Positions 1-64,000 of a stretch of DNA of 64,000 nt are shown piece after piece. The position numbers and the translations under genes were made by a program. The stretch lies in IMG/VR virus record IMGVR_UViG_3300031758_000011, positions 1 to 64,000 of that record; one strand, written 5' to 3'. Every line of letters starts with the position of its first letter. Position 1 is the first letter of the stretch. The notes below the pieces were generated by a model. The model was given only the letters and a program-made list of their open reading frames with translations, ran no database searches and was not told where the DNA came from. The DNA is from a virus.

Positions 1-27
1 GATGTTTTAGATGGTGGTTCATACTAA
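1..27 (+). CDS. 3' end of an upstream gene (partial)
   Basis: The window opens inside what looks like the last eight codons of a gene ending DGGSY and a TAA at positions 25-27. It is followed by about 30 AT-rich bases and then a terminator-like hairpin, which fits the end of a transcription unit. The product cannot be identified. The reading frame is uncertain because another frame is open to about position 39, so this entry is tentative. Confidence 0.3.
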   Translation, partial: DVLDGGSY

Positions 28-57
28 AAGATTTACTTTAAAAATATCATAATTATA

Positions 58-92
58 ATATGCACAATTTAACGATTGTGCATATTTATTTT
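58..92 (+). terminator. Rho-independent terminator-like hairpin
   Basis: A perfect 11-bp stem (58-68 with 75-85) encloses the hexaloop TTAACG and is followed by a T-rich stretch. It separates the gene ending near the window edge from the fibre gene at 158. The right arm also forms part of a TATTTATT box, so the site may combine termination with initiation of the next unit. Confidence 0.55.
83..90 (+). promoter_or_regulatory. TATTTATT box upstream of fibre gene
   Basis: A TATTTATT octamer lies 67 bases before the fibre start at 158, overlapping the right arm of the terminator hairpin. It is one of about fifteen such boxes in front of gene starts in this window. The promoter role is inferred from that recurrence only. 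Confidence 0.3.
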
Positions 93-157
93 ATAGAGGT
101 TTTATAACCAAAACGCATAACTCTTTATAGAGATTTTTAAGATATACCATTATATAC

Positions 158-2155
158 ATGGCAAATAGAAAGAACACGTTTTTATTAAAACGTTCAAATG
201 TTGCTGGAAAAGTACCAGTAGCTGGCGACTTACAATTAGGTGAATTAGCAATAAACACAGCAGATGTAATATTATTCGCATCTGGAACAACATCAAATTC
301 AATACTTCCAATAGGTTGGGATAGAGTTGCTAGAACTGGTGATACTATGACTGGTTCTTTATACGCCCCAAATATTTCAGCAACAACAATATCTGCCACA
401 ACATATCTTAATTTACCATCAATGAGTAGTTTTTATCTACCTTTGAGTGGTGGAACTGTTTATGGTAACACTATTTTTACTAGTGGGTTAACAGCTAGTA
501 CATTATATACTAGTGTTATAAATTTTGATATAAATTATACTGGTGCAACTGCTGTAGGTTCAATGACTTGGAATAGTACTTTTGGTACTCCGCAAGTTGG
601 TTTAATTGGTGGTAATGTTGTACAAAAGATAGGTGAAACTATATTTTCTTATGTTAGAAATGATGAAGCAACAACTTTGAATAAAGGTGAAGTTGTTTAT
701 ATATTTGGTGCTACTGGTGATAAAATATCGGTAAAAAGAGCTTCAAATACTGGTGATACAACATCTTCAAAAACTTTGGGTGTTGTAGCTGAATCTATTG
801 TAAGTGGTGGTTTGGGATATATTATTACACAAGGTACATTGGATGGGTTGAATCTTGGTTCATACACTGCTGGTGACACTTTATGGTTGGGAGTAACACC
901 TGGTCAAATGACAAATGTAAAACAATATGCTCCAAATCATACTGTTTTTATCGGTGTAGTTCAAAGAGCAAATAATGGTAATGGTCAGTTATATGTATTA
1001 CCTCAAAATGGTTATGAATTAGAAGAATTACATAACGTAATGTCTACTGGTGCTACGTATGGTGATTTGTTGACGTTTAGTGCTTATAACGGTTCTAATG
1101 TTTGGGTAAATTCAAAGACACTTAATGGTTCATATACAATAACTGGTGACACAACTGTTGGTGGTCAATTAAAAGCTACTAGTATTTCAGCAACAACCTA
1201 TCTTAATTTACCTATTGATGTAAGGGTTACTGGTGCTACGTATTCAAATAACACATTTACATACACAAATAATACTGGCGGTACATTTAGCGCATTGTTT
1301 AATACAATGACTGGATTGACGATAACTGGTAATTTAACCGTTACTGGTGGTACTTCATCATTATTTAGTGGTAATGTCGGTATGGGGGTTACTAATCCAG
1401 TCGCACCACTCCATGTAAGAAGTACAGCAATCCCTAGTGATAGAGAAATCATTGCTCAATTTGACGTAAGTGATGATTCATCTTATTTCAGATTTAGTAA
1501 TGCTACTGGTGCTAATAGTAATTTTATCCCAACACTAGAAGGTCATAATTCGAGTGATAAAATTGCTTTGTATTTTGTTGGTGATGGAACAACTGATATA
1601 GGTACGGAATCTTTGATAAGATTTGATGCTAGAATTGGAATAACTCAAGTCATCAACCGACCATTATTCCAATGGAGTAATTATGGTGATGTTAAAATGA
1701 CTATGTTAGCTAACGGTAATGTAGGTATAGGTACAACAACACCTATTGCTAAATTAGATGTTTCTGGTGATGCTAGAATAAGTGGTGGTTTAACTGCAAA
1801 TACAATATCTGCAACAACTTATCAAAATTATCCTAAATCAACACCTTATACTTTAAATAAATCTGAAATTGTAACTGCAACAACAGTTAGTGATAATTTT
1901 AATACTGGAATCAGAATTAGTGGTTCGCCAATTAGTAATAGTTATGTTGGTGTAGCGATAAATGGATTGAATGTTGAAGTTGGTGATGGAGTAACAACAA
2001 AAGATTGTTATTTTTCATCTGATGGTACTTCTGGTGGTGTAAGAAATTTTAGTGGTATAACAACTGGTGATTATTTTATGTGGAATACTACTATTTCAGA
2101 ATATGATTTAGATTCTAATGATATAATTTCGTTTTACTATAATATATTAGTATAA
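158..2155 (+). CDS. Tail fibre protein with ISATT repeats
   Basis: This 665-residue protein is probably a trimeric fibre at the distal tail. The N-terminus carries a GDLQLGELAIN segment typical of fibre attachment or leader regions. It is followed by TGDTMTGSL near residue 61, a repeat seen in lambda/T4-type side-tail fibres. Copies of an ISATTYxN(L/Y)P motif occur near residues 73-88, 343 and 548. A block around 150-290 (KGEVVYIFGATG to LYVLPQNGYELEE) looks like a separate beta-rich domain. Near residue 521, NVGIGTTTPIAKLDVSGD is a repeat common in Bacteroidota tail and adhesin proteins and usually precedes a chaperone domain. No S74 peptidase/chaperone catalytic motif is evident at the C-terminus, so folding may need a helper. 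The next gene shares the ISATT repeats. The fibre call is reliable; the receptor is unknown. Confidence 0.75.
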   Translation: MANRKNTFLLKRSNVAGKVPVAGDLQLGELAINTADVILFASGTTSNSILPIGWDRVARTGDTMTGSLYAPNISATTISATTYLNLPSMSSFYLPLSGGTVYGNTIFTSGLTASTLYTSVINFDINYTGATAVGSMTWNSTFGTPQVGLIGGNVVQKIGETIFSYVRNDEATTLNKGEVVYIFGATGDKISVKRASNTGDTTSSKTLGVVAESIVSGGLGYIITQGTLDGLNLGSYTAGDTLWLGVTPGQMTNVKQYAPNHTVFIGVVQRANNGNGQLYVLPQNGYELEELHNVMSTGATYGDLLTFSAYNGSNVWVNSKTLNGSYTITGDTTVGGQLKATSISATTYLNLPIDVRVTGATYSNNTFTYTNNTGGTFSALFNTMTGLTITGNLTVTGGTSSLFSGNVGMGVTNPVAPLHVRSTAIPSDREIIAQFDVSDDSSYFRFSNATGANSNFIPTLEGHNSSDKIALYFVGDGTTDIGTESLIRFDARIGITQVINRPLFQWSNYGDVKMTMLANGNVGIGTTTPIAKLDVSGDARISGGLTANTISATTYQNYPKSTPYTLNKSEIVTATTVSDNFNTGIRISGSPISNSYVGVAINGLNVEVGDGVTTKDCYFSSDGTSGGVRNFSGITTGDYFMWNTTISEYDLDSNDIISFYYNILV

Positions 2156-2182
2156 ATAATAAAACATTTAAAAAATAATAAG

Positions 2183-2190
2183 TATTTATA
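2183..2190 (+). promoter_or_regulatory. TATTTATA box upstream of second fibre gene
   Basis: TATTTATA followed by an A-run, ending 23 bases before the ATG at 2214. Spacing would allow a short 5' leader. Confidence 0.35.
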
Positions 2191-2213
2191 TAAAAAATAA
2201 AGATTAATATATC

Positions 2214-3308
2214 ATGAGCAGAATAAAAATTAAACAAATACAAGGAATAGATAATTTAAGTTTTTACGTTAAAAGTAGTGGTAATACTATTAATAATGTC
2301 ATAAATGCTTTATATACTAACACTATTTCTGCAACAACATATTACAATTTACCTACTGATATTTTTGTTTCTGGTGGTACTTATGACAATACTATTGGAG
2401 TTGCTACTTTTACAAACAATACTGGAGGTACGTTTAACGTAACTGGTTTTAGTACTAATAGTTCGACATTTAGTGGTGGTACTATCACTGGTCCAACTAA
2501 TTTCATTAATGGTCTTACAGCAAACACGATATCAGCAACAACAATAACTGCTGATATTGTAAATACTTTTATACCAGAATTATCACCTAATGAAATTTAT
2601 AGAGGTGTTATTTTTAGTAATAACTCTACTACAGTAACAACTTTCGGTGGTGTTACTATGGGTACGACAGCATCAAACTTGGCTCAATCTGTTGCATCAA
2701 CTAATTTTGCAAGTAAACAAATACGTTTGAGATATTATGCAACGGTTGTTTCAACTGGTAGATATACTGGTACTAGAGGTTCTGCTTTGTTGTGGTTTAT
2801 AGGTGGTGGATTTAGATATGTTTGTGATTTTAATATATCAGATACTGCTTTTGCAAGTACTTGTCAACAATTTTATGGGTTAGCTGGTCAGACAACTGAT
2901 TTGGCTTATGGTGGTGTTGGTTTAACACAAGTAAGTACTTTAACTAACTTAATAGGTCTAGGTAATGATGGTGCTGATACTAACTTACAAATAATCCATA
3001 ATAATTCTGGTGGTACTGCAACTAAAATTGATTTGGGTGTTAATTTTCCAGCTAACAGAACTGCTGGTTCAGCATCAACAACTGTTTATAGTTTAACATT
3101 ATATAACGAACCATCATCAAATAATGTTAAATATATGGTTATTAACAATGAAACTGGTGCTATAGCTATGGGTACAATAACGACAAATTTACCAGAACCA
3201 ACACAAGGGTTAAACTTCTTTGCAAGTAGAGCCATGGGTGGTGGTGGTGGTGTTACCAACTCTGGTCAATTTGATTTATTAAAATTAGGTGTTAATTCAT
3301 TATTATAA
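2214..3308 (+). CDS. Second, shorter tail fibre or tail-tip protein
   Basis: This 364-residue protein opens with MSRIKIKQIQGIDNLSFYVKS and then carries NTISATTYYNLP and NTISATTITADI, the same repeat family as the upstream 665-residue fibre. The middle and C-terminal parts are Gly/Ser/Thr/Asn-rich with beta-strand character and include a glycine run before the last 20 residues (MGGGGGV). It probably forms a fibre-associated or receptor-binding protein in the distal tail. No enzymatic motif was seen. The two fibre genes are separated by only 58 AT-rich bases but have their own TATTTATA box. Assignment is by repeat content and context, not by a recognised family domain. Confidence 0.6.
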   Translation: MSRIKIKQIQGIDNLSFYVKSSGNTINNVINALYTNTISATTYYNLPTDIFVSGGTYDNTIGVATFTNNTGGTFNVTGFSTNSSTFSGGTITGPTNFINGLTANTISATTITADIVNTFIPELSPNEIYRGVIFSNNSTTVTTFGGVTMGTTASNLAQSVASTNFASKQIRLRYYATVVSTGRYTGTRGSALLWFIGGGFRYVCDFNISDTAFASTCQQFYGLAGQTTDLAYGGVGLTQVSTLTNLIGLGNDGADTNLQIIHNNSGGTATKIDLGVNFPANRTAGSASTTVYSLTLYNEPSSNNVKYMVINNETGAIAMGTITTNLPEPTQGLNFFASRAMGGGGGVTNSGQFDLLKLGVNSLL

Positions 3309-3312
3309 TATT

Positions 3313-3555
3313 ATGGAAAAATTTACATTAACTGCAACATATTCAATTGGTAATAATTTAGAAGCGAATGTTTGTTTAAGACCTTCTAGTGATTTAATTG
3401 ATGATTATATCTCAACATATCGAGTATATACAAATGAAGAAGAAGCATTGATAAACACACCTTTTTTAATTGAAGAGATGACACCATTGTTATTTCAAGA
3501 ATTCAAAGAAATGAGTAATGTTCCTATTGAAATAAGAGACCAATTCGAATTGTGA
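3313..3555 (+). CDS. Small unknown protein following the fibre genes
   Basis: An 80-residue acidic protein starting MEKFTLTATYS. I chose the ATG at 3313 because it lies 4 bases after the stop of the upstream fibre gene, as in many close gene pairs here. An in-frame ATG at 3289 would instead overlap the fibre gene and add MLIHYYNI. No signal peptide, membrane segment or known motif is visible. Its place directly after the fibre genes hints at a fibre assembly or accessory role, but this is only positional. Confidence 0.5.
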   Translation: MEKFTLTATYSIGNNLEANVCLRPSSDLIDDYISTYRVYTNEEEALINTPFLIEEMTPLLFQEFKEMSNVPIEIRDQFEL

Positions 3556-3708
3556 TTAATCTTCGTCATATAACCCTTTTTTAGGTTGACACTTATCACG
3601 AATCAATTTTTCAACAAAAGCAAACATTTTTAACCCATTTTCTTCACAGTATTGTTTTAACATTTCGTGCGTTTTTGGTGTAATTTTCAAGTTTTTGTCT
3701 CGTTTCAT
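3556..3708 (-). CDS. Small ribbon-helix-helix-like DNA-binding protein
   Basis: A 50-residue protein on the minus strand, the only convincing minus-strand gene in the window. It reads MKRDKNLKITPKTHEMLKQ, then YCEENGLKMFAFVEKLIRDK. A basic beta-strand (KNLKITPKTH) followed by helix, the NGLKM turn and helix FVEKLIRDKC matches the Arc/MetJ/CopG ribbon-helix-helix layout, which binds DNA as a dimer through the strand. It converges tail-to-tail with the preceding + gene with no gap (stop codons at 3553-3555 and 3556-3558). It is divergent from the tail sheath gene. Repeated AGTATG boxes lie just upstream of its start and could be its operator, allowing self-control and perhaps control of the sheath unit. 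The fold is inferred from pattern only. Confidence 0.65.
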   Translation of the reverse strand: MKRDKNLKITPKTHEMLKQYCEENGLKMFAFVEKLIRDKCQPKKGLYDED

Positions 3709-3724
3709 AAGTCTTTTTCTTATA

Positions 3725-3755
3725 AGTATGATAAAAGTATGATAAAATTCATACT
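3725..3755. promoter_or_regulatory. Candidate operator: two direct and one inverted AGTATG boxes
   Basis: AGTATG occurs at 3725-3730 and 3736-3741 (11-bp period, about one helical turn) and its inverse CATACT at 3750-3755. The array lies between the divergent minus-strand ribbon-helix-helix gene (start 3708) and the sheath gene (start 3852). Short repeats spaced by a helical turn are typical targets of such regulators. Binding is inferred. Confidence 0.4.
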
Positions 3756-3803
3756 AATTTATATTTATATTTTTAATTGGCTCTACTTTTGAAAAAAAGT
3801 TAA

Positions 3804-3811
3804 TATTTATA
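3804..3811 (+). promoter_or_regulatory. TATTTATA box upstream of tail sheath
   Basis: TATTTATA followed by ATAAAA, ending 40 bases before the sheath ATG at 3852. It is the likely start of the main sheath transcript. Confidence 0.4.
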
Positions 3812-3851
3812 ATAAAACGATAAATAATAACATAAAACAAAAAACAAAATT

Positions 3852-6650
3852 ATGCCAAATAAAGTATTTGTAAGTCCAGGGGTTTATACATCTGAAAAAG
3901 ACTTATCTTTTGTAACTAGTCAAATAGGTGTGACTACGTTAGGGTTAGTTGGTGAGACAACTATTGGACCAGCGTTTCAACCTATTTTTATCGACAGTTA
4001 TGATAATTTTAGAAAATTTTTTGGTGGTTTAAATGCTACAAAAGTTAAAGATAACAACGCTCCTTTATATGAGTTACCATATATCGCAAAAGAATATTTA
4101 TCTCAATCAAATCAATTATTCGTAACAAGAGTATTAGGATTATCTGGTTTTGAAGCTGGACAAGCTTGGGGTATTACTTTAGACGCAGCTTTGGATGAGT
4201 CAACTACTGCTGCAACAACTACTACAACATATAACGCTGCTACTCCATTAATAAGATTTACAGCTACATCAGCAAACACTAACGTAACAATAGTTAGTAA
4301 TGACCCATTGTTACAACAAATAATTAATAGTGGTGATTTAGACGATACATTAGCAACAATTTCACAAGGTCCAACTGGTTCTACTTATGATGTTACTGGT
4401 AACATTAAAACTAGTGGTACCTTTAGTGGTTTAACTACAACTATGTATCTTAATAATTTAACTGCTGTTGGTGCATTCATTACTGGTACTACAACTGGTA
4501 TTACTGTTCATTATTCTGGTACTGGTTATTCAGACGCTGAAGATAAATTAGTTGTGTTATTACGTTCTAGAGGTGGTATTAATGTTGATACTCAATTACC
4601 ATCATATGAAATTACTGGAACAACAAATGGTCCTCTTTTCAACCCTTCAGTAACTGATGCTGCGCTTGACCCATTAGCTGAATTTGCATTATCTGGTAAA
4701 TCTAATATTCAAGGTAATTTCAACTATACGTTATCATTAGATAACACTAAGAAAAGTTATTTACCAAAAGTATTGGGTAGAACAAATAGTGATGGTAAAG
4801 CTGCAATATTTGCCGAAGAATTTTTTGAACAAATGTTTGATACATTAAATAACGCTGGTAAAATCAGAGGTATTAATTTAACTACTATAAATTACGCTAA
4901 CTCATTTAATGATTACAAACAAGAATACAAACCAGCTGTTACACCATATGTTGTTTCTGAGTTACGTGGTACTAAAGTATTAAGATTATTCAGATTCTGG
5001 ACAATTTCTGATGGTAACGCTGCTAATGAACAATTTAAAATTTCTATTAGAAACGTTAAATTAGATACAAAAGAATTTGATGTTGTAATTAGAGCTTTTA
5101 ATGATAATGATACTCAACCAACTGTATTAGAATCATTCTCAAAAGTGACTATGGACCCAACTTCTGTTAACTATATTGCTAGAAGAATTGGTACATTAGA
5201 TGGTAACTTCCCTTCAAAATCAAGTTTTATATTGATTGAAATGGATGATACTAATAACACTTCAGATGCTTTCCCAGCTGGTTTTGTTGGTTATCCAATG
5301 AGAAATTATCAAGCAGCAAGTAATACTGGTGTTGTTTCACCTAACTTACTATATCAAACTGCTTATGGTGCTTTTGATACTTCATCTCAAATAGCTAAAA
5401 AATATTTAGGTTTATCTGATTTAGTAGGTATTGACGCTGATTTCTTTGACCATAAAGGTGTTGAATTTAGTGCATTAACAAAAGGTTTTCACATGGACTT
5501 AGATGCTGCTTCAGTATCAATTGATAACGAAACTTTCTCTTTCGAAGTTGGTGACGCTCAATTTAGAAGTGAGGCTGGTGTATTAGGTACTAAATATGAA
5601 AAACTTAGAGCTCGTAAATTTACATTTGCACCTTACGGTGGTTTTGATGGATGGGATATTTACAGAACTAGAAGAAGTAATTTAGATTCTTTCTTAATAA
5701 ACGGTACATTAGGTAGTAAAGGTAAATTAAGTGGTGCGTTTAAAACTAGAACTTTATATAACGGTGACGCTGCTATAAACTCTGATTACTACGCATTCTT
5801 AGAAGGTATTTGGACATTTAGAAACCCAGAAGCTGTTAACATCAACGTGTTTGCAACTCCAGGTATTGATGTAATGGATAATGGTAACTTAGTTGAAGAA
5901 GCAATCGATATGATTGAAAACGATAGAGCTGACTCATTATACATTGTTACAACTCCAGATACTGAATCTGATGGTGTAACCCCAATGGCTGCTACTGATA
6001 TCGCTGATTTCTTAGATGGTACTTTTGACAGTAACTACACATGTACTTACTGGCCATGGATTCAAGTAGATGACACTGAAAATAATGTTTATGTTTGGAT
6101 GCCAGCAACAAGAGATGTTGTTAGAAACGTAGCGTTTACAGATAAGAAAACAGCTCCATGGTATGCAGTAGCTGGTATCGAAAGAGGTGGTGTTAATGCA
6201 GTACAAGCTAGAAAGAAATTAACATTAGAAGAAAGAGATGTTCTTTATGAAGCAAGAATTAACCCAATTGCTACTTTCACAACAGATGGTATCAAAATCT
6301 GGGGTAACAAAACACTTCAAATCAAAGATACAGCTCTTAACAGAATCAATGTTAGAAGATTGTTATTACAAGCAAGAAAACTTATTTCTGCTGTTTCTAT
6401 CAGATTATTATTTGAGCAAAACGATGCAGCTGTAAGAAACCAATTCTTATCACTTGTAAACCCAATCTTAGACAGTATTAGAAGTCAAAGAGGTTTATAC
6501 GATTTCCGTGTTGTTTTATCAAACGACCCAGAAGATTTCGATAGAAACCAATTAACTGGTCAAATATTCTTGAAACCAACAAGAGCATTAGAGTTCATTC
6601 AATTAGAATTCGTAATTATGAATACTGGTGCATCATTTGACAATGTATAA
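3852..6650 (+). CDS. Tail sheath protein (T4 gp18-like)
   Basis: The contractile sheath subunit that surrounds the tail tube and drives injection. The N-terminus, with VFVSPGVYTSEKDLSF and then LGLVGETTIGPAFQPIFIDS, is the classic sheath signature. The C-terminal third (ERDVLYEARINPIATF, LLFEQNDAAVRNQF, then YDFRVVLSNDPEDFDRNQ and LKPTRALEFIQLEFVI) is the conserved polymerisation core. At 932 residues it is longer than T4 gp18 (about 660). The extra length sits mainly around residues 110-350, a Thr/Gly-rich stretch that probably forms a surface domain. It is followed by a strong terminator and, after one unknown gene, by the tail tube gene, the usual sheath-tube pairing. Identification is firm. 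Confidence 0.95.
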   Translation: MPNKVFVSPGVYTSEKDLSFVTSQIGVTTLGLVGETTIGPAFQPIFIDSYDNFRKFFGGLNATKVKDNNAPLYELPYIAKEYLSQSNQLFVTRVLGLSGFEAGQAWGITLDAALDESTTAATTTTTYNAATPLIRFTATSANTNVTIVSNDPLLQQIINSGDLDDTLATISQGPTGSTYDVTGNIKTSGTFSGLTTTMYLNNLTAVGAFITGTTTGITVHYSGTGYSDAEDKLVVLLRSRGGINVDTQLPSYEITGTTNGPLFNPSVTDAALDPLAEFALSGKSNIQGNFNYTLSLDNTKKSYLPKVLGRTNSDGKAAIFAEEFFEQMFDTLNNAGKIRGINLTTINYANSFNDYKQEYKPAVTPYVVSELRGTKVLRLFRFWTISDGNAANEQFKISIRNVKLDTKEFDVVIRAFNDNDTQPTVLESFSKVTMDPTSVNYIARRIGTLDGNFPSKSSFILIEMDDTNNTSDAFPAGFVGYPMRNYQAASNTGVVSPNLLYQTAYGAFDTSSQIAKKYLGLSDLVGIDADFFDHKGVEFSALTKGFHMDLDAASVSIDNETFSFEVGDAQFRSEAGVLGTKYEKLRARKFTFAPYGGFDGWDIYRTRRSNLDSFLINGTLGSKGKLSGAFKTRTLYNGDAAINSDYYAFLEGIWTFRNPEAVNINVFATPGIDVMDNGNLVEEAIDMIENDRADSLYIVTTPDTESDGVTPMAATDIADFLDGTFDSNYTCTYWPWIQVDDTENNVYVWMPATRDVVRNVAFTDKKTAPWYAVAGIERGGVNAVQARKKLTLEERDVLYEARINPIATFTTDGIKIWGNKTLQIKDTALNRINVRRLLLQARKLISAVSIRLLFEQNDAAVRNQFLSLVNPILDSIRSQRGLYDFRVVLSNDPEDFDRNQLTGQIFLKPTRALEFIQLEFVIMNTGASFDNV

Positions 6651-6672
6651 CCAAAATTAAAAATAAAGCAAG

Positions 6673-6697
6673 AAAGCTCTCATCTGAGAGCTTTTTT
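6673..6697 (+). terminator. Rho-independent terminator after tail sheath
   Basis: A 9-bp stem AAAGCTCTC/GAGAGCTTT with tetraloop ATCT, followed by a T-run, begins 23 bases after the sheath stop codon. It fits termination or attenuation of the abundant sheath transcript. Confidence 0.8.
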
Positions 6698-6708
6698 GTT
6701 TTTATAGA

Positions 6709-6716
6709 TATTTATT
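6709..6716 (+). promoter_or_regulatory. TATTTATT box abutting the start at 6720
   Basis: The box ends 3 bases before the ATG. If it acts as a -10 element the transcript would be nearly leaderless; the same arrangement occurs before the gene at 60039. Confidence 0.3.
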
Positions 6717-6719
6717 ATT

Positions 6720-7115
6720 ATGAAGGTAATTAAAATAACGTTAGAGCAATTTAATAGATTAATTTTAAAGGAAGCTGAAAATAAAAAAGTGGAATTTAAT
6801 TTTAATGTTGAAATGATTTTAGCTATGGGTAAAATCTTAGGATTAAACTTAAAAAATTACAATCTAGAAATAGCAAATAATGAATTAAAAAAGGAATCAA
6901 CTTATACTAAAATAAAATCTATTTTGGATGATAAAGAAGACTTGAATAAAATAATTGAAGACTTGAAAAACAAAGGTTTAATTAGCGCTGATAAAAAATT
7001 TATCTATGATGCTGAGAAGATTGTAACTAATTTTAATTCAAATGCTAAAGAAAACGGTTTTGATTGTAAACTTAAACATTCTGAACTGATTAATAATATT
7101 TTAAAAAATAAGTAA
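6720..7115 (+). CDS. Unknown protein with ITxxQFNRL N-terminus
   Basis: A 131-residue Lys/Asn/Glu-rich, probably helical protein lying between sheath and tail tube. It begins MKVIKITLEQFNRLILKE, closely matching the start of the 541-residue protein at 10532 (KKIVITESQFNRLKNLIKE). The remainder (EMILAMGKILGLNLKNY, then paired helices) has no recognised motif. The shared N-terminal segment suggests a common interaction or targeting element. Its close 5' box and isolated position between two terminated units mean it may be separately transcribed. Function unknown. Confidence 0.6.
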   Translation: MKVIKITLEQFNRLILKEAENKKVEFNFNVEMILAMGKILGLNLKNYNLEIANNELKKESTYTKIKSILDDKEDLNKIIEDLKNKGLISADKKFIYDAEKIVTNFNSNAKENGFDCKLKHSELINNILKNK

Positions 7116-7154
7116 AAAATATAGATAAAATTGAAAAATTTTTCATAATTAACA

Positions 7155-7166
7155 TATTTATTTATA
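7155..7166 (+). promoter_or_regulatory. Overlapping TATTTATTTATA boxes upstream of tail tube
   Basis: TATTTATT overlaps a second TATTTATA-like copy, ending about 42 bases before the tail tube ATG at 7209. Confidence 0.4.
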
Positions 7167-7208
7167 AAAAACAACAAATAATAAAACTAAATAAAAAACT
7201 AGAACATT

Positions 7209-7697
7209 ATGGCTGATTTATTGATGAAAATGCCCTTACCATACGAACCTAAGAAAAAGAATCGTTGGTTATTAACTTTCCCAGCAGATTTAGGTATCCA
7301 ACAATGGTGGTTATCAACTGCTTCTAGACCTTCAATCACACAGAACGAAGTTGAGATTCCTTTCTTAAATACTTCAACATGGGTTATTGGTCGTTTTACA
7401 TGGGAATCGATTGACGTTACATTCCGTGACCCAATTGGTCCTTCAGCAGCTCAAGCTATTATGGAATGGGTTCGTTTACACTCAGAATCTATTACTGGTC
7501 GTCAAGGTTATGCTGCTGGTTACAAACGTCCAGTTGACTTAGAATTACTTGACCCAACTGGGGTTGTTATCGAGAAATGGTTATTAGATGGGACAATGTT
7601 AACAAACGTATCATTTGGTGACTTAGGGATGGATGATGACGGTATCGCTGAGATTACTGCAACATTACGTTTTGACAGAGCAATCTTATTATTCTGA
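7209..7697 (+). CDS. Tail tube protein (T4 gp19-like)
   Basis: The subunit of the inner tail tube through which DNA passes. The 162-residue length matches T4 gp19 (163). Conserved family features are visible: NRWLLTFPADLGIQQWWL, then TASRPSITQNEVEIPFLN, the WESIDVTFRDPIGPSAAQAI strand-turn, and a C-terminal block LLDPTGVVIEKWLLDG with LDFGDL-like NVSFGDLGMDDDGIAEI and a final FDRAILLF. Codon use here is less biased to A/T at third positions than in neighbours, consistent with high expression. No terminator was seen right after the stop; a host-type promoter follows within about 30 bases. Identification is firm. Confidence 0.95.
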   Translation: MADLLMKMPLPYEPKKKNRWLLTFPADLGIQQWWLSTASRPSITQNEVEIPFLNTSTWVIGRFTWESIDVTFRDPIGPSAAQAIMEWVRLHSESITGRQGYAAGYKRPVDLELLDPTGVVIEKWLLDGTMLTNVSFGDLGMDDDGIAEITATLRFDRAILLF

Positions 7698-7726
7698 TTT
7701 TTAATTAAAATAGCTTTATCAAAAGC

Positions 7727-7757
7727 TTGACTTGTAAGAATTCTTTTAGTATATTTG
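7727..7757 (+). promoter_or_regulatory. Host-type (Bacteroidota) promoter for endonuclease gene
   Basis: TTGAC starts at 7727 and TATATTTG occupies 7750-7757, with 20 bases between TTG and TATATTTG. This matches the Bacteroidota housekeeping pattern TTG / TAnnTTTG. It drives the endonuclease at 7795 independently of the late tail genes, as is common for free-standing homing genes. Confidence 0.65.
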
Positions 7758-7794
7758 TATTAAATTATGAATATATTAAAAGAATTTTTATTTT

Positions 7795-8682
7795 ATGGTA
7801 ATATGTAAAGAATGTGAACGTGAGTTTGATAATTTGGATTCATTGAGAAGACATCGAACCCAAAAACATGGTGTTAATGCTGAACAAACATATATTGATT
7901 ATATTTTAAGTGGGGTTAAACCAACATGTAAATGTGGTTGTGGTGAATCAGTTAAGTTTTTATCTATTGAAAAAGGTTTTGTTGATTACATTAGAGGACA
8001 TGTTGCTAGGGTTAATAATAATTGGGGACACAATAAAGAAGTATTAAGAAAATCACATGAAACACAAAAAAAGATGCATGCATCTGGTGATTTAAAAATA
8101 TGGAATAAAGGTTTAACTATTGATGATTCAAGGGTGAAAGATAATATTGATAAGGTAATGTCAAACCAAAACCGTGGTATTAATATTTCAAAAAAACTTA
8201 AAGGTGTCCCAAAATCTCAAGAACATAAATTAAAAATACAAGAAGCTTCAGAATTAAGATGGTCTAATCCAGACGAAAGAGAAAAACAATCACATAGGTT
8301 AATAGAAAGATTGATTAAAAATAATTATAAAAATAAAAAGACTAAATTAGAAGTTACATTTCAAACATTTCTAGAAATTTTAGGTTTAATTGAAAAAAAA
8401 GATTTTACATACCAAAAACAAGTGTCATCAGCTTTATTTGATTTTTATATACACAACTCTAATTTATTAATTGAGGTTGATGGTGATTTTCACCATTGTA
8501 ATCCTAATAGTATCCATAAAATACCGACTTTTCCAATACAAATAAAAACAGTCGGTAATGATTATAGAAAAAATTTGATAGCTGAAGAGAAGGGATTCAA
8601 ATTATTAAGATTTTGGGAAAGTGATATTAAAAATAAACCAGAAGAAATTATGAGTATTTTAAGAAAAGAATTAGGTTTATGA
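7795..8682 (+). CDS. Free-standing homing-type endonuclease (zinc finger, NUMOD-like, PD-(D/E)xK/DUF559-like)
   Basis: A 295-residue protein likely to cut related phage genomes and spread its own gene. Residues 4-25 form a C2H2 finger (CKEC...HRTQKH). A second Cys-rich patch CKCGCGE near residue 43 leads into the GFVDYIRGH motif found with phage homing nucleases. NUMOD3-like segments occupy about 85-170 (GVPKSQEHKLKIQEAS). The C-terminal 100 residues have the DUF559/Vsr-like nuclease core: E227, D229, D231 and H233-H234 in LLIEVDGDFHH, D256 in VGNDYRKN, and GFKLLRFWESDI. This resembles EDxHD-type homing enzymes. It sits between tail tube and baseplate genes under its own host-type promoter, a typical homing gene setting. 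No intron boundaries were seen, so it is probably free-standing. Confidence 0.8.
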   Translation: MVICKECEREFDNLDSLRRHRTQKHGVNAEQTYIDYILSGVKPTCKCGCGESVKFLSIEKGFVDYIRGHVARVNNNWGHNKEVLRKSHETQKKMHASGDLKIWNKGLTIDDSRVKDNIDKVMSNQNRGINISKKLKGVPKSQEHKLKIQEASELRWSNPDEREKQSHRLIERLIKNNYKNKKTKLEVTFQTFLEILGLIEKKDFTYQKQVSSALFDFYIHNSNLLIEVDGDFHHCNPNSIHKIPTFPIQIKTVGNDYRKNLIAEEKGFKLLRFWESDIKNKPEEIMSILRKELGL

Positions 8683-8690
8683 TATTTATT
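8683..8690 (+). promoter_or_regulatory. TATTTATT box after endonuclease stop
   Basis: The octamer starts at the base directly after the endonuclease TGA and ends 31 bases before the small basic gene at 8722. Confidence 0.3.
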
Positions 8691-8721
8691 ATTAAATAAC
8701 ATAAAATTAATAAATAAAAAT

Positions 8722-8835
8722 ATGGCAAAAGCTAGAAAAGAAGGTAAACCTAAGAAAAATAGAGGTAACTTAGTTAAGCGTTTAAATATGATTGCTAAGA
8801 ATCAAGAACTAATAAAAGAATACGAAAATAAATAA
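8722..8835 (+). CDS. 37-residue basic protein, unknown
   Basis: An ORF reading MAKARKEGKPKKNRGNLVKR followed by LNMIAKNQELIKEYENK. The N-terminal half is strongly basic and the C-terminal half could form one helix. It has its own upstream TATTTATT box, an ATG preceded by an A-rich stretch like other genes here, and a clear terminator right after the stop, so it looks like a complete one-gene unit. The basic tail suggests nucleic-acid or capsid contact, but nothing specific is recognised. Confidence 0.55.
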   Translation: MAKARKEGKPKKNRGNLVKRLNMIAKNQELIKEYENK

Positions 8836-8836
8836 T

Positions 8837-8864
8837 AAAAAACCACTTTAACGAGTGGTTTTTT
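8837..8864 (+). terminator. Rho-independent terminator
   Basis: Stem ACCACT/AGTGGT (8842-8847 with 8854-8859), lengthened by A/T pairs on both sides, with hexaloop TTAACG and a T-run. The loop is identical to that of the terminator at 58-92. Confidence 0.8.
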
Positions 8865-8906
8865 AATTTTACATAGTTTCTATTTACAAAAAAACTTATT
8901 AACATA

Positions 8907-8914
8907 TATTTATT
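8907..8914 (+). promoter_or_regulatory. TATTTATT box upstream of gp26-family gene
   Basis: TATTTATT, ending 36 bases before the ATG at 8951, follows the terminator of the small basic gene and so probably starts a new transcript. Confidence 0.35.
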
Positions 8915-8950
8915 TTTAAAGTTATAACGAAATAAATAAGTTTTTCAAAT

Positions 8951-10207
8951 ATGGATAAAAAACCAAATGTTTTTCCTCAAAGAGAACAACCTCAAAACAA
9001 TTTAACTGACGCTGAAAGAATAGCTAATTTTGAACAAGAAAAAGCTATGGCGACTCACGAAATTTATGAAAACGCTAAAAGTTCTGATGAATTAAGTTAT
9101 TCACATAAAAACGCAGTTGAAATGATGATGCAGCGTACCAGAGAACAAATTCAAAGAAAAAATAAACAAGGTATGGTTGTTGAACCACAACTGGCTGAAG
9201 ACGCACCTAAAAAAGTAGATGCTAATCAAGATTTGATACGTAAAAGAGATGAACAGTTAAGATTAAATCAACAGCAAACTCAAAACTATCAAAAAATGTA
9301 TGAACAATCATACAATAATGTAAATAATAACAATAATATGGAACAACAAAATAGAGTACCAAATACTCCACCACCAACTCCGCCATCAGTGCCGCCAGTT
9401 AATAACACATATGAGAATTATGGTCAAAACCCTAACAATATTGACCCATACATTTATGAGTTAAGTCAACCTAACTATAACGCACCATTTGACGTTATTC
9501 CTTTACCATCTAGAGGTAAGTTATATAGAAGTAAAAAAGCTAACATTAAAATAGCTTATATGACAACTGCTGATGAAAACATTTTATCATCACCAAACTT
9601 ATTACAAAGTGGTCAATTCTTAGAAATTTTAATCAACAGAAAAATATTGGAACCAGAAATCAGATACAAAGATTTAACTATTGGTGATAGAAACGCTATT
9701 ATGTTATGGCTTAGAGCAACAGCATATGGTGAAATGTATCCAGTAACTCTATTAGATGAATTAGATGAACCATTTGAAACTGAAATAAATTTAAATGAAC
9801 TTAAAGAAATTGAGTTAACTGCTGAACCAGATGAGAATGGTGAGTTTACATTTGAATTACCAGTAACAAAAAATGTAATTAAATTCAAAGTTTTAACTTG
9901 TGGTGACGTTGACGAACTAGAAAGAATTTTAGAAAAAGAAAAAGAAAATAAAGTATTGGTAAACAATGCGTCAACTTATAAATTAGAAAGACAAATTGTT
10001 GAAATTAATGGGAATAGAGATAAAAGATATATAAAAGATTTTGCTTCATCTATGAGAATTGCTGACGCTAAAGCATTTAATGAATATGTTGAATCAATTG
10101 AAAGTGGCATTGACCTAAACATCAATGTTCAGACCCCAGGGGGAGGGTCTATCGCCACCTTTCTTCCCCTTAGTGTCACATTTTTTTGGCCTAACATCAG
10201 ACTTTAA
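8951..10207 (+). CDS. gp26-family baseplate hub/tail chaperone protein, zero-frame part
   Basis: Residues 1-170 are a polar, Gln/Asn-rich, low-complexity region with a Pro-rich stretch (NTPPPTPPSVPPVNN). From about 180 the protein has T4 base-plate (gp26-type) family features: DVIPLPSRGKLYRSKK, MTTADENILSSPNLLQSG, LTIGDRNAIMLWLRATAYGE and, near the end, PGGGSIATFLPLSVTFFWPN. The family normally continues past FFWP, but here the frame stops at TAA 10205-10207. The missing C-terminal segment (KPILLEEIY and so on) is present in the +1 frame to 10472. I infer a fused product of about 506 residues plus this 418-residue short form. In T4, gp26 helps baseplate hub assembly; a gene pair with a frameshift just upstream of the tape measure also recalls the G/GT tail chaperones of lambda-type phages. 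The family call is good; recoding is inferred. Confidence 0.85.
   Translation: MDKKPNVFPQREQPQNNLTDAERIANFEQEKAMATHEIYENAKSSDELSYSHKNAVEMMMQRTREQIQRKNKQGMVVEPQLAEDAPKKVDANQDLIRKRDEQLRLNQQQTQNYQKMYEQSYNNVNNNNNMEQQNRVPNTPPPTPPSVPPVNNTYENYGQNPNNIDPYIYELSQPNYNAPFDVIPLPSRGKLYRSKKANIKIAYMTTADENILSSPNLLQSGQFLEILINRKILEPEIRYKDLTIGDRNAIMLWLRATAYGEMYPVTLLDELDEPFETEINLNELKEIELTAEPDENGEFTFELPVTKNVIKFKVLTCGDVDELERILEKEKENKVLVNNASTYKLERQIVEINGNRDKRYIKDFASSMRIADAKAFNEYVESIESGIDLNINVQTPGGGSIATFLPLSVTFFWPNIRL
10131..10170 (+). promoter_or_regulatory. G+C-rich H-type RNA pseudoknot, candidate recoding stimulator
   Basis: Stem 1 pairs AGACCC (10131-10136) with GGGTCT (10145-10150). The loop of stem 1, AGGGGGA (10138-10144), pairs with TTCCCCT (10164-10170) as stem 2, with one G-T wobble. 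Loop 1 is the single base C10137 and loop 3 is 13 bases, which are normal sizes for an H-type pseudoknot. 25 of these 40 bases are G or C in a strongly AT-rich genome, achieved through codons (ACC, GCC, CCC, GGG, GTC just after) that neighbouring genes rarely use. The structure ends 31 bases before the CTT TAA site. Confidence 0.55.
10202..10207 (+). other. Candidate +1 ribosomal frameshift site CTT TAA
   Basis: Zero-frame CTT is followed by the stop TAA; a +1 slip of the Leu tRNA from CTT to TTT gives AAG next and joins the gp26-family halves as FFWPNIRL-KPILLEEIY. This has the same layout as the bacterial release factor 2 site (CTT TGA). No Shine-Dalgarno-like stimulator lies 3-6 bases upstream, unlike prfB. 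A slip slightly earlier, at CCT A (10190-10193), would give FFWP-TSDFKP and cannot be excluded. Confidence 0.5.
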
Positions 10208-10472
10208 GCCTATTTTATTAGAGGAGATTTATATATGTACGCAATATTTGAAAAACGTCACTTATAATGACGTTTTATCAATGCCTACATATGAAAGAAG
10301 ATTCTTTTTAAATATGTTAATAAAGGAGACCAAAGAAAAAGAAGAACGGATTGAAGAGATGAAGGAGAAGGAAACCAAATCTAAAACGACTGGAAAAGGT
10401 AGTAGAGAAACTAGAGTTTCTGGAGAAGCATTAAAAACACAAATGAAAAATGGTATGATACCATTACAATAA
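10206..10472 (+). CDS. gp26-family protein, +1-frame C-terminal extension
   Basis: This frame is open from at least 10125, but the stretch before about 10200 reads as an unlikely sequence (MFRPQGEGLSPP). From AAG at 10206 it gives KPILLEEIYICTQYLKNV, then TYNDVLSMPTYERRFFLNML and a highly charged Lys/Glu tail, ending KNGMIPLQ. This is what a gp26-type baseplate protein should carry after FFWP. It has no good start site of its own: ATG 10125 gives a non-family N-terminus and ATG 10281 would truncate the domain. I therefore list it as the extension made by a +1 shift at CTT TAA (10202-10207). An indel error in the assembly would look the same. Confidence 0.75.
   Translation, partial: KPILLEEIYICTQYLKNVTYNDVLSMPTYERRFFLNMLIKETKEKEERIEEMKEKETKSKTTGKGSRETRVSGEALKTQMKNGMIPLQ
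10252..10276 (+). other. 9-bp RNA hairpin within the +1-frame coding region
   Basis: AAAACGTCA (10252-10260) pairs perfectly with TGACGTTTT (10268-10276) around a 7-base loop. It begins 44 bases after the slip site, which is too far for a standard downstream stimulator, but it may form part of a larger recoding structure or simply an internal hairpin. Confidence 0.35.
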
Positions 10473-10473
10473 G

Positions 10474-10497
10474 TCCCCATTTTAATGGGGATTTTTT
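10474..10497 (+). terminator. Rho-independent terminator after gp26-family gene
   Basis: Stem CCCCAT/ATGGGG with loop TTTA, then six T. It lies directly after the stop of the +1-frame extension (10472), showing that the transcription unit includes that extension and supporting it as real coding sequence. Confidence 0.8.
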
Positions 10498-10508
10498 GTT
10501 TTTTGTAA

Positions 10509-10516
10509 TATTTATA
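10509..10516 (+). promoter_or_regulatory. TATTTATA box upstream of gene at 10532
   Basis: TATTTATA lies directly downstream of a terminator and ends 15 bases before the ATG, so it is well placed to start a new unit. Confidence 0.4.
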
Positions 10517-10531
10517 TAAAAATAGCTAAAG

Positions 10532-12157
10532 ATGGATAAAAAGATAGTCATAACCGAATCACAGTTTAATAGACTTAAAAATTTAATTAAAGAGCAATTA
10601 TTGTTGGAAGATAAGTTATTCAACCAAATTTCTGCTAGATTGCGAAACGTGACAATAAAAGATGAAAATGATGCAATGGAATTTTTATCAAAATCAGAAA
10701 ATAAACCAGTGTTTGATTATATTCAAAACGCTGTAAATAATTCATTAAACGCTAGAGTACCAAAACAAAAAGCTCAATACATCAAAGACCTTAAAACTAA
10801 ATTAAAAGCGGTTTTTAAAATGCTACAGAAACCAGAAAATGAAGTTGACGCTAGTATGGCAAATCTTTTGAATGGTTACGCTAAATCTAAAAAAGTTAAT
10901 AGTTTTGATGCTATTGTTGAAATGTTAAAAACTTCAAATACATCTGGTAACCAAGCGTCAAAAGCTAAATCAATTGATGATTTATTAGATAAACCAATGG
11001 GTCCATCTAATCAGCAAAAACAAGAACCTAATCAAACTAATGCGGTTGCTGCTGATAACGAAAATAAAGAAAGTGTTAACATTAATCAAATGATTTATGA
11101 TTTCGTTGATACTTTAAATGGGTTAAAGGAAAATGATGTTTTAACTATTAAGTTACCTAGAATGGATACTATGAAATTAACGTGTATTAATAATACATCT
11201 AAATATAGTATTTTTTTCAAACTAGCTGATGACGTAGATACAGCAACAGAAAAAATTGAATTACCTAAAATACCAGAAAAATATAAATTCGATGAAAATA
11301 GCCCAGTACCAAATTTTGAAGTCCCATCAATTGAATATATTAACGATGAAGGCACGATAACTAAAAAAAGTGAATTAATCAAAGGTATATACGAATGGGA
11401 TATTGATGAAGCTGGTGGTGAAGAGCAAAGTGATGAAGAACAAAACGGTGAAGAACTTACCACAGATGAAATTGAAAACGACATAGATGACCCTAATGTA
11501 AGTCTTGAAAATTTCATGGATGATATTATGAGTGATGAATCTAATGAAACTAAAAGTAATGCTTTAGATTTATATAGGTTAATAAAAAAAGATAAAGATT
11601 TTATGGAGGTCCAAGGTGGTAAAAACCCTTCATTTCTGAAATTATTATTTGCTAATTTAACTGGTAAAAAGATTGAACCTAGAAGAGGTAATATACCAGT
11701 GTTGAATAGTATTAGCAAAGTTTTTGATGATAGGATAACTAATAAGTTAGGTGAAAATTTTATTGAGAATAAAACAGTATTTTTCAAACCCTTAGAAACA
11801 ATAGAATTACCTTATGTTCAAATGGAGTGGGACGCTACTGATAGAGTGCGTAAACCTATTAACAAAATATTTGAATTAAAAGCTAATTCTGAGTATACAT
11901 TTAGAGACGCTGTAAAAGTTAAACAATTTTCAATTGATTCATTAAAATATGGAGAATACAGAGTATTGGAAAATGCTTATAATAAATTTAGAATCATTGT
12001 CAAAGAGAAATCAACCCAACCTCATACATTTAATTGTGATGTGTTTAAATATTATACAGATGCAGCAAATAATCAAAAGGTTTCAAAGAAAACAAATGTT
12101 TTAATTGAATTTTTAGATTCTGATGGTTATAAAATAAACAAAGTTAATACCAATTAA
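10532..12157 (+). CDS. Unknown acidic tail-region protein with ITESQFNRL N-terminus
   Basis: A 541-residue protein located between the gp26-family gene and the tape-measure-like gene, 2 bases ahead of the latter, so the two are very likely co-expressed. It starts MDKKIVITESQFNRLKNL, related to the start of the 131-residue protein at 6720. Residues 30-160 look helical, then a Gln/Asn-rich linker, a beta-rich part near 190-290, a very acidic stretch near 290-340 (EEQSDEEQNGEELTTDEIEND), and a mixed C-terminal domain from about 345. No enzymatic motif is seen. Position suggests a role in hub or tail-length assembly, but it is not assignable to a family. Confidence 0.6.
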   Translation: MDKKIVITESQFNRLKNLIKEQLLLEDKLFNQISARLRNVTIKDENDAMEFLSKSENKPVFDYIQNAVNNSLNARVPKQKAQYIKDLKTKLKAVFKMLQKPENEVDASMANLLNGYAKSKKVNSFDAIVEMLKTSNTSGNQASKAKSIDDLLDKPMGPSNQQKQEPNQTNAVAADNENKESVNINQMIYDFVDTLNGLKENDVLTIKLPRMDTMKLTCINNTSKYSIFFKLADDVDTATEKIELPKIPEKYKFDENSPVPNFEVPSIEYINDEGTITKKSELIKGIYEWDIDEAGGEEQSDEEQNGEELTTDEIENDIDDPNVSLENFMDDIMSDESNETKSNALDLYRLIKKDKDFMEVQGGKNPSFLKLLFANLTGKKIEPRRGNIPVLNSISKVFDDRITNKLGENFIENKTVFFKPLETIELPYVQMEWDATDRVRKPINKIFELKANSEYTFRDAVKVKQFSIDSLKYGEYRVLENAYNKFRIIVKEKSTQPHTFNCDVFKYYTDAANNQKVSKKTNVLIEFLDSDGYKINKVNTN

Positions 12158-12159
12158 TA

Positions 12160-14895
12160 ATGGCTAAAAGTAGAAAACAAATAGAAGAAGAAGCTAGGAT
12201 AGTTTTGCAAATGCTTGAGAAACAAGTTAATTTGCAAAATAGTGTTAATAGTAGTTATGATAAATATATTGAAGCGGTAAAGAAATATAAAGATATTCAA
12301 GCTACTTTAACCAAATCTTTAGAACTAGAAAGAAAAACTCAAGCTAAAGTTGATAAAGAAATTGCTGATAGAAAAAGAGGTATTATTAACTTAACTGATG
12401 AAGAATTAGAAAAAGAAAAAATCAAATTAGAAATTCTAAAGAAACAGAATGTTCAATTAGATTTACAGCGTGAAATGTATCATGATACATTAAAAGAAGT
12501 TAAAGCTATAAACCTTGCGTTAACTAATTCTGTTTTACCTACTTTAAAAGCCATGGAAAAAATTCCAGGACTTTTTAAAGGTGCGTATAACAGTTTAAAA
12601 GGGTTAGGGTTATTTGAAATGGATAAAGCGATGAAGCAATCAGCTTTATCAATGGGTATCCTAAGTAAAGAATCTGCTGGTTTTAGAGGTTCTATAGTTT
12701 CTGCTGCTAAACAAACAGCTATTATTGGTGTTGGTGTTAAAGAATTATCACAAATACAAGCACAATATAGTGAAGGTGTAGGTACAACAGCTTTAATGTC
12801 TGAAAAGACGTTAAAATCGTTAGGAGAGATGGCTGTGGCTACTGGGTTAGGTGTTGAAGGTACATCTCAAATGGCTATGGATATGCGTAACCAAAACATA
12901 GCAGCTGAAAGTACTGTTAAATTTGTTCAACAAACGATGAACGATTCGCATAAAATGGGTGTTGATGCAACTAAAGTAGTTAAACTAATTTCTAAGAATA
13001 TAAAAATGCTAAACAAATACAATTTCAAAGATGGAGTTAAAGGTTTAGCTAAAATGGCAGAAACAATAACTAAATTAGGTGTTGATATGGAATTTGCGGC
13101 TGGTTTTGCTGATAAACTTTGGGATGTTGAAGGCGCTGTTAACATGTCAGCTCAATTACAAGTTATGGGTGGTGCGTGGGCTCAAATGGCTGACCCATTC
13201 CACTTGATGTATATGGCTCGTAATGATATGGCTGGATTGACTGAAGAGATTGGTAAGGCTGCTGAACAATCGGTTATATTCAACAAGAAAACTGGTCAAT
13301 TTGATATGTCAGCAAAAGAGATGCATAGATTAAAAATCATTGCTGAACAAACTGGTATCGCTTATGATGATTTAGTTACGGCTGGTAAGAATGCTAAGAA
13401 ATTCAGCATGATTAAATCACAAGTTAATTTTGATTTTGGTGGTGATAAAGACCTTAAAGAATATGTTACTAACAAATCCTTCATAGATGAAAAAGGTAAC
13501 GCTAAAATAGTAATTAATGGGGAGACTAAGTTATTGAAGACTTTATCTCAACAAGATAAAAATATTTTGAAAACACAAATGTCTGAACAAGCGTCATTAA
13601 GAGCTAGAGCAGAAGAAGCTCAATCTTTTGATGATACTTTATCAAACTTGATGATGCAATTAAAAATATTTTTATTACCTTTAATAACTAAACTTAGTGA
13701 CCCTAAAACTGGTCTGGTATCAAAATTACAAAAATTTTCAGATAGTTTAAATAAAAAAGGTGGTTTTGGACAAACAATTGAAAAAGTAGCCGAATGGTTT
13801 GGTAACATTGTTAATGCTTTTGGTGAATTTATGGTTGAACATCCAGTGTTGGTTGCAACAATCGCTGGTTTCACCAAATCAATACCATTATTGATTGGTG
13901 CTTTTAAATTGTTTGGTGGTCTTTTTAACGCTGCTAAATGGTTTTTAAATGGTATTGCCTTATCTAAAGGGTTCATGTTGGGAACTGGTGGAGGAATGGG
14001 TATGGGTATGGGTCGTGGTCCTATAGGTGGCGGTATGGCTAATTCAATGTTTAGAATGGGTGGCGGAGCTGCTTATGGTACACCTGGAGGTATGATTGGA
14101 CCAGCTTTACCTAAACCAGGGTTTGGTGCTAATTTTAAAGCTGGTCTTGGTTCAGCTGGTGCTATTAGTGGTGGTTTATTAGCTGGTGGTATTGCTGGTT
14201 TTGGTGAATACGGTGAACAAAAAGAAAAAGGTAAAGGTGCTGGTGAGGCTATCGGTAGAGGTGTATTAAAAGGATTAGGAGCTGGTGCTGGTGCGTGGGG
14301 TGGTGCGGCTGCTGGTGCTGCGCTTGGTACTATGTTATTACCAGGTATTGGTACTATAGTTGGTGGTTTAATAGGTGGTATGGCTGGGGGTTCTATTGGT
14401 GGTACAGTAGGTGATTTAGATACTTATGGTGTTAATGACGCTATATTTACTAACCCTATAAATGATGGGTTTAGTATTAGTAAGCCTAGTAAAATGATGT
14501 CTAGAAAATTTGGTACTAATTATTCAAAAGGTAAAGGTATATTTAATAATGGTACTATAACACCGATACATAACGCTGATAAAGTAAAAGCTATAATGGC
14601 TAGCAAACCTGGAGGTGGAATTGATAGATATGAACGAGAAATGTTTAATAAATCAACAAATACGCAACAACAAGTCGTATCAACTTCAAATAGACATACA
14701 TTTGACCCTATTAGCGGTAGTCTTACAGTTGAAATTCCAGGACTAAATAATAAATCGTTTACTGTTGAAGAAAAAGAACAATTATTTGAAGAAATAAGAG
14801 AAAAATTGAAAAGAAGAGTAACTGAGGACGTTACTTATACTAACAATAAAACTAAAAATGGTGGAAAATTAAAACCTATGCCAGCTAAATCTTAA
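12160..14895 (+). CDS. Tape-measure-like tail protein
   Basis: A 911-residue protein that probably sets tail length and occupies the tube lumen. The first 130 residues are a charged coiled coil (KQIEEEARIVLQMLEKQ and on). Residues 140-460 are Ala/Met/Gly-rich and helical (SMGILSKESAGFRGSIVSAA, MAVATGLGVEGTSQMAMDMR). Residues 500-620 contain hydrophobic segments (MLLPLITKL-like and VLVATIAGFTKSIPLLIGAF). Residues 620-770 form a Gly/Met/Ala-rich stretch (GGGMGMGMGRGPIGGG; GAGAGAWGGAAAGAALG) as in tape measures that insert into membranes. Position after the gp26-family pair agrees with tape measure order in many phages. T4 gp29 is shorter (about 590). Family membership is by composition and context. 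Confidence 0.7.
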   Translation: MAKSRKQIEEEARIVLQMLEKQVNLQNSVNSSYDKYIEAVKKYKDIQATLTKSLELERKTQAKVDKEIADRKRGIINLTDEELEKEKIKLEILKKQNVQLDLQREMYHDTLKEVKAINLALTNSVLPTLKAMEKIPGLFKGAYNSLKGLGLFEMDKAMKQSALSMGILSKESAGFRGSIVSAAKQTAIIGVGVKELSQIQAQYSEGVGTTALMSEKTLKSLGEMAVATGLGVEGTSQMAMDMRNQNIAAESTVKFVQQTMNDSHKMGVDATKVVKLISKNIKMLNKYNFKDGVKGLAKMAETITKLGVDMEFAAGFADKLWDVEGAVNMSAQLQVMGGAWAQMADPFHLMYMARNDMAGLTEEIGKAAEQSVIFNKKTGQFDMSAKEMHRLKIIAEQTGIAYDDLVTAGKNAKKFSMIKSQVNFDFGGDKDLKEYVTNKSFIDEKGNAKIVINGETKLLKTLSQQDKNILKTQMSEQASLRARAEEAQSFDDTLSNLMMQLKIFLLPLITKLSDPKTGLVSKLQKFSDSLNKKGGFGQTIEKVAEWFGNIVNAFGEFMVEHPVLVATIAGFTKSIPLLIGAFKLFGGLFNAAKWFLNGIALSKGFMLGTGGGMGMGMGRGPIGGGMANSMFRMGGGAAYGTPGGMIGPALPKPGFGANFKAGLGSAGAISGGLLAGGIAGFGEYGEQKEKGKGAGEAIGRGVLKGLGAGAGAWGGAAAGAALGTMLLPGIGTIVGGLIGGMAGGSIGGTVGDLDTYGVNDAIFTNPINDGFSISKPSKMMSRKFGTNYSKGKGIFNNGTITPIHNADKVKAIMASKPGGGIDRYEREMFNKSTNTQQQVVSTSNRHTFDPISGSLTVEIPGLNNKSFTVEEKEQLFEEIREKLKRRVTEDVTYTNNKTKNGGKLKPMPAKS

Positions 14896-14912
14896 TTTTT
14901 TAATAAAAATAC

Positions 14913-14943
14913 TTGACATTGTCAAAAATTTTTTGTATATTTA
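14913..14943 (+). promoter_or_regulatory. Host-type promoter for UVR-repeat gene
   Basis: TTGAC begins at 14913 and TATATTTA covers 14936-14943, 20 bases after the TTG. It lies right after the tape measure gene and drives the small UVR-repeat gene, probably early in infection. Confidence 0.6.
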
Positions 14944-15010
14944 TTTAAATAAATAATATTATATATAAATAATAATATAAATAATAAATAATTTAATTAA
15001 TTAATTTACT

Positions 15011-15502
15011 ATGAATTTTAAAAAAAATCAATCATTATTTAATTTATTTGATTCTTTATTTTCTGATAAAGAAAAATATGAATCATTTTATAATCAAATA
15101 ACAAATAAATTAACACCTTCATTGGGTTCAACAAAAACTGAAAGTGGCGTTAATGAAGATGGTTCAAAGTGGTATAAAACAACTTTTACATCAAATGATG
15201 GTTCTTATACATCTTCATCATATGTTTCTTCAACTAATTTTAATGATAATTGGTATTCTACATCAACAAATAACGTTGAAACACCTTCTGAGTTACATAC
15301 ACTTCAAAATAAATTAGAAGAAGCTATTTCAACTCAAAACTTTGAAGATGCTGTTAAATACAGAGATTTAATTAAAAATTATGAAAAAGTTTCTGAAAAG
15401 TTAACTACTTTAAATTCTCAATTAGAAGAAGCTATTTCAACTCAAAACTTTGAAGAAGCTATTAAATTAAGAGATTCAATTAAAAAGTTGGAAACTAAAT
15501 AA
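15011..15502 (+). CDS. Small protein with two tandem UVR motifs
   Basis: A 163-residue protein. Residues 1-95 are Ser/Thr/Asn-rich with an N-terminal SLFNLFDSLFSD segment. Residues about 98-127 and 134-163 are two UVR motifs (LEEAISTQNFEDAVKYRDLI and LEEAISTQNFEEAIKLRDSI), the helical hairpin by which UvrB binds UvrC and which also occurs in McsA/ClpC-type adaptors. The copies share 34 identical bases (15314-15347 and 15422-15455, 108 bases apart), indicating recent duplication. With its own host-type promoter and terminator, it is an independent unit within tail genes. It may target a host UvrABC or Clp component; that is inference. Confidence 0.7.
   Translation: MNFKKNQSLFNLFDSLFSDKEKYESFYNQITNKLTPSLGSTKTESGVNEDGSKWYKTTFTSNDGSYTSSSYVSSTNFNDNWYSTSTNNVETPSELHTLQNKLEEAISTQNFEDAVKYRDLIKNYEKVSEKLTTLNSQLEEAISTQNFEEAIKLRDSIKKLETK
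15314..15455 (+). repeat. Tandem duplication encoding UVR motifs
   Basis: Two copies of a 34-base identical segment start at 15314 and 15422, exactly 36 codons apart, within the UVR-repeat gene. Synonymous sites are unchanged within the shared block, so the duplication looks recent or kept identical by recombination. Confidence 0.8.
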
Positions 15503-15523
15503 TTTTATATAAATAATTTAATT

Positions 15524-15553
15524 AAAGGGTACCAATTATTGGTACCCTTTTTT
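15524..15553 (+). terminator. Rho-independent terminator after UVR-repeat gene
   Basis: A 12-bp perfect stem (AAAGGGTACCAA with TTGGTACCCTTT) and a 3-base loop, followed by T's. It is one of the strongest hairpins in the window and closes the small independent unit. Confidence 0.85.
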
Positions 15554-15585
15554 CATTTATTTTTTATAATTTTTGTTTATTATAG

Positions 15586-15593
15586 TATTTATA
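15586..15593 (+). promoter_or_regulatory. TATTTATA box upstream of 1430-residue virion gene
   Basis: TATTTATA, ending 18 bases before the ATG at 15612 and just downstream of a terminator, probably starts the transcript for the hub/spike gene set. Confidence 0.4.
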
Positions 15594-15611
15594 TAATAAA
15601 ATAAAGTTACT

Positions 15612-18600
15612 ATGCCTTTATATCCTACATATAATACAGCGTCACCAACACCTAGTAACCGTAATACGATAAACAGTATTATGGGTCAATCACTTAATAT
15701 TCGTGACTGGTTATTGGTTCAAAATTTAGGGCCAAAATACCCAAGCGCTTTATCAAAAGCACCAACAACTGTTAAAATTGGTGAACCAATAACTGATTTA
15801 TTCAACCCAAATTCACCAAAATTAGCTGATATAGTTACTGATGGTATTACATATAAAAATCAAGTTACATTTGCTAATACATTCAAAGCTGATTCTCAAG
15901 TGCCAAATACTGCAACACCATATGATATAGTACCTTATGTTGCTATTCAAAAATTTGTTGATTTTGGTAATGTGAATACAACTGATTATAAAAAATGGGG
16001 TACTTATCCTAATTACCCAAATTCAGTTATAGACCAATATGGAATATTTAGCAAAACATCAGTAGCCGCTTATAAGAACGATAATTTATTTAATAATCTT
16101 TATTATGACGCTGATAAACAAATTGATTCAGCTCAAAAATATTCTGAACAACCAAAACCATTTGAAAATAAAGACACTAAAAAAGGTTATATTGACGCTA
16201 ATGGTAATTTAATATTTAATAATCAAGGTAATCCGTCATCAAATCAAACTGCTGATTTAATTGGTAGTTTAGTTACTGGACAAGGAGTTGGAATTTCTCA
16301 AAATGGTTTAGTTAGTAATTATGACGTTAGGTCTTCTTTAGCTGGTAGAGTGTTAGGTGCTACTGGTAATTTACAAGACACTAAATTAGGTCAAATAGGT
16401 GGTCAGCAATTATTATTAGCGTTAACAAATAATGCAGCGTTTAACGTTCAAGAATCTGTTTTAGGTGGGTTAAATCTAAAAGAAAACGTATATAGTTTAT
16501 TAAAAGGACAAGGACTTGCTGGTTTTAGACCAAGTTATAAAATAACAATACCAGAAGGTGGATTTACTCGTACCTTAGACGCAGCAGCGACAATATTAGG
16601 GTTTTCTTTACCTAGAAGTTATATGAATCCAGCTGGCTCTATTTTTCAATCTGAGACTGGTGAAATTGATAATATAACTAGAGCTAACGAATTATTAAAA
16701 ACGACTGGTAAAGGTCAGTTATTTGCGTTATTAGAAAACGTAAAAGCTAGTAGGAATGGTACTTCTATTTATGATGACCCATTAGCAGAAATAAATCAGT
16801 TTAGAACTGGTTATGTACCAGCTTATTTGATAGATAATGAAGATACTGAAACATTAACTGATACTGAAATATATGCATATTCACAAAATGGGATAATAGT
16901 TGATTTATTATGTACAGATGATGGTAGCGGTAAAGGTAATAAATACGCAATACCTACATTAAATTATAACAAAAAATTAATTGAAAAAGATTTTCAAGAT
17001 TTTGTCACAAAAGGTATTGATAATTATGAACAAACAGATGGTACATTAACTAATACTGTTAAACATTCATGGGTTACAAATGAAGGTGGATTAGTCAATT
17101 CTAAATATGATATATATCATGTAAATAACGCTTACGAAGCCAAGCCTTTTTCTGATAAGAAGAAAAATATATTAACAAAAACACAGCGTTTATTTGATTC
17201 TAATGGTATGAAAACATTAGTATCTAGAGAAGGTGATTTAACGGTCACATCAAACCAAACACAGACAGCTAATGGTGGTGGTATTTCAAAAGGTAGTGCT
17301 GTGTTGTCATCTTTTATGTATAATAGCAATGGTAGATATAATGCAGTTAAAGATATTGAACCAGAAGACGTTTATTGTCGTGCATGGACAACATATAACA
17401 GATATGTAACTGGGTTTGACCAAATAAGAGCAAATGAATTATTTACTAGTGACGGAATAAATGCAGTTCCATTTAGATACAATACAGAAAATTCAGTTTT
17501 AGAAGCTAATGGTCACGTTAAAGTAGTACCTTACATAACAGATAATATAAGTACTTATAAAACTGATGTTAAAAAATTTATGTTTTCAATTGAAAACTTA
17601 GCGTGGCATGATGAAAGAGAAAATTTACCAAAAAGTGAACAAGGTCCAGGCGACCTTATAACTGGTAAACGAGGTAGAATCATGTGGTTTCCTCCTTATG
17701 ATATTAATTTTAGTGAAAGTTCATCTGTTGAATGGGAATCTAATAAATTTATAGGTAGAGGTGAACCAGTATATACTTATAATAATACCGAAAGAAGCGG
17801 TCAATTATCATTTAAGGTAGTTGTTGACCATTCATCATACATGAACACTTTTAGAGGCGAGGACGGTCCAGATGATAATTATATTGCGTCATTTATGGCT
17901 GGTTGTATCGACCCAAGTAGTGTTTGGACTGATAAATTTACTTTAACTGAGAATGTATCAACAGTAACAAAAGAACATAGAACAAAAATACCAAAACCAC
18001 GAGCTGAAAAAGAAGAAGAACCAACAAAAATGCAAGTTTTCTTCCCAAATGATAACGCAAATCTTGATGGTAAATTTGCTGATTATGAAAATGGAGAATG
18101 TGAAGGAGTGCCAATTGATTATACTGTAAACCCAAAAGGTGAAGGTTGTGGTATACCATCATATAGAGGTAAATATACATCTCGTTCATATTGGTCAGAT
18201 AGTAATGATTTTGGATTAAATAATGGAGGTCCAGACGCTATTGAAGCAAAACTTATGGATAAAACGTTTAAAGGTTTTCTTAGTGAAGATGCTGGAACAA
18301 CATATTTCCAAGCGTTAACTGAACATTTAAAACAAAAATGTAAACATTGTAACGTAAAAATAATAGGTTATGCTAGTGACCAAGGTAATGATACACCAAA
18401 CGCTAAATTAGCTAAAGATAGAGCAACATACATAAAAAATATATTAGTTGAAAAAGTTGGTAACAATTTAGGATTAACTGACGCTGAATTAAATAAAAAA
18501 TTTGTAGCGTTATTAAGTAAGAGTAAAGAATTACAAGCACCAACAACAATTATAAAATCTTACATTTACAATGGTGTTAAAAAATTTGTTAATGTAAAAG

Positions 18601-19904
18601 TATCAGCTAATGAATGTCATATTTGCCCTAGATTAGAAAAAGGAGAGCCAGGTGGTATTTCAAAAGCTGAGAGACGTGTTGCATGCCCAGTTGATACTAT
18701 AGGTTGTAAAAAAGATAGATTTGTTGATATAATATTTGAATTCGACCAAGCAGCTGCTGATGCTGAAATCCCAGATATTCCAGATAAAGTAGAATATCAA
18801 GATACAAGAATTACACGAAAAATCAGAAATAAATTTTACAACGAAAACATGTTTTTTGAATATCTAGAAAAAAAAGACAATTTTGTTTTTGATAAAATAA
18901 GACAAAAAATTAGACATTTTCACCCTTCATTTCATTCAACAACACCAGAAGGATTAAATCAAAGATTAACATTTTTATTACAATGTACAAGACAAGGTCC
19001 TACGTTGGAAAGCTTAGGTGCGGATAACTTAGCGTTTGGTAGACCTCCAGTTTGTATATTAAGAATAGGTGATTTCTATCATACTAAAATTGTAATAGAT
19101 AATATTTCTTTTGATTATGAACCATTGGTTTGGGATTTAAACCCAGAAGGTATAGGTGTGCAACCAATGATTGCTAACGTAAATATGTCGTTTAAATTTA
19201 TTGGTGGTGAATCATTATATGGTCCAATAAATAGATTGCAAAACGCTGTATCATTTAACTTCTTTGCTAATACTCATGTATATGATGGAAGAGCAGACGT
19301 TATAAAAAATGAAGGTGGTGAATTTAGTTTAGAAATGGGTAAAACTAATGGTTATGGTGATTCAGTAGTTGAAGAAGAAAAAGTTGAAGATATTGGTGGT
19401 TTATACCAGAAAGACCAGTTTGGTAACGCTATCCCATTAATTCAACCTAACGCTTTCGATGACGAATGGGAAAGTCCAGAAGAGTTAGATACTACTCAAA
19501 GTGATATTGATAAATTAAGTAATATTACTTTGAAAATGACTGGTAAATCAATAGGTTGTGTAAATACTGATACAAAAGAGTATGGTTCAAAAAGATTTGA
19601 AGGTAATTTAGATTTAACTATTGAAGTTTCATCAGAGTTATCAAAACCATATACAGCTAGAATAATTATGTATTCAGCTAAAAATATACCTTTTACTGTT
19701 GGTGATGTTATAAATATTGGTGTGGATGGAGTGTCAGCTAGTTTAAGTATTGATATGCCTTTTGATGATTTCTTCTATAATGATAATAAAGAACATTCTT
19801 ATCGTTACGAATTAAAAATTGATGATATGGATGATTTTAAAACTCCTGGTGTTGTTAAAATTAAATTTAAAAACAAAGTATTAGGAATATGTACAAATGA
19901 TTAA
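15612..19904 (+). CDS. Large baseplate/tail-completion protein with OmpA-like domain
   Basis: A 1430-residue structural protein. Residues 1-660 are Asn/Thr-rich without a recognised domain. Around 690-750, FPPYDINFSESSSVEWESN and FIGRGEPVYTYNNTERSGQ resemble tail/baseplate tube-initiator beta-sandwich repeats. Residues about 880-970 contain VKIIGYASDQGNDTPNAKLA followed by KDRATYIKNIL, the signature of the OmpA/MotB C-terminal peptidoglycan-binding fold. It is flanked by CxxC pairs (CKHC; CHIC) that might bind metal. The last 350 residues (VCILRIGDFYHTKIVIDNIS, then PMIANVNMSFKFIGGESLYG) form a conserved tail-protein module. It is followed 2 bases later by a gp53-like gene and then the hub/spike. 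It probably belongs to the hub or tube-baseplate junction. The precise T4 equivalent is unclear. Confidence 0.6.
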   Translation: MPLYPTYNTASPTPSNRNTINSIMGQSLNIRDWLLVQNLGPKYPSALSKAPTTVKIGEPITDLFNPNSPKLADIVTDGITYKNQVTFANTFKADSQVPNTATPYDIVPYVAIQKFVDFGNVNTTDYKKWGTYPNYPNSVIDQYGIFSKTSVAAYKNDNLFNNLYYDADKQIDSAQKYSEQPKPFENKDTKKGYIDANGNLIFNNQGNPSSNQTADLIGSLVTGQGVGISQNGLVSNYDVRSSLAGRVLGATGNLQDTKLGQIGGQQLLLALTNNAAFNVQESVLGGLNLKENVYSLLKGQGLAGFRPSYKITIPEGGFTRTLDAAATILGFSLPRSYMNPAGSIFQSETGEIDNITRANELLKTTGKGQLFALLENVKASRNGTSIYDDPLAEINQFRTGYVPAYLIDNEDTETLTDTEIYAYSQNGIIVDLLCTDDGSGKGNKYAIPTLNYNKKLIEKDFQDFVTKGIDNYEQTDGTLTNTVKHSWVTNEGGLVNSKYDIYHVNNAYEAKPFSDKKKNILTKTQRLFDSNGMKTLVSREGDLTVTSNQTQTANGGGISKGSAVLSSFMYNSNGRYNAVKDIEPEDVYCRAWTTYNRYVTGFDQIRANELFTSDGINAVPFRYNTENSVLEANGHVKVVPYITDNISTYKTDVKKFMFSIENLAWHDERENLPKSEQGPGDLITGKRGRIMWFPPYDINFSESSSVEWESNKFIGRGEPVYTYNNTERSGQLSFKVVVDHSSYMNTFRGEDGPDDNYIASFMAGCIDPSSVWTDKFTLTENVSTVTKEHRTKIPKPRAEKEEEPTKMQVFFPNDNANLDGKFADYENGECEGVPIDYTVNPKGEGCGIPSYRGKYTSRSYWSDSNDFGLNNGGPDAIEAKLMDKTFKGFLSEDAGTTYFQALTEHLKQKCKHCNVKIIGYASDQGNDTPNAKLAKDRATYIKNILVEKVGNNLGLTDAELNKKFVALLSKSKELQAPTTIIKSYIYNGVKKFVNVKVSANECHICPRLEKGEPGGISKAERRVACPVDTIGCKKDRFVDIIFEFDQAAADAEIPDIPDKVEYQDTRITRKIRNKFYNENMFFEYLEKKDNFVFDKIRQKIRHFHPSFHSTTPEGLNQRLTFLLQCTRQGPTLESLGADNLAFGRPPVCILRIGDFYHTKIVIDNISFDYEPLVWDLNPEGIGVQPMIANVNMSFKFIGGESLYGPINRLQNAVSFNFFANTHVYDGRADVIKNEGGEFSLEMGKTNGYGDSVVEEEKVEDIGGLYQKDQFGNAIPLIQPNAFDDEWESPEELDTTQSDIDKLSNITLKMTGKSIGCVNTDTKEYGSKRFEGNLDLTIEVSSELSKPYTARIIMYSAKNIPFTVGDVINIGVDGVSASLSIDMPFDDFFYNDNKEHSYRYELKIDDMDDFKTPGVVKIKFKNKVLGICTND

Positions 19905-19906
19905 TT

Positions 19907-20227
19907 ATGGCTAGATACGTGGATAGATATTTACCGTTTAGAGAAAATGGTAAAATTAAAACTTTACCTGGTATAAAATTACCAGAAGCAAGTACAGATT
20001 TGAGTTATGTTTACAAACAAGGTACAACAAGACTTGACAAATTGAGTAATATGTTTTATAATAATGCTTGGAGCGGTTGGTTAATTTTATTAGCAAATCC
20101 ACAATTTGGTGGATTGGAGTTTAACATTCCAGACATGACGCTAATAAAAGTACCGTATCCATATGATGACGCTATGAAAAGATATAGTGACGAAATAAAT
20201 AAATATAGAATGTTATACGGAATATAA
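19907..20227 (+). CDS. gp53-like baseplate protein (LysM-like)
   Basis: A 106-residue protein with TTRLDKLSNMFYNNAWSGW, then LILLANPQFGGLEFNIPDMT and a C-terminal IKVPYPYDD. This is the 'dKLs..yY....w..iL.aNP' pattern of LysM-like tail proteins and of the gp53 baseplate wedge family, which in T4 joins wedges around the hub. It is shorter than T4 gp53 (196 residues). Its stop overlaps the start of the hub/spike gene by one base (TAATG), so translation is probably coupled. Confidence 0.65.
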   Translation: MARYVDRYLPFRENGKIKTLPGIKLPEASTDLSYVYKQGTTRLDKLSNMFYNNAWSGWLILLANPQFGGLEFNIPDMTLIKVPYPYDDAMKRYSDEINKYRMLYGI

Positions 20228-23200
20228 TGAATCAAAAAAAGAATGGAATAGGTTGTGCTGCTGGTAGAGTAAATATTGTTGACCCTAATGATTTTTATGG
20301 GTTTGATTCAAGCGACAACATACCAGTTGCGTTAGAAGATTTAAGCATATCAGTAAAATTAACATCATCTAAAAAAGGTAGAACAGTTTTAACTAAAGAA
20401 GGTGATAAATCTAAAGCATCAGCAAACACTTCTGGAACAATAGCTGTTAATTTTATTGAAGGTAGTGTCATTGGTAATGATGGTAAAAAACATTTAACAA
20501 CAAAATATACAGATTTAGTATCAATAGAAACAGATGCTGAAAATGATGAAACGTTAGGTATAACTAGTATTGATATTGAATTCAATTCATCTTATGCGCC
20601 ATTAATTACAATAAATTTTATTGACGTTAGAGGTAGTTCAATATTTCAGAATGAATACAGAATTAAAAATTCAGAAAGTAAATACACTACTTTCTTTCAA
20701 TTACCTTATCCATTATTTGAATTAGAAATTAAAGGGTTTTATGGTCTTCCAGTGAAGTATTGTCTTCACATGTATAAATTTAATTCAAAATTTAACTCAA
20801 AAACTGGTAATTTTGAAATCACAGCAAACTTTGTTGGATATACTTATGCTATGTTATCTGATATGTTAATAGGGTATTTAAAAGCTGTTGGTGAAACAGA
20901 ACAAGGTATAAGAAGGTATGAAATTTATAATGAAGGTAGAGCAACAAAAGTACTTACATTAGGCGAATTATCAAGACAAATAGGTAAAATAAATCCAGAC
21001 CTAGAAAACGTAAATGAAGAAGAAGGTGGTGATTATCAAGCAGCAAATGAGTCAATTGGTATTTTAGATGACATTTATGGTGAAATTGATTCTTTAGGTA
21101 GTAATATTGATAAAGACGCTAGTACCAAAACTGTATTTGATTTTATAGTTCTTAAAAAAGATGATATTAATAAAGACTTCGTTAAAAATAAAATTGAAGA
21201 AGAATATCAAAAAAAAGTTTTTAATAAGGATGATGAAGAATGTTTAGTTTTACAATACAATGAAAAATCACCTAGTAATGTTATAGTAACAGCTAATTGG
21301 GTTTTTAAATACGACACAACTGGAAAAGGTAATAGGTTGTATAAAAATTTATCGTTAAAAAAACTTGAAAACGCTACTGATACAGAATTAAAAAGTTATT
21401 TTGGTAATTACACTACGAATGACCAAACTTTAAACGATTTAAAAGATTGTTTAAGTAAATATCATACATCTTTAAGCGATACAGAAGCTTTTGATGTTAT
21501 AGATATGCGTTTATTAAAAGAAATACTTAAAAATAAAAAAGATAAAGCGATAAAAAGAAAAAATGATGAAAAATCTGCATTAGCAGATTCGTATAAAGAT
21601 AAAGTTAAAAGTAGATTAGGTTTCGACCCAACATCTAGAACAATAATTGAATGCTTTACAGCTGCAATCGAAGTTTTATGTGAATGTATATTTGAAGTAG
21701 CGACAGCTACAGCAAATCACACACAAAGAACAACTGAATTAAAAAAAGCGTTTAAACTTGAAGGTGGTTCTTCTAAGAATAGTGATATTAAAGGTAAAAA
21801 ATTAGAAAGCAACGATTATCTACCATGGCCAGCTTATCAAGAATATGATGTTGACAAAAAAGCTTATGTTGAGAAATATTTAGGGTCTTCTAGTTTAATT
21901 GATAACGCATATGAAAATATAGATGAAGTTAAATTTATTGATGATTTACATGCTGCGTTTAAAAAAGCACAACAAAAAGATGAAGCAGCAGCAGCTGCTT
22001 TGGATAATAGCGAAATAACTTCGTGGTTTGCTGTTAACCCAATGGATTTAAAAGAGTATTCAGAAAATAAACCTTATACTAGATTTAAACCACAAACAGC
22101 TGATGATGTTTGTGCTGTTTTACTTATTAGAGCAATGACTCTTTTAGGGTATACAAATGACTATAGAACATTAAGTGAAGAAGAAATAAAAGCTTTTGCA
22201 AAAATTGAAGCACAAGCTATTCTTAGAGATATTGAAGATACTGAAGATAAAAAAATAAAAAGAGGGTTAACACAAAAAACCACTACTGAAATAATATCAA
22301 CACAAGCAGCGGTTAACGGAAAAAGACCAGACGCAAACAGACCAGTATTAACAAATGATGGTACAAATTATCTATACACGTATCTTTATAAAGATACTCT
22401 TTTAAGAGTTTTACCAGTTAACAAAGGATTTATTGAAGAAGGTTGGGGTAACCCTAATAATACAAGTGTTGATATTAAAAAAGTTTTAAAAGAAGAAAAA
22501 GCTGATGAAGGATTTGTTTTCTTAACCAACTATAGCAGTAGTAGTAATGTAGAACCTTTAAAAACTAACCCAAGATACAAAGCTGATGATGGTGGTGTTT
22601 ATCTAAAAATAATTAATCCAGACGATATAAGCGCTGGTCAATTACCTTCAGAAATTTCTGGTGATAATACAATTATTTTAGAAGGATTAAAGAAAGAAGA
22701 AATATCAAATTCTACAGATGCACAAGCAGCTGGTTTTAATTCACTAGGTAGTCAATTTGGTATTCAAGAATTTGTTAATCTTAATTATAATTCAAATGAC
22801 GTACCAACTGAAGATTCTTTTAAATATGTTTTTTATAGAAATTCTTATAATAGACCATATAACATAAAAGGATTATCATTAACAAAAACTAAAACATATG
22901 AACAAAGAACTGGTAAAAAGGGTTCTACATCATCAAGTCTTAGTTATCTAACTGGCACAAATACAAATAACGCAATAGACACCATTCTTTTTAGTCAACC
23001 AAATAGCACAAATCAAGATAGTACAAATAATGACTTATACGGTAAAGTAGGGTTAAATAGATTATTTTTAACTAGTGCTAGTAATGATATAACATATCCT
23101 TATATTTTTTTAGATGATAATTTTCCATCCTCATTATTTGGTAGTCATTTTTATTATAAGTTAAAATTCTCAGTAGTTGAAAATAGTAAAGGTAAAACAT

Positions 23201-26200
23201 TTGAAGCTAGTAGACCAGCTAGAGCTATGGCGTTTTTACATACATTACCTTTTAATATTGATATTAATGGAAAACCAGACCCTTTTGGTAAACCAGAAAT
23301 TTTAAATACTTTTAGATATAAAGGTGGTATAATACATGCACCTAAATTATGGTGTGCTTATGTAGGTAGTGTTTTATGGAGAAACGACAAAAGAGACCCA
23401 ATAATTGAAAATGGTTTAATAGTTGGCGGTGGTAGTGGGAAAAAAGACCCTATTTATTGGGATGGAAAAGGTAATCTTGGTGGTGTTTTAGAAGATGAAT
23501 ACTTTCCTTTTAATTTTAGTGTAGAAAATTATGATATAGAAAAAAATGATATAATAAATAGATTACCAATACAAGTTATTGATGAATTTATAAGAATATT
23601 TTTTGAATTTACTAATGGTGATGGTCCTACTGAATGGTTAGGGTTAAGAAAAGAATTAGAAATATTTGACACTAGAAATAAAACTCCTCAAAATTTTATC
23701 ACATTTACCGAAAAAATGGGTGAAGTTGGTAAAACTTATAATGATATGTTTAATTATAGTGGTGTTAATACGGACATCATTAAAAAAAATTATTATATTG
23801 TTTGTAATATTGGAAGTAAAGATGATTTATGGTTAGCTTTAAAAGATTCTTGTGACGCAACTGATAATCTAATAAAAGCAATGAGGGAAGAACTCATTAT
23901 TTTAAATAATAATTATAAAATATGGTCTGATGCTGCAACAACAACTGAACGTTCATTGATTAGAGTTAAAATGACAACGTTAGAAACATATTTAAACGAA
24001 GTTACTAGTGTTTTTAAAGAAAATGAAGATAGTCTTAATAAAGCAAAAGAAGATAAACGATTAGACAACACAATATTTGGAACTAGCAATAAAGACGAAA
24101 TAAAATTAGGGTTATATAGAACATGTAAAAATATTTATGATAAATGGTTAGCTGGTGCAAAAAATATTGATAGCTTAATGTTCCAATGTGGTAATGGTAC
24201 TAGAAGTGATGTTGATGGTAATTTAGGTAAAAAATATGGTAACAATAGGCCTAGACTTATAGATAGTTTTAGATTCGTTAGTAGAGCATTTAGTGATATT
24301 GGTGATTTATTATATATTGACCCAACACCAATACAAGATTGGATAGGTAACAATACAAACATGAGTTCATACGAAGCTATTACATCTATATTAGCATCAA
24401 ATAACTTTGAGTTTATTGCTTTACCTAATTTTATTAATTTTAATAATAAGGAAAATATAGAATCGATATTTAAACCATTTGACTATTTTGCCGATTCAAG
24501 TGTATCTGGTTCATGCGGTCCTTCATTTGTATGTGTATACACTGGACAGCGTTCACAACATTTAGATTATTATGATAATGAATATGAAGATGATGGTTTT
24601 GATTTAAGATGTGATAGAAATGGTAACGTTGACCCTACAGTTCCAGAAGATTTTACGTCTGAAGATAATGCTGAATATGAAGAAAAAGTTGGCTCTTTTG
24701 TAGTTAGGTATAGTCAGCAAAATCAAAACATTTTTAAAGATATTACTTTAGACCAAAGTGAATTTACCGAAACTGATGAAACATTACAAATACAAGATGA
24801 TATAGCTCAAAAAGGTTATGAAAACAGTAAAACTTATATGGGTCAAAACATATATAACGTTTATGCTGTTAGAAGTTATACTGCTGAAATTGAAATGATG
24901 GGTAACGCTATGATTCAACCTATGATGTATTTTCAATTAGACAATATACCTATGTTTCATGGCGCTTATATGATAACATCAGTTAGCCATTCTTTAGTGC
25001 CTAACTCAATGAAAACTAAATTCAAAGGCGTTAGGATTAAATATACAAAAACACCTTTAGTTACCGCTAAAGAAGTTTATGAAAACATGATTGAAAATTC
25101 TGATATGTCTAATTCAGATAGTTCAAGCAACAATAATGGTAGTGGCGGTAGTGGCGGTAGCGGTGGTAAAGCGGCTAGTGGTACTTACGAACCAATTGTA
25201 GCGACATTAATTGAAAATGGTGTTTCTAATGGTTACATAGATGAAGGTAAAAAATATGGTTCAGTGACAACTAAAAAAGTAACTGGTGGTTCTAAAAAAT
25301 ACTTTAATATTACTGCACCTAAACAATATTTAATTGCTGAAGCTGCTGTTGCTTTTGATAAAATGTTTGATGATTTTGGTGATTGGATGTTAGCAAACGG
25401 ATTTAAGAAAAACGCTCAAGGTAAATTTGGACATATTTCATCTTTATACAGAAGTTATGCTACACAAGCAAGTATGAAAAGTAAAATAAAAGCAAAAGCT
25501 GGAAAATCATATCATGGTTGGGGATTAGCTGTTGACTGGTTCTGGAATAATAAACAAGGTGAAATTGCAGCACCTTTTAATAATGCTGGTACACCAAAAA
25601 AATATTTTGGATTTGATATTAACCCAGCAATGAAATGGTTATATGATAATTCTTATAAATATGGTATAATAAATCCAGGTTGGGCTAAAGATGGTGTTGG
25701 GTATGATGAAGCATGGCACTGGGAGTATCATGGTACTTCAGCAATTTGTTTAGTTAAAGCAAACCCTAATGTAGTTGGTGGATATAAGATTCCAGTGTCT
25801 GATAGTGATACTTATTATTCTTTTGTTAAAAACCCTAAGAAAAGTGATGGTAGTGAAAATGTATTCTCTAAAACTAGTTGTAAAGGTGTTTATGTTAAAG
25901 CTGATGGAACTGATAATGAAGATGGACCAAAAGGCGCTGTTGAAACAACAGAAAACGAAACTCTTAACTTCTTCAAAAAATTATTGAAAAAATTAGACGC
26001 TCCAGAAACAGAGGGTAATTTAATTTGGCTTAAAGCATGGAGACAAGCTGAAGGTGGTAAAGCAACATGGAACCCTCTTAATTCAATACAACCTATGAAT
26101 AATGCTACAAACTATAATGATAATGGTGTTAAAAATTATAAAACAGAAGCTGATGGTTTAGATGCAACATATAAAACGATTACCAATGGTTCTTATCCAA

Positions 26201-26988
26201 ATATTGTTAAAGAACTTAAAAATGGTATTCAAAATAAACAAGCAGCTCTAGATTTAGCTATTAAGTTACAGAAAAAAGGTAATGATTTATGTATATGGGT
26301 TAGAGGTCCTAAAGGCTGTGAAAAAAAAGGTGGTATACCTAAAAGTCAGTATGTTGCAAATATACTATCATACGCTAAAGTATCTGGTAGTAATATATGG
26401 AAACCAAAAACTGGCTCTAAGAGTAATGAAAATTCAAAACCAAAAAAACTATCTAACAATTCAGATAAAAAAGGTTTAATTATTTATGGTGGTATCGCGC
26501 CATATGGTGCTTCATGGATAAAAGAACAATGGATAGCTGCTGGATTAGGAACTAATATTGTTAATTATAAAATAATATTTGAAGAATATAATGGTAGAAC
26601 TGTTGAGAAAATAAAAGCGGCAAATCCAGATTATAAATTTGTTGGGGTGTTTGGTTTCTCTGGTGGTGGACCTAAAATATGGCCATACGCTACAACCGAT
26701 GAATTTAAATTTGTTGGATTAATTGACCCATCAACTAGCGCTAATGATTTAACAAATTATGCTTCTAATAGTTGGGGTGATAATGTTAGAATTATGTTAA
26801 ACCCTAGCGTGTGGACTGGACAATATAAAGCAATTGGTGATAGATTAGCTAAAATAAAAGCTGGTAAAACTGATAAAAATTCTGACATTTATCAAAATAG
26901 GGATTACATATACCCAGTTAATGATAAACATATTGATATACCGTTAAAATTCTTTAATAAATTTAACGATATTATAGATAATTTGTAA
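20227..26988 (+). CDS. Giant baseplate hub/spike with M15 peptidase, lysozyme-like and alpha/beta-hydrolase modules
   Basis: A 2253-residue virion protein. Residues 1-1600 look like a hub: an N-terminal domain with GITSIDIEFNSSYAPLITIN, FQLPYPLFELEIKGFYGLPV, and a C-terminal part with MMGNAMIQPMMYFQLDNIPM followed by FHGAYMITSVSHSL. A Gly/Ser linker lies near 1630-1650. Residues 1690-1840 form a VanY-type D-Ala-D-Ala peptidase (M15) with H1763 and D1770 in KSYHGWGLAVDW and H1831 in AWHWEYH. Residues 1915-2060 resemble a phage muramidase/transglycosylase module (E1942 in WRQAEGGKATWNPLNSIQ, then the GVKNY motif). Residues 2085-2253 have an alpha/beta-hydrolase layout: S2145 in FGFSGGG, D2167 in LIDPS, H2235 in DKHID. 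Together these could open peptidoglycan and an ester-linked layer during entry. Domain calls 1 and 2 are good; the third is moderately sure. Confidence 0.8.
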   Translation: MNQKKNGIGCAAGRVNIVDPNDFYGFDSSDNIPVALEDLSISVKLTSSKKGRTVLTKEGDKSKASANTSGTIAVNFIEGSVIGNDGKKHLTTKYTDLVSIETDAENDETLGITSIDIEFNSSYAPLITINFIDVRGSSIFQNEYRIKNSESKYTTFFQLPYPLFELEIKGFYGLPVKYCLHMYKFNSKFNSKTGNFEITANFVGYTYAMLSDMLIGYLKAVGETEQGIRRYEIYNEGRATKVLTLGELSRQIGKINPDLENVNEEEGGDYQAANESIGILDDIYGEIDSLGSNIDKDASTKTVFDFIVLKKDDINKDFVKNKIEEEYQKKVFNKDDEECLVLQYNEKSPSNVIVTANWVFKYDTTGKGNRLYKNLSLKKLENATDTELKSYFGNYTTNDQTLNDLKDCLSKYHTSLSDTEAFDVIDMRLLKEILKNKKDKAIKRKNDEKSALADSYKDKVKSRLGFDPTSRTIIECFTAAIEVLCECIFEVATATANHTQRTTELKKAFKLEGGSSKNSDIKGKKLESNDYLPWPAYQEYDVDKKAYVEKYLGSSSLIDNAYENIDEVKFIDDLHAAFKKAQQKDEAAAAALDNSEITSWFAVNPMDLKEYSENKPYTRFKPQTADDVCAVLLIRAMTLLGYTNDYRTLSEEEIKAFAKIEAQAILRDIEDTEDKKIKRGLTQKTTTEIISTQAAVNGKRPDANRPVLTNDGTNYLYTYLYKDTLLRVLPVNKGFIEEGWGNPNNTSVDIKKVLKEEKADEGFVFLTNYSSSSNVEPLKTNPRYKADDGGVYLKIINPDDISAGQLPSEISGDNTIILEGLKKEEISNSTDAQAAGFNSLGSQFGIQEFVNLNYNSNDVPTEDSFKYVFYRNSYNRPYNIKGLSLTKTKTYEQRTGKKGSTSSSLSYLTGTNTNNAIDTILFSQPNSTNQDSTNNDLYGKVGLNRLFLTSASNDITYPYIFLDDNFPSSLFGSHFYYKLKFSVVENSKGKTFEASRPARAMAFLHTLPFNIDINGKPDPFGKPEILNTFRYKGGIIHAPKLWCAYVGSVLWRNDKRDPIIENGLIVGGGSGKKDPIYWDGKGNLGGVLEDEYFPFNFSVENYDIEKNDIINRLPIQVIDEFIRIFFEFTNGDGPTEWLGLRKELEIFDTRNKTPQNFITFTEKMGEVGKTYNDMFNYSGVNTDIIKKNYYIVCNIGSKDDLWLALKDSCDATDNLIKAMREELIILNNNYKIWSDAATTTERSLIRVKMTTLETYLNEVTSVFKENEDSLNKAKEDKRLDNTIFGTSNKDEIKLGLYRTCKNIYDKWLAGAKNIDSLMFQCGNGTRSDVDGNLGKKYGNNRPRLIDSFRFVSRAFSDIGDLLYIDPTPIQDWIGNNTNMSSYEAITSILASNNFEFIALPNFINFNNKENIESIFKPFDYFADSSVSGSCGPSFVCVYTGQRSQHLDYYDNEYEDDGFDLRCDRNGNVDPTVPEDFTSEDNAEYEEKVGSFVVRYSQQNQNIFKDITLDQSEFTETDETLQIQDDIAQKGYENSKTYMGQNIYNVYAVRSYTAEIEMMGNAMIQPMMYFQLDNIPMFHGAYMITSVSHSLVPNSMKTKFKGVRIKYTKTPLVTAKEVYENMIENSDMSNSDSSSNNNGSGGSGGSGGKAASGTYEPIVATLIENGVSNGYIDEGKKYGSVTTKKVTGGSKKYFNITAPKQYLIAEAAVAFDKMFDDFGDWMLANGFKKNAQGKFGHISSLYRSYATQASMKSKIKAKAGKSYHGWGLAVDWFWNNKQGEIAAPFNNAGTPKKYFGFDINPAMKWLYDNSYKYGIINPGWAKDGVGYDEAWHWEYHGTSAICLVKANPNVVGGYKIPVSDSDTYYSFVKNPKKSDGSENVFSKTSCKGVYVKADGTDNEDGPKGAVETTENETLNFFKKLLKKLDAPETEGNLIWLKAWRQAEGGKATWNPLNSIQPMNNATNYNDNGVKNYKTEADGLDATYKTITNGSYPNIVKELKNGIQNKQAALDLAIKLQKKGNDLCIWVRGPKGCEKKGGIPKSQYVANILSYAKVSGSNIWKPKTGSKSNENSKPKKLSNNSDKKGLIIYGGIAPYGASWIKEQWIAAGLGTNIVNYKIIFEEYNGRTVEKIKAANPDYKFVGVFGFSGGGPKIWPYATTDEFKFVGLIDPSTSANDLTNYASNSWGDNVRIMLNPSVWTGQYKAIGDRLAKIKAGKTDKNSDIYQNRDYIYPVNDKHIDIPLKFFNKFNDIIDNL

Positions 26989-27017
26989 TTAATTAAATAA
27001 ATTTGTAATTTTGATGT

Positions 27018-27656
27018 ATGAAGATTGCAAATATAGTTACAAAAAATAAGATAGACATATCTGAACAATTTAATATAGTAGAATCCATGGATAATATTAT
27101 CCATGGATTACCTACATTGATTGTAGGTTTTGATATCGTAAATAATTTATATCCAGATTTTGATATTTTAGATATTAAAGTTGAAGACAACATATATTGG
27201 ACCTTTAAGAAAAATGAGAAAAGGGATAAATATGAAGAAGATTTAAATTGGTTTGTTCAAAAAGTTTATGACGATTTAGTTAAAAACAGTTCTTATATAT
27301 TTGTTGATGTTATACAATATAGTAAATTAACGTTAACAAAAATAATTAAAAAAATAATTTCTTTTGATAAAATAGTAACATATCATACATCCGATATGTT
27401 GTATATTAATGGCGATAATTTCATATTTGGCATTGATTTAAAACTAATGAAATATGTTGGTTTTGATGAAAATAAAATAATTAATAAAATTAAAAAAATA
27501 AGTATTGTTTTTTTGAGTGATAACGAAATAATTATAGAATATAAAAAGTATGTTGAAGACCTAGGATTGCCTAATAAATACATACCATACCTATACTCTA
27601 TAACACATGACGAAAAAGATATTACTAGCAGCATTCATATTCCCAGAGAGAGTTGA
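27018..27656 (+). CDS. Conserved-looking unknown protein
   Basis: A 212-residue Ile/Lys/Asp-rich soluble protein. Features: HGLPTLIVGFDIVNNLYPDF, ILDIKVEDNIYWTFKKNEKR, DKYEEDLNWFV, and later YHTSDMLYINGDNFIFGIDL. The mix of beta strands and amphipathic helices looks like a compact alpha/beta domain, but I recognise no catalytic motif. The gene contains a perfect 28-base palindrome near codon 22. TAAATTTG at 26998-27005 matches the -7 type box, but without a well-spaced TTG. Its 3' end overlaps the next gene by 50 bases, so the two are probably translated together and may work as a pair. Confidence 0.65.
   Translation: MKIANIVTKNKIDISEQFNIVESMDNIIHGLPTLIVGFDIVNNLYPDFDILDIKVEDNIYWTFKKNEKRDKYEEDLNWFVQKVYDDLVKNSSYIFVDVIQYSKLTLTKIIKKIISFDKIVTYHTSDMLYINGDNFIFGIDLKLMKYVGFDENKIINKIKKISIVFLSDNEIIIEYKKYVEDLGLPNKYIPYLYSITHDEKDITSSIHIPRES
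27082..27109. repeat. Perfect 28-base palindrome inside a coding region
   Basis: AATCCATGGATAAT is followed directly by its reverse complement ATTATCCATGGATT. In RNA this could form a hairpin early in the gene at 27018; in DNA it could be a dimer binding site or cruciform. Flanking bases do not extend the symmetry. Confidence 0.85.
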
Positions 27657-28008
27657 ATGGTTTTTAAGCTATTTGAAAAATAAATTTAACATTGACAAAA
27701 AGTTTGTTTTTTGTTTTAAAAACTTAGATGATGAGTCTAAAGTTATCATAACATTTAAATTGACGTTGATTGATGATAAACCATTAGACTTAAAAAATCT
27801 ATTCCCTAGTGCGTTACCAATCCATAAAAAAGGTAGTACTATCTATACAATAAATGCATTAAATAAATTAATCGAAGAAACTAACCCTAATTCAATAGGC
27901 AACATTGATTATAAATCAATTAAAATTAATTGGGATGATTATAAAGATAAATTTATATTAACAAACAATAATAAATTAACCTTTTTAAACATAACACGTA
28001 TTTTTTAG
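27607..28008 (+). CDS. Unknown protein overlapping upstream gene
   Basis: A 133-residue protein starting MTKKILLAAFIFPERVEWFL and including KFVFCFKNLDDESKVIITFK and ALPIHKKGSTIYTINALNKL. The start at 27607 overlaps the preceding gene by 50 bases in the +1 frame. Family-like sequence (FIFPERVEWFLSYLKN) is encoded by the overlap, so the start is likely right. No known motif is evident. It lies between spike and replication genes in a cluster of small unknowns. Confidence 0.65.
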   Translation: MTKKILLAAFIFPERVEWFLSYLKNKFNIDKKFVFCFKNLDDESKVIITFKLTLIDDKPLDLKNLFPSALPIHKKGSTIYTINALNKLIEETNPNSIGNIDYKSIKINWDDYKDKFILTNNNKLTFLNITRIF

Positions 28009-28018
28009 TTTTATTTGA

Positions 28019-28026
28019 TATTTATA
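28019..28026 (+). promoter_or_regulatory. TATTTATA box upstream of gene at 28059
   Basis: TATTTATA ends 32 bases before the ATG at 28059 and follows the stop of the preceding gene by 10 bases. Confidence 0.35.
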
Positions 28027-28058
28027 ATATATGATAACAATTAATTAACTAATTGTAT

Positions 28059-28250
28059 ATGGAAACAAACAATAAACAAAACGATAAAGAAAAAAATTTA
28101 AATTCATCATTAGATGCTTATTTAAATCAAGGGAACGACCCAAATATGGATTGTAGTTCTGGTGTATGTGTAATTAAAGGTGATAAAAGTTTAGTTGAAC
28201 GTATCAACAAGAAAATAATAACAGAAGACGGTAGACAATTATTATTCTAA
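28059..28250 (+). CDS. Small unknown protein with Cys pair
   Basis: A 63-residue acidic protein; I start it at ATG 28059 (METNNKQNDK), since the in-frame TTG two codons upstream is an unlikely start. The middle has MDCSSGVCVIKGDKSLVERI, with two cysteines four residues apart, and the end reads ITEDGRQLLF. It lies 4 bases ahead of the acidic protein at 28255 and is probably co-translated with it. Function unknown. Confidence 0.6.
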   Translation: METNNKQNDKEKNLNSSLDAYLNQGNDPNMDCSSGVCVIKGDKSLVERINKKIITEDGRQLLF

Positions 28251-28254
28251 TAAT

Positions 28255-29007
28255 ATGAAAAAAAGTAAAAAAATTAACCCAGAATTATTAAAAGAAGAAC
28301 TTAAAAAATTTAGATTGTTATCTGAATATTCTTTTTATATGGGTGAAGACATTCAAGGTTACGATAAAGACGAAAAAGATATTATTTTAGGTGATGAAGC
28401 TATTGTGGATGAAGCTGAAGAAGAAGATGTTGAAACTGATTTACCAGTTGATGCATCTGAAGTACCTTCTGAAGACCCAGAAGCAGCACCAGTTGATGAT
28501 ACAGAAGTACCTCCAGTTGATGACGCTCCACCAGCTGAAGAACCAATAATGGATGAACCAGCACCAGCTGAAGAACCAATAATGGATGAACCAGTAATGG
28601 ATGAACCAGCACCATCAAGCGATGAAGTTGAAGTTGACGTTACATCAATTGTTAAAGGAACTGAAGAAGCTAAAGCGGCAGCAGAAGCAGCTAACTCTAA
28701 TGCTGAAACGTTATTAAAGAAATTGGATGATTTAGAATCTAGAATTTCAAACATGGATGCTTTGGGTAGTAAAATAAGTGAATTAGAATTAGAATTCAAA
28801 AAAAGAAACCCAACTCCAGTTGAAAAACAAAGTTTAATTTCTTTAAAAGGTTACCCTTTCAATATTCCAATTAGTAAGTATTGGGATGACAAAGAAGAAA
28901 CAGATGAAAAAGAAAAAGAATATGTATTAACTCAAAAAGACGTTGATGAATTTAGCGATGAAGAAATCAAGAATAGTTTTGATGAGTATGAAGAAGAAGA
29001 TATTTAA
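28255..29007 (+). CDS. Acidic Pro/Glu-repeat protein, unknown
   Basis: A 250-residue very acidic protein. Residues 45-125 are Asp/Glu/Pro/Ala-rich with PAEEPIMDEPA repeats encoded by a 33-base DNA repeat; residues 128-185 form a predicted coiled coil (AETLLKKLDDLESRISNMDA). A distinct C-terminal block contains SLKGYPFNIPISKYWDD and an acidic end. This order (flexible acidic region, coiled coil, short conserved tail) is seen in scaffold-like or assembly proteins, but no family is recognised. It ends a small unit closed by a strong terminator. Confidence 0.6.
   Translation: MKKSKKINPELLKEELKKFRLLSEYSFYMGEDIQGYDKDEKDIILGDEAIVDEAEEEDVETDLPVDASEVPSEDPEAAPVDDTEVPPVDDAPPAEEPIMDEPAPAEEPIMDEPVMDEPAPSSDEVEVDVTSIVKGTEEAKAAAEAANSNAETLLKKLDDLESRISNMDALGSKISELELEFKKRNPTPVEKQSLISLKGYPFNIPISKYWDDKEETDEKEKEYVLTQKDVDEFSDEEIKNSFDEYEEEDI
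28531..28593 (+). repeat. 33-base tandem repeat in the acidic protein
   Basis: A unit encoding PAEEPIMDEPA is present at 28531-28563 and again, nearly complete, at 28564-28593, followed by a partial PVMDEPA copy. Length may vary among relatives by slippage. Confidence 0.75.
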
Positions 29008-29011
29008 ATAG

Positions 29012-29036
29012 AAATCCTCTTAATTGAGGATTTTTT
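29012..29036 (+). terminator. Rho-independent terminator before gp32 region
   Basis: AAATCCTC/GAGGATTT stem with loop TTAATT and a T-run, directly after the acidic gene and before the tandem promoters of gp32. It separates structural from replication transcription. Confidence 0.85.
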
Positions 29037-29054
29037 ATTTTTATAAAAAAAAAT

Positions 29055-29085
29055 TTGCATTTAGTGAATTAATGTAGTATATTAG
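29055..29085 (+). promoter_or_regulatory. Host-type promoter, distal site for gp32
   Basis: TTG at 29055-29057 and TATATTAG at 29078-29085 with 20 bases between. It is weaker than the proximal site because the -33 box lacks AC and the -7 box has A in place of the third T of TTTG. Confidence 0.45.
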
Positions 29086-29111
29086 GAACAATAAAATTTA
29101 TGTTTAAGTAC

Positions 29112-29141
29112 TTGACTTTTTCAGATTTTAGAGTATATTTA
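29112..29141 (+). promoter_or_regulatory. Host-type promoter, proximal site for gp32
   Basis: TTGAC begins at 29112 and TATATTTA occupies 29134-29141 with 19 bases between TTG and TAT. With the distal site it forms a tandem pair suited to strong early synthesis of the single-stranded DNA-binding protein and the replication genes downstream. Confidence 0.65.
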
Positions 29142-29195
29142 ATTTAAATTTTAGAAGTATAATAAATAAGTAATAATAAAAAAAAAAGAGTAAAA

Positions 29196-30125
29196 ATGAG
29201 TAATCAAAAAGACACGCTATCAGAAATGTTAGCACAGTACGAAAAGAACAATGCGCCTAAGTTCGAAAAAAAGGCTGAAAAGGTTTACGACCTTAAAAAT
29301 TATTTCAACACTTACATCAAAGAAGGTGTAAAAAGTGCAGTTAAAGAAATCAGAATTTTACCGACACAAGATGGTTCTTCACCATTCGTAGAAGTTCATG
29401 GTCACAAAGTATTAGTTGACGGTGAGTACAAAACTTTTGCATGTTTAAAACATGAAAAGAATGAGCCATGTCCATTTTGTGAGGCTTACGATGCGTTAAG
29501 AGCAACTGGTAAAGAATCTGACAAAGAATTAGCTAAAAAGTACAAAGCACGTCAAATGTATGTTGTTAAAGTAATTGACAGAGAACATGAAGACGAAGGA
29601 GTTAAGTTCTGGAGATTTAATCATGATTATCGTAAAGAGGGTGTTTATGATAAAATTCATGGAGTTTTAACAGCGTTAAAAACAAACCGTAATTTTACAG
29701 ACCCAGAATCTGGTAGAGATTTAGCTATTACTATTAATAGAAACCAAAATAATGTACCAGTAGTTTCTGCAATTGTTGCACTAGATTCAACACCATTACA
29801 TACTGACAATGAATTGAAAGAAGAATGGTTATCTGATGCAAGAACTTGGGAAGACGTTTATTCAGTTAAATCTTACGAGTATTTAGAAATCATTGTAAAA
29901 GGTGGAATTCCAGTATGGGATAAAGATGAGAAAAAATTTGTTGACAAAGAAGCTTTGAAAAACAATACAACATCTGAAAACGCAAAAATGGAAGAAGAAT
30001 TAACAATGGGAGTTGAAAATGTAAAAGCTAGTATCCAAACTGCTTCTACAACTAAAACTGAACCAGTTGCTAGTGAAACCACTTCAACATCTGACGAAGA
30101 TGATGATTATGATTTACCTTTCTAA
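29196..30125 (+). CDS. 32: Single-stranded DNA-binding protein (T4 gp32-like)
   Basis: Coats single-stranded DNA during replication and recombination. The 309-residue length is close to T4 gp32 (301). H70, C83, C92 and C95 reproduce the spacing of the T4 zinc ligands (H64, C77, C87, C90) in the segment CLKHEKNEPCPFCEAYD. An OB-fold-type core follows (KARQMYVVKVIDREHEDEGV, FWRFNHDYRKEGVYDKI). The N-terminus is short and polar, and the C-terminus is a flexible Ser/Thr region ending DEDDDYDLPF, the acidic tip that recruits partner proteins. The gene opens the replication block, behind tandem host-type promoters and ahead of uvsX, and ends at a terminator. Firm identification. Confidence 0.95.
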   Translation: MSNQKDTLSEMLAQYEKNNAPKFEKKAEKVYDLKNYFNTYIKEGVKSAVKEIRILPTQDGSSPFVEVHGHKVLVDGEYKTFACLKHEKNEPCPFCEAYDALRATGKESDKELAKKYKARQMYVVKVIDREHEDEGVKFWRFNHDYRKEGVYDKIHGVLTALKTNRNFTDPESGRDLAITINRNQNNVPVVSAIVALDSTPLHTDNELKEEWLSDARTWEDVYSVKSYEYLEIIVKGGIPVWDKDEKKFVDKEALKNNTTSENAKMEEELTMGVENVKASIQTASTTKTEPVASETTSTSDEDDDYDLPF

Positions 30126-30134
30126 AAACTAAAC

Positions 30135-30163
30135 AAAAAGGACTGAGAAATTGGTCCTTTTTT
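30135..30163 (+). terminator. Terminator/attenuator between gp32 and uvsX
   Basis: Stem AAAAAGGAC/GTCCTTTTT with a 10-base loop and T-run lies 10 bases after the gp32 stop. It probably lets gp32 be made in excess over uvsX. Confidence 0.75.
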
Positions 30164-30198
30164 GTTCTAAAATAACACAAGTTTTAATAACAAAAAGA

Positions 30199-31302
30199 AT
30201 GGCTAAAAAACCAGAAAAAAAAGGTATAGAAAAGAAACCTTTTAACTTAAATGATTTTAAAAAAAATAATCAGATGGATACCGCTGTTAAGATGAAAGAA
30301 TTAACATGGATTCCATTATCTGATGCATTCTTTGAAGCTTTGAAAATACCTGGTATTCCTAGAGGGTATTTTACAAGTTTTAGAGGATATTCAAACACTG
30401 GTAAATCTACAGCGATTTATGAAGCTGTGGCTGGCGCTCAAAAAATTGGTGATTTACCAATTATTATTGATACAGAAACAAACTGGGATTGGGAGCATGC
30501 TAAAAATATTGGAGTACAATTTGAAGAAGTTGTTGATGAAGAAACTGGTGAAATAATTGACTATGTAGGTGATTTCCTTTTCTTCCAATCAGAAGATTTA
30601 GTAGAAAGATATTCATGTTTAGATTACTCTAACGGTAAAATGGGTACTAAAGCATTAAGAGATGAACCAGTAATTGAAGATATCGCTAGATTAATGACTG
30701 AATTATTGGATGCACAACAAGCTGATGAATTACCTAGAGATTTAGTATTTTTATGGGATTCAGTTGGTTCTATTAACGGTTTCAAATCAGTAATGTCTAA
30801 ATCATCTAACAACCAATGGAACGCTGGTTCAATGGAAGCTGCTTTCAAATCATTGGTTAACCATAGAATACCAGCATCTAGACGTGAAGGTAAAAAATAC
30901 ACAAACACATTTGCTGTAGTGCAAAAAATATGGTTAGATAACGAAAACAAAGTTATTAAACATAAAGGTGGTGAAGCGTTTTTCTATTCACCAAGAATCA
31001 TTATCCATTATGGTGGTATATTATCACACAGCACAACTAAATTAAAAGCGACAGCTGGTGGTGAAACTTATCAATTTGGTATTGAAACTAAAGTACGTTG
31101 TGAGAAAAATCAAGTTAATGGTGTTGAAGAACATGGTGTTTTAGCGTCTACACCACATGGATATTGGAATCCAGATAAGATTGAAGCTTACAAAAAAGAA
31201 CATAAAGATTATATATTATCTAAGTTAAACACACCACTTAGTGAGTTCATTATTGAAAAAGAAGAAAATACTGGGTTTAATGAAGATGATATGCATGAGT
31301 AA
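30199..31302 (+). CDS. uvsX: RecA-like recombinase UvsX
   Basis: Strand-exchange ATPase for recombination-dependent replication and repair. I start it at ATG 30199 (MAKKPEKKG); an upstream TTG at 30151 lies inside the terminator and is unlikely. The 367-residue protein has a Walker A motif GYSNTGKST (G63, K69), a Walker B strand LVFLWDSVGSI, the DTETNWDWEHAKNIG segment after strand 2, and the RecA-fold loop region NQWNAGSMEAAFKSL. The C-terminus is acidic. It lies between gp32 and RNase H, as part of a replication operon. Firm. Confidence 0.93.
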   Translation: MAKKPEKKGIEKKPFNLNDFKKNNQMDTAVKMKELTWIPLSDAFFEALKIPGIPRGYFTSFRGYSNTGKSTAIYEAVAGAQKIGDLPIIIDTETNWDWEHAKNIGVQFEEVVDEETGEIIDYVGDFLFFQSEDLVERYSCLDYSNGKMGTKALRDEPVIEDIARLMTELLDAQQADELPRDLVFLWDSVGSINGFKSVMSKSSNNQWNAGSMEAAFKSLVNHRIPASRREGKKYTNTFAVVQKIWLDNENKVIKHKGGEAFFYSPRIIIHYGGILSHSTTKLKATAGGETYQFGIETKVRCEKNQVNGVEEHGVLASTPHGYWNPDKIEAYKKEHKDYILSKLNTPLSEFIIEKEENTGFNEDDMHE

Positions 31303-31355
31303 ACTTATGTAAATAGAATAGATAGAATAGTGTTTAACTTTTAAAAAATTATGCT

Positions 31356-32408
31356 GTGAATAAAAGACCTCCAAGAAATGGTGAAACAGTTAAAAAAATA
31401 AAAAATACATTATTGGTAGATGGCAACGCCCTTTTTAAAAGGGCTTTTGCTGGTGCCAAAGATGAATACAACGACAAAGGAGAATTTGTCGGTGGTTTAT
31501 ACCAATTTATCACGCTAGTTAGAAAAATGCTAGTGGAAGATTTATACCATCAAGTCTATATATTTTGGGATGGTAAATTAAGCGGTTTAGAGAGGTTTAA
31601 AATATACAACCCATACAAGAGTAACCGCAACAAAGATTTCGTTAATCTAACAGAAACTATTGACGAAGAACAAGCAATTCAATTAGGGAAAATTTGGACT
31701 TACTTAAATGAATTTTATGTAAGACAATTTAACTATGACTATATTGAAGGTGATGACCTAATAGCATATTATTGCCTTAATAAAGACCAAAATGAGAAAA
31801 TAACTATTTGTACCAATGATACAGATATGGCTCAACTAATTAACGAAGATGTAAAAATTTATTTCCTACATATTAAAGAATATGTTGATATTAATAACTT
31901 TTCTTCATACTTTAGTTATCATGTCGGAAATGCTGCGTTAATTAAAACAATGATTGGCGACACTTCAGATGTGATAAAAGGGATAAAAGGGTTAGGGTTA
32001 AAAACATTACTAGAACATTTCCCACAATTGAAAGAAAGAGTATTAACTTTAAATGAAATAATAGATGAGGCAAAAAGAATCCAAGAAGAAAGACTAGAAC
32101 AAAAAAAGAAACCTTTAGCGGTTTTACACAACATCATTAATGGGATTACTGATGGTGTACAAGGTGATAAGATTTATGAAATAAACTATAAACTAGTAAA
32201 TCTAAAATCCCCAATGATTTCAGAAAATGCAATAATTGAATTAGAGTTGTTAAAAAATGGTACGTTAGAAGGTACTGATAGAGACATTAAAAAAATAGCA
32301 CAATACATGCATGAAGATGGAATCGATAAAATTTTAGGTGAAGTAAGAAATGAAGATTACTTAGTACCTTTTAAAAAACTAATAGAAAGAGAAAGAAAAT
32401 TAATTTAA
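31356..32408 (+). CDS. rnh: 5'-3' exonuclease / RNase H (T4 Rnh-like)
   Basis: A FEN-family nuclease that removes Okazaki RNA primers. N-terminal LLVDGNALFKRAF (D22), later IEGDDLIAYY, TNDTDMAQL and GDTSDVIKGIKGLGLKT (helix-3-turn-helix) are the metal-binding and DNA-binding elements of the PIN/FEN fold. At 350 residues it is longer than T4 RNase H (305). The start is GTG 31356, because ATG 31351 runs into TGA after one codon and no in-frame ATG precedes the first motif. The ATG-CTG-TGA triplet overlaps the GTG, possibly a tiny leader. Family call is firm; the start is fairly sure. Confidence 0.88.
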   Translation: MNKRPPRNGETVKKIKNTLLVDGNALFKRAFAGAKDEYNDKGEFVGGLYQFITLVRKMLVEDLYHQVYIFWDGKLSGLERFKIYNPYKSNRNKDFVNLTETIDEEQAIQLGKIWTYLNEFYVRQFNYDYIEGDDLIAYYCLNKDQNEKITICTNDTDMAQLINEDVKIYFLHIKEYVDINNFSSYFSYHVGNAALIKTMIGDTSDVIKGIKGLGLKTLLEHFPQLKERVLTLNEIIDEAKRIQEERLEQKKKPLAVLHNIINGITDGVQGDKIYEINYKLVNLKSPMISENAIIELELLKNGTLEGTDRDIKKIAQYMHEDGIDKILGEVRNEDYLVPFKKLIERERKLI

Positions 32409-32419
32409 AAATAGAATAT

Positions 32420-32908
32420 ATGAGCGCAGAAAAAGAAAACAGCCCAAAAAAGTTCGAAGAACAAAGATTTGAATTTGTATTGTACATTAACAACAATATC
32501 ATTTGTCAAAGATATTTCAACATTCGTGATTACAATGAAGAAATTTTAAAGTCGTTTGAGTTAAAAGAGTTAGTAGACAGAATTACTGGTCTTAGTAATG
32601 GTGATTTTGGTGGTTTAGGTATCATACCTAAGTATCTTCAAAAGAAATCTATGGAATACTTATGGGGTAACTATAACCCATACATGGTGCAAACTGAAGA
32701 ATCAGCAAAACCGACAAGTGATAAAATAGATAATTTCCAATTTGAAATTAAAGTTGATAAAAAAACTGTTATTAAAAGTGAGTTTAGTGGAAACTTATTT
32801 CCACCAAAAGTAAGGTATTCAGTTGATGTTAGAGAGATTATTCCATCTATCATGAATGAGATTAGAAATTACTTTAGTCAAAAAACATATACGATGGTTG
32901 GCGCTTAG
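32420..32908 (+). CDS. Unknown replication-block protein
   Basis: A 162-residue protein between RNase H and the helicase, with EQRFEFVLYINNNIICQRYF, NIRDYNEEILKSFELKELVD and RYSVDVREIIPSIMNEIRNY. It probably forms an alpha/beta fold with a disordered N-terminus. It does not resemble the gp59 helicase loader in any way I can see, though the position is the same as where a loader could be found. The stop codon lies in the loop of a strong hairpin. Confidence 0.65.
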   Translation: MSAEKENSPKKFEEQRFEFVLYINNNIICQRYFNIRDYNEEILKSFELKELVDRITGLSNGDFGGLGIIPKYLQKKSMEYLWGNYNPYMVQTEESAKPTSDKIDNFQFEIKVDKKTVIKSEFSGNLFPPKVRYSVDVREIIPSIMNEIRNYFSQKTYTMVGA

Positions 32909-32918
32909 TCCAACCATC
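32893..32918 (+). terminator. Hairpin enclosing the stop codon at 32906
   Basis: GATGGTTGG (32893-32901) pairs perfectly with CCAACCATC (32910-32918); the 8-base loop holds the TAG stop. No long T-run follows, so it may be a stability or processing element rather than a true terminator. Confidence 0.5.
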
Positions 32919-32921
32919 ATA

Positions 32922-32929
32922 TATTTATT
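32922..32929 (+). promoter_or_regulatory. TATTTATT box upstream of helicase gene
   Basis: TATTTATT lies just after the stop-codon hairpin and ends 26 bases before the ATG at 32956. Confidence 0.35.
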
Positions 32930-32955
32930 ATAACAAGTTTTAAAAAAATAAATTA

Positions 32956-34374
32956 ATGGCAAAAATAGATAAAAATAGTTTAGCGTATTTGGGTTATGAT
33001 TACCAATTAAGATTCATAGCACAAATGATAACAGATAGAAGATTTGCAAACAATATTTTAGATATAGTAGACCCAAATTATTTTGAAGATGCATATTTAC
33101 GTATCGTAGTTGCCACATTAAAAGAAGCTAAAACTAAAGATGACGTTATTCCAGATTTTAGTAGTTTACAAATTAGACTATTAGAAGACGTTGATAACGA
33201 GCAACAAAGAAAGTATTTAATTTCACAACTTAGAAAGATTCAAGAAGCTGATTTAAACGATAGCTATAAGATTAAAGATATAGCTATGAAGTTTTGTAAA
33301 CAGCAAGAAATGAAAAAGTCTATTGCTGAAATTAATAAAATCATAAGTAAAGGTAACATCGAAGATTATGACCAATGTGAAGCTATATTAAGAAAAGCGT
33401 TAGAGCATGGTGATAACAAAGACGATGGTATGAACGTTTTTGATAGTATTGACACAGTTTTAGAAGAAGATTTTAGAAAACCAATCCCAACTGGAATCAA
33501 AGGGTTAGATGAAATTATGGATGGTGGTTTAGCTAAAACAGAATTAGCTGTAATATTAGCGCCTTTTGGTGTTGGTAAGACAACTATGATTACAAAAATT
33601 GCAAATACAGCCATGAATCAAGGGCTGAAAGTTTTACAAATTTTCTTTGAAGATAACCCAAAAGTTATCCAAAGAAAGCATTTATCGTGTTGGTCTGGTT
33701 ATGACTTAAACTCATTAGCGTTTCACAAAAACGACCTTATGACTATGGTTGATGAAATGATGAATGGTAAAGGTCAATTGAAACTTAAAAAGTTTTCAAG
33801 CGATGGTACTACAATCCCAGTCATTAGACAATATGTTAGAAAGTTAATAGCACAAGGTTGGTACCCAGACATGATTTTATTAGATTATATAGACTGTGTC
33901 GAACCATCTAGAAAATTTGATGATGTCAATGTTGGTGAAGGTAGCGTTATGCGACAATTTGAAGCTTTATTAGCTGAATTAGACATCGCTGGTTGGACAG
34001 CAATCCAAGGTAACAGAAGTTCAATCAAGGCTGATGTTGTTGAGGCTGACCAAATGGGTGGTTCTATCAAAAAAGCGCAGATTGCTCACTTCGTAGTTTC
34101 AATTGCAAAAACATTAGACCAAAAGAACGACCATACAGCGACTATGGCTATTTTGAAATCTAGATTTGGTAAGTCTGGTATTATCTTTGAAAATATTAGA
34201 TTTGACAACAGTAAGATTCAAATAGATATGGGTCAAAGTAGCGGCCCTAAAACTCAAACAGAACATAAAAGCGATAAAGCTTCTAATGAAACTAAAAGAG
34301 TTGCTGCTGTGTTTGATGCTAGTAAAACTAGAGACAATGTGTTAAATGCGTTAAATGTTCCAAAAGATGAATAA
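32956..34374 (+). CDS. 41: Replicative DNA helicase (T4 gp41/DnaB-like)
   Basis: Hexameric 5'-3' helicase at the fork. The 472-residue length matches T4 gp41 (475). The N-terminal 150 residues are helical (QLRFIAQMITDRRFANNILD). IPTGIKGLDEIMDGGLAKTE leads to the Walker A APFGVGKTT (K208). Walker B is PDMILLDYIDCVEPS, followed by LDIAGWTAIQGNRSS (motif H3-like) and the MGGSIKKAQIAHFVVSIAKT segment typical of the DnaB family. The C-terminal 60 residues are polar and probably flexible. It precedes nrdB and nrdA in one strand-consistent block. Firm. Confidence 0.93.
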   Translation: MAKIDKNSLAYLGYDYQLRFIAQMITDRRFANNILDIVDPNYFEDAYLRIVVATLKEAKTKDDVIPDFSSLQIRLLEDVDNEQQRKYLISQLRKIQEADLNDSYKIKDIAMKFCKQQEMKKSIAEINKIISKGNIEDYDQCEAILRKALEHGDNKDDGMNVFDSIDTVLEEDFRKPIPTGIKGLDEIMDGGLAKTELAVILAPFGVGKTTMITKIANTAMNQGLKVLQIFFEDNPKVIQRKHLSCWSGYDLNSLAFHKNDLMTMVDEMMNGKGQLKLKKFSSDGTTIPVIRQYVRKLIAQGWYPDMILLDYIDCVEPSRKFDDVNVGEGSVMRQFEALLAELDIAGWTAIQGNRSSIKADVVEADQMGGSIKKAQIAHFVVSIAKTLDQKNDHTATMAILKSRFGKSGIIFENIRFDNSKIQIDMGQSSGPKTQTEHKSDKASNETKRVAAVFDASKTRDNVLNALNVPKDE

Positions 34375-34397
34375 TAACATTAAAATTTAATTGAATA

Positions 34398-35351
34398 ATG
34401 TATTTAAAAGACAAAACATTAAAGAAAAGGTATTCAATCTTCCCAGTAATTCATAATGATTTATGGGAAGATTATAAAAAAGCTGAGGCACAAACATGGG
34501 TTGCTGAAGAACCAGATTTATCAAAAGATAAATTTGATGAATTGAAAGAGGAGGAAAAAATTTATTTGAAAAACATTTTAGCGTTCTTTGCTATTTCAGA
34601 TGGATTGGTGATTGAAAACTTAGCTAACAATTTTCAAAGTGAAGTTGAAATATTAGAAGCACAATATTTCTATGGTCATCAAACTTTCATTGAACAAGTA
34701 CACGCTAATGGTTATTCATTGTTAATCGAAACTTATATTAAAGATTTGCTTGAAAGAGATGCGTTGTTTAATTCAATGGAATCAAACCCAGCAGTAGCTA
34801 AAAAAGCAGCATGGGCTGAGAATTGGATTCATCATCCATCATTTGCTCATAGATTATTAGCGTTTGCTTGTGTCGAAGGGATTTCCTTTGCTAGTGTGTT
34901 TGCTGGTGTATTCTGGTATAGAAGTAGAAACAAAATGCCTGGTCTTGCTGCAATGAATGAGTTGATTTTACGTGATGAAACGTTTCACTATGAGTTCGCA
35001 CTTAAATTGTATAAAAACTATCTTAAAGACGAATACAAATTGTCAAAAGATGAAATTAGAAATATAGTTTTAGGTTGTTACGAAGTAGAAAAAACATTTA
35101 TTGAAGAAAGTATGCCAGAAGGGTTACAAGGTTTGACAAAACAAGACATGATTAAATATGTTCAATATGTTACAGATATAGTATTGAATGATTTTGGATG
35201 TCCAGTAGAGTTTAATGTAAGAAACCCATTAGAATATATGTCAAGAATTGGTTTATCTTCTAAAAATAACTTCTTTGAAAAAAGAGAAGGTGAATATACA
35301 AGAGTGGAAATACCAACAACTATTGATGGTATGTTTGATGAAGAATTTTAA
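34398..35351 (+). CDS. nrdB: Class I ribonucleotide reductase, small subunit NrdB
   Basis: Carries the diiron-tyrosyl radical that starts ribonucleotide reduction. The iron-ligand motifs are intact: D in WVAEEPDLSKD, E and H in FIEQVHANGYSLLIE, E in CVEGISFASVFAGVFW, and E/H in LILRDETFHYEFA. The Tyr in NGYSLLI fits the radical position. At 317 residues it is shorter than T4 NrdB (388) and closer to compact eukaryotic/Bacteroidota types. It lies 13 bases upstream of nrdA and so is probably co-transcribed with it, which supplies deoxynucleotides for replication. Firm. Confidence 0.95.
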   Translation: MYLKDKTLKKRYSIFPVIHNDLWEDYKKAEAQTWVAEEPDLSKDKFDELKEEEKIYLKNILAFFAISDGLVIENLANNFQSEVEILEAQYFYGHQTFIEQVHANGYSLLIETYIKDLLERDALFNSMESNPAVAKKAAWAENWIHHPSFAHRLLAFACVEGISFASVFAGVFWYRSRNKMPGLAAMNELILRDETFHYEFALKLYKNYLKDEYKLSKDEIRNIVLGCYEVEKTFIEESMPEGLQGLTKQDMIKYVQYVTDIVLNDFGCPVEFNVRNPLEYMSRIGLSSKNNFFEKREGEYTRVEIPTTIDGMFDEEF

Positions 35352-35364
35352 AAGAATGTAAATT

Positions 35365-37518
35365 ATGAGAATATTAAAAAGAGACAAAACGTCACAAGCG
35401 TTTACACCGAATAAAATTTTAACTAGAATCAAAACACAAGCCAAAGGACTTAAAGTTGATTCAGATACTTTATTTCAAGAAGTTATTCCGTTGATTAGTG
35501 ATAATATCACAACAACTGAAATTGATGAAATAATCGCTTTTAAAGCAGCAGATAAAGTAATCCAACACCCAGACTATTCATTGTTAGGGGGTAGGATTCT
35601 TTTATCTAGACAATCAAAATTAGTTGGTAAAGAATTACAACCAGTTGATTTAACTTATGATTTCTTTGCTGCAACAACTTTCCTTTCAAAATATTCATTG
35701 AAAGATGATAAGAAAACGCCAACTGAATTACCATCATGTATGTATAATCGTGTTTCTGGTTATTTACATGATGACAATGAAGCTGACCGTTTAGAATTGT
35801 TAGAAGAAATAATGTCAAAACGTGGAAACTTTGCAACACCAACTTATACAAACGCTGGTGTTCCAGAGAGAAATGGTATGATTTCATGTAACCTAACACA
35901 TTTAGATGAAGATTCATTTGAAGGTATCGAAGAAACACTTACAAAGATAGCAGCTGCATCTAAAGAAGGTTCTGGTATTGGTTTATTAATTGATAACTTA
36001 CGCAGTAAAGATAGTATCGTTGAATCATTCAAAGGTAATGCTGGTGGTGTTATTAGATTAGCTGATATGGTTCAATCTAAAATGAGATTCTATAAACAAG
36101 GTTCTCGTTCTGGAAGTTGTGCATTATACCTATCAGTATGGCATAGAGATATATTAGATTTCTTAGATTTAACGTTACCAATTGGTGATGAACAATTAAG
36201 AACTAGAGATTTATTTACATCTGTTGTTATTAACGATTTATTCATGGAAAAATTACAGAATAATGAAGATTGGTATACATTCTGTCCTAACGATATCAAA
36301 AAAGCTGGGTTAACACCGTTATATGAATTACATGGTGATGCATTTGTTGCTGAATATAACAAAGCTGTTGAATTAGGTTTAGGTAAAAAAGTTAGCCCTA
36401 AAACTATTTTCGACTCAATCATAAAATCACAAGTTGAAAGTGGTAAACCTTATGTGATGTTCAAAGATAACGCTAACAAAAATAACATGCAAAGAAATAT
36501 TGGAATAATTAAACAAAGTAATCTTTGTATTGAAGTGTTCCAAGCGTCAAGACCAAAATACACTCCGCAGTGTACGCTGGCTTCTGTTAACTTATCTGAA
36601 CATGACACACTAGAAACTATTGCTAAGACTACAAAAGTTCTTGTAAAGGCTTTAAATAAGGTAATAGACAAAAATAAATGGTCAGACGATTGGAGTAAAG
36701 CTGCTGGCGAAGACCAAAGAGCGTTAGCGATTGGTGTTGCTGGTATGGCTGATTTCTTTGCTAAGAAAAAAATATCTTATGAATCTGAAGAAGCTAAACA
36801 ATGGAACAAAGATATCTTTGAAACAATGTATAAAGCTGCTGTTGAAGAATCAATGAGATTGGCTATTGAACAAGGAAGAAATTATCCAGCGTGGGAAGGT
36901 AGTCCATATTCAGAAGGTAAAACTTATATTGAAGGTTGGTCACCTCTATCAGAAGGAGAACCAATCCCAATGTTAAATAGTTTATTGTTAGCACTTATGC
37001 CAACAGCATCGTCTGCTATTTTATTAGGTGTATTTGAATCATTTGAACCAGTTACTGCTAACTTGTTTACTAGACGTGTAGGTCAAGGCGAATTCTTGAT
37101 TGTTAACAAATACCTAGTGAATGAATTGTTAGAATTAGGTTTATGGGATAGAGATATGATTGATAAAGTTATTGGAAATCAAGGTAGTATTCAAAACATT
37201 GTGGAAATACCAGAAGACATCAGATTAAGATACAAAGATGTTTGGGAAATACCACAAAGAGTATTGTTGGATTTGTCTATTATCAGAAACAAGTATGTTG
37301 ACCAATCACAATCATTAAATGTTTATCATTCAGATGCTAAATATGCTAAAATAGCGTCAGCGCTTATGTATGCATGGAAAGGTGGTTTAAAAACTGGTGT
37401 TTATTACACTAGAACTAAATCTAAATTGGATGCTAATAAAAAATTAGCTAGTAGCCAAGTAGCTCAAGTTGAAAAACCAAAAGACAGTCAATTTGAATGT
37501 TTTGGATGTTCAGCTTAA
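35365..37518 (+). CDS. nrdA: Class I ribonucleotide reductase, large subunit NrdA
   Basis: Catalytic subunit that reduces ribonucleoside diphosphates. The N-terminal 90 residues resemble an ATP-cone regulatory domain (QAFTPNKILTRIKTQ). C175 (GMISCNLTHL) and C403 (PQCTLASVNL) are the redox pair, and N386, C388 and E390 in SNLCIEV are the radical-cysteine site. ALMPTASSAILLGVFESFEP matches the PTA(S/T)SA motif. A YY pair lies in KTGVYYTRTKS, as required for radical transfer. The C-terminal FECFGCSA supplies the redoxin-reactive cysteines. The 717 residues compare with 754 in T4. It ends the replication block at a strong terminator. Firm. Confidence 0.95.
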   Translation: MRILKRDKTSQAFTPNKILTRIKTQAKGLKVDSDTLFQEVIPLISDNITTTEIDEIIAFKAADKVIQHPDYSLLGGRILLSRQSKLVGKELQPVDLTYDFFAATTFLSKYSLKDDKKTPTELPSCMYNRVSGYLHDDNEADRLELLEEIMSKRGNFATPTYTNAGVPERNGMISCNLTHLDEDSFEGIEETLTKIAAASKEGSGIGLLIDNLRSKDSIVESFKGNAGGVIRLADMVQSKMRFYKQGSRSGSCALYLSVWHRDILDFLDLTLPIGDEQLRTRDLFTSVVINDLFMEKLQNNEDWYTFCPNDIKKAGLTPLYELHGDAFVAEYNKAVELGLGKKVSPKTIFDSIIKSQVESGKPYVMFKDNANKNNMQRNIGIIKQSNLCIEVFQASRPKYTPQCTLASVNLSEHDTLETIAKTTKVLVKALNKVIDKNKWSDDWSKAAGEDQRALAIGVAGMADFFAKKKISYESEEAKQWNKDIFETMYKAAVEESMRLAIEQGRNYPAWEGSPYSEGKTYIEGWSPLSEGEPIPMLNSLLLALMPTASSAILLGVFESFEPVTANLFTRRVGQGEFLIVNKYLVNELLELGLWDRDMIDKVIGNQGSIQNIVEIPEDIRLRYKDVWEIPQRVLLDLSIIRNKYVDQSQSLNVYHSDAKYAKIASALMYAWKGGLKTGVYYTRTKSKLDANKKLASSQVAQVEKPKDSQFECFGCSA

Positions 37519-37540
37519 CAAATTCAAAAAATAATAATTA

Positions 37541-37569
37541 AAAAGGGGCTTATTAAGTCCCTTTTTTTT
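37541..37569 (+). terminator. Rho-independent terminator after nrdA
   Basis: An 11-bp stem (37541-37551 with 37555-37565, one G-T pair) with a 3-base loop and eight T's closes the replication block before the baseplate wedge genes. Confidence 0.85.
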
Positions 37570-37606
37570 ATTTACCATATTTACTTATAAAAATTTTTAA
37601 TTATTA

Positions 37607-37622
37607 TATTTATCTATAAATA
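37607..37622 (+). promoter_or_regulatory. TATTTATC and TATAAATA boxes upstream of gp25 gene
   Basis: TATTTATC (37607-37614) is followed directly by TATAAATA (37615-37622), the exact T4 late core, ending 21 bases before the ATG at 37644. Either may promote the long wedge gene transcript. Confidence 0.45.
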
Positions 37623-37643
37623 ATATATTAAAAAAAATAAAAC

Positions 37644-38024
37644 ATGGCTCAATCGGTTAATATAAACTACCCTTTTAAGGATAGTAAGAAAGGGTTTTTC
37701 TTAGATTTAAATGTAGACCCAAATCAAGCAATAAAAGCTGATTTACTACATTTAATATTGACTCAAAGAGGTCAAAGATTATATATGCCCGATTTTGGAA
37801 CAAATTTATTAAAATTTATCTTTGAACCAAATGACGAATTAACATATGCTGGAATTTTAGAAGAGATAAGAAGTGTAACGAAAAAATTTTTACCAAAATT
37901 AACCTTTACTGAATTAAAAATTGAACCATCTGATGAAAGTGACTACGCTGCTGTTGTAACTATGCAATATGTTATAACTGATGGCGTTTTTGATACAACT
38001 GATATAATAGTAATTAAAATATAA
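37644..38024 (+). CDS. 25: Baseplate wedge protein (T4 gp25-like)
   Basis: A 126-residue gp25/lysozyme-like-fold baseplate protein (T4 gp25 has 132) that links sheath and wedge. Key features: YPFKDSKKGFFLDLNVDPNQ, then AIKADLLHLILTQRGQRLYM and PDFGTNLLKFIFEPND, the P-x-FG-(S/T) signature of the family. It is followed 4 bases later by gp6, the standard gp25-gp6 pairing across contractile systems. It is not expected to be an active enzyme. Firm. Confidence 0.93.
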   Translation: MAQSVNINYPFKDSKKGFFLDLNVDPNQAIKADLLHLILTQRGQRLYMPDFGTNLLKFIFEPNDELTYAGILEEIRSVTKKFLPKLTFTELKIEPSDESDYAAVVTMQYVITDGVFDTTDIIVIKI

Positions 38025-38028
38025 TTTT

Positions 38029-39840
38029 ATGCCAAATGTAAATTACGACTCTAGAAACTTTGCCGACATTAGAAACGACTTAGTTAATTACGTTAGACAA
38101 TATTACCCAGAAATATATAGTGATTTTAATGATGCTGCTGTCGGTATGATGTTATTAGAATTAAACTCCGCTGTTGGTGATATGTTATCACATAATACTG
38201 ATAGAATGTTTGCTGAAACACAGATTGATTATGCGCAAGAAAGACATTCATTATTATCATTAGCTAGAACATTTGGGTTAAACATACCTAACAAACGCTC
38301 TAGCTCAACTATTGTAGATATAAGTGTTACAATACCAGTATTTGGTGATACTTTTGATGTGTCATATGCACCATTGATTAGAGCTGGTTCACAATTTAAT
38401 GGCGCTGGTAAAGTTTTTGAATTACTTTATGATGTAGATTTTTCAAGTCCATTTAATAAAAACGGTATTCCTAATAGAATTGTATTACCTAACATCAATG
38501 CCAATGGTACTGTAATTAACTACACGCTAACAAAAAGAGAAATGGTAACAAATGGGTTTACCAAGATATTTAAAAGAGTAATTACACAACAAGATGTTGT
38601 ACCTTTTTTAGAAATTATTTTACCAGATAATGACGTTGTAGAAGTTACATCATGTATTACGTTACCAGGTACTAATTTACAAGGCCAACCTTCAAACGCT
38701 CAATTTAATAATAGTAATATTAGATGGTTTGAAATGCCATCTTTATCAGAAGATAAAGTATTCGTTACAGATAACAATAGAACATCTTTAAACACAACGG
38801 TAACACCAGGTAAATGGATATCAACAACAAAAAAATTTATTAGAGAATATACAGATTTAGGATTCACAAAAATAACTTTTGGAGCTGGTTCTCAAAACAT
38901 AAGTAGTTTATGTGACTTTAATGTTGACCCTTCTTTAGTTAATCAAATAGGTAATTTTATAAACAATATGTCTTTAGGTGAAGTACACACAGCAAATACG
39001 ACATTATTTATTAAATATCGTGTTGGTGGTGGTAGTGACACTAATGTTGGACCTAACACTATTACAAATATTGGAACTTTAGATATAACAATTAATGGTC
39101 CTTTAGCAAACATAAATCAAACTGTTAGAAAAACATTAAAAGTAAACAATGTATTACCAGCAATTGGAGGTAAAGATGCACCTTCAAATGAAGAAATAAG
39201 ATATATGGTTAAATATAATTTTGCAGCGCAAAACAGAGCTGTAACAATAAAAGATTACCAAAATAGAATAGCACAAATGCCAGGTCTTTTCGGAACACCA
39301 TTCAGAAATGGTGTGTTTGAAGATAGAAATAAAATTTCTGTTTATATTTTAACTCTAGACCAAAATGGTAGGTTATCTAACGAATCAAATACAACTTTAA
39401 AGGAAAACATATCAAACTATTTAGCAGACTATAGAATGTTAAACGACTATGTTCAAATAAAAGATGGTAGGGTTATTAATTTAGCTATTGATTATGATGT
39501 TATGATTGATAAAAAAGTCCCACAATCTCAAATTATTTCTGAAATTATTAATAAGACTAAAGAATGTATGGACATTAATAAATTTGACATGGGTGATAAT
39601 ATTTATTTATCACCATTGATTGAAGTTATTAATAATATTGGTGGGGTTTTAAACGTAACTAACATATCAGTATACAACAAAGTTGGTGAAAACAAATATA
39701 GTTTAAATGAAATTTCACAACCTTATTTAGATGTTGAAACTAGATTAATTGACATTAGCGCTGATTATACATTGTTTGGTGAACCAACATCTATGTTTGA
39801 AATAAAATTCCCAACAGATATTAGAGTAAGGGTTAAATAA
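38029..39840 (+). CDS. 6: Baseplate wedge protein (T4 gp6/P2 J-like)
   Basis: Forms the core ring of the baseplate wedges. Family features: YDSRNFADIRNDLVNYVRQY, AAVGMMLLELNSAVGDMLSH and TDRMFAETQIDYAQERHSLL at the N-terminus, and in the middle GKDAPSNEEIRYMVKYNFA, then RAVTIKDYQNRIAQMPGLFG, matching the baseplate J/gp6 motif of 'R.vt..DY...a...pgv'. The 603 residues compare with 660 in T4. It is directly downstream of gp25 and heads the long wedge and distal tail operon. Firm. Confidence 0.93.
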   Translation: MPNVNYDSRNFADIRNDLVNYVRQYYPEIYSDFNDAAVGMMLLELNSAVGDMLSHNTDRMFAETQIDYAQERHSLLSLARTFGLNIPNKRSSSTIVDISVTIPVFGDTFDVSYAPLIRAGSQFNGAGKVFELLYDVDFSSPFNKNGIPNRIVLPNINANGTVINYTLTKREMVTNGFTKIFKRVITQQDVVPFLEIILPDNDVVEVTSCITLPGTNLQGQPSNAQFNNSNIRWFEMPSLSEDKVFVTDNNRTSLNTTVTPGKWISTTKKFIREYTDLGFTKITFGAGSQNISSLCDFNVDPSLVNQIGNFINNMSLGEVHTANTTLFIKYRVGGGSDTNVGPNTITNIGTLDITINGPLANINQTVRKTLKVNNVLPAIGGKDAPSNEEIRYMVKYNFAAQNRAVTIKDYQNRIAQMPGLFGTPFRNGVFEDRNKISVYILTLDQNGRLSNESNTTLKENISNYLADYRMLNDYVQIKDGRVINLAIDYDVMIDKKVPQSQIISEIINKTKECMDINKFDMGDNIYLSPLIEVINNIGGVLNVTNISVYNKVGENKYSLNEISQPYLDVETRLIDISADYTLFGEPTSMFEIKFPTDIRVRVK

Positions 39841-39907
39841 TTATTTACTTATATTTAAAAAAATGATATTTTTAATTTAAATAATAAGTTTTAAAAAATA
39901 TAGAAAA

Positions 39908-40294
39908 ATGGGATGTAATTGTAAAAATGACAAAAACAACATGCTTAACAAGCAAGATGAATTAAATAATAATGATGTTGCTAAACAAAATGATGAAATA
40001 AAAAGTTTGAGTCTAATCTATAAAGTAATGTATTATGGTGTTAGAACGTTAGGATTTTTTATATCTTTAATTATTGTACCTATAGTTTTAGTTGTTACTG
40101 TTGTATTTTTATTTAAAACAGTTGTGTTAGATAAAAATGTTAACGTTATGAATTTAGCTAAAACTATCAAAAGATGGCAAAAAGTTAGAGCGTTAGAAGT
40201 AAAAGAAGAGGAAGAAGAAGATGACGATAATGATTTTGAAGAAAATAATGAGTTTTTATACCCAGTTAATAAATTAAAATCAACAATAGGATAA
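39908..40294 (+). CDS. Small single-pass membrane protein in baseplate operon
   Basis: A 128-residue protein with N-terminal MGCNCKND, a hydrophobic span at about 48-72 (TLGFFISLIIVPIVLVVTVV and adjoining), and a basic then very acidic C-terminus (EEEEEDDDNDFEENNEF). There is no cleavable signal or lipobox, so the CxC at the start may instead bind metal. Its place between gp6 and a giant baseplate protein that also has membrane-type helices suggests the two may interact, perhaps in membrane penetration. Unusual for a baseplate operon; function unknown. Confidence 0.65.
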   Translation: MGCNCKNDKNNMLNKQDELNNNDVAKQNDEIKSLSLIYKVMYYGVRTLGFFISLIIVPIVLVVTVVFLFKTVVLDKNVNVMNLAKTIKRWQKVRALEVKEEEEEDDDNDFEENNEFLYPVNKLKSTIG

Positions 40295-40303
40295 AAGTTA
40301 TAT

Positions 40304-43300
40304 ATGTCAAAAACTATTAGAATAAGGACAACACCTAATGGTGGTGATAACTATTTAAAAGTAAAAATAGACCAAGAGTTTGATTATTTAGAAACACTTA
40401 GTTTAAAAATCACGCAAGAAGAAGCTTATAGAAATTTTTGCTCTGATTATGGTGTTGTTATAGGTCGTGTTATAGTAAACAATGGATTTGGGGTACCAAA
40501 CGCTAAAGTAAGTATTTTTATACCTATAGACGATATAGATAAAGAAAACCCATTAATTAAATCACTATACCCTTACGAAATAGTTAATGATAAAGATTTA
40601 GATGGTATAAGATACAACTTATTCCCTAAATATAATGAAAAAAATGACCCTTGTTATACACCAGTAGGTACAATGCCTAGTAAAAGGGAAATTTTAGACA
40701 ATCCAGAATTAGAGTATATCTTTACAAAATATTATAAATTTACAGCAACAACAAATGCGTCTGGTGATTTTATGTTATTTGGTGTACCAGTAGGAACACA
40801 TACGATACATGCTGATGTTGATATTTCAGATATTGGTATGGCATCTCAAAAACCTTATGATTTAATTGCCGCTGGAACGCCAGAAAAATTCTTTGATTCA
40901 AACCAAAAGTTTAAATATAGTAAAAATTTAGATAGTCTTGTACAAGTTAAATCATTAAATACTAGTGTTAACGTACAACCATTTTGGGGTGATACTGAAA
41001 CATGTGAAATTGGAATTACTAGAGTTGATTTAGATATGAATTTGAATATTAAATCAAACGCTATTTTTATTGGTTCTATTTTTAGTGATTCAGACACTGA
41101 TGGTGTAAGTAAAAGATGTAGACCAAGAAGAGCTATGGGTACATTATGTGACCAAATAACAACTACTGGTAGAATAGAAATGATACGAGAAACATCAGAT
41201 GGTAATATAGAACAATTTGATGTGGATGGTGGTGAACTAATTGATGAAGATGGAACTTGGGCTTATCAAATACCGATGAACTTAGATTATGTAGTTACAG
41301 ACGAATTTGGTCAATTAGTCCCATCGGATAACCCTAGTATAGGTATTGCAACTAGAGCAAACGTTAGGTTCAGAATAGGTATGAATCCAGCTGGTGATTT
41401 AGATAAAAGAGCCAGAGCTAAATTCCTAGTTCCAAACAATCCAGAAACTGAAGCTGAAATTGATTATGAGTTTGGTACAAATACCAAACCAACTAGTTTT
41501 AGGTCATTATATTGGAATAAAATATACACAGTAAGTTCTTTAATTTCTAGATATCAAGCGTCAAAACTTAACGTTAGAAACTTTGTCGGTATTAAAGATG
41601 TGAATGCTTGTACTGGAGATAAAAACCCATTCCCATATAATAGAGTAGATTCATCTGGGGACCCTTTATATGGATTTTTATGTATTTTATTAACAATTAT
41701 GTTAAGTATCATAGTTGCTGTAAACTCAGTTTTAATACCTATATTAAACTTAGTAATGCGTATACTTAACGCTATTTTAGCTGTTATTTGTGTTATTATA
41801 TTTGGTATTGGTGTAATATTAGGTGCTTTCCCTACTTGGTTATTAGATGTTAATAAATGTGATTACTGTATTGCGGATAAAGGTGACCCTCCAAAAAATA
41901 CTTGTTGTGACTGTAGTAATATACTACCATATATACCTTGTCTTTCAATACAATGTCCATCATCAGAAGGTGACACATACGCCCCAGGTTGTTATTTCGG
42001 TAAGGGGTTAGAAGTGTTACAACAAGATAATCAAGGTAAAAAAACTGTGTTTTATCCAGGTGATGGAGTTAATTCATGGGACGATGTTTTTGCTGGTGCA
42101 GATGATTGTTTACAATCTCAATTAGCTGAAGCTTTAAACGTTTTTAGATTTGATTTTTATAATGATTGGGTTAATGGTTCTTTATATGCATTTATAGTTA
42201 AATTCAAGAAAAAAAGAAAAGGTAAAACTAAATTCTGTGAATATGATTGTGAAGATTTTAAAGGTCGTGGAGCGGATAGCGGTGTTGACACTGATAAAGA
42301 TGGTAACAGAGATAATTCATGTTATACTAATTATTTATTAGATTCATGCTATAATGGTGACCCAACCGATTTTCTAAGATGGAATGGTTCAGAAGATAAA
42401 ACATTTGATAGTGGTGGGATAGCAGATGGTGTAGTTAAGAATGTTGAAATTTTCTTTAAAGATACAAAAGTTGATGATGTGTTATATTATGCAGCAAGTA
42501 TGCATGATGTTAAATATAAACTTTTTGCTACCGATATAGTATTACTAGGTTCAACAGAGACATGTGACTGGCAAGGTATGCCTAGTATTTATAGATTATT
42601 ACAAACAACAACATATAAATTACCACCACTAACAGCTGAATTTGAAAACCCAGATGATAAAACTTCTGTTGAATCAACTGGTATGGTTGAACAAGGTGAT
42701 GAATTACTAGGTTTATTTTTTGACATTAACTGTCTAGGTATTGTGATGGATTATAGACAATGTTTAAATGTTAGACATATATGTGAATATGGAGTAACAA
42801 CAGATGATGCGATAGAAGTAAACGGTGTTACAGTAAAACCTAATGGTTGGTTAAATCACACAACAATGGATGATGATACTGGTATTTATTTTAGAAATGT
42901 GTTTTATGATTTAAATAAAGATTTGACTTATTTAAAACCATCAGCACCTAAATATAAATTCCCTTTAGTACCACATAATACTAATTTTAACATAATAAAC
43001 CAAAACGGTAAATACGGTAAACCTACATACAATTTTAATAGTAGTACTGATAATGGTGTCGAATATGCAAAATTTAGAGGTTATGGTGGTGAAAATATTT
43101 TTACACAACCTAAACATTCATATTTTTTCTATTTTGGTTTAATGCCAGGTGCAACTGCAATTGAAAAATTAAATCAAAGATATTTTGGTATCTGTCCAAG
43201 AACTATAACAGAAACTTTAACTATTAAAGCAGCATCTGTTGGTGCGTCAATCACCAACCCAACTGGTTCAATCACATTTAGTGTACTATACGGTACTGCA

Positions 43301-44887
43301 CCATATACTTATATTATTAGTGGACCAAATGCTTATAATAAAAGTGGTACAATTAATTCTAGTAATACTAATATATCAGTACCAAATTTAGCTGTCGGTA
43401 CTTATACAATAACAGTTGTTGATAAAAATGGTAATTCAACTAAACAATCAACAACGATTGCTGGTCCACCTAAATTATCAGCGTCAGCTAGTGTAACTAA
43501 AAATGCTACAAACGCAACAGTTGGTGATGGTATTATAACAATAACTGGTGTTAATGGTGGTTGTGGTGGATATACTTATCAATTATTCAATAGCGATGGT
43601 AAATCAATAACTTCTGGTTCGGTTACAGTAACACAAATACCTTTTGAAATTGGAAATTTAGTGTCAGATAGTAAAGGTAGTGGTTATAAATTAGTAGTTA
43701 AAGATTCTTGCAATACTACTGTAGAGATTAAAGACTTAATAATTATAGGACCAACACCTTTGGTCATTACTGAATCTCACGTTGACATTCAATGTTTTGG
43801 CGGTAGAACATCAGTTACAGAAGGTATTATAATAACAGTTAATGGTGGTAAAGTACCTTACAAATACGATATAACTGGACCAAATAATTATACCAAACAA
43901 GAAGTAAGCGTTAATGGCTCTAATGTTAAATTAATTGAATTACTTGCTGGTCAATATAATATAACAGTGACTGATGCTGTAAATACTACATCATCAATTT
44001 CTGTGATTATTAAACATTTAACACCAGAATTAAAAGCTACAAAACCTTCAGCTGCTTTATTAGCTAAACAATGTGACCCAAATAAATATATAATACCTAT
44101 AGATATAGCAAGTGGTGTAATAAACAATAATGTTTATATTGTTTATGAAATTGGTGGTAAAGATAAAGTAGTAACAATACCGTATGTTAATAACCAACAA
44201 ACGTATTTTGAAATTCCTAAATCAGAATTAGCAAGTAACTCTAAAATGAATGTTTATTTGACAAATCAATATTTTACTGATACTAAGTTAAGATGTCTTC
44301 AAGATGGTAATTCATGGGTAAAACTTAATAAGAGTGAAATAGAATTACCTAATGTTGCATTGGAAATTAAAGATAGAAATAACACAAAACAATGTAGTAG
44401 ACAAACAGTTACTTTTAATTTTGGTATATCACATATTGACGCATCTTTAGTGCCATACACACAAAGATTACCATATACTTTAAAATACAAAATAAATAAT
44501 GGTGCAGAAAAAACTGTTACAATAAATAATGTTCAACAAACTTACACGTATATTGAAAGTTTAGGTTCGTCATTCACTGGAACAAATGTTAAAATAAATT
44601 TAACATTAATAGATAAAGTTGGTTGTGAGACTACCAAAGAACTTAACTTAACAGTACCAGCTGTTGAATTAAACGGTACAATAACTAGAACAACAACAAC
44701 ACCTAATAATATACAAACTTGTGAATTTAAAGTGTCGGCTAATGGTGGTATTGGTTCATTAACAGCAACACCATATAATTTAAATACAACATATGCTGCT
44801 GGTACTGGTGCATCATGCCCTTCACCTTCAACAGTAAGTGATACAGTTACTGATAGTGTAGGTTGTTCAATAGTAATAAATGGTTAA
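40304..44887 (+). CDS. Giant baseplate-operon protein with membrane helices and SprB-like repeats
   Basis: A 1527-residue protein. Residues 1-450 include MSKTIRIRTTPNGGDNYLKV, YGVVIGRVIVNNGFGVPNAK (a carboxypeptidase-like/Ig strand pattern) and TNASGDFMLFGVPVGTHTIH. Residues about 455-515 are strongly hydrophobic (FLCILLTIMLSIIVAVNSVL and LNAILAVICVIIFGIGVILG), enough for two or three membrane helices, followed by a Cys-rich stretch (CDYCIADKG, CCDCSN). Residues 600-965 are unassigned. From about 970, three repeats resemble SprB modules of flavobacterial adhesins: YGTAPYTYIISG...LAVGTYTITVVD, GGCGGYTYQLF, and IQCFGG...GGKVPYKYDITG...LLAGQYNITVTD. It probably sits at the distal baseplate and may reach or cross the host membrane; inference. 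Confidence 0.65.
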   Translation: MSKTIRIRTTPNGGDNYLKVKIDQEFDYLETLSLKITQEEAYRNFCSDYGVVIGRVIVNNGFGVPNAKVSIFIPIDDIDKENPLIKSLYPYEIVNDKDLDGIRYNLFPKYNEKNDPCYTPVGTMPSKREILDNPELEYIFTKYYKFTATTNASGDFMLFGVPVGTHTIHADVDISDIGMASQKPYDLIAAGTPEKFFDSNQKFKYSKNLDSLVQVKSLNTSVNVQPFWGDTETCEIGITRVDLDMNLNIKSNAIFIGSIFSDSDTDGVSKRCRPRRAMGTLCDQITTTGRIEMIRETSDGNIEQFDVDGGELIDEDGTWAYQIPMNLDYVVTDEFGQLVPSDNPSIGIATRANVRFRIGMNPAGDLDKRARAKFLVPNNPETEAEIDYEFGTNTKPTSFRSLYWNKIYTVSSLISRYQASKLNVRNFVGIKDVNACTGDKNPFPYNRVDSSGDPLYGFLCILLTIMLSIIVAVNSVLIPILNLVMRILNAILAVICVIIFGIGVILGAFPTWLLDVNKCDYCIADKGDPPKNTCCDCSNILPYIPCLSIQCPSSEGDTYAPGCYFGKGLEVLQQDNQGKKTVFYPGDGVNSWDDVFAGADDCLQSQLAEALNVFRFDFYNDWVNGSLYAFIVKFKKKRKGKTKFCEYDCEDFKGRGADSGVDTDKDGNRDNSCYTNYLLDSCYNGDPTDFLRWNGSEDKTFDSGGIADGVVKNVEIFFKDTKVDDVLYYAASMHDVKYKLFATDIVLLGSTETCDWQGMPSIYRLLQTTTYKLPPLTAEFENPDDKTSVESTGMVEQGDELLGLFFDINCLGIVMDYRQCLNVRHICEYGVTTDDAIEVNGVTVKPNGWLNHTTMDDDTGIYFRNVFYDLNKDLTYLKPSAPKYKFPLVPHNTNFNIINQNGKYGKPTYNFNSSTDNGVEYAKFRGYGGENIFTQPKHSYFFYFGLMPGATAIEKLNQRYFGICPRTITETLTIKAASVGASITNPTGSITFSVLYGTAPYTYIISGPNAYNKSGTINSSNTNISVPNLAVGTYTITVVDKNGNSTKQSTTIAGPPKLSASASVTKNATNATVGDGIITITGVNGGCGGYTYQLFNSDGKSITSGSVTVTQIPFEIGNLVSDSKGSGYKLVVKDSCNTTVEIKDLIIIGPTPLVITESHVDIQCFGGRTSVTEGIIITVNGGKVPYKYDITGPNNYTKQEVSVNGSNVKLIELLAGQYNITVTDAVNTTSSISVIIKHLTPELKATKPSAALLAKQCDPNKYIIPIDIASGVINNNVYIVYEIGGKDKVVTIPYVNNQQTYFEIPKSELASNSKMNVYLTNQYFTDTKLRCLQDGNSWVKLNKSEIELPNVALEIKDRNNTKQCSRQTVTFNFGISHIDASLVPYTQRLPYTLKYKINNGAEKTVTINNVQQTYTYIESLGSSFTGTNVKINLTLIDKVGCETTKELNLTVPAVELNGTITRTTTTPNNIQTCEFKVSANGGIGSLTATPYNLNTTYAAGTGASCPSPSTVSDTVTDSVGCSIVING

Positions 44888-44889
44888 TT

Positions 44890-46695
44890 ATGAGTGATGA
44901 TAGAATAAGACAAAGGTTAAATAGTCAAACGTCAAAGGAATCTGTTAACGTTGATAATTTTGTTAAAGTTAATTTACAAAACACTAGTAGATTAATACCA
45001 AATAATGAAATTTACAAAATAGTTGATGTTGATGACCAGTTTAATAAAGAAAGACAAGGTAGTAAATCGTATAGGATTTTAGGTACTATAAACCCTTTTA
45101 TATCAAATGTATTATTTAATTTATCTGATTCGTTAAAATCAGATAAATTCACATTGGCTGGGTTTAACTCTATGTCAGATTTTTTAGATTTATCTTATCC
45201 AAAAGATAATAATAATGCTGATAGTAACGATAACACATATCCTACAGCTATAGATAATTTTTTAACCGAAAGAGATGGTTGGTTTGGTTATTATAGTTCT
45301 GACGTAACTGAAAATTGTAAATATTATGACATGGAACCAACTAGGAATAGATTTAGTTTTTTACCAGATTATAACCCATTCCATAACACCAACAATTTAA
45401 AAAGCGTTAAAAATTGGGAATTAACAATTACTTATCCTAGTTCTATAGATGATAAACATTCTATGGTTTCTGGAGGGTTATTAATTGTTGATATTGAATC
45501 TGTGACTATATCTGATAAACAAATGACAGTTTTTAAAATCCCATGTCGTCATAATTTAAATATTGGCGATACGGTTAGATTAGTAGGTACAAATGGGTTT
45601 AACGGTGATTACGAAATCTATTCACTAGGTGACTCAGCAAATCAACTAAAAGATTATTGTTTTGTATTAGATATACCTACAACTGGTATTTTAACAGCAA
45701 ATTCTAGAATGAAAAAAATGATAGATGATGAAGAATGTATTTATTATTTTAGAAAATTTAAAAAGATAAAAACCAAATCAACAATCACAATTGAAACAGA
45801 TGACTACGATATCTATAACGCAAGTTTTTCACAAAACTTATTTAACGATAAATTACAACAATTTATTTTTAACGAAGATATTGACGTTACAAATTTAAAA
45901 GATAATTTAGGTAGACCATTAAGCGAACTATACTTAACAATAATCAAAACTAGTAGTAATAATTTATTTTCTAGAGTTTCATCTGGGTTAGAATTACCTT
46001 ATTTTTCAGTTTATGATTTAAACAATATTCCACAACACATTTTAAACGTCCCAGTGATACAAAAAATTCACAATGGGGTTAACACACCTTTTACATCTTT
46101 TAAGCCGTTAGAAACGACTGTACAGATAGATAACAACAATTCTATACAAGGTAACAATGACTTTTATGGTGATTTAGTTGAATACAACAAAAAAACATTA
46201 AATGAAACTAAATTAGAAGAAGTTTTTTATAGATTTAACACGTTGAATAGAGAAACTCCATCAACATTAAATTATATAAGTGAAAGGACTACAAAAACAT
46301 CTGGACAACCAACAGTTACAATTAATTTAGGACCTAGACACGAAGGATATTATTATAGAGCTCATTATCAATCTGTAATTAGAGTATTTTCTAATTATGT
46401 AGAACAAGGTGATGAATTTACCACAGATATCCCAAGTTATGCGACAAATTTAGGTGATGGTAGAATTATATGGAGAGACATGTTAGATATTGGTCAAAAT
46501 GATAGTGATGAAACAGCTATTGATTATCCATTCTTAAATGGCGCTCATTATTTGTATAACAATTATATGTTTAAAGTTAAAAGACAAGACCCATTTGGTA
46601 TATGGAAATTATATTGGTCAAAATTTCCATCAGACTATTTAGGTAATAGAATAACAGATAAATATAATATTACACCAACAGAAGATGTATGTTAA
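44890..46695 (+). CDS. Baseplate-operon structural protein, unknown
   Basis: A 601-residue protein, start taken at ATG 44890 (MSDDRIRQRLN), 2 bases after the upstream stop; an earlier TTG would overlap the previous gene. Features: VDNFVKVNLQNTSRLIPNNE, IYKIVDVDDQFNKERQGSKS, TINPFISNVLFNLSDSLKSD. It overlaps the next gene by 11 bases. Repeated acidic and aromatic beta-strand-like segments and its place in the wedge operon make a virion role likely, but no family is recognised. Confidence 0.6.
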   Translation: MSDDRIRQRLNSQTSKESVNVDNFVKVNLQNTSRLIPNNEIYKIVDVDDQFNKERQGSKSYRILGTINPFISNVLFNLSDSLKSDKFTLAGFNSMSDFLDLSYPKDNNNADSNDNTYPTAIDNFLTERDGWFGYYSSDVTENCKYYDMEPTRNRFSFLPDYNPFHNTNNLKSVKNWELTITYPSSIDDKHSMVSGGLLIVDIESVTISDKQMTVFKIPCRHNLNIGDTVRLVGTNGFNGDYEIYSLGDSANQLKDYCFVLDIPTTGILTANSRMKKMIDDEECIYYFRKFKKIKTKSTITIETDDYDIYNASFSQNLFNDKLQQFIFNEDIDVTNLKDNLGRPLSELYLTIIKTSSNNLFSRVSSGLELPYFSVYDLNNIPQHILNVPVIQKIHNGVNTPFTSFKPLETTVQIDNNNSIQGNNDFYGDLVEYNKKTLNETKLEEVFYRFNTLNRETPSTLNYISERTTKTSGQPTVTINLGPRHEGYYYRAHYQSVIRVFSNYVEQGDEFTTDIPSYATNLGDGRIIWRDMLDIGQNDSDETAIDYPFLNGAHYLYNNYMFKVKRQDPFGIWKLYWSKFPSDYLGNRITDKYNITPTEDVC

Positions 46696-47512
46696 AAAAT
46701 TTACAATAAACAGCAAGAATTTAGGTTCTGATTTTATTTATTTACCAGTTCCTTTTCAAACAGACTTTCAAGTAGCTGATAATTATGAATTAATTGAAGA
46801 TGTGTTTGTTAAAGAGCAAGTTGAAGCTTCCATCAACCCAATTGTTGATTACGAAAAAACTAGATTTTCACCAGTCAATACTAGTGGGTCTCAAATAAAT
46901 ACAGTTATATATAATTTAAATTTTTTAAATAATTCTAATACGTATTCTTCTTTTTATAGTGACATAGGTTTCACTAACGAAGAATTAGCTAATAGAAAAA
47001 ATAATTTTATATATAGTTCAGTTGATTTATTATTTTATGATACAGACAACCCACTAACACAAAGATTGGTTAATAAAATAAATATTAATTGTGTTTTAAA
47101 CAGTATTGACTTTGATAGTAACGGTAAAGTTAAACCAGCTAATCAAATACAAGTTAAATTTATTTTAACAAACCCATTTGTAGGTAAAAACACTATTTCA
47201 ACTGGTTATTATATATATGATTTTAAAAATCAATTAGCTATTAATCAAACAAAAGATATATATATGAAAGCTGTTTTTAAAAATGCTAAAACTGGTAAAG
47301 TTTTAAACATGATGACTAAAAACGCTCCACAATATATTGATAAATTAGTTAAAGAATTATATACAAAATATAAAATTATCAGAACAACAACTGGGTTTAA
47401 TTATTATATAGATTCAACATACCAAGGAAATGGTTTAAGTTTACCTAACAATAATGTAACTTACAACAATGAAACTGTCATTGTTAACTTATATCAAATA
47501 AATGCATTGTAA
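46685..47512 (+). CDS. Baseplate-operon structural protein, unknown
   Basis: A 275-residue protein starting MYVKKFTINSKNLGSDFIYL, with PVPFQTDFQVADNYELIEDV, NTVIYNLNFLNNSNTYSSFY and LLFYDTDNPLTQRLVNKINI. It overlaps the genes on either side (11 bases upstream; TAATG downstream), so all three are translationally coupled and probably assemble together. Beta-rich, no motif recognised. Confidence 0.6.
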   Translation: MYVKKFTINSKNLGSDFIYLPVPFQTDFQVADNYELIEDVFVKEQVEASINPIVDYEKTRFSPVNTSGSQINTVIYNLNFLNNSNTYSSFYSDIGFTNEELANRKNNFIYSSVDLLFYDTDNPLTQRLVNKININCVLNSIDFDSNGKVKPANQIQVKFILTNPFVGKNTISTGYYIYDFKNQLAINQTKDIYMKAVFKNAKTGKVLNMMTKNAPQYIDKLVKELYTKYKIIRTTTGFNYYIDSTYQGNGLSLPNNNVTYNNETVIVNLYQINAL

Positions 47513-48393
47513 TGGAAATTATTAAAAGAACGATAAATTTAGAAGACTATACTGATAGAGCTGACAAATCTAAAAGTTGGGGTGCTATGACGGCCGATAC
47601 ATTTTATATTAAAGTTTTATTGACGCAAACAATGGATGATATGGGTTTATATACAGATATTGACTTTATAACATATGATAAAGCTAATTCAGCAGTTGAT
47701 TATACTATTTTAACAAATAAATTAAGTAAGTTAAATATAACGTTTCCGTTTATGAAAAACGTTCCTAACCCTATTTTTACTAATCTAAACACACCATATA
47801 ATTTATCATATGTTTTAAGATATCCTACAAACGCTGAAAAAGATTATTATAATTATGCCAACGCTGTAGTTACTGGTTCTACAGATAGTAAATTAGAAGA
47901 TTTAAAATCATATAATAGAAATTTACCATATAGAACTAATTTTGATGTAAATAAAGAAACATATACAAATTATAAAGGAGACCAAATAATAGGTGTTGAT
48001 AGAATTAAATCATATGGAGAACCAAAAGTTTATGTGTTTGACACTATTAATGACGGTAATTTAGGTACTGATAATCAAACAACTGGGTTAAGATATGTTG
48101 AATATACTGGTAGAACCACAACAACAATTATTGATAGCGTTATAAAAGTAACACCATTAACAGTTGTTAATTTTATTGGTGAAGGTTTCAACGGAACTAA
48201 CATTTCATTAAGTGGGTTAACAAAAGAAGAATATTTATTAGGTATGATTTCTGTCCCAGAAGTATATGACGATGTATTTATAGAAAGAGGTGTTAATAAT
48301 GTTTTTGAAAACCATTTAAGATTGGCAGAAGTTAAAACATTAGGGGACATTGCAACTTATAACGGTGGTTATTTTAATGTAACAAGACAATAA
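47512..48393 (+). CDS. Baseplate-operon structural protein, unknown
   Basis: A 293-residue protein starting MEIIKRTINLEDYTDRADKS and containing WGAMTADTFYIKVLLTQTMD, VLRYPTNAEKDYYNYANAVV and FIGEGFNGTNISLSGLTKEE. Its start overlaps the upstream stop by one base. No family is recognised; co-expression with its neighbours makes a wedge or tail role probable. Confidence 0.6.
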   Translation: MEIIKRTINLEDYTDRADKSKSWGAMTADTFYIKVLLTQTMDDMGLYTDIDFITYDKANSAVDYTILTNKLSKLNITFPFMKNVPNPIFTNLNTPYNLSYVLRYPTNAEKDYYNYANAVVTGSTDSKLEDLKSYNRNLPYRTNFDVNKETYTNYKGDQIIGVDRIKSYGEPKVYVFDTINDGNLGTDNQTTGLRYVEYTGRTTTTIIDSVIKVTPLTVVNFIGEGFNGTNISLSGLTKEEYLLGMISVPEVYDDVFIERGVNNVFENHLRLAEVKTLGDIATYNGGYFNVTRQ

Positions 48394-48397
48394 AAAT

Positions 48398-48535
48398 ATG
48401 ACAGAAAAAGAAAAAGAATATAATAATAAGTGGTTACTTTCATACCATTTGTTATTACCTTTAAAAGAAATAAATAAACTATCAAATTATGAAATTGATA
48501 TGATGGTTGCTAAAATAAAACAAATAAAAAAGTAA
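48398..48535 (+). CDS. 45-residue small protein in baseplate operon
   Basis: A short ORF, MTEKEKEYNNKWLLSYHLLL followed by PLKEINKLSNYEIDMMVAKI and a basic end KQIKK. It lies 4 bases after the upstream stop and 1 base before the next start, filling an otherwise empty gap in a tightly packed operon, which supports it being real. Amphipathic helix likely. Function unknown. Confidence 0.6.
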   Translation: MTEKEKEYNNKWLLSYHLLLPLKEINKLSNYEIDMMVAKIKQIKK

Positions 48536-48536
48536 T

Positions 48537-49460
48537 ATGGCTACTGGAACATACGGAACAATAAGACCAGCGGATATTTCACCAGAAGATGTTGAAATAT
48601 TTTATCATTTTACCCCAACTAGAGATAAAAATGATGACCCTACATTCACTAAATTAAATTCAGTTGATGTTTTACAAAAAGTTGATAACCCTAATAAATC
48701 ATTATCAAATGTAACAACATTTGAAATATTTGGTGGTGTATATACATTAAAATTACCAGTTTCTGATTTTTCAGCAAAAGGTTTTTATACTATTGTTATC
48801 AGACCAGCTGAAATCAGAGTTAAAATTGTTGACGTTGGTGTTTTATCGGCATACCCAGATATTAAAGGTATTTTATTTGATATTGCTAGCGTACCTACTG
48901 AATTTGCAAATAAATTTGAGAATAATGGGTTAACTGGTTATAGAATTGAATATTTAAATTCATCTACATCAACAACTGATGCTAAAATAAATAATTTTTA
49001 TAGAATAATAACTTCTAACAACAGAGCAGAACCAGTTAATCAAAACTTAACTAACTCTAGTCAAAAGGCTATTAGATATCGTTTAAATGATAATTCTAGT
49101 TTAATTTTTTGTACGTTGACTCCTTCGTCAGCACCTAACGTTAAACCTAACGCTACGCCATTTATCGGACAACCCAATCAACAAGTTATTATTACAAATA
49201 CATTTTTCAATCCAATAATGCTTGAAGTTGAAATGGTTGAACACGATTTTGAAACTTTAGCATATGCATTGTATGGAAATCAAACAAAAAGTATTGAAGA
49301 TGGTATTTATACAATATATAACTTTAGTAACAATATTTATAAACAATACAGCTTGTATGAAATTAAAGACCAGTTTTCTGGTAAACAATTGTTTGAAGTT
49401 AGAGAACAAAGAAATGTTATTGATTTTTCAAAAGCATTTTCAAATATTACAACTATTTAA
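48537..49460 (+). CDS. Tail/baseplate structural protein, unknown
   Basis: A 307-residue protein with MATGTYGTIRPADISPEDVE, IFYHFTPTRDKNDDPTFTKL, FEIFGGVYTLKLPVSDFSAK and GFYTIVIRPAEIRVKIVDVG. The beta-rich N-terminal half (an Ig-like or wedge connector pattern) and operon position suggest a wedge component. No specific family recognised. Confidence 0.6.
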   Translation: MATGTYGTIRPADISPEDVEIFYHFTPTRDKNDDPTFTKLNSVDVLQKVDNPNKSLSNVTTFEIFGGVYTLKLPVSDFSAKGFYTIVIRPAEIRVKIVDVGVLSAYPDIKGILFDIASVPTEFANKFENNGLTGYRIEYLNSSTSTTDAKINNFYRIITSNNRAEPVNQNLTNSSQKAIRYRLNDNSSLIFCTLTPSSAPNVKPNATPFIGQPNQQVIITNTFFNPIMLEVEMVEHDFETLAYALYGNQTKSIEDGIYTIYNFSNNIYKQYSLYEIKDQFSGKQLFEVREQRNVIDFSKAFSNITTI

Positions 49461-49475
49461 AAATTAAATTGATAA

Positions 49476-52166
49476 ATGGCTAAAAAGATTAAAGTACCTG
49501 GGTATTCTAAAAAAACAATATACAATAGAAATATAGAATACTCTGAATATAGTCCAGACCTAGTTGGTTTACAGTTAACCAACAATGGTGGTAACGTTTT
49601 ATTCACTATGGGTAACTTTAGCGTGACAACAAATTTAGACCCTAAAGTAGACAAACAGTATATTACTAATAATTTTTCAAAGTTTTACACTATTGATGAA
49701 TTAACTGCGAATGAAGCTCAATTTCAACAATTAGTTAAAGCAAACGCAAAAACTGTTTTAAGATTAGATTCAACAAATCTTAAAAACCATGCATTGTTTG
49801 GTTCAATGAGTGAATACTTTAGAGTTACGTTAGAAGATATCATTATCAATTGGCCAGCATCATTATATGTTAATGCGATTAATCCATCTAATAGTATTGT
49901 CACTAATACATATGAAGACTATTCGTATGATGTTTTAACAAACTTATCAACATTTAAAGTAAGTACAAATGCTCTTATTAACAAATTTGACATTAATTAT
50001 GTTGAAACTGGAACTTTACTTAACACTTTCAATGAAGTAAATCAACTTAGAGATTTAGTTATTAATTTTTTAGAATATTGTGTTTTTGTTAATGACGTTG
50101 AATATAACATAATTGATTTTATTGGTGCTAGCGATGTTGTTGATGATTATATTTATTTAACAGTTGTTGGAGACCCTTTTTCTAATGGTACTATATATCA
50201 AACAATCACGTATCATATTAAACCAAAAACATCAGTAACAAATCTATTTTTTAACACATTAGATGGGTTGAAAAAAGATTTGCTAAATTTAACGACAATA
50301 CCAAAATATACAACAAGTTTTGAATATCCAGAAAAAACAGAAACTGGTCAATTAATAACTAGAACTAAAACACTAACATGGCCAGTAAAAGATGGTTACA
50401 ATTTAGAATTTAATAGCAACGATTATGAAGACTATGTAACTGAAATATTAGACATGGTCAACAAATTTGACGCTGTTGAAACTAACTTAATGGCTAGATT
50501 TTTGGTGTCTGAATCAATATCTAGTTTTGATACATTACCAGTACATTTAGATGAATTACACCAAGACACTACTACTGGACAAAAAGTAACAAAAACGTTA
50601 AATATCTATGGTAGGATGTTTGACGACATAAACAAATATATTAAAGGTATTTCTTTTGCACATGTCGTTACATACAACAAAAAGAACAACATGCCAGACA
50701 AATATTTAAAAGATTTGGCAAGAGTTTTAGGTTGGGAATTAATAACTTCGGTTTTAGGTGATGATTTATTAGAAACTTTCACAAAAAGTGAGAAATCTAG
50801 CTATAAAGGTCAATCAGTAGGTATGACACCAGTTGAGGTTGATATTGAATTATGGAGAAGATTAATTTTAAATTCACCATGGATTTGGAAATCAAAAGGT
50901 GCTAGAAAATCTGTTGAGTTCTTATTAAAATTTTTAGGTATACCTAATGGGTTAATAACTTTTAATGAACATATTTACGTAGCTGATGGACCGATAGATA
51001 TTGATTTATTTATTGAAACGTTAGATGCTAATGGATTAGATACGGATTTAACTTTATATCCAGTCGATTCTGACGGTTACCCAAAACCATTACCAAATAC
51101 TGAGGATATGTACTTCCAAAATTATGGTTTATGGTATAGACAAACTGGCGGTCAAATGGCCGATATTGATATATTATTAGGTAATAATCCTCACGTAGGT
51201 CCTTATGATGGTGGTTCTATGTATATTAACCAATTTAGAACGCTTATACCTAATTTTTCAACAGTAACAGTCACTACTAGCGCACAAGTAATTAATTCTA
51301 GTAATCTATTTACAAATTACAATTTAGGTGTTATTAATGGTTATAATGGTCAAACATACATTGATGTAGTTGATGATATGGGACATGAATTAGATAAGTG
51401 TTATGTTTATACAGCTGATGTAATTCCAGACCCAATGCCAACACAAACATTAAGTGTTTGTGGTTGTCCATGTGACGGTGATGATGATATATTAAGAGTT
51501 TGTGTTAATAAATCTATTTCAAGTAAGTTACCATGTGATAATTTAATAAGCAAAACATTAGATGAAACAACTGGTATTTATGTGTTTAAATTATATGAAA
51601 AAGATGCAAAAGGGGTTCCAATTAAAAATAACACAGCTAGTGAGTATGAAAGTATTTTTATAGATAAAGAATGTTGTAAATCTTTTGGTGGTACATCGTT
51701 TTTCTTTGAGAGTCAACTCCAAGAAGGGTTAAACACACCAGATGCTATTAATATGTTTACTAGTGGTAATATTTGTTGTGGAAGTAATAAATGTGGATGT
51801 ACAGCAGCGTGTAAATGGACTATAAGAGAATATTTTTTTGATAATAATGGAAATATAACTGCTGGTGATATCTTACAACCAACTACAGTTCCAGCTGGTT
51901 CTAATAACAAATATTTAACTTTTAAAACTTTTTATGGTGATGGTAGGTACGCTTTAGTAACACCAGATGGGAGTCATTGCCCTTCATATTATACCATACC
52001 AACACAAATAACTGACCCTTACACAAACATTAAAGGGTTTGGTTGTCAATTAACTAATGCTGGTATTGCAGATTTAAATTTAGGATTAGAAGGGTATATA
52101 TATAATTATATAAAAGATAAAATAGAAAATACAATAGGTTGTTGCGACCCATTAAACAGAAGATAA
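49476..52166 (+). CDS. Baseplate wedge-type protein, P2 I/gp7-like segment, Cys-rich C-terminus
   Basis: An 896-residue protein. The middle contains KKNNMPDKYLKDLARVLGWE and later LWRRLILNSPWIWKSKGARK, then SVEFLLKFLGIPNGLITFNE. This arrangement (a helix, then an ILNSPWIWKSKGTR-like turn and a helical pair before a beta domain) resembles the tail protein I / wedge component that joins gp6-type rings to fibres. The C-terminal 200 residues are rich in cysteine (SVCGCPCDGDDD, KECCKSFGG, NICCGSNKCGCTAACKW), perhaps for metal or disulphide stabilisation. The next gene is another giant protein. Assignment by resemblance, moderately sure. Confidence 0.6.
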   Translation: MAKKIKVPGYSKKTIYNRNIEYSEYSPDLVGLQLTNNGGNVLFTMGNFSVTTNLDPKVDKQYITNNFSKFYTIDELTANEAQFQQLVKANAKTVLRLDSTNLKNHALFGSMSEYFRVTLEDIIINWPASLYVNAINPSNSIVTNTYEDYSYDVLTNLSTFKVSTNALINKFDINYVETGTLLNTFNEVNQLRDLVINFLEYCVFVNDVEYNIIDFIGASDVVDDYIYLTVVGDPFSNGTIYQTITYHIKPKTSVTNLFFNTLDGLKKDLLNLTTIPKYTTSFEYPEKTETGQLITRTKTLTWPVKDGYNLEFNSNDYEDYVTEILDMVNKFDAVETNLMARFLVSESISSFDTLPVHLDELHQDTTTGQKVTKTLNIYGRMFDDINKYIKGISFAHVVTYNKKNNMPDKYLKDLARVLGWELITSVLGDDLLETFTKSEKSSYKGQSVGMTPVEVDIELWRRLILNSPWIWKSKGARKSVEFLLKFLGIPNGLITFNEHIYVADGPIDIDLFIETLDANGLDTDLTLYPVDSDGYPKPLPNTEDMYFQNYGLWYRQTGGQMADIDILLGNNPHVGPYDGGSMYINQFRTLIPNFSTVTVTTSAQVINSSNLFTNYNLGVINGYNGQTYIDVVDDMGHELDKCYVYTADVIPDPMPTQTLSVCGCPCDGDDDILRVCVNKSISSKLPCDNLISKTLDETTGIYVFKLYEKDAKGVPIKNNTASEYESIFIDKECCKSFGGTSFFFESQLQEGLNTPDAINMFTSGNICCGSNKCGCTAACKWTIREYFFDNNGNITAGDILQPTTVPAGSNNKYLTFKTFYGDGRYALVTPDGSHCPSYYTIPTQITDPYTNIKGFGCQLTNAGIADLNLGLEGYIYNYIKDKIENTIGCCDPLNRR

Positions 52167-52179
52167 AATTAATTAAGGT

Positions 52180-55100
52180 ATGGGGTATTTATTTGGTTTA
52201 GAATCACCGATATTACAATATAGAGGTTACGATAGAGAAGATGGCGTTTCTACATGTAGAGCTAATCGTGATACGTTATTTAAAAATGTAGCAGAAAATT
52301 TCACTACTCAACAATATAACTATTATTTAGCAAATAATACCTATGATGGATTAACATTTAAACATGAAGTAATCGATATAACACCAGAAGGTGAGATTCA
52401 AATTTTTATTGAACCGTCATATACTAGAGGTTCAATAAAAATTCTTAATTATTCAACAAATTATTTAGGTAAATATTGTTGTGAAAAACAATTTACTCAA
52501 TTTATTGTACCTACAATTGAAAAATTGAGTGTTGATATGACTGGTAAAAGTTATTTTAATTTACCAGCTGGAACTACAGCATTTTGGGATGATAATACAC
52601 AAACATGTAGAGTTAAACCAATTGCTACCCCTTCTGATTCATGTGCAACAACTTTTAAAATAGTACTTAACCCTAACGGAAATGATGGTAGCATTTTTAA
52701 TGTTGGTAAAGATGATACTGATTGCGTATTAAATATTGAATTTGATTATTTATTTAAATATGATTGTGCTAAATTAGGTGAAATTGCAATGAATGGTCAA
52801 GAAGATTCAACTTCTGAGATAAACATTTTAAGACAACAAATAGCGCAACAACAAGTTAAATGTGAAGCAATCACACAAGAAATTGATACTTTAAATAATA
52901 AGTATAGAAACACAGCTTATTCAGTAGAATGTACAAATTTTGCTTCACTTTTAACACCTAGAACTGCGGTAATACCATTAGACTTTGATATAGCATATAA
53001 TTGTAATGATTCATCTAGAATAGGTATAACAGCTTCTATTTCTAATATTACTGGTGGATATCCACCGTATCAAATACAAGGGACATTTGCATATAAAAAT
53101 CAAGCAGCTGCTTTAGCAAATACTAGTTGGGTAAACTACACAGATAATAATATAATTTCATGTTATTTAGGTATTGATAATTGGTTTGCAATCAGAGATT
53201 CAAAAGGTAATGTATTTACTAAATCTATTTTTCCTTTATGTGCTCAAGCACCTACAACACCAACAACTACGACAACTACAACTGGTGCTGGTGGTACATC
53301 AACTACAAATGGTACAACAACAACAACAACAAGAACACCATCTTATCCAGATGTTGAAACTGGATATATACCTTCACCATATTTACCAGACTGGGAACCA
53401 AGAATTATTTGGTATAATGACCCTTATACTAGAAACACAACGTATAATTACACAAATAAACCTTATGTAAACCCAATTACACCAACTAGAATTGTTTCAA
53501 CAAACAATTTTAATAATACTGGATTTGGTGACATAACAAACATATCACCTTTTGCGTTTTATGAATTTAATGATGTAGCAACTAAAACAATATTTTGTAT
53601 TACAGAACCAGATGGTTTAACTGAATGGAATAGAATAATAGGTTATGTAAATTATCAAAAATTTATCAACGGTGACCCAACGTCATATACATGTGAACAA
53701 GTTGCTACATTATACAAATTACAAGAAACAAATGGTGCTATTTATTTAACTGAATGTACAACACCATTTGGTACTAAAACAAATATTAAAAATCAAATTG
53801 ACGCTAAAGTTAAAGAACAAACAAACTGTAATGCTGAAATAGCACGTTTAAATGCTCAATTAACATCTTTGTTAAATCAACCAGTAACACAAACATCATG
53901 TAAAACAATTCTTGATGCTTTAGAAACACTAGATGTTAGTTTTGTTTTAGATGTAGTTGAATCAGATGGTTCATTAACAACGGTACTTGAACAAGAATTA
54001 TTCCCTAGCATAGGTTCTGGTAACTTATACGATTATCTATTAGAAAAACAAGATAGTAGTGGTTTCTATATCTGTGGTACACCAAATCAAGAAGAATTGG
54101 TTTGGGCTGACGCTAATGAATGTTATTCAATCATTTATAGAAAAGATGAGTTTTATGGGCCATCAGCGCCATTAGGATTTTATTTATTTGAATGTACTGG
54201 TAGAATAACTATGGGTGATGTTTGTAACGTTTCTTCATGTAGATTTACTAAAGATATGTTAGGTAGAGGCTTATACAACCAGTCTGGTTATGATTTTACT
54301 GAAATAGAAACGTTTAAAGCTTCATTATCACCAAAAGTTTTTTCATCACAATGGTTAAAATATAGTGAAGTAATTACTGACACTAATATATTAGAAACAA
54401 TCGCTAACAAAAAAATTAAAATATCACTTAAAGTAAATAATACATGTAGTGATATTTGTGTGATGTTAGATGATATTAAACTTAACAAAGAATGTGTTAA
54501 CGGTACTGAAGGTGCTGTTACATTGACTAAATCTCCAGGTTTTAATTTAACAAAAATAGTTGATAATAAAAAGTCATGGAATAGCAACACATCATATGTT
54601 AACAGAGAATTTGTAATCTCAAATGCAACTGGTGGTACAACTATTAGGAACACTGATTATGGTGTGTTAGATGAAAGATTAGTAATCAACACTAAAGAGA
54701 TTGATTTAAACATGAATATTGCATCAGCAATTGAAACTGATGTGTGGTGTTATGTTAACGATAATAATGATATTTTAAACGTTTATAGCGCATTATGTGT
54801 AAATTCAACTAGTGTAACATTTAGTTGTCCTAATGGGTATACACAATCACCATCAAATGATAGTTGTTATTCATCATCAACAATTGCTGCAACATACAGT
54901 GGAACAATGTTTACCGCTTATACTGGTCAAAAATTCACATCATATAACAATTTAGGTGCTAGATTTTATGGCAACATTGATAATTATACTTTCCCAATAA
55001 CTTTACCTTCTGGTACTGTTGTGGATTCAAGCAGTGTGCCAATACCAATACAGAAAACAGTTAGTTCTGGAAATACATTTTGGGCGAATGATGCTATGAA

Positions 55101-57936
55101 TTATTCCGATGGTAGATTAAATGATGCTGGTGTTTGGGGTACGTATTTACCAAATCCAAGTGGTGGGGGTACAAACTATCCAGAATTTAAATGGATAGGT
55201 TTTACTGTTTGTATTGACATTCCAGAACCTAAAACATATTATTTAGGGTTAGCTTCAGATAACTGGCTTAGATTTAAAATAAACGGTGAATTAATTGTTA
55301 GTTTTACAGTTACAGATGGTAGAAACTTTAATTATTTACATGTATTCCCAATTAGCATCCCTTCTGGTCCTACAATTATTGAAATGGAAGGGTATAATGC
55401 TGGTAGCCAAGCAGCATTTGTTGCTGAAATTTATGACCCAAACAGTTTAGAAGACCTAACAGCTTCAACGTCAACTGGAACAACTGGTTTGATTTTCTCA
55501 ACTAAACAAATGATTGGTAGTGAATTTTTATTGAGTGTGACAAATGGTTATTCATGTCCAGATGGTTATTCACTAAATAACTGTAGTGGTGGAACACCAG
55601 TTTGTACATCTATTGGCAGAAGTGTTATTTCAGCGGCAACTGGTACTACTATAGTAAAAACTGATTCGTGTGGTTGTGGAACAGATTGTATAAGTTATAG
55701 TTCATTAACATCAACTAAATTAACAAACATTCCAAGTGATGTTAATTTCAAAGAAATTGTATCAACTGAAATGATTGACGTTAAGAATAGAAAAACAATT
55801 TCTAAATACGCAACGTTAAGAGCTTTCTATGACAAATACTTACAGTCATCTTTGTATACGACAAACGTAAGTTTAGCTTATACATATGACAAAATGAGAA
55901 GTTTAACAGACATGGTCGGTAATTATTGGACTGATGTTGTTGAACAAGTTATCCCATCGACAACAATATGGGGTAATACTATCATTTATGGTAATACATT
56001 ATTTGACCAACAAAAATTCCAATACAAGACTGGTAATTTAGAAACTTGTATAAATGGTTTTGAACACCCAAGCAATACATCATGGGACTTCTTAAATGAT
56101 TGTGTATTTGACCAAATACAAAAATTCTATTCAACTTGTGGTGGTTGCGAAGGCGGTAATTGTAACGATTATTTTAGTATAACTTTAATAGATTTTATGG
56201 ATGACCCATATACAATGCCTACGGATAAAGAATTAAGTTCATTTGTTTCTAGTACATGTGGTGAATGTGATTACACTTCTTTACAAACTGTAATTGATAG
56301 TCATGATACAGAAGCTACGTTAGATTTACTAGGTATAGCTAGTTCCCAATTTAATTCGTTCCAACGACAAGCATTGGAATATAATGAATTAAATGTATTA
56401 GGGTTTTGTAATGATGATTTAATCCAACATTATCCAGATATCAATTTAATCTTAAAATATACAGCAACTAGCACATCATTTAGTTTCCCTAATAATTTCT
56501 TCTATAAAGGTAAACCAAGAAAAGTAAGAGGTTACCGAAGACCTAAAGCGATAACAAGTTCTTCATGGTATGGAGGTATTGGGTTTGTTTTATCAGCATA
56601 CACTGATGATGTCAGATATATCAAATCTGTTAAAACTGCTGCTGAATTACCAACTGTTGGTAATGCTGGTGATTTAATTATGGTCGGAACACCTACTTCA
56701 CATGTAGGTTACGCATGGGACCCAAGAACAAATGAATGGTCAACAACATTATATACTTATATCAATGATGATATTTTAGGTGAAGCTAGAGAAAAAGAAA
56801 ACGCATTTTTAAAAGCTAAAAATGAATTATTCTTAGCAATGAAACCATTTACATGGGCTAATAATTATTTATTACTTCACCCCATTAAAAAATGGGTTTT
56901 ACAAAATGCGCCAATCGTAACTGGTAAAGAAATTATTGAAAGTAAAGGTTCAGTATTACCATGTCCATATAAAATTGAACCATATGAATGTACACTAGAT
57001 TCATTCTGTGGACCATTTAAATATGTAGAAGAACCAAATTGTAATGATGCTGAAATACAACCGTATATAAACTTTAGGAATTTAGATTTAATGGATAGTC
57101 TAAATAACATGCCAAGCGGTTCAGATATGGATTTATTATATTATACTGGAACGTCATGTGATTTCTCTTCTATAGATACATTAAGACCAAATAAAGGACC
57201 AAACGGTTCTGGTGATTTTGGAGATACAACTTTAGAATATATAACTTATGTAAATGAACAAGAACAAAATATAAACGATATAGTTGATGGTTTATATTTA
57301 GGGTTTAAAAAATCAGATTTCCCATCAGTTAATTATAATCAACCAATACAACCTATTACCAATCTTAGTAAATATTACAGTAGTGGCACTATGAGACGTA
57401 TTAAATATACATGGTGGTCTAGAGCATCAGCTTATACAGAATGGAATACAGTTAATTACCCAACACATGGTGTCCCATTAAGTAGTTTATTAAGTGGTGT
57501 TAGTGATGTAAAATATTTAAGTGCGGTATCAACGGTTAGTGAATTACCAACAACAGCTAGTAAAGGTGATTTAATTATGGTTGGAACACCTACTTCACAT
57601 GTAGGTTACGCATGGGACCCAATATTAAACAGTTGGAGCACTGCATTACATGATTTTATTGAAGACCAAATTTTCATCCAAAGAAGACTACAAAAACAAG
57701 ATTCAATGGATAAAAAAAGAAACATGGTTTTATCGATAAAACCAATGTTATGGGCTAGTGAATATTTTATTAGTGATATGACTAGAAACTGGCAATTAAG
57801 CAATGTTTCTGGTTACACCGTTAATACAATACCAGAGTTAATAGCAACCAACGGTGTTAATTTACCACCTAAATATTCAATAACAGCAAGTACTCATACA
57901 TTATCTGGCTTTACTGCAACAACAATAATATATTAA
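52180..57936 (+). CDS. Giant distal-tail protein with PA14-like domain and internal duplication
   Basis: A 1918-residue protein. Residues 1-200 are beta-rich; 210-250 and again near 530-565 form short coiled coils (INILRQQIAQQQVKCEAITQ). Residues 285-350 have a SprB-like module (ITGGYPPYQI). Residues 358-385 are Thr/Gly-rich linker. Residues about 905-1085 match a PA14/GLEYA-like sugar-binding fold: FTVCIDIPEPKTYYLGLASD, NWLRFKINGELIVSFTV, FPISIPSGPTIIEMEGYNAG and QAAFVAEIYDP. A duplicated module at about 1460-1620 and 1760-1915 contains DLIMVGTPTSHVGYAWDP. Cysteine pairs are frequent. It is probably an adhesin or fibre-attachment protein. The next genes are a trio of MYxFD proteins. Confidence 0.65.
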   Translation: MGYLFGLESPILQYRGYDREDGVSTCRANRDTLFKNVAENFTTQQYNYYLANNTYDGLTFKHEVIDITPEGEIQIFIEPSYTRGSIKILNYSTNYLGKYCCEKQFTQFIVPTIEKLSVDMTGKSYFNLPAGTTAFWDDNTQTCRVKPIATPSDSCATTFKIVLNPNGNDGSIFNVGKDDTDCVLNIEFDYLFKYDCAKLGEIAMNGQEDSTSEINILRQQIAQQQVKCEAITQEIDTLNNKYRNTAYSVECTNFASLLTPRTAVIPLDFDIAYNCNDSSRIGITASISNITGGYPPYQIQGTFAYKNQAAALANTSWVNYTDNNIISCYLGIDNWFAIRDSKGNVFTKSIFPLCAQAPTTPTTTTTTTGAGGTSTTNGTTTTTTRTPSYPDVETGYIPSPYLPDWEPRIIWYNDPYTRNTTYNYTNKPYVNPITPTRIVSTNNFNNTGFGDITNISPFAFYEFNDVATKTIFCITEPDGLTEWNRIIGYVNYQKFINGDPTSYTCEQVATLYKLQETNGAIYLTECTTPFGTKTNIKNQIDAKVKEQTNCNAEIARLNAQLTSLLNQPVTQTSCKTILDALETLDVSFVLDVVESDGSLTTVLEQELFPSIGSGNLYDYLLEKQDSSGFYICGTPNQEELVWADANECYSIIYRKDEFYGPSAPLGFYLFECTGRITMGDVCNVSSCRFTKDMLGRGLYNQSGYDFTEIETFKASLSPKVFSSQWLKYSEVITDTNILETIANKKIKISLKVNNTCSDICVMLDDIKLNKECVNGTEGAVTLTKSPGFNLTKIVDNKKSWNSNTSYVNREFVISNATGGTTIRNTDYGVLDERLVINTKEIDLNMNIASAIETDVWCYVNDNNDILNVYSALCVNSTSVTFSCPNGYTQSPSNDSCYSSSTIAATYSGTMFTAYTGQKFTSYNNLGARFYGNIDNYTFPITLPSGTVVDSSSVPIPIQKTVSSGNTFWANDAMNYSDGRLNDAGVWGTYLPNPSGGGTNYPEFKWIGFTVCIDIPEPKTYYLGLASDNWLRFKINGELIVSFTVTDGRNFNYLHVFPISIPSGPTIIEMEGYNAGSQAAFVAEIYDPNSLEDLTASTSTGTTGLIFSTKQMIGSEFLLSVTNGYSCPDGYSLNNCSGGTPVCTSIGRSVISAATGTTIVKTDSCGCGTDCISYSSLTSTKLTNIPSDVNFKEIVSTEMIDVKNRKTISKYATLRAFYDKYLQSSLYTTNVSLAYTYDKMRSLTDMVGNYWTDVVEQVIPSTTIWGNTIIYGNTLFDQQKFQYKTGNLETCINGFEHPSNTSWDFLNDCVFDQIQKFYSTCGGCEGGNCNDYFSITLIDFMDDPYTMPTDKELSSFVSSTCGECDYTSLQTVIDSHDTEATLDLLGIASSQFNSFQRQALEYNELNVLGFCNDDLIQHYPDINLILKYTATSTSFSFPNNFFYKGKPRKVRGYRRPKAITSSSWYGGIGFVLSAYTDDVRYIKSVKTAAELPTVGNAGDLIMVGTPTSHVGYAWDPRTNEWSTTLYTYINDDILGEAREKENAFLKAKNELFLAMKPFTWANNYLLLHPIKKWVLQNAPIVTGKEIIESKGSVLPCPYKIEPYECTLDSFCGPFKYVEEPNCNDAEIQPYINFRNLDLMDSLNNMPSGSDMDLLYYTGTSCDFSSIDTLRPNKGPNGSGDFGDTTLEYITYVNEQEQNINDIVDGLYLGFKKSDFPSVNYNQPIQPITNLSKYYSSGTMRRIKYTWWSRASAYTEWNTVNYPTHGVPLSSLLSGVSDVKYLSAVSTVSELPTTASKGDLIMVGTPTSHVGYAWDPILNSWSTALHDFIEDQIFIQRRLQKQDSMDKKRNMVLSIKPMLWASEYFISDMTRNWQLSNVSGYTVNTIPELIATNGVNLPPKYSITASTHTLSGFTATTIIY
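56671..57621 (+). repeat. Near-identical 54-base direct repeat within the giant gene
   Basis: Positions 56671-56724 and 57568-57621 match at all but one base (a silent C/T difference), 897 bases (299 codons) apart. Each copy encodes DLIMVGTPTSHVGYAWDP. The surrounding modules are much less alike, so the patch seems to have been copied or kept homogeneous. Confidence 0.85.
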
Positions 57937-57952
57937 TTAAAAATTTTTAAAT

Positions 57953-58633
57953 ATGTATTTTTTTGACATAGAAGATTACGCAACAACAACTAGAGCAGCC
58001 TTTGACGCTGACGCAAAAGCTGGTAAAGGTGGTGGTGGTATTAACTATTGTGGTAGAGGTATGTACGGTTCATCATTTGAAGACCTAGTTACTACTGCTG
58101 GGGCGACTAGAGTTGCACACATTTTTGCGGTTCATCAATGGTTTACAGCAACAACAGTTAATATTGGTAATTCAACAAATACTTTAGCTAGAGACATTTA
58201 TTATAATCAGTTATTACCAAATTGGTTACAATATAATATAGATTGGCGTAAATACGTTAATCAAGTGTCATTCACTGAAAAAAAATGGAGAAGTGCGTGT
58301 ATTGATAATAAAGTAAATATTGGTTTTACTTGTACAAGCTATAAAGATGCATGGTCTAGTTATGCTAAATCTGGGTCATTAAATGACCCTAGTAGTTATT
58401 ATTCATCAGCTAATGTACCTTATACTGGGTCAACAACATATAGTAGTTTTTCAGCTGACCCATCAACAAATAGTGGTACAACTGTTAATTTCACAATAGT
58501 ACACCCACAATATAATGATTGGAATGATTCATATTATTATAACCAAAACAATTCATTAAGAAAATATATGGGTAGCCTTAAAGCGTTAATGAAGGCAATA
58601 GATAACGATACTTTTGAAGAGTATACAATATAA
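57953..58633 (+). CDS. MYxFD-family tail protein 1
   Basis: A 226-residue protein, first of three tandem relatives. The N-terminus MYFFDIEDYATTTRAA is shared with the next two. There is a Cys/Gly motif INYCGRGMYG, an AVHQWFTATTV segment and a C-terminal SLKALMKAIDNDTFEEYTI. The Gly-rich beta-type middle with Tyr/Trp/Asn content suggests a receptor-contact protein at the tail tip. Family unknown; the shared end motifs and tandem layout show common origin. Confidence 0.6.
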   Translation: MYFFDIEDYATTTRAAFDADAKAGKGGGGINYCGRGMYGSSFEDLVTTAGATRVAHIFAVHQWFTATTVNIGNSTNTLARDIYYNQLLPNWLQYNIDWRKYVNQVSFTEKKWRSACIDNKVNIGFTCTSYKDAWSSYAKSGSLNDPSSYYSSANVPYTGSTTYSSFSADPSTNSGTTVNFTIVHPQYNDWNDSYYYNQNNSLRKYMGSLKALMKAIDNDTFEEYTI

Positions 58634-58638
58634 GATAA

Positions 58639-58646
58639 TATTTATT
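58639..58646 (+). promoter_or_regulatory. TATTTATT box upstream of MYxFD protein 2
   Basis: TATTTATT, ending 15 bases before the ATG at 58662, between the first and second MYxFD genes. Confidence 0.3.
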
Positions 58647-58661
58647 TAAAAACAAACAATT

Positions 58662-59393
58662 ATGTATTTTTTCGATTTATACGATTATTACACATATAAT
58701 TCAGATGAGACAACATGGTACAATACTGGTAGAAATTATGTAGGTGTTGGTTGTGCTGGATTTATTAAACCAAATGATTTTGCTGATTATGGAACTACAG
58801 CTGATGCTACTAGAGACGCTTTCCTTAAAGCATTATCGGAATGGTTTTTAGCGTCAAGTGCTAGTGGTAACGCATATATAGACGGCTTTACACCAATAAA
58901 TTATAGACCAGATTCTGGATGTACACCAACATATAATGAAATATGGGTTAATTGTATGTATGATTATTGTGATTGGCAAGTGTCAAAATATGAATTAATG
59001 GGTACAATTAATTTAAATAGATATTACTATAATGCCTTTACAAATCCACCACTTAACTATCCAGATTTTGTAGGTAAAACATATGAAGAATTTTTAGATT
59101 ATATGATAACTTATGAAGATTCTTACACTGGAGTATCAACAGTAAATATAAGTATATATAACCCATACACTAGCTCAGCCAGCGCTATTACTAAAACTGT
59201 TAATTTTGGTACTAGTTTTGAAATTTCAGATTTAAAAGTTAAAGTTAATAATTATGATAATTTGATGAAAAAATTTATGTGTAGTGTTAAAAATATGATG
59301 GCAGTAATAGATGGTGACACATTTGATGAACTACCTTATGATAATAACTTGAATTTTTCACCAAACAATGGAGAAAATTATACAATATGGTAA
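58662..59393 (+). CDS. MYxFD-family tail protein 2
   Basis: A 243-residue relative of the preceding protein: start MYFFDLYDYYTYNSDE, a VGVGCAGFIKPNDFADYG motif, ATRDAFLKALSEWFLASS aligned with AVHQWF in the first copy, and CSVKNMMAVIDGDTFDEL near the C-terminus. Tyr-rich stretches and a central CTPTYNEIWVNCMYDYCDW segment distinguish it. Paralogy with its neighbours is visible at both ends, while the middle has diverged, as expected for host-recognition surfaces. Function inferred only. Confidence 0.6.
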   Translation: MYFFDLYDYYTYNSDETTWYNTGRNYVGVGCAGFIKPNDFADYGTTADATRDAFLKALSEWFLASSASGNAYIDGFTPINYRPDSGCTPTYNEIWVNCMYDYCDWQVSKYELMGTINLNRYYYNAFTNPPLNYPDFVGKTYEEFLDYMITYEDSYTGVSTVNISIYNPYTSSASAITKTVNFGTSFEISDLKVKVNNYDNLMKKFMCSVKNMMAVIDGDTFDELPYDNNLNFSPNNGENYTIW

Positions 59394-59420
59394 AATTATA
59401 TTTAATTTAATAATAAATTT

Positions 59421-60008
59421 ATGTATTTATTTGATTTAGAAGATTTTTATAACTCTGGTGTTTGTGGTGCAAACATGACAAAAACAACTCCATCACAATG
59501 GGAAGATGTTTTTACTACATTTAGGTCAATTATTGACTATAATAGTAAATCGTTTAACGATTATTATTTAGAAGAAATTGCTAATTTCCCAGCATCTGAT
59601 TGTAAAAATAAAATTATTGATTTGTACAATGAATGGTTTGTGTTTGTAGATTACGAACCAATAGGTCCATTAAGACAAGCGTTGGCTGATTTAGAAAGTT
59701 CTTTGGTAAATGGTACTTTTGACCAATGTGGTTATACTGAATGGAATGCTTATATGGATGCTTTTAACCAAAACAAAGAGTTACAAAGACAAATTGTATT
59801 TTTATTAGACACAAATTGCGATGTTCAAGCATATGATTTTAACACATGTTCTGAAATTACAACAATAACTGATGAAAAACCAGTAACAAGTAAATGTTGC
59901 GGTATATATATTAAAAGAATTGATATTGGTTCTGAATTTAGAGGTACTGTAACAGACAGTAATAGCTCATCACAAACATCTGGTGGAATATCAATTGTTA
60001 ACAATTAA
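59421..60008 (+). CDS. MYxFD-family tail protein 3
   Basis: A 195-residue protein, third of the trio: MYLFDLEDFYNSGVCGAN, KIIDLYNEWFVFVDYEPIGP matching the helical SEWF/HQWF position, and LRQALADLESSLVNGTFDQC aligned with the end motif. A new C-terminal segment (TSKCCGIYIKRIDIGSEF) is absent from the other two, where the protein stops soon after the motif. The addition may be a different attachment or oligomerisation element. Confidence 0.55.
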   Translation: MYLFDLEDFYNSGVCGANMTKTTPSQWEDVFTTFRSIIDYNSKSFNDYYLEEIANFPASDCKNKIIDLYNEWFVFVDYEPIGPLRQALADLESSLVNGTFDQCGYTEWNAYMDAFNQNKELQRQIVFLLDTNCDVQAYDFNTCSEITTITDEKPVTSKCCGIYIKRIDIGSEFRGTVTDSNSSSQTSGGISIVNN

Positions 60009-60027
60009 CAAATTTAAAATTTAAATA

Positions 60028-60035
60028 TATTTATA
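60028..60035 (+). promoter_or_regulatory. TATTTATA box abutting the start at 60039
   Basis: The box ends 4 bases before the ATG, as for the gene at 6720; if it is a promoter the RNA would be almost leaderless. Confidence 0.3.
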
Positions 60036-60038
60036 GTT

Positions 60039-60281
60039 ATGTTGGTATTATTAAAAAATATAGTTGGAGAAGTTGTAACTGAATACAATGGTTCTGTTAA
60101 TTTGGTTAAAAATGTTGTTTGTGATATTCAAACTGAAGATTACATAAACATGTATGGATTAACTGCTTTTTTACAAGACTTTTCTAGAATTGAATATACT
60201 AGTAGAGCTAATACACCTATTGTTTATGGATTAAAAAACCAATATGATGTTGAAATTAAAGATATAGAAATAAGCTACTAA
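60039..60281 (+). CDS. Small unknown tail-operon protein
   Basis: An 80-residue protein: MLVLLKNIVGEVVTEYNGSV, NLVKNVVCDIQTEDYINMYG and VYGLKNQYDVEIKDIEISY. The pattern of alternating hydrophobic residues suggests a compact beta fold. Its stop overlaps the next start (TAATG), so it is coupled with the 477-residue protein. No known family. Confidence 0.55.
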   Translation: MLVLLKNIVGEVVTEYNGSVNLVKNVVCDIQTEDYINMYGLTAFLQDFSRIEYTSRANTPIVYGLKNQYDVEIKDIEISY

Positions 60282-61714
60282 TGAGATACCAAGAAAGAAT
60301 ATATTCACAAACACAACATTCTGGGCGTAGAAACAAAAAAGACAATAATGTCAACATGAGTTCAGATATATGTATTTTTCAATCACCTTTATTCAACATA
60401 ACTGGTGCGACAAAAATAGATTGTACTGGAACAACTATGTCTGCTGGTACTCACATAGTAACTACTAGTTTAACACAAACAATACCATTATCATTTGGGT
60501 TTACAGCAAACACTCAAACATTTATTGATACAGAAGCTACATTTAAATTTTCAATATATAAATACGAAGATGTTTTTACTGGGTTTACAACGACACCGAT
60601 ATTTTCATCAAACATTATTAGTTATTCAGCTTTTAGTGCGACAAATACAACAACACAATATATACCAACTAGTGGACTAACATTAGACGGTGAATACTTA
60701 GTTAAAGGATTTTTTGAATATAGTGCATGCACTGATTATTTAAGAAGGTTAGGTAAAAAAATAGACACATCATTTTATTTATTCGGAAATGAATATAGCA
60801 TTTACAATGGTGATGTTGATTATTACTTCTTAGCAATGACATCAGCAGCAACACCTACATTATTCACAGCTGGTCAAGGAATCCCAGTTAACTCATTATA
60901 CCAATCAGTAATATTACCAGAACCTAATACAACTCAAATATTATTACCTAATAATCCAAGTGGCGATTTTGTTGTAACATTAAATGGTTTAACTTTAGCC
61001 AAAGATTACGATTACATATACAGCGCAAATGTAATCACATTAAGCGCAGCAACTGTTGTTGATGATATAGTAACGTTGATATATGTACCTACAGAATCAT
61101 CACAATTAACAATTGATTATATTGATGTTGTTGGACCTATACCTAGCGGACCTACAAACGGTGAAGGTAGTAATAACTATTATTATAACACAACAACAAA
61201 TAAATATGAGGTTTATACATCTGTTAACCCAGATACATTATCAAAAATAATTGTAATGATAAACGGGGCTACATTAGCTGATAATGTTGATTATTACAAA
61301 TCAACTACTAACCCAAAACGTATTATTTTAGAAGGTGATATATATGATGGTGATATGATTACATTGGTTTATTTTCCTTTGATACAATTTTCAAATGGTA
61401 TAAACACAAATTTAGTAACGGTAAATTGGACAATAGACCCAGCACCACAAACAAACAATGGTGAATTTACATTAGAAGTAGGTTATGACAATACATTTAG
61501 TTCTTTTTATTTTACTGGAACGACAAATTACATTGAAAATGTAAATGTATATACAAATAGTTTTAACGTTACTGGTAGTGTTGGAACTCAATATTTCTAT
61601 AGAGTTAAAAATAATAAGAAATACACTACTTTATGTGGTGATGAAATAAACAATATTAGTTATAGTGATACCATTCCTATAAAAATAACAACTAATTCTG
61701 TAAATTCGTATTAA
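60281..61714 (+). CDS. Tail structural protein with Ig-like modules
   Basis: A 477-residue protein starting MRYQERIYSQTQHSGRRNKK, with a beta-rich body. Two short repeats of the type 'v.lNG..l....DY.......i.l......D.itliY' occur: FVVTLNGLTLAKDYDYIYSA and IVMINGATLADNVDYYKSTT, each followed by a strand ending in V/ITLIYVP or ITLVYFP. These look like small beta-sandwich modules found in tail-spike and fibre proteins. A C-terminal domain (FTLEVGYDNTFSSFYFTGTT) resembles fibronectin-III. It probably forms part of the distal tail. Moderately sure it is structural, unsure of role. Confidence 0.55.
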   Translation: MRYQERIYSQTQHSGRRNKKDNNVNMSSDICIFQSPLFNITGATKIDCTGTTMSAGTHIVTTSLTQTIPLSFGFTANTQTFIDTEATFKFSIYKYEDVFTGFTTTPIFSSNIISYSAFSATNTTTQYIPTSGLTLDGEYLVKGFFEYSACTDYLRRLGKKIDTSFYLFGNEYSIYNGDVDYYFLAMTSAATPTLFTAGQGIPVNSLYQSVILPEPNTTQILLPNNPSGDFVVTLNGLTLAKDYDYIYSANVITLSAATVVDDIVTLIYVPTESSQLTIDYIDVVGPIPSGPTNGEGSNNYYYNTTTNKYEVYTSVNPDTLSKIIVMINGATLADNVDYYKSTTNPKRIILEGDIYDGDMITLVYFPLIQFSNGINTNLVTVNWTIDPAPQTNNGEFTLEVGYDNTFSSFYFTGTTNYIENVNVYTNSFNVTGSVGTQYFYRVKNNKKYTTLCGDEINNISYSDTIPIKITTNSVNSY

Positions 61715-61731
61715 TATTATTTACTATTGAA

Positions 61732-61739
61732 TATTTATA
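61732..61739 (+). promoter_or_regulatory. TATTTATA box upstream of gene at 61786
   Basis: TATTTATA followed by A-rich leader, ending 46 bases before the ATG at 61786. Confidence 0.35.
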
Positions 61740-61785
61740 ATTAAAATAAAAAAAAGATATAATAAAAAACAAAATATAAAATAAT

Positions 61786-63978
61786 ATGTCATATATTATA
61801 AAAAGTACAAGTCCATTTGTTTCAATCAAATTAACTGAAATAGGAAGAACACAATTAGCGTTAGGTAAACTTAATTTTTCTTATTGGGCTATTGGTGACT
61901 CAGAAATAAATTATGGTAGAGAAGCTATAGTTGATGCAAATCCTACAGACGTAACTTTATCAGCAACAAGTGTTATTTTTAGACCTTTTGATAAACAACC
62001 TAACTTAAAATCGTTTATCCTACCTTCAACAACTTCTGACCCTTTACAAGTTGTTGACAGTTCAATTATTAGTGTTGTTAGGTCAGTAGTAAACAACCAA
62101 GCAGACACAAAAGGTTTCTTTGATTATAGTGGTGGTACTTTTACAACCAAAACTGGTTCGACATATGTAAAATATACTTCGTTTAATGACCCTAGCGCAG
62201 TAGGTAGCTCTATATTTAGTGGAACAACAAGACTTTACATTAATTCTACTGGTATAACAACTGGTGATTATGTATTGATTAAATATAGTAACTATAAAGG
62301 AACACTTTCTGGTGGTACATTAACAGCAAATAGTAACGATAAACCATTACAAAACTTATGGTATAAGATTCAAAGTATGACAGCAGCCACTACTGGTTAT
62401 TATGTTAATTTAGATAGACAATTACCAAACTTCAATTTAAGTAACTTTAGTGGTTATTCACAAATTTTTGTTTATGGTGGTGGTGAAGTTAATGATACGT
62501 TTGGCGCTGAAACACAAACAGCATATTGGGATTCTAACACATTATCATTTGATTCGTTATGTCCAGTTAACTGTGAAGAAGTTCCAGTTTGGAATATGAA
62601 TAATGTATGGTGTGAAACGTTGGCTGGTGTAACTGGTTTATCAACAACAAACTTATACGAAGATTATACAAAATATGGTTCTTATAGTTATTTAGGTAGC
62701 AAATACCCTTATTTTAATTTACCTTGTATTTCTTCAGCTAACGCAATACAATTAACGAACCAAGCTTGTGATACTCCAGGTAAAAGCGTGTTGGATGATG
62801 TAACGAAATCAATCTCAATCATTCACTATACCAACAATATGGTGTCTAGTATTTACGGTGAGTTTTTCTACACTGATATAGTAAACAACAAATATCTTTA
62901 TTTAGATTTACCAGATTTGATGTATCACAGAAGAGATTTTGCTTCTGGATTTGGTACTCAAATGGGTATGAGATTTATCGGTAGTGGTATTACAAACGCT
63001 ATGGATAACGGTTTAGAATACATTGATTTAATAGAAGACCCAACAAGAATTCCATCAAGTGAAACTCCTTTGGTTGTAGGTAAAATATTCCCACAACTTA
63101 AAACAGTTGTTTTCCATGACGATGAGATTGTTGCTGCAATGTCTTATAAATCAAATAGAAACTGGACGTTACCAGAATTAACAGCAACATTATCGGCACC
63201 AAGTGGTGGTACATCAACTGGTATTTTAGGTGTTAACGAAACAATGTATTTAACTTATTCATTGGACAATTTAGGTGTATCATCTGGATTTACTTCAGCG
63301 TTACCTTGTCAAAAATACATTAAAATCACCAACACAACATCAACAGCTAAAGATGTTCAGTTTATGATTAATAGTGTTGATTTATTACCATATATGAGAA
63401 AATTAGAAGATGTTTCATATGATGGTTATGGATTCCATGCATATAAATTTAAATTATTATATCAAATAGTAACAAACATTAATGACAGACCAGATTCTGG
63501 CCTTTGGAAACAATTAGATTACACATCAACAGCAATTACTGGTGTGTCTGGAGAAACAATTAACCCTAGTTTATTAGAGGTTCAAATACCATTAACAAAT
63601 GGTTTCGTATTAGATTTAATAAAAGATGCTTCTTCATCAATATTTGCATTAAATGGTTTAGTTAGTTATGTACCAAACATAAGCCCAAGTAACTTACAAT
63701 TTGGTGATGAAAGATTCTTTTACGGTAATTTAAACACACACATTGGTGCGACTATCTTTAAGACAATTTTTGATATCAGAGTTAATTCTAGCCAATTTAA
63801 TTCAACTACAAACATTACTAGAAGTAGTGACGTAACAACTAACCCACCAAATATTAAAGTAAGTGAAGTGGGTATTTATGATTCAGATAGGAATCTAGTT
63901 TGTATTGGTAAATTAAGCACACCAGTTGCTTTAGCCAATAATAATACAATAACATTAGAATTATCAATTGACTTCTAA
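61786..63978 (+). CDS. Large tail structural protein
   Basis: A 730-residue protein starting MSYIIKSTSPFVSIKLTEIG, then RTQLALGKLNFSYWAIGDSE and INYGREAIVDANP. The 'KLTe.GR..lA.G.l.FsywaiGDSEi.Y' pattern looks like a conserved tail or fibre-attachment N-terminus. The rest is Thr/Ser-rich and beta-structured. A C-terminal block (GDERFFYGNLNTHIGATIFK, then KVSEVGIYDSDRNLVCIGKL) recalls fibre/tail attachment regions that end in a 'lv.igk.s.pv.....' strand. It is probably a structural tail protein near the fibres. The next gene starts 2 bases later. Confidence 0.6.
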   Translation: MSYIIKSTSPFVSIKLTEIGRTQLALGKLNFSYWAIGDSEINYGREAIVDANPTDVTLSATSVIFRPFDKQPNLKSFILPSTTSDPLQVVDSSIISVVRSVVNNQADTKGFFDYSGGTFTTKTGSTYVKYTSFNDPSAVGSSIFSGTTRLYINSTGITTGDYVLIKYSNYKGTLSGGTLTANSNDKPLQNLWYKIQSMTAATTGYYVNLDRQLPNFNLSNFSGYSQIFVYGGGEVNDTFGAETQTAYWDSNTLSFDSLCPVNCEEVPVWNMNNVWCETLAGVTGLSTTNLYEDYTKYGSYSYLGSKYPYFNLPCISSANAIQLTNQACDTPGKSVLDDVTKSISIIHYTNNMVSSIYGEFFYTDIVNNKYLYLDLPDLMYHRRDFASGFGTQMGMRFIGSGITNAMDNGLEYIDLIEDPTRIPSSETPLVVGKIFPQLKTVVFHDDEIVAAMSYKSNRNWTLPELTATLSAPSGGTSTGILGVNETMYLTYSLDNLGVSSGFTSALPCQKYIKITNTTSTAKDVQFMINSVDLLPYMRKLEDVSYDGYGFHAYKFKLLYQIVTNINDRPDSGLWKQLDYTSTAITGVSGETINPSLLEVQIPLTNGFVLDLIKDASSSIFALNGLVSYVPNISPSNLQFGDERFFYGNLNTHIGATIFKTIFDIRVNSSQFNSTTNITRSSDVTTNPPNIKVSEVGIYDSDRNLVCIGKLSTPVALANNNTITLELSIDF

Positions 63979-63980
63979 AA

Positions 63981-64000
63981 ATGGGATTTAATAGTTCAGC
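63981..64000 (+). CDS. 5' end of the next gene (partial)
   Basis: ATG 63981 opens a frame reading MGFNSS up to the window edge, 2 bases after the stop of the upstream tail gene. The tight spacing matches other operon junctions here, so it is likely a real gene start. The product cannot be judged. Confidence 0.5.

Follow-up and report, generated by a model that had tools for sequence, protein, structure and literature searches.

A frame break in a gp26-like tail gene

The gp26-like gene that begins at ATG 8951 on the + strand of the window (the whole 64-kb stretch analysed, positions 1 to 64,000 of the 126.5-kb IMG/VR record IMGVR_UViG_3300031758_000011) raises the question of whether, where and how ribosomes change reading frame within it. 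Its zero frame (8951..10207; short form, the putative tail assembly chaperone N form or TAC-N) stops at TAA 10205-10207 after 418 codons, giving a product that ends in ...PGGGSIATFLPLSVTFFWPNIRL. The +1 frame reads KPILLEEIY...SMPTYERRFFLN as far as TAA 10470-10472 and holds a TAC-C-like domain of 94 aa (10188..10472, + strand; GLTSDFKPILLEEIY...IPLQ), recognised by its openness and its conservation in relatives. An original prediction, made from the sequence alone, had proposed a programmed +1 frameshift with a short form of 418 residues and a long form of about 506. Its coordinates and both coding stretches were all correct when checked on the sequence, and a fusion made through the run of seven T (T7) at 10181..10187 is predicted to comprise 412 zero-frame residues plus 94, or 506 aa. 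The terminator that it had placed immediately behind the +1 stop was also recovered, as a Rho-independent terminator-like hairpin read from the sequence at 10474..10497 on the + strand (CCCC/GGGG, then a T-run), a layout shared by relatives L002-L005. The gp26-family gene is single-copy in the 126.5-kb record, in which no second, separate copy of the +1 domain was found.

The gene belongs to the gp26/gp51 family, probable tail chaperones

We examined both frames for homology. The zero-frame protein matched PF12322 T4_baseplate (E = 2.6e-6, 27.7 bits, cut-off 24.5) and the baseplate hub family phrog_150 (E = 3.6e-8), in line with the gp26 family membership first suggested. The gp26 domain occupies about 9488-10204 (+), behind a variable N-terminal extension. 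This extension (8951-9480, +) is about 170 aa long and Gln/Asn/Pro-rich; Flavobacterium phage immuto, whose protein has 246 aa, and other distant relatives lack it. In BFVD, the AlphaFold model of the zero-frame domain (pLDDT 90) had matches to the baseplate hub subunit of SP-15 and to T4-like proteins labelled 'baseplate hub assembly'. The +1 domain is small and helical (AlphaFold pLDDT 82). Its profile matched the C-terminal domains of T4 gp51, P-SSM2, S-PM2, HTVC008M and phiM12 (hhalign 95.7%, E = 1e-8), and in some members it matched phrog_634 'baseplate hub assembly catalyst' (E = 1.2e-5). The N domain is thus homologous to PF12322 proteins and the C domain to the C-terminal part of gp51. 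Some +1 domains of A6 members (29 sequences) matched DUF6760 (PF20546, best E = 2e-5), so further chaperone C domains may be found within this family.

The gene also has the position expected of this chaperone family, between the tail tube and the tape measure. The tail tube gene lies at 7209 and the tape measure gene, whose protein is the expected chaperone client, at 12160..14895 (+; phrog_167, E = 3.1e-17). Two genes are inserted in this order: a homing-endonuclease-like gene between the tube and chaperone genes (7795-8682, +; DUF559, HNH/homing endonuclease PHROGs, zinc-finger-like start), and an unassigned ORF of 541 aa between the chaperone gene and the tape measure (10532-12157, +), for which we found no Pfam and no PHROG match.

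Fold and sequence searches of the PDB gave no significant match. The N domain hit no solved tail-chaperone fold, and for the C domain no fold match reached significance. The chaperone role is therefore argued from sequence homology, position and a G/GT-like layout. As the +1 domain matches the gp51/cyanophage C-terminal domain, the locus appears to be a tail-assembly-chaperone system of the G/GT type, which supports the tail assembly role originally proposed. We conclude with good confidence that the gene is a tail assembly chaperone of a contractile-tailed T4-like phage.

The frame break is conserved among relatives

Comparison with relatives was one of the checks that the original prediction had called for. 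A protein search of IMG/VR returned six relatives and a profile search 424, and a second profile search was then added. All 79 loci spanning the site have a zero frame that closes a few codons past FFWP and a +1 frame that carries the continuation GLT..YK...EEI..C.....Y.DV..MP..ERR. Counting only protein-found relatives that cover the site (72 distinct sequences), the break falls at TTTTTTTGGCCT in 159 of 159, and every one of these loci has T7GGCCT. This count is not circular, because the searches relied on amino-acid patterns that lie well upstream. A DNA-pattern search brought in further groups, which carry T7GGCCT by construction and were kept for other tests only.

Far more distant relatives (27-35% identity) also continue in the +1 frame (16/16), with the slip sequence T7GG in 14, T8C in one and TTC TTT TGG in one. 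Phages immuto, Mel-JY01, RM378, SP-15, GXN1 and LIS04 have a +1 continuation at the equivalent place. A near-identical contig from a different assembly, L001, has the same break and, relative to the window, an in-frame insertion of 6 nt in the +1 domain. The +1 domain is open and conserved in every relative except three loci, two of them cut by contig ends. In the third, L046, the +1 frame is broken after ...ERRYF by an apparent one-base error; the near-identical L047 and L048 are intact, and the L046 break is likely a contig error. The frame break is confirmed, and with a break and slip codons conserved in both the close and the distant set, the frameshift is almost certainly programmed.

Seven of the distant +1-type relatives (L310, L313, L315, L318, L320, L321 and L322) are in MAGs named Flavobacteriales, Winogradskyella or Flavobacteriaceae. 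These names hint at Bacteroidota hosts, binning being weak evidence.

The shift is confined to a run of seven T

The original prediction had placed the slip at CTT TAA (10202-10207), by analogy with release factor 2 genes. This sequence is present in the window and is not conserved in relatives. In nearly all of them the codon preceding the zero-frame TAA is GTA, CTA, TTA or ATA, so CTT directly before the stop, as in a prfB-type site, is not a conserved trait; some have a zero-frame stop TGA, TAG or TAA two codons earlier. Codon evolution also points upstream. Past GGCCT, still ahead of the zero stop, variability peaks at the third positions of the +1 frame and the third positions of the zero frame rank with the most conserved, indicating that the +1 frame is already under selection there. 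Non-conservation, a moving zero stop and this +1-frame codon evolution together rule out CTT TAA as the slip site.

The upstream limit is set by +1-frame stops. Such a stop lies 11 nt ahead of the run in 26 of 87 other-clade sequences and a single codon ahead of T7 in L318 and L313, and RM378 has a +1-frame TGA just upstream of the run. Often there is no ATG, GTG or TTG between the last upstream +1 stop and +60. Taken with +1 selection from GGCCT onward, these stops confine the shift to the T-run, 10181-10189, and there can be little doubt that the slip occurs at T7. The original prediction had listed this run merely as a possible sequencing indel; the run is real and is where the shift lies. 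Strong codon conservation had also prompted us to consider a slip further upstream, at TTTCTTCC. That site was rejected because RM378 and the 26 other-clade sequences have their +1 stops just ahead of T7, which places their shift at the run.

The slip window in the studied sequence is T7-GG, 10181-10189 (+). The run is exactly seven T, phased TTT TTT TGG, and the base before it is T in 0/168 sequences. This phase puts TTT 10181-10183 in the E site, TTT 10184-10186 in the P site and TGG 10187-10189 in the zero-frame A site, with T 10187 the base that would be skipped. On the + strand of the 64-kb window TTTTTTTGG occurs once. Runs of seven T number 8 on the + strand and 66 on the - strand.

Ribosomal +1 slippage is favoured over other mechanisms

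For T7 members alone, a -2 slip or transcriptional slippage would yield the identical frame, and family members that lack the run were therefore informative. The +1 layout is kept in immuto (TTT CTT TGG), SP-15 (TTT TTT CAC), GXN1 (TTC TTT CGT) and L322 (TTC TTT TGG). Across this comparison +1 ribosomal slippage appears to be the sole mechanism that fits all members, and we consider it very likely the correct one, rather than -2 or transcriptional slippage.

Ribosomal frameshifting by -2 on T7 would add one extra Phe, with a predicted junction of ...SVTFFFGLTSDFK (FFF-GLT). The run permits TTT to re-pair with TTT two bases back, the immuto sequence is compatible with such a move, and Mu is known to reach the +1 frame by a -2 shift (PMC5009743). 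GXN1, L322 and LR756508 (TTT CTA), however, re-pair well for +1 and mismatch within the codon for -2, in GXN1 and L322 at the middle base. A -2 shift is thus improbable. Programmed transcriptional slippage, in which RNA polymerase drops one U at T7 to give two mRNAs and two proteins, would suit the conserved homopolymer that almost every member has where the shift occurs. Against it, a run of exactly seven with no preceding T is short beside known cases, which have T runs longer than 8 (PMC3711429); the +1 layout persists in members without a long run, GXN1 and L322 having no homopolymer of five or more on which a polymerase could slip; and the conserved 5' RNA structure described below is a better fit to translation. 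We regard this explanation as slightly less probable still than the -2 shift.

The window has a +1-frame ATG at 10125, and Mel-JY01 is annotated as two genes, as would be expected if the +1 ORF were a second gene translated from its own internal start. This ATG is not conserved, however, and many relatives have +1 stops between it and the conserved part. No ATG, GTG or TTG occurs from the last +1 stop to +60 in 22/87 other-clade and 7/81 clade sequences, and +1-frame selection begins right at GGCCT. Because +1 stops sit just before T7, often with no start codon after them, we exclude an internal start as very improbable. Finally, the homopolymer at the break and the one-base contig error exemplified by L046 might invite a reading as a sequencing or assembly error, or as a pseudogene in decay. 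Either is scarcely credible, as the break recurs in hundreds of assemblies of independent origin and in several phage isolates, and both frames are conserved; L001 and the 159 concordant relatives rule out assembly error.

A candidate RNA element lies upstream of the slip site

Compared with synonymous shuffles, the 60 nt upstream of the run have a more stable predicted fold (mean z -2.2 for the clade of the window and -1.5 for other clades), whilst the signal for a downstream stimulator was weak (z -0.4 and -0.9). The helix with the best support was a candidate hairpin, P1, at 10131..10150 (+), in which AGACCC (10131-10136) would pair with GGGUCU (10145-10150) around a G-rich loop. A P1 helix of at least 6 bp could be formed in 78% of 59 nonredundant relatives; swapping the partners lowered this to 42%, and synonymous shuffles gave 5%. 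Among relatives, the closing pair 10131-10150 is GC in 27, AT in 14, CG in 4 and TA in 1. RNAalifold gave no useful consensus for the upstream region, because the stem register shifts by one base in a subgroup. An additional outer stem, GAGGUU/AACCUC, was discarded, being present in some relatives only and without significant covariation.

A second candidate helix (10139..10167, +) would pair GGGGG of the P1 loop (10139-10143) with CUUCC (10163-10167). Its cells are paired in 98.5% of cases compared with 91.6% in synonymous shuffles, and CTT is invariant in this stretch even though it makes up 25% of Leu codons. The G-rich loop and CUUCC may thus form a pseudoknot that ends 13 nt ahead of T7, with which alternative folds compete.

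Codon usage next to the run is constrained as well. In TTT CTT CCN CTT AAC, before the run, synonymous sites are invariant bar the third base of CCN, and codon identity is 1.0 compared with a baseline of 0.62 (sd 0.14). CTC occurs, within the 230 codons sampled, only in the stretch before the run, and GGG is over-used in PGGGS. Just 5' of T7, the synonymous sites of TTTCTTCCNCTTAACNTC (10160-10178) hardly vary within the clade. The proposed fold accounts for this invariance only partly, and some of the synonymous conservation of CTTAACNTC ahead of T7 still lacks an explanation. Taken together, these observations suggest that an RNA fold immediately 5' of the slip site stimulates the shift.

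Comparison with known frameshift systems

The gp26 genes of P-SSM2, S-PM2, HTVC008M and phiM12 shift by -1, with a T-run phased T_TTT_TT(T/C), in contrast to the TTT_TTT_T-GG and +1 shift of the gene studied here. The -1 slip site, a trait of the cyanophage and phiM12 groups and not of the whole family, is absent from our gene, and T4 has two separate genes, 26 and 51. Frameshift polarity therefore differs within one gene family. In the huge phage LR756511 the gp26-like gene seems to go on in the -1 frame at GGT TTT TTC; LR756508, a relative of LR756511, is +1.

In 2022 (Virology 566:9-15), Vladimirov, Gautam and Davidson are reported to have identified gp26/gp51-type chaperones in T4-like phages, several groups using a frameshift and T4 keeping two distinct genes. 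The chaperones of that work share the family (PF12322 and phrog_150, with a C domain resembling the gp51 C terminus, phrog_634) and the tail-module place of our gene. What appears to be new here is the +1 polarity, the T7-UGG motif and the conserved candidate 5' RNA fold. The original prediction knew of no frameshift case for gp26-type T4-like genes; such genes had been proposed as frameshifting chaperones in the 2022 work, which later papers cite for the identification of T4-like tail chaperone genes (PMC12846349, PMC10885494). A 2016 review of frameshifting stated that the G/GT shift is used by long-tailed phages other than T4 (PMC5009743).

Like lambda gpG/gpGT and the HK97-, P2- and Mu-type systems, the gene lies upstream of the tape measure and would yield a short form and, by frameshift, a long form that gains a C domain. 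Lambda and P2 shift by -1 and Mu by -2, unlike the +1 seen here, and no sequence similarity was detected between the N domain and lambda-, HK97-, P2- or Mu-type tail frameshift proteins. The chaperone locus of Vandenendeviridae/Andersonviridae (phage Adele) uses GTTTTT and -1 (PMC12846349). Shifts of +1 are rare, with haloarchaeal virus HSTV-2 a very likely case (PMC5009743). Listeria phage PSA also uses +1 frameshifting in a tail-module gene but at CCC_UGA sites, a proline codon with a stop, and for a structural tail/capsid protein (PMC5009743). At the prfB site (CTT TGA) of release factor 2, too, the P-site tRNA moves by +1 on a codon rich in U and the A-site codon is slow; our gene differs in having no A-site stop, no Shine-Dalgarno at 3 nt and no autoregulation.

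A model for two products from one chaperone gene

The best overall explanation, judged from comparative sequence evidence, is very likely a two-product chaperone gene with a +1 slip on T7. A programmed shift into the +1 frame, as first proposed, agrees with the conserved break and with selection on that frame. Most ribosomes would remain in the zero frame until TAA 10205, yielding the short form of 418 aa. In a minority, peptidyl-tRNA-Phe would sit on the second TTT of TTT TTT TGG with the slow UGG in the A site, and would slip one base forward within T7, the E- and P-site tRNAs both re-pairing on UUU. Reading would resume as GGC CUA ACA..., giving the 506-aa fusion that ends in the helical gp51-C-terminus homologue. 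Its predicted junction is ...SVTFFGLTSDFK, with two Phe ahead of GLTSDFK (FF-GLTSDFK). By analogy with lambda gpG/gpGT, the short form would coat the tape measure and the long form would join it to tube or baseplate subunits, and the same G/GT logic predicts an output of much short form and little fusion.

A more speculative and rather doubtful proposal is that a fold, hairpin or H-type pseudoknot, re-forms behind the ribosome at T7 and pulls the mRNA backwards to give +1, and that a phase change in one T-run switched shift polarity between T4-like lineages. If true, the backward-pulling fold would be a stand-in for the Shine-Dalgarno pull of prfB and a mirror image of the downstream pseudoknots of -1 sites. 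The candidate 5' RNA fold is a directly testable stimulator.

The +1 chaperone frameshift is widespread and apparently unannotated: gene callers either separate the C domain or overlook it, and the fusion is unannotated in immuto and Mel-JY01. TTT TTT TGG is a very widely conserved +1 signal in environmental phages, for which +1 motifs have so far been ill defined. One gene family thus appears to reach the same protein pair by +1 frameshifting, by -1 frameshifting or by two separate genes.
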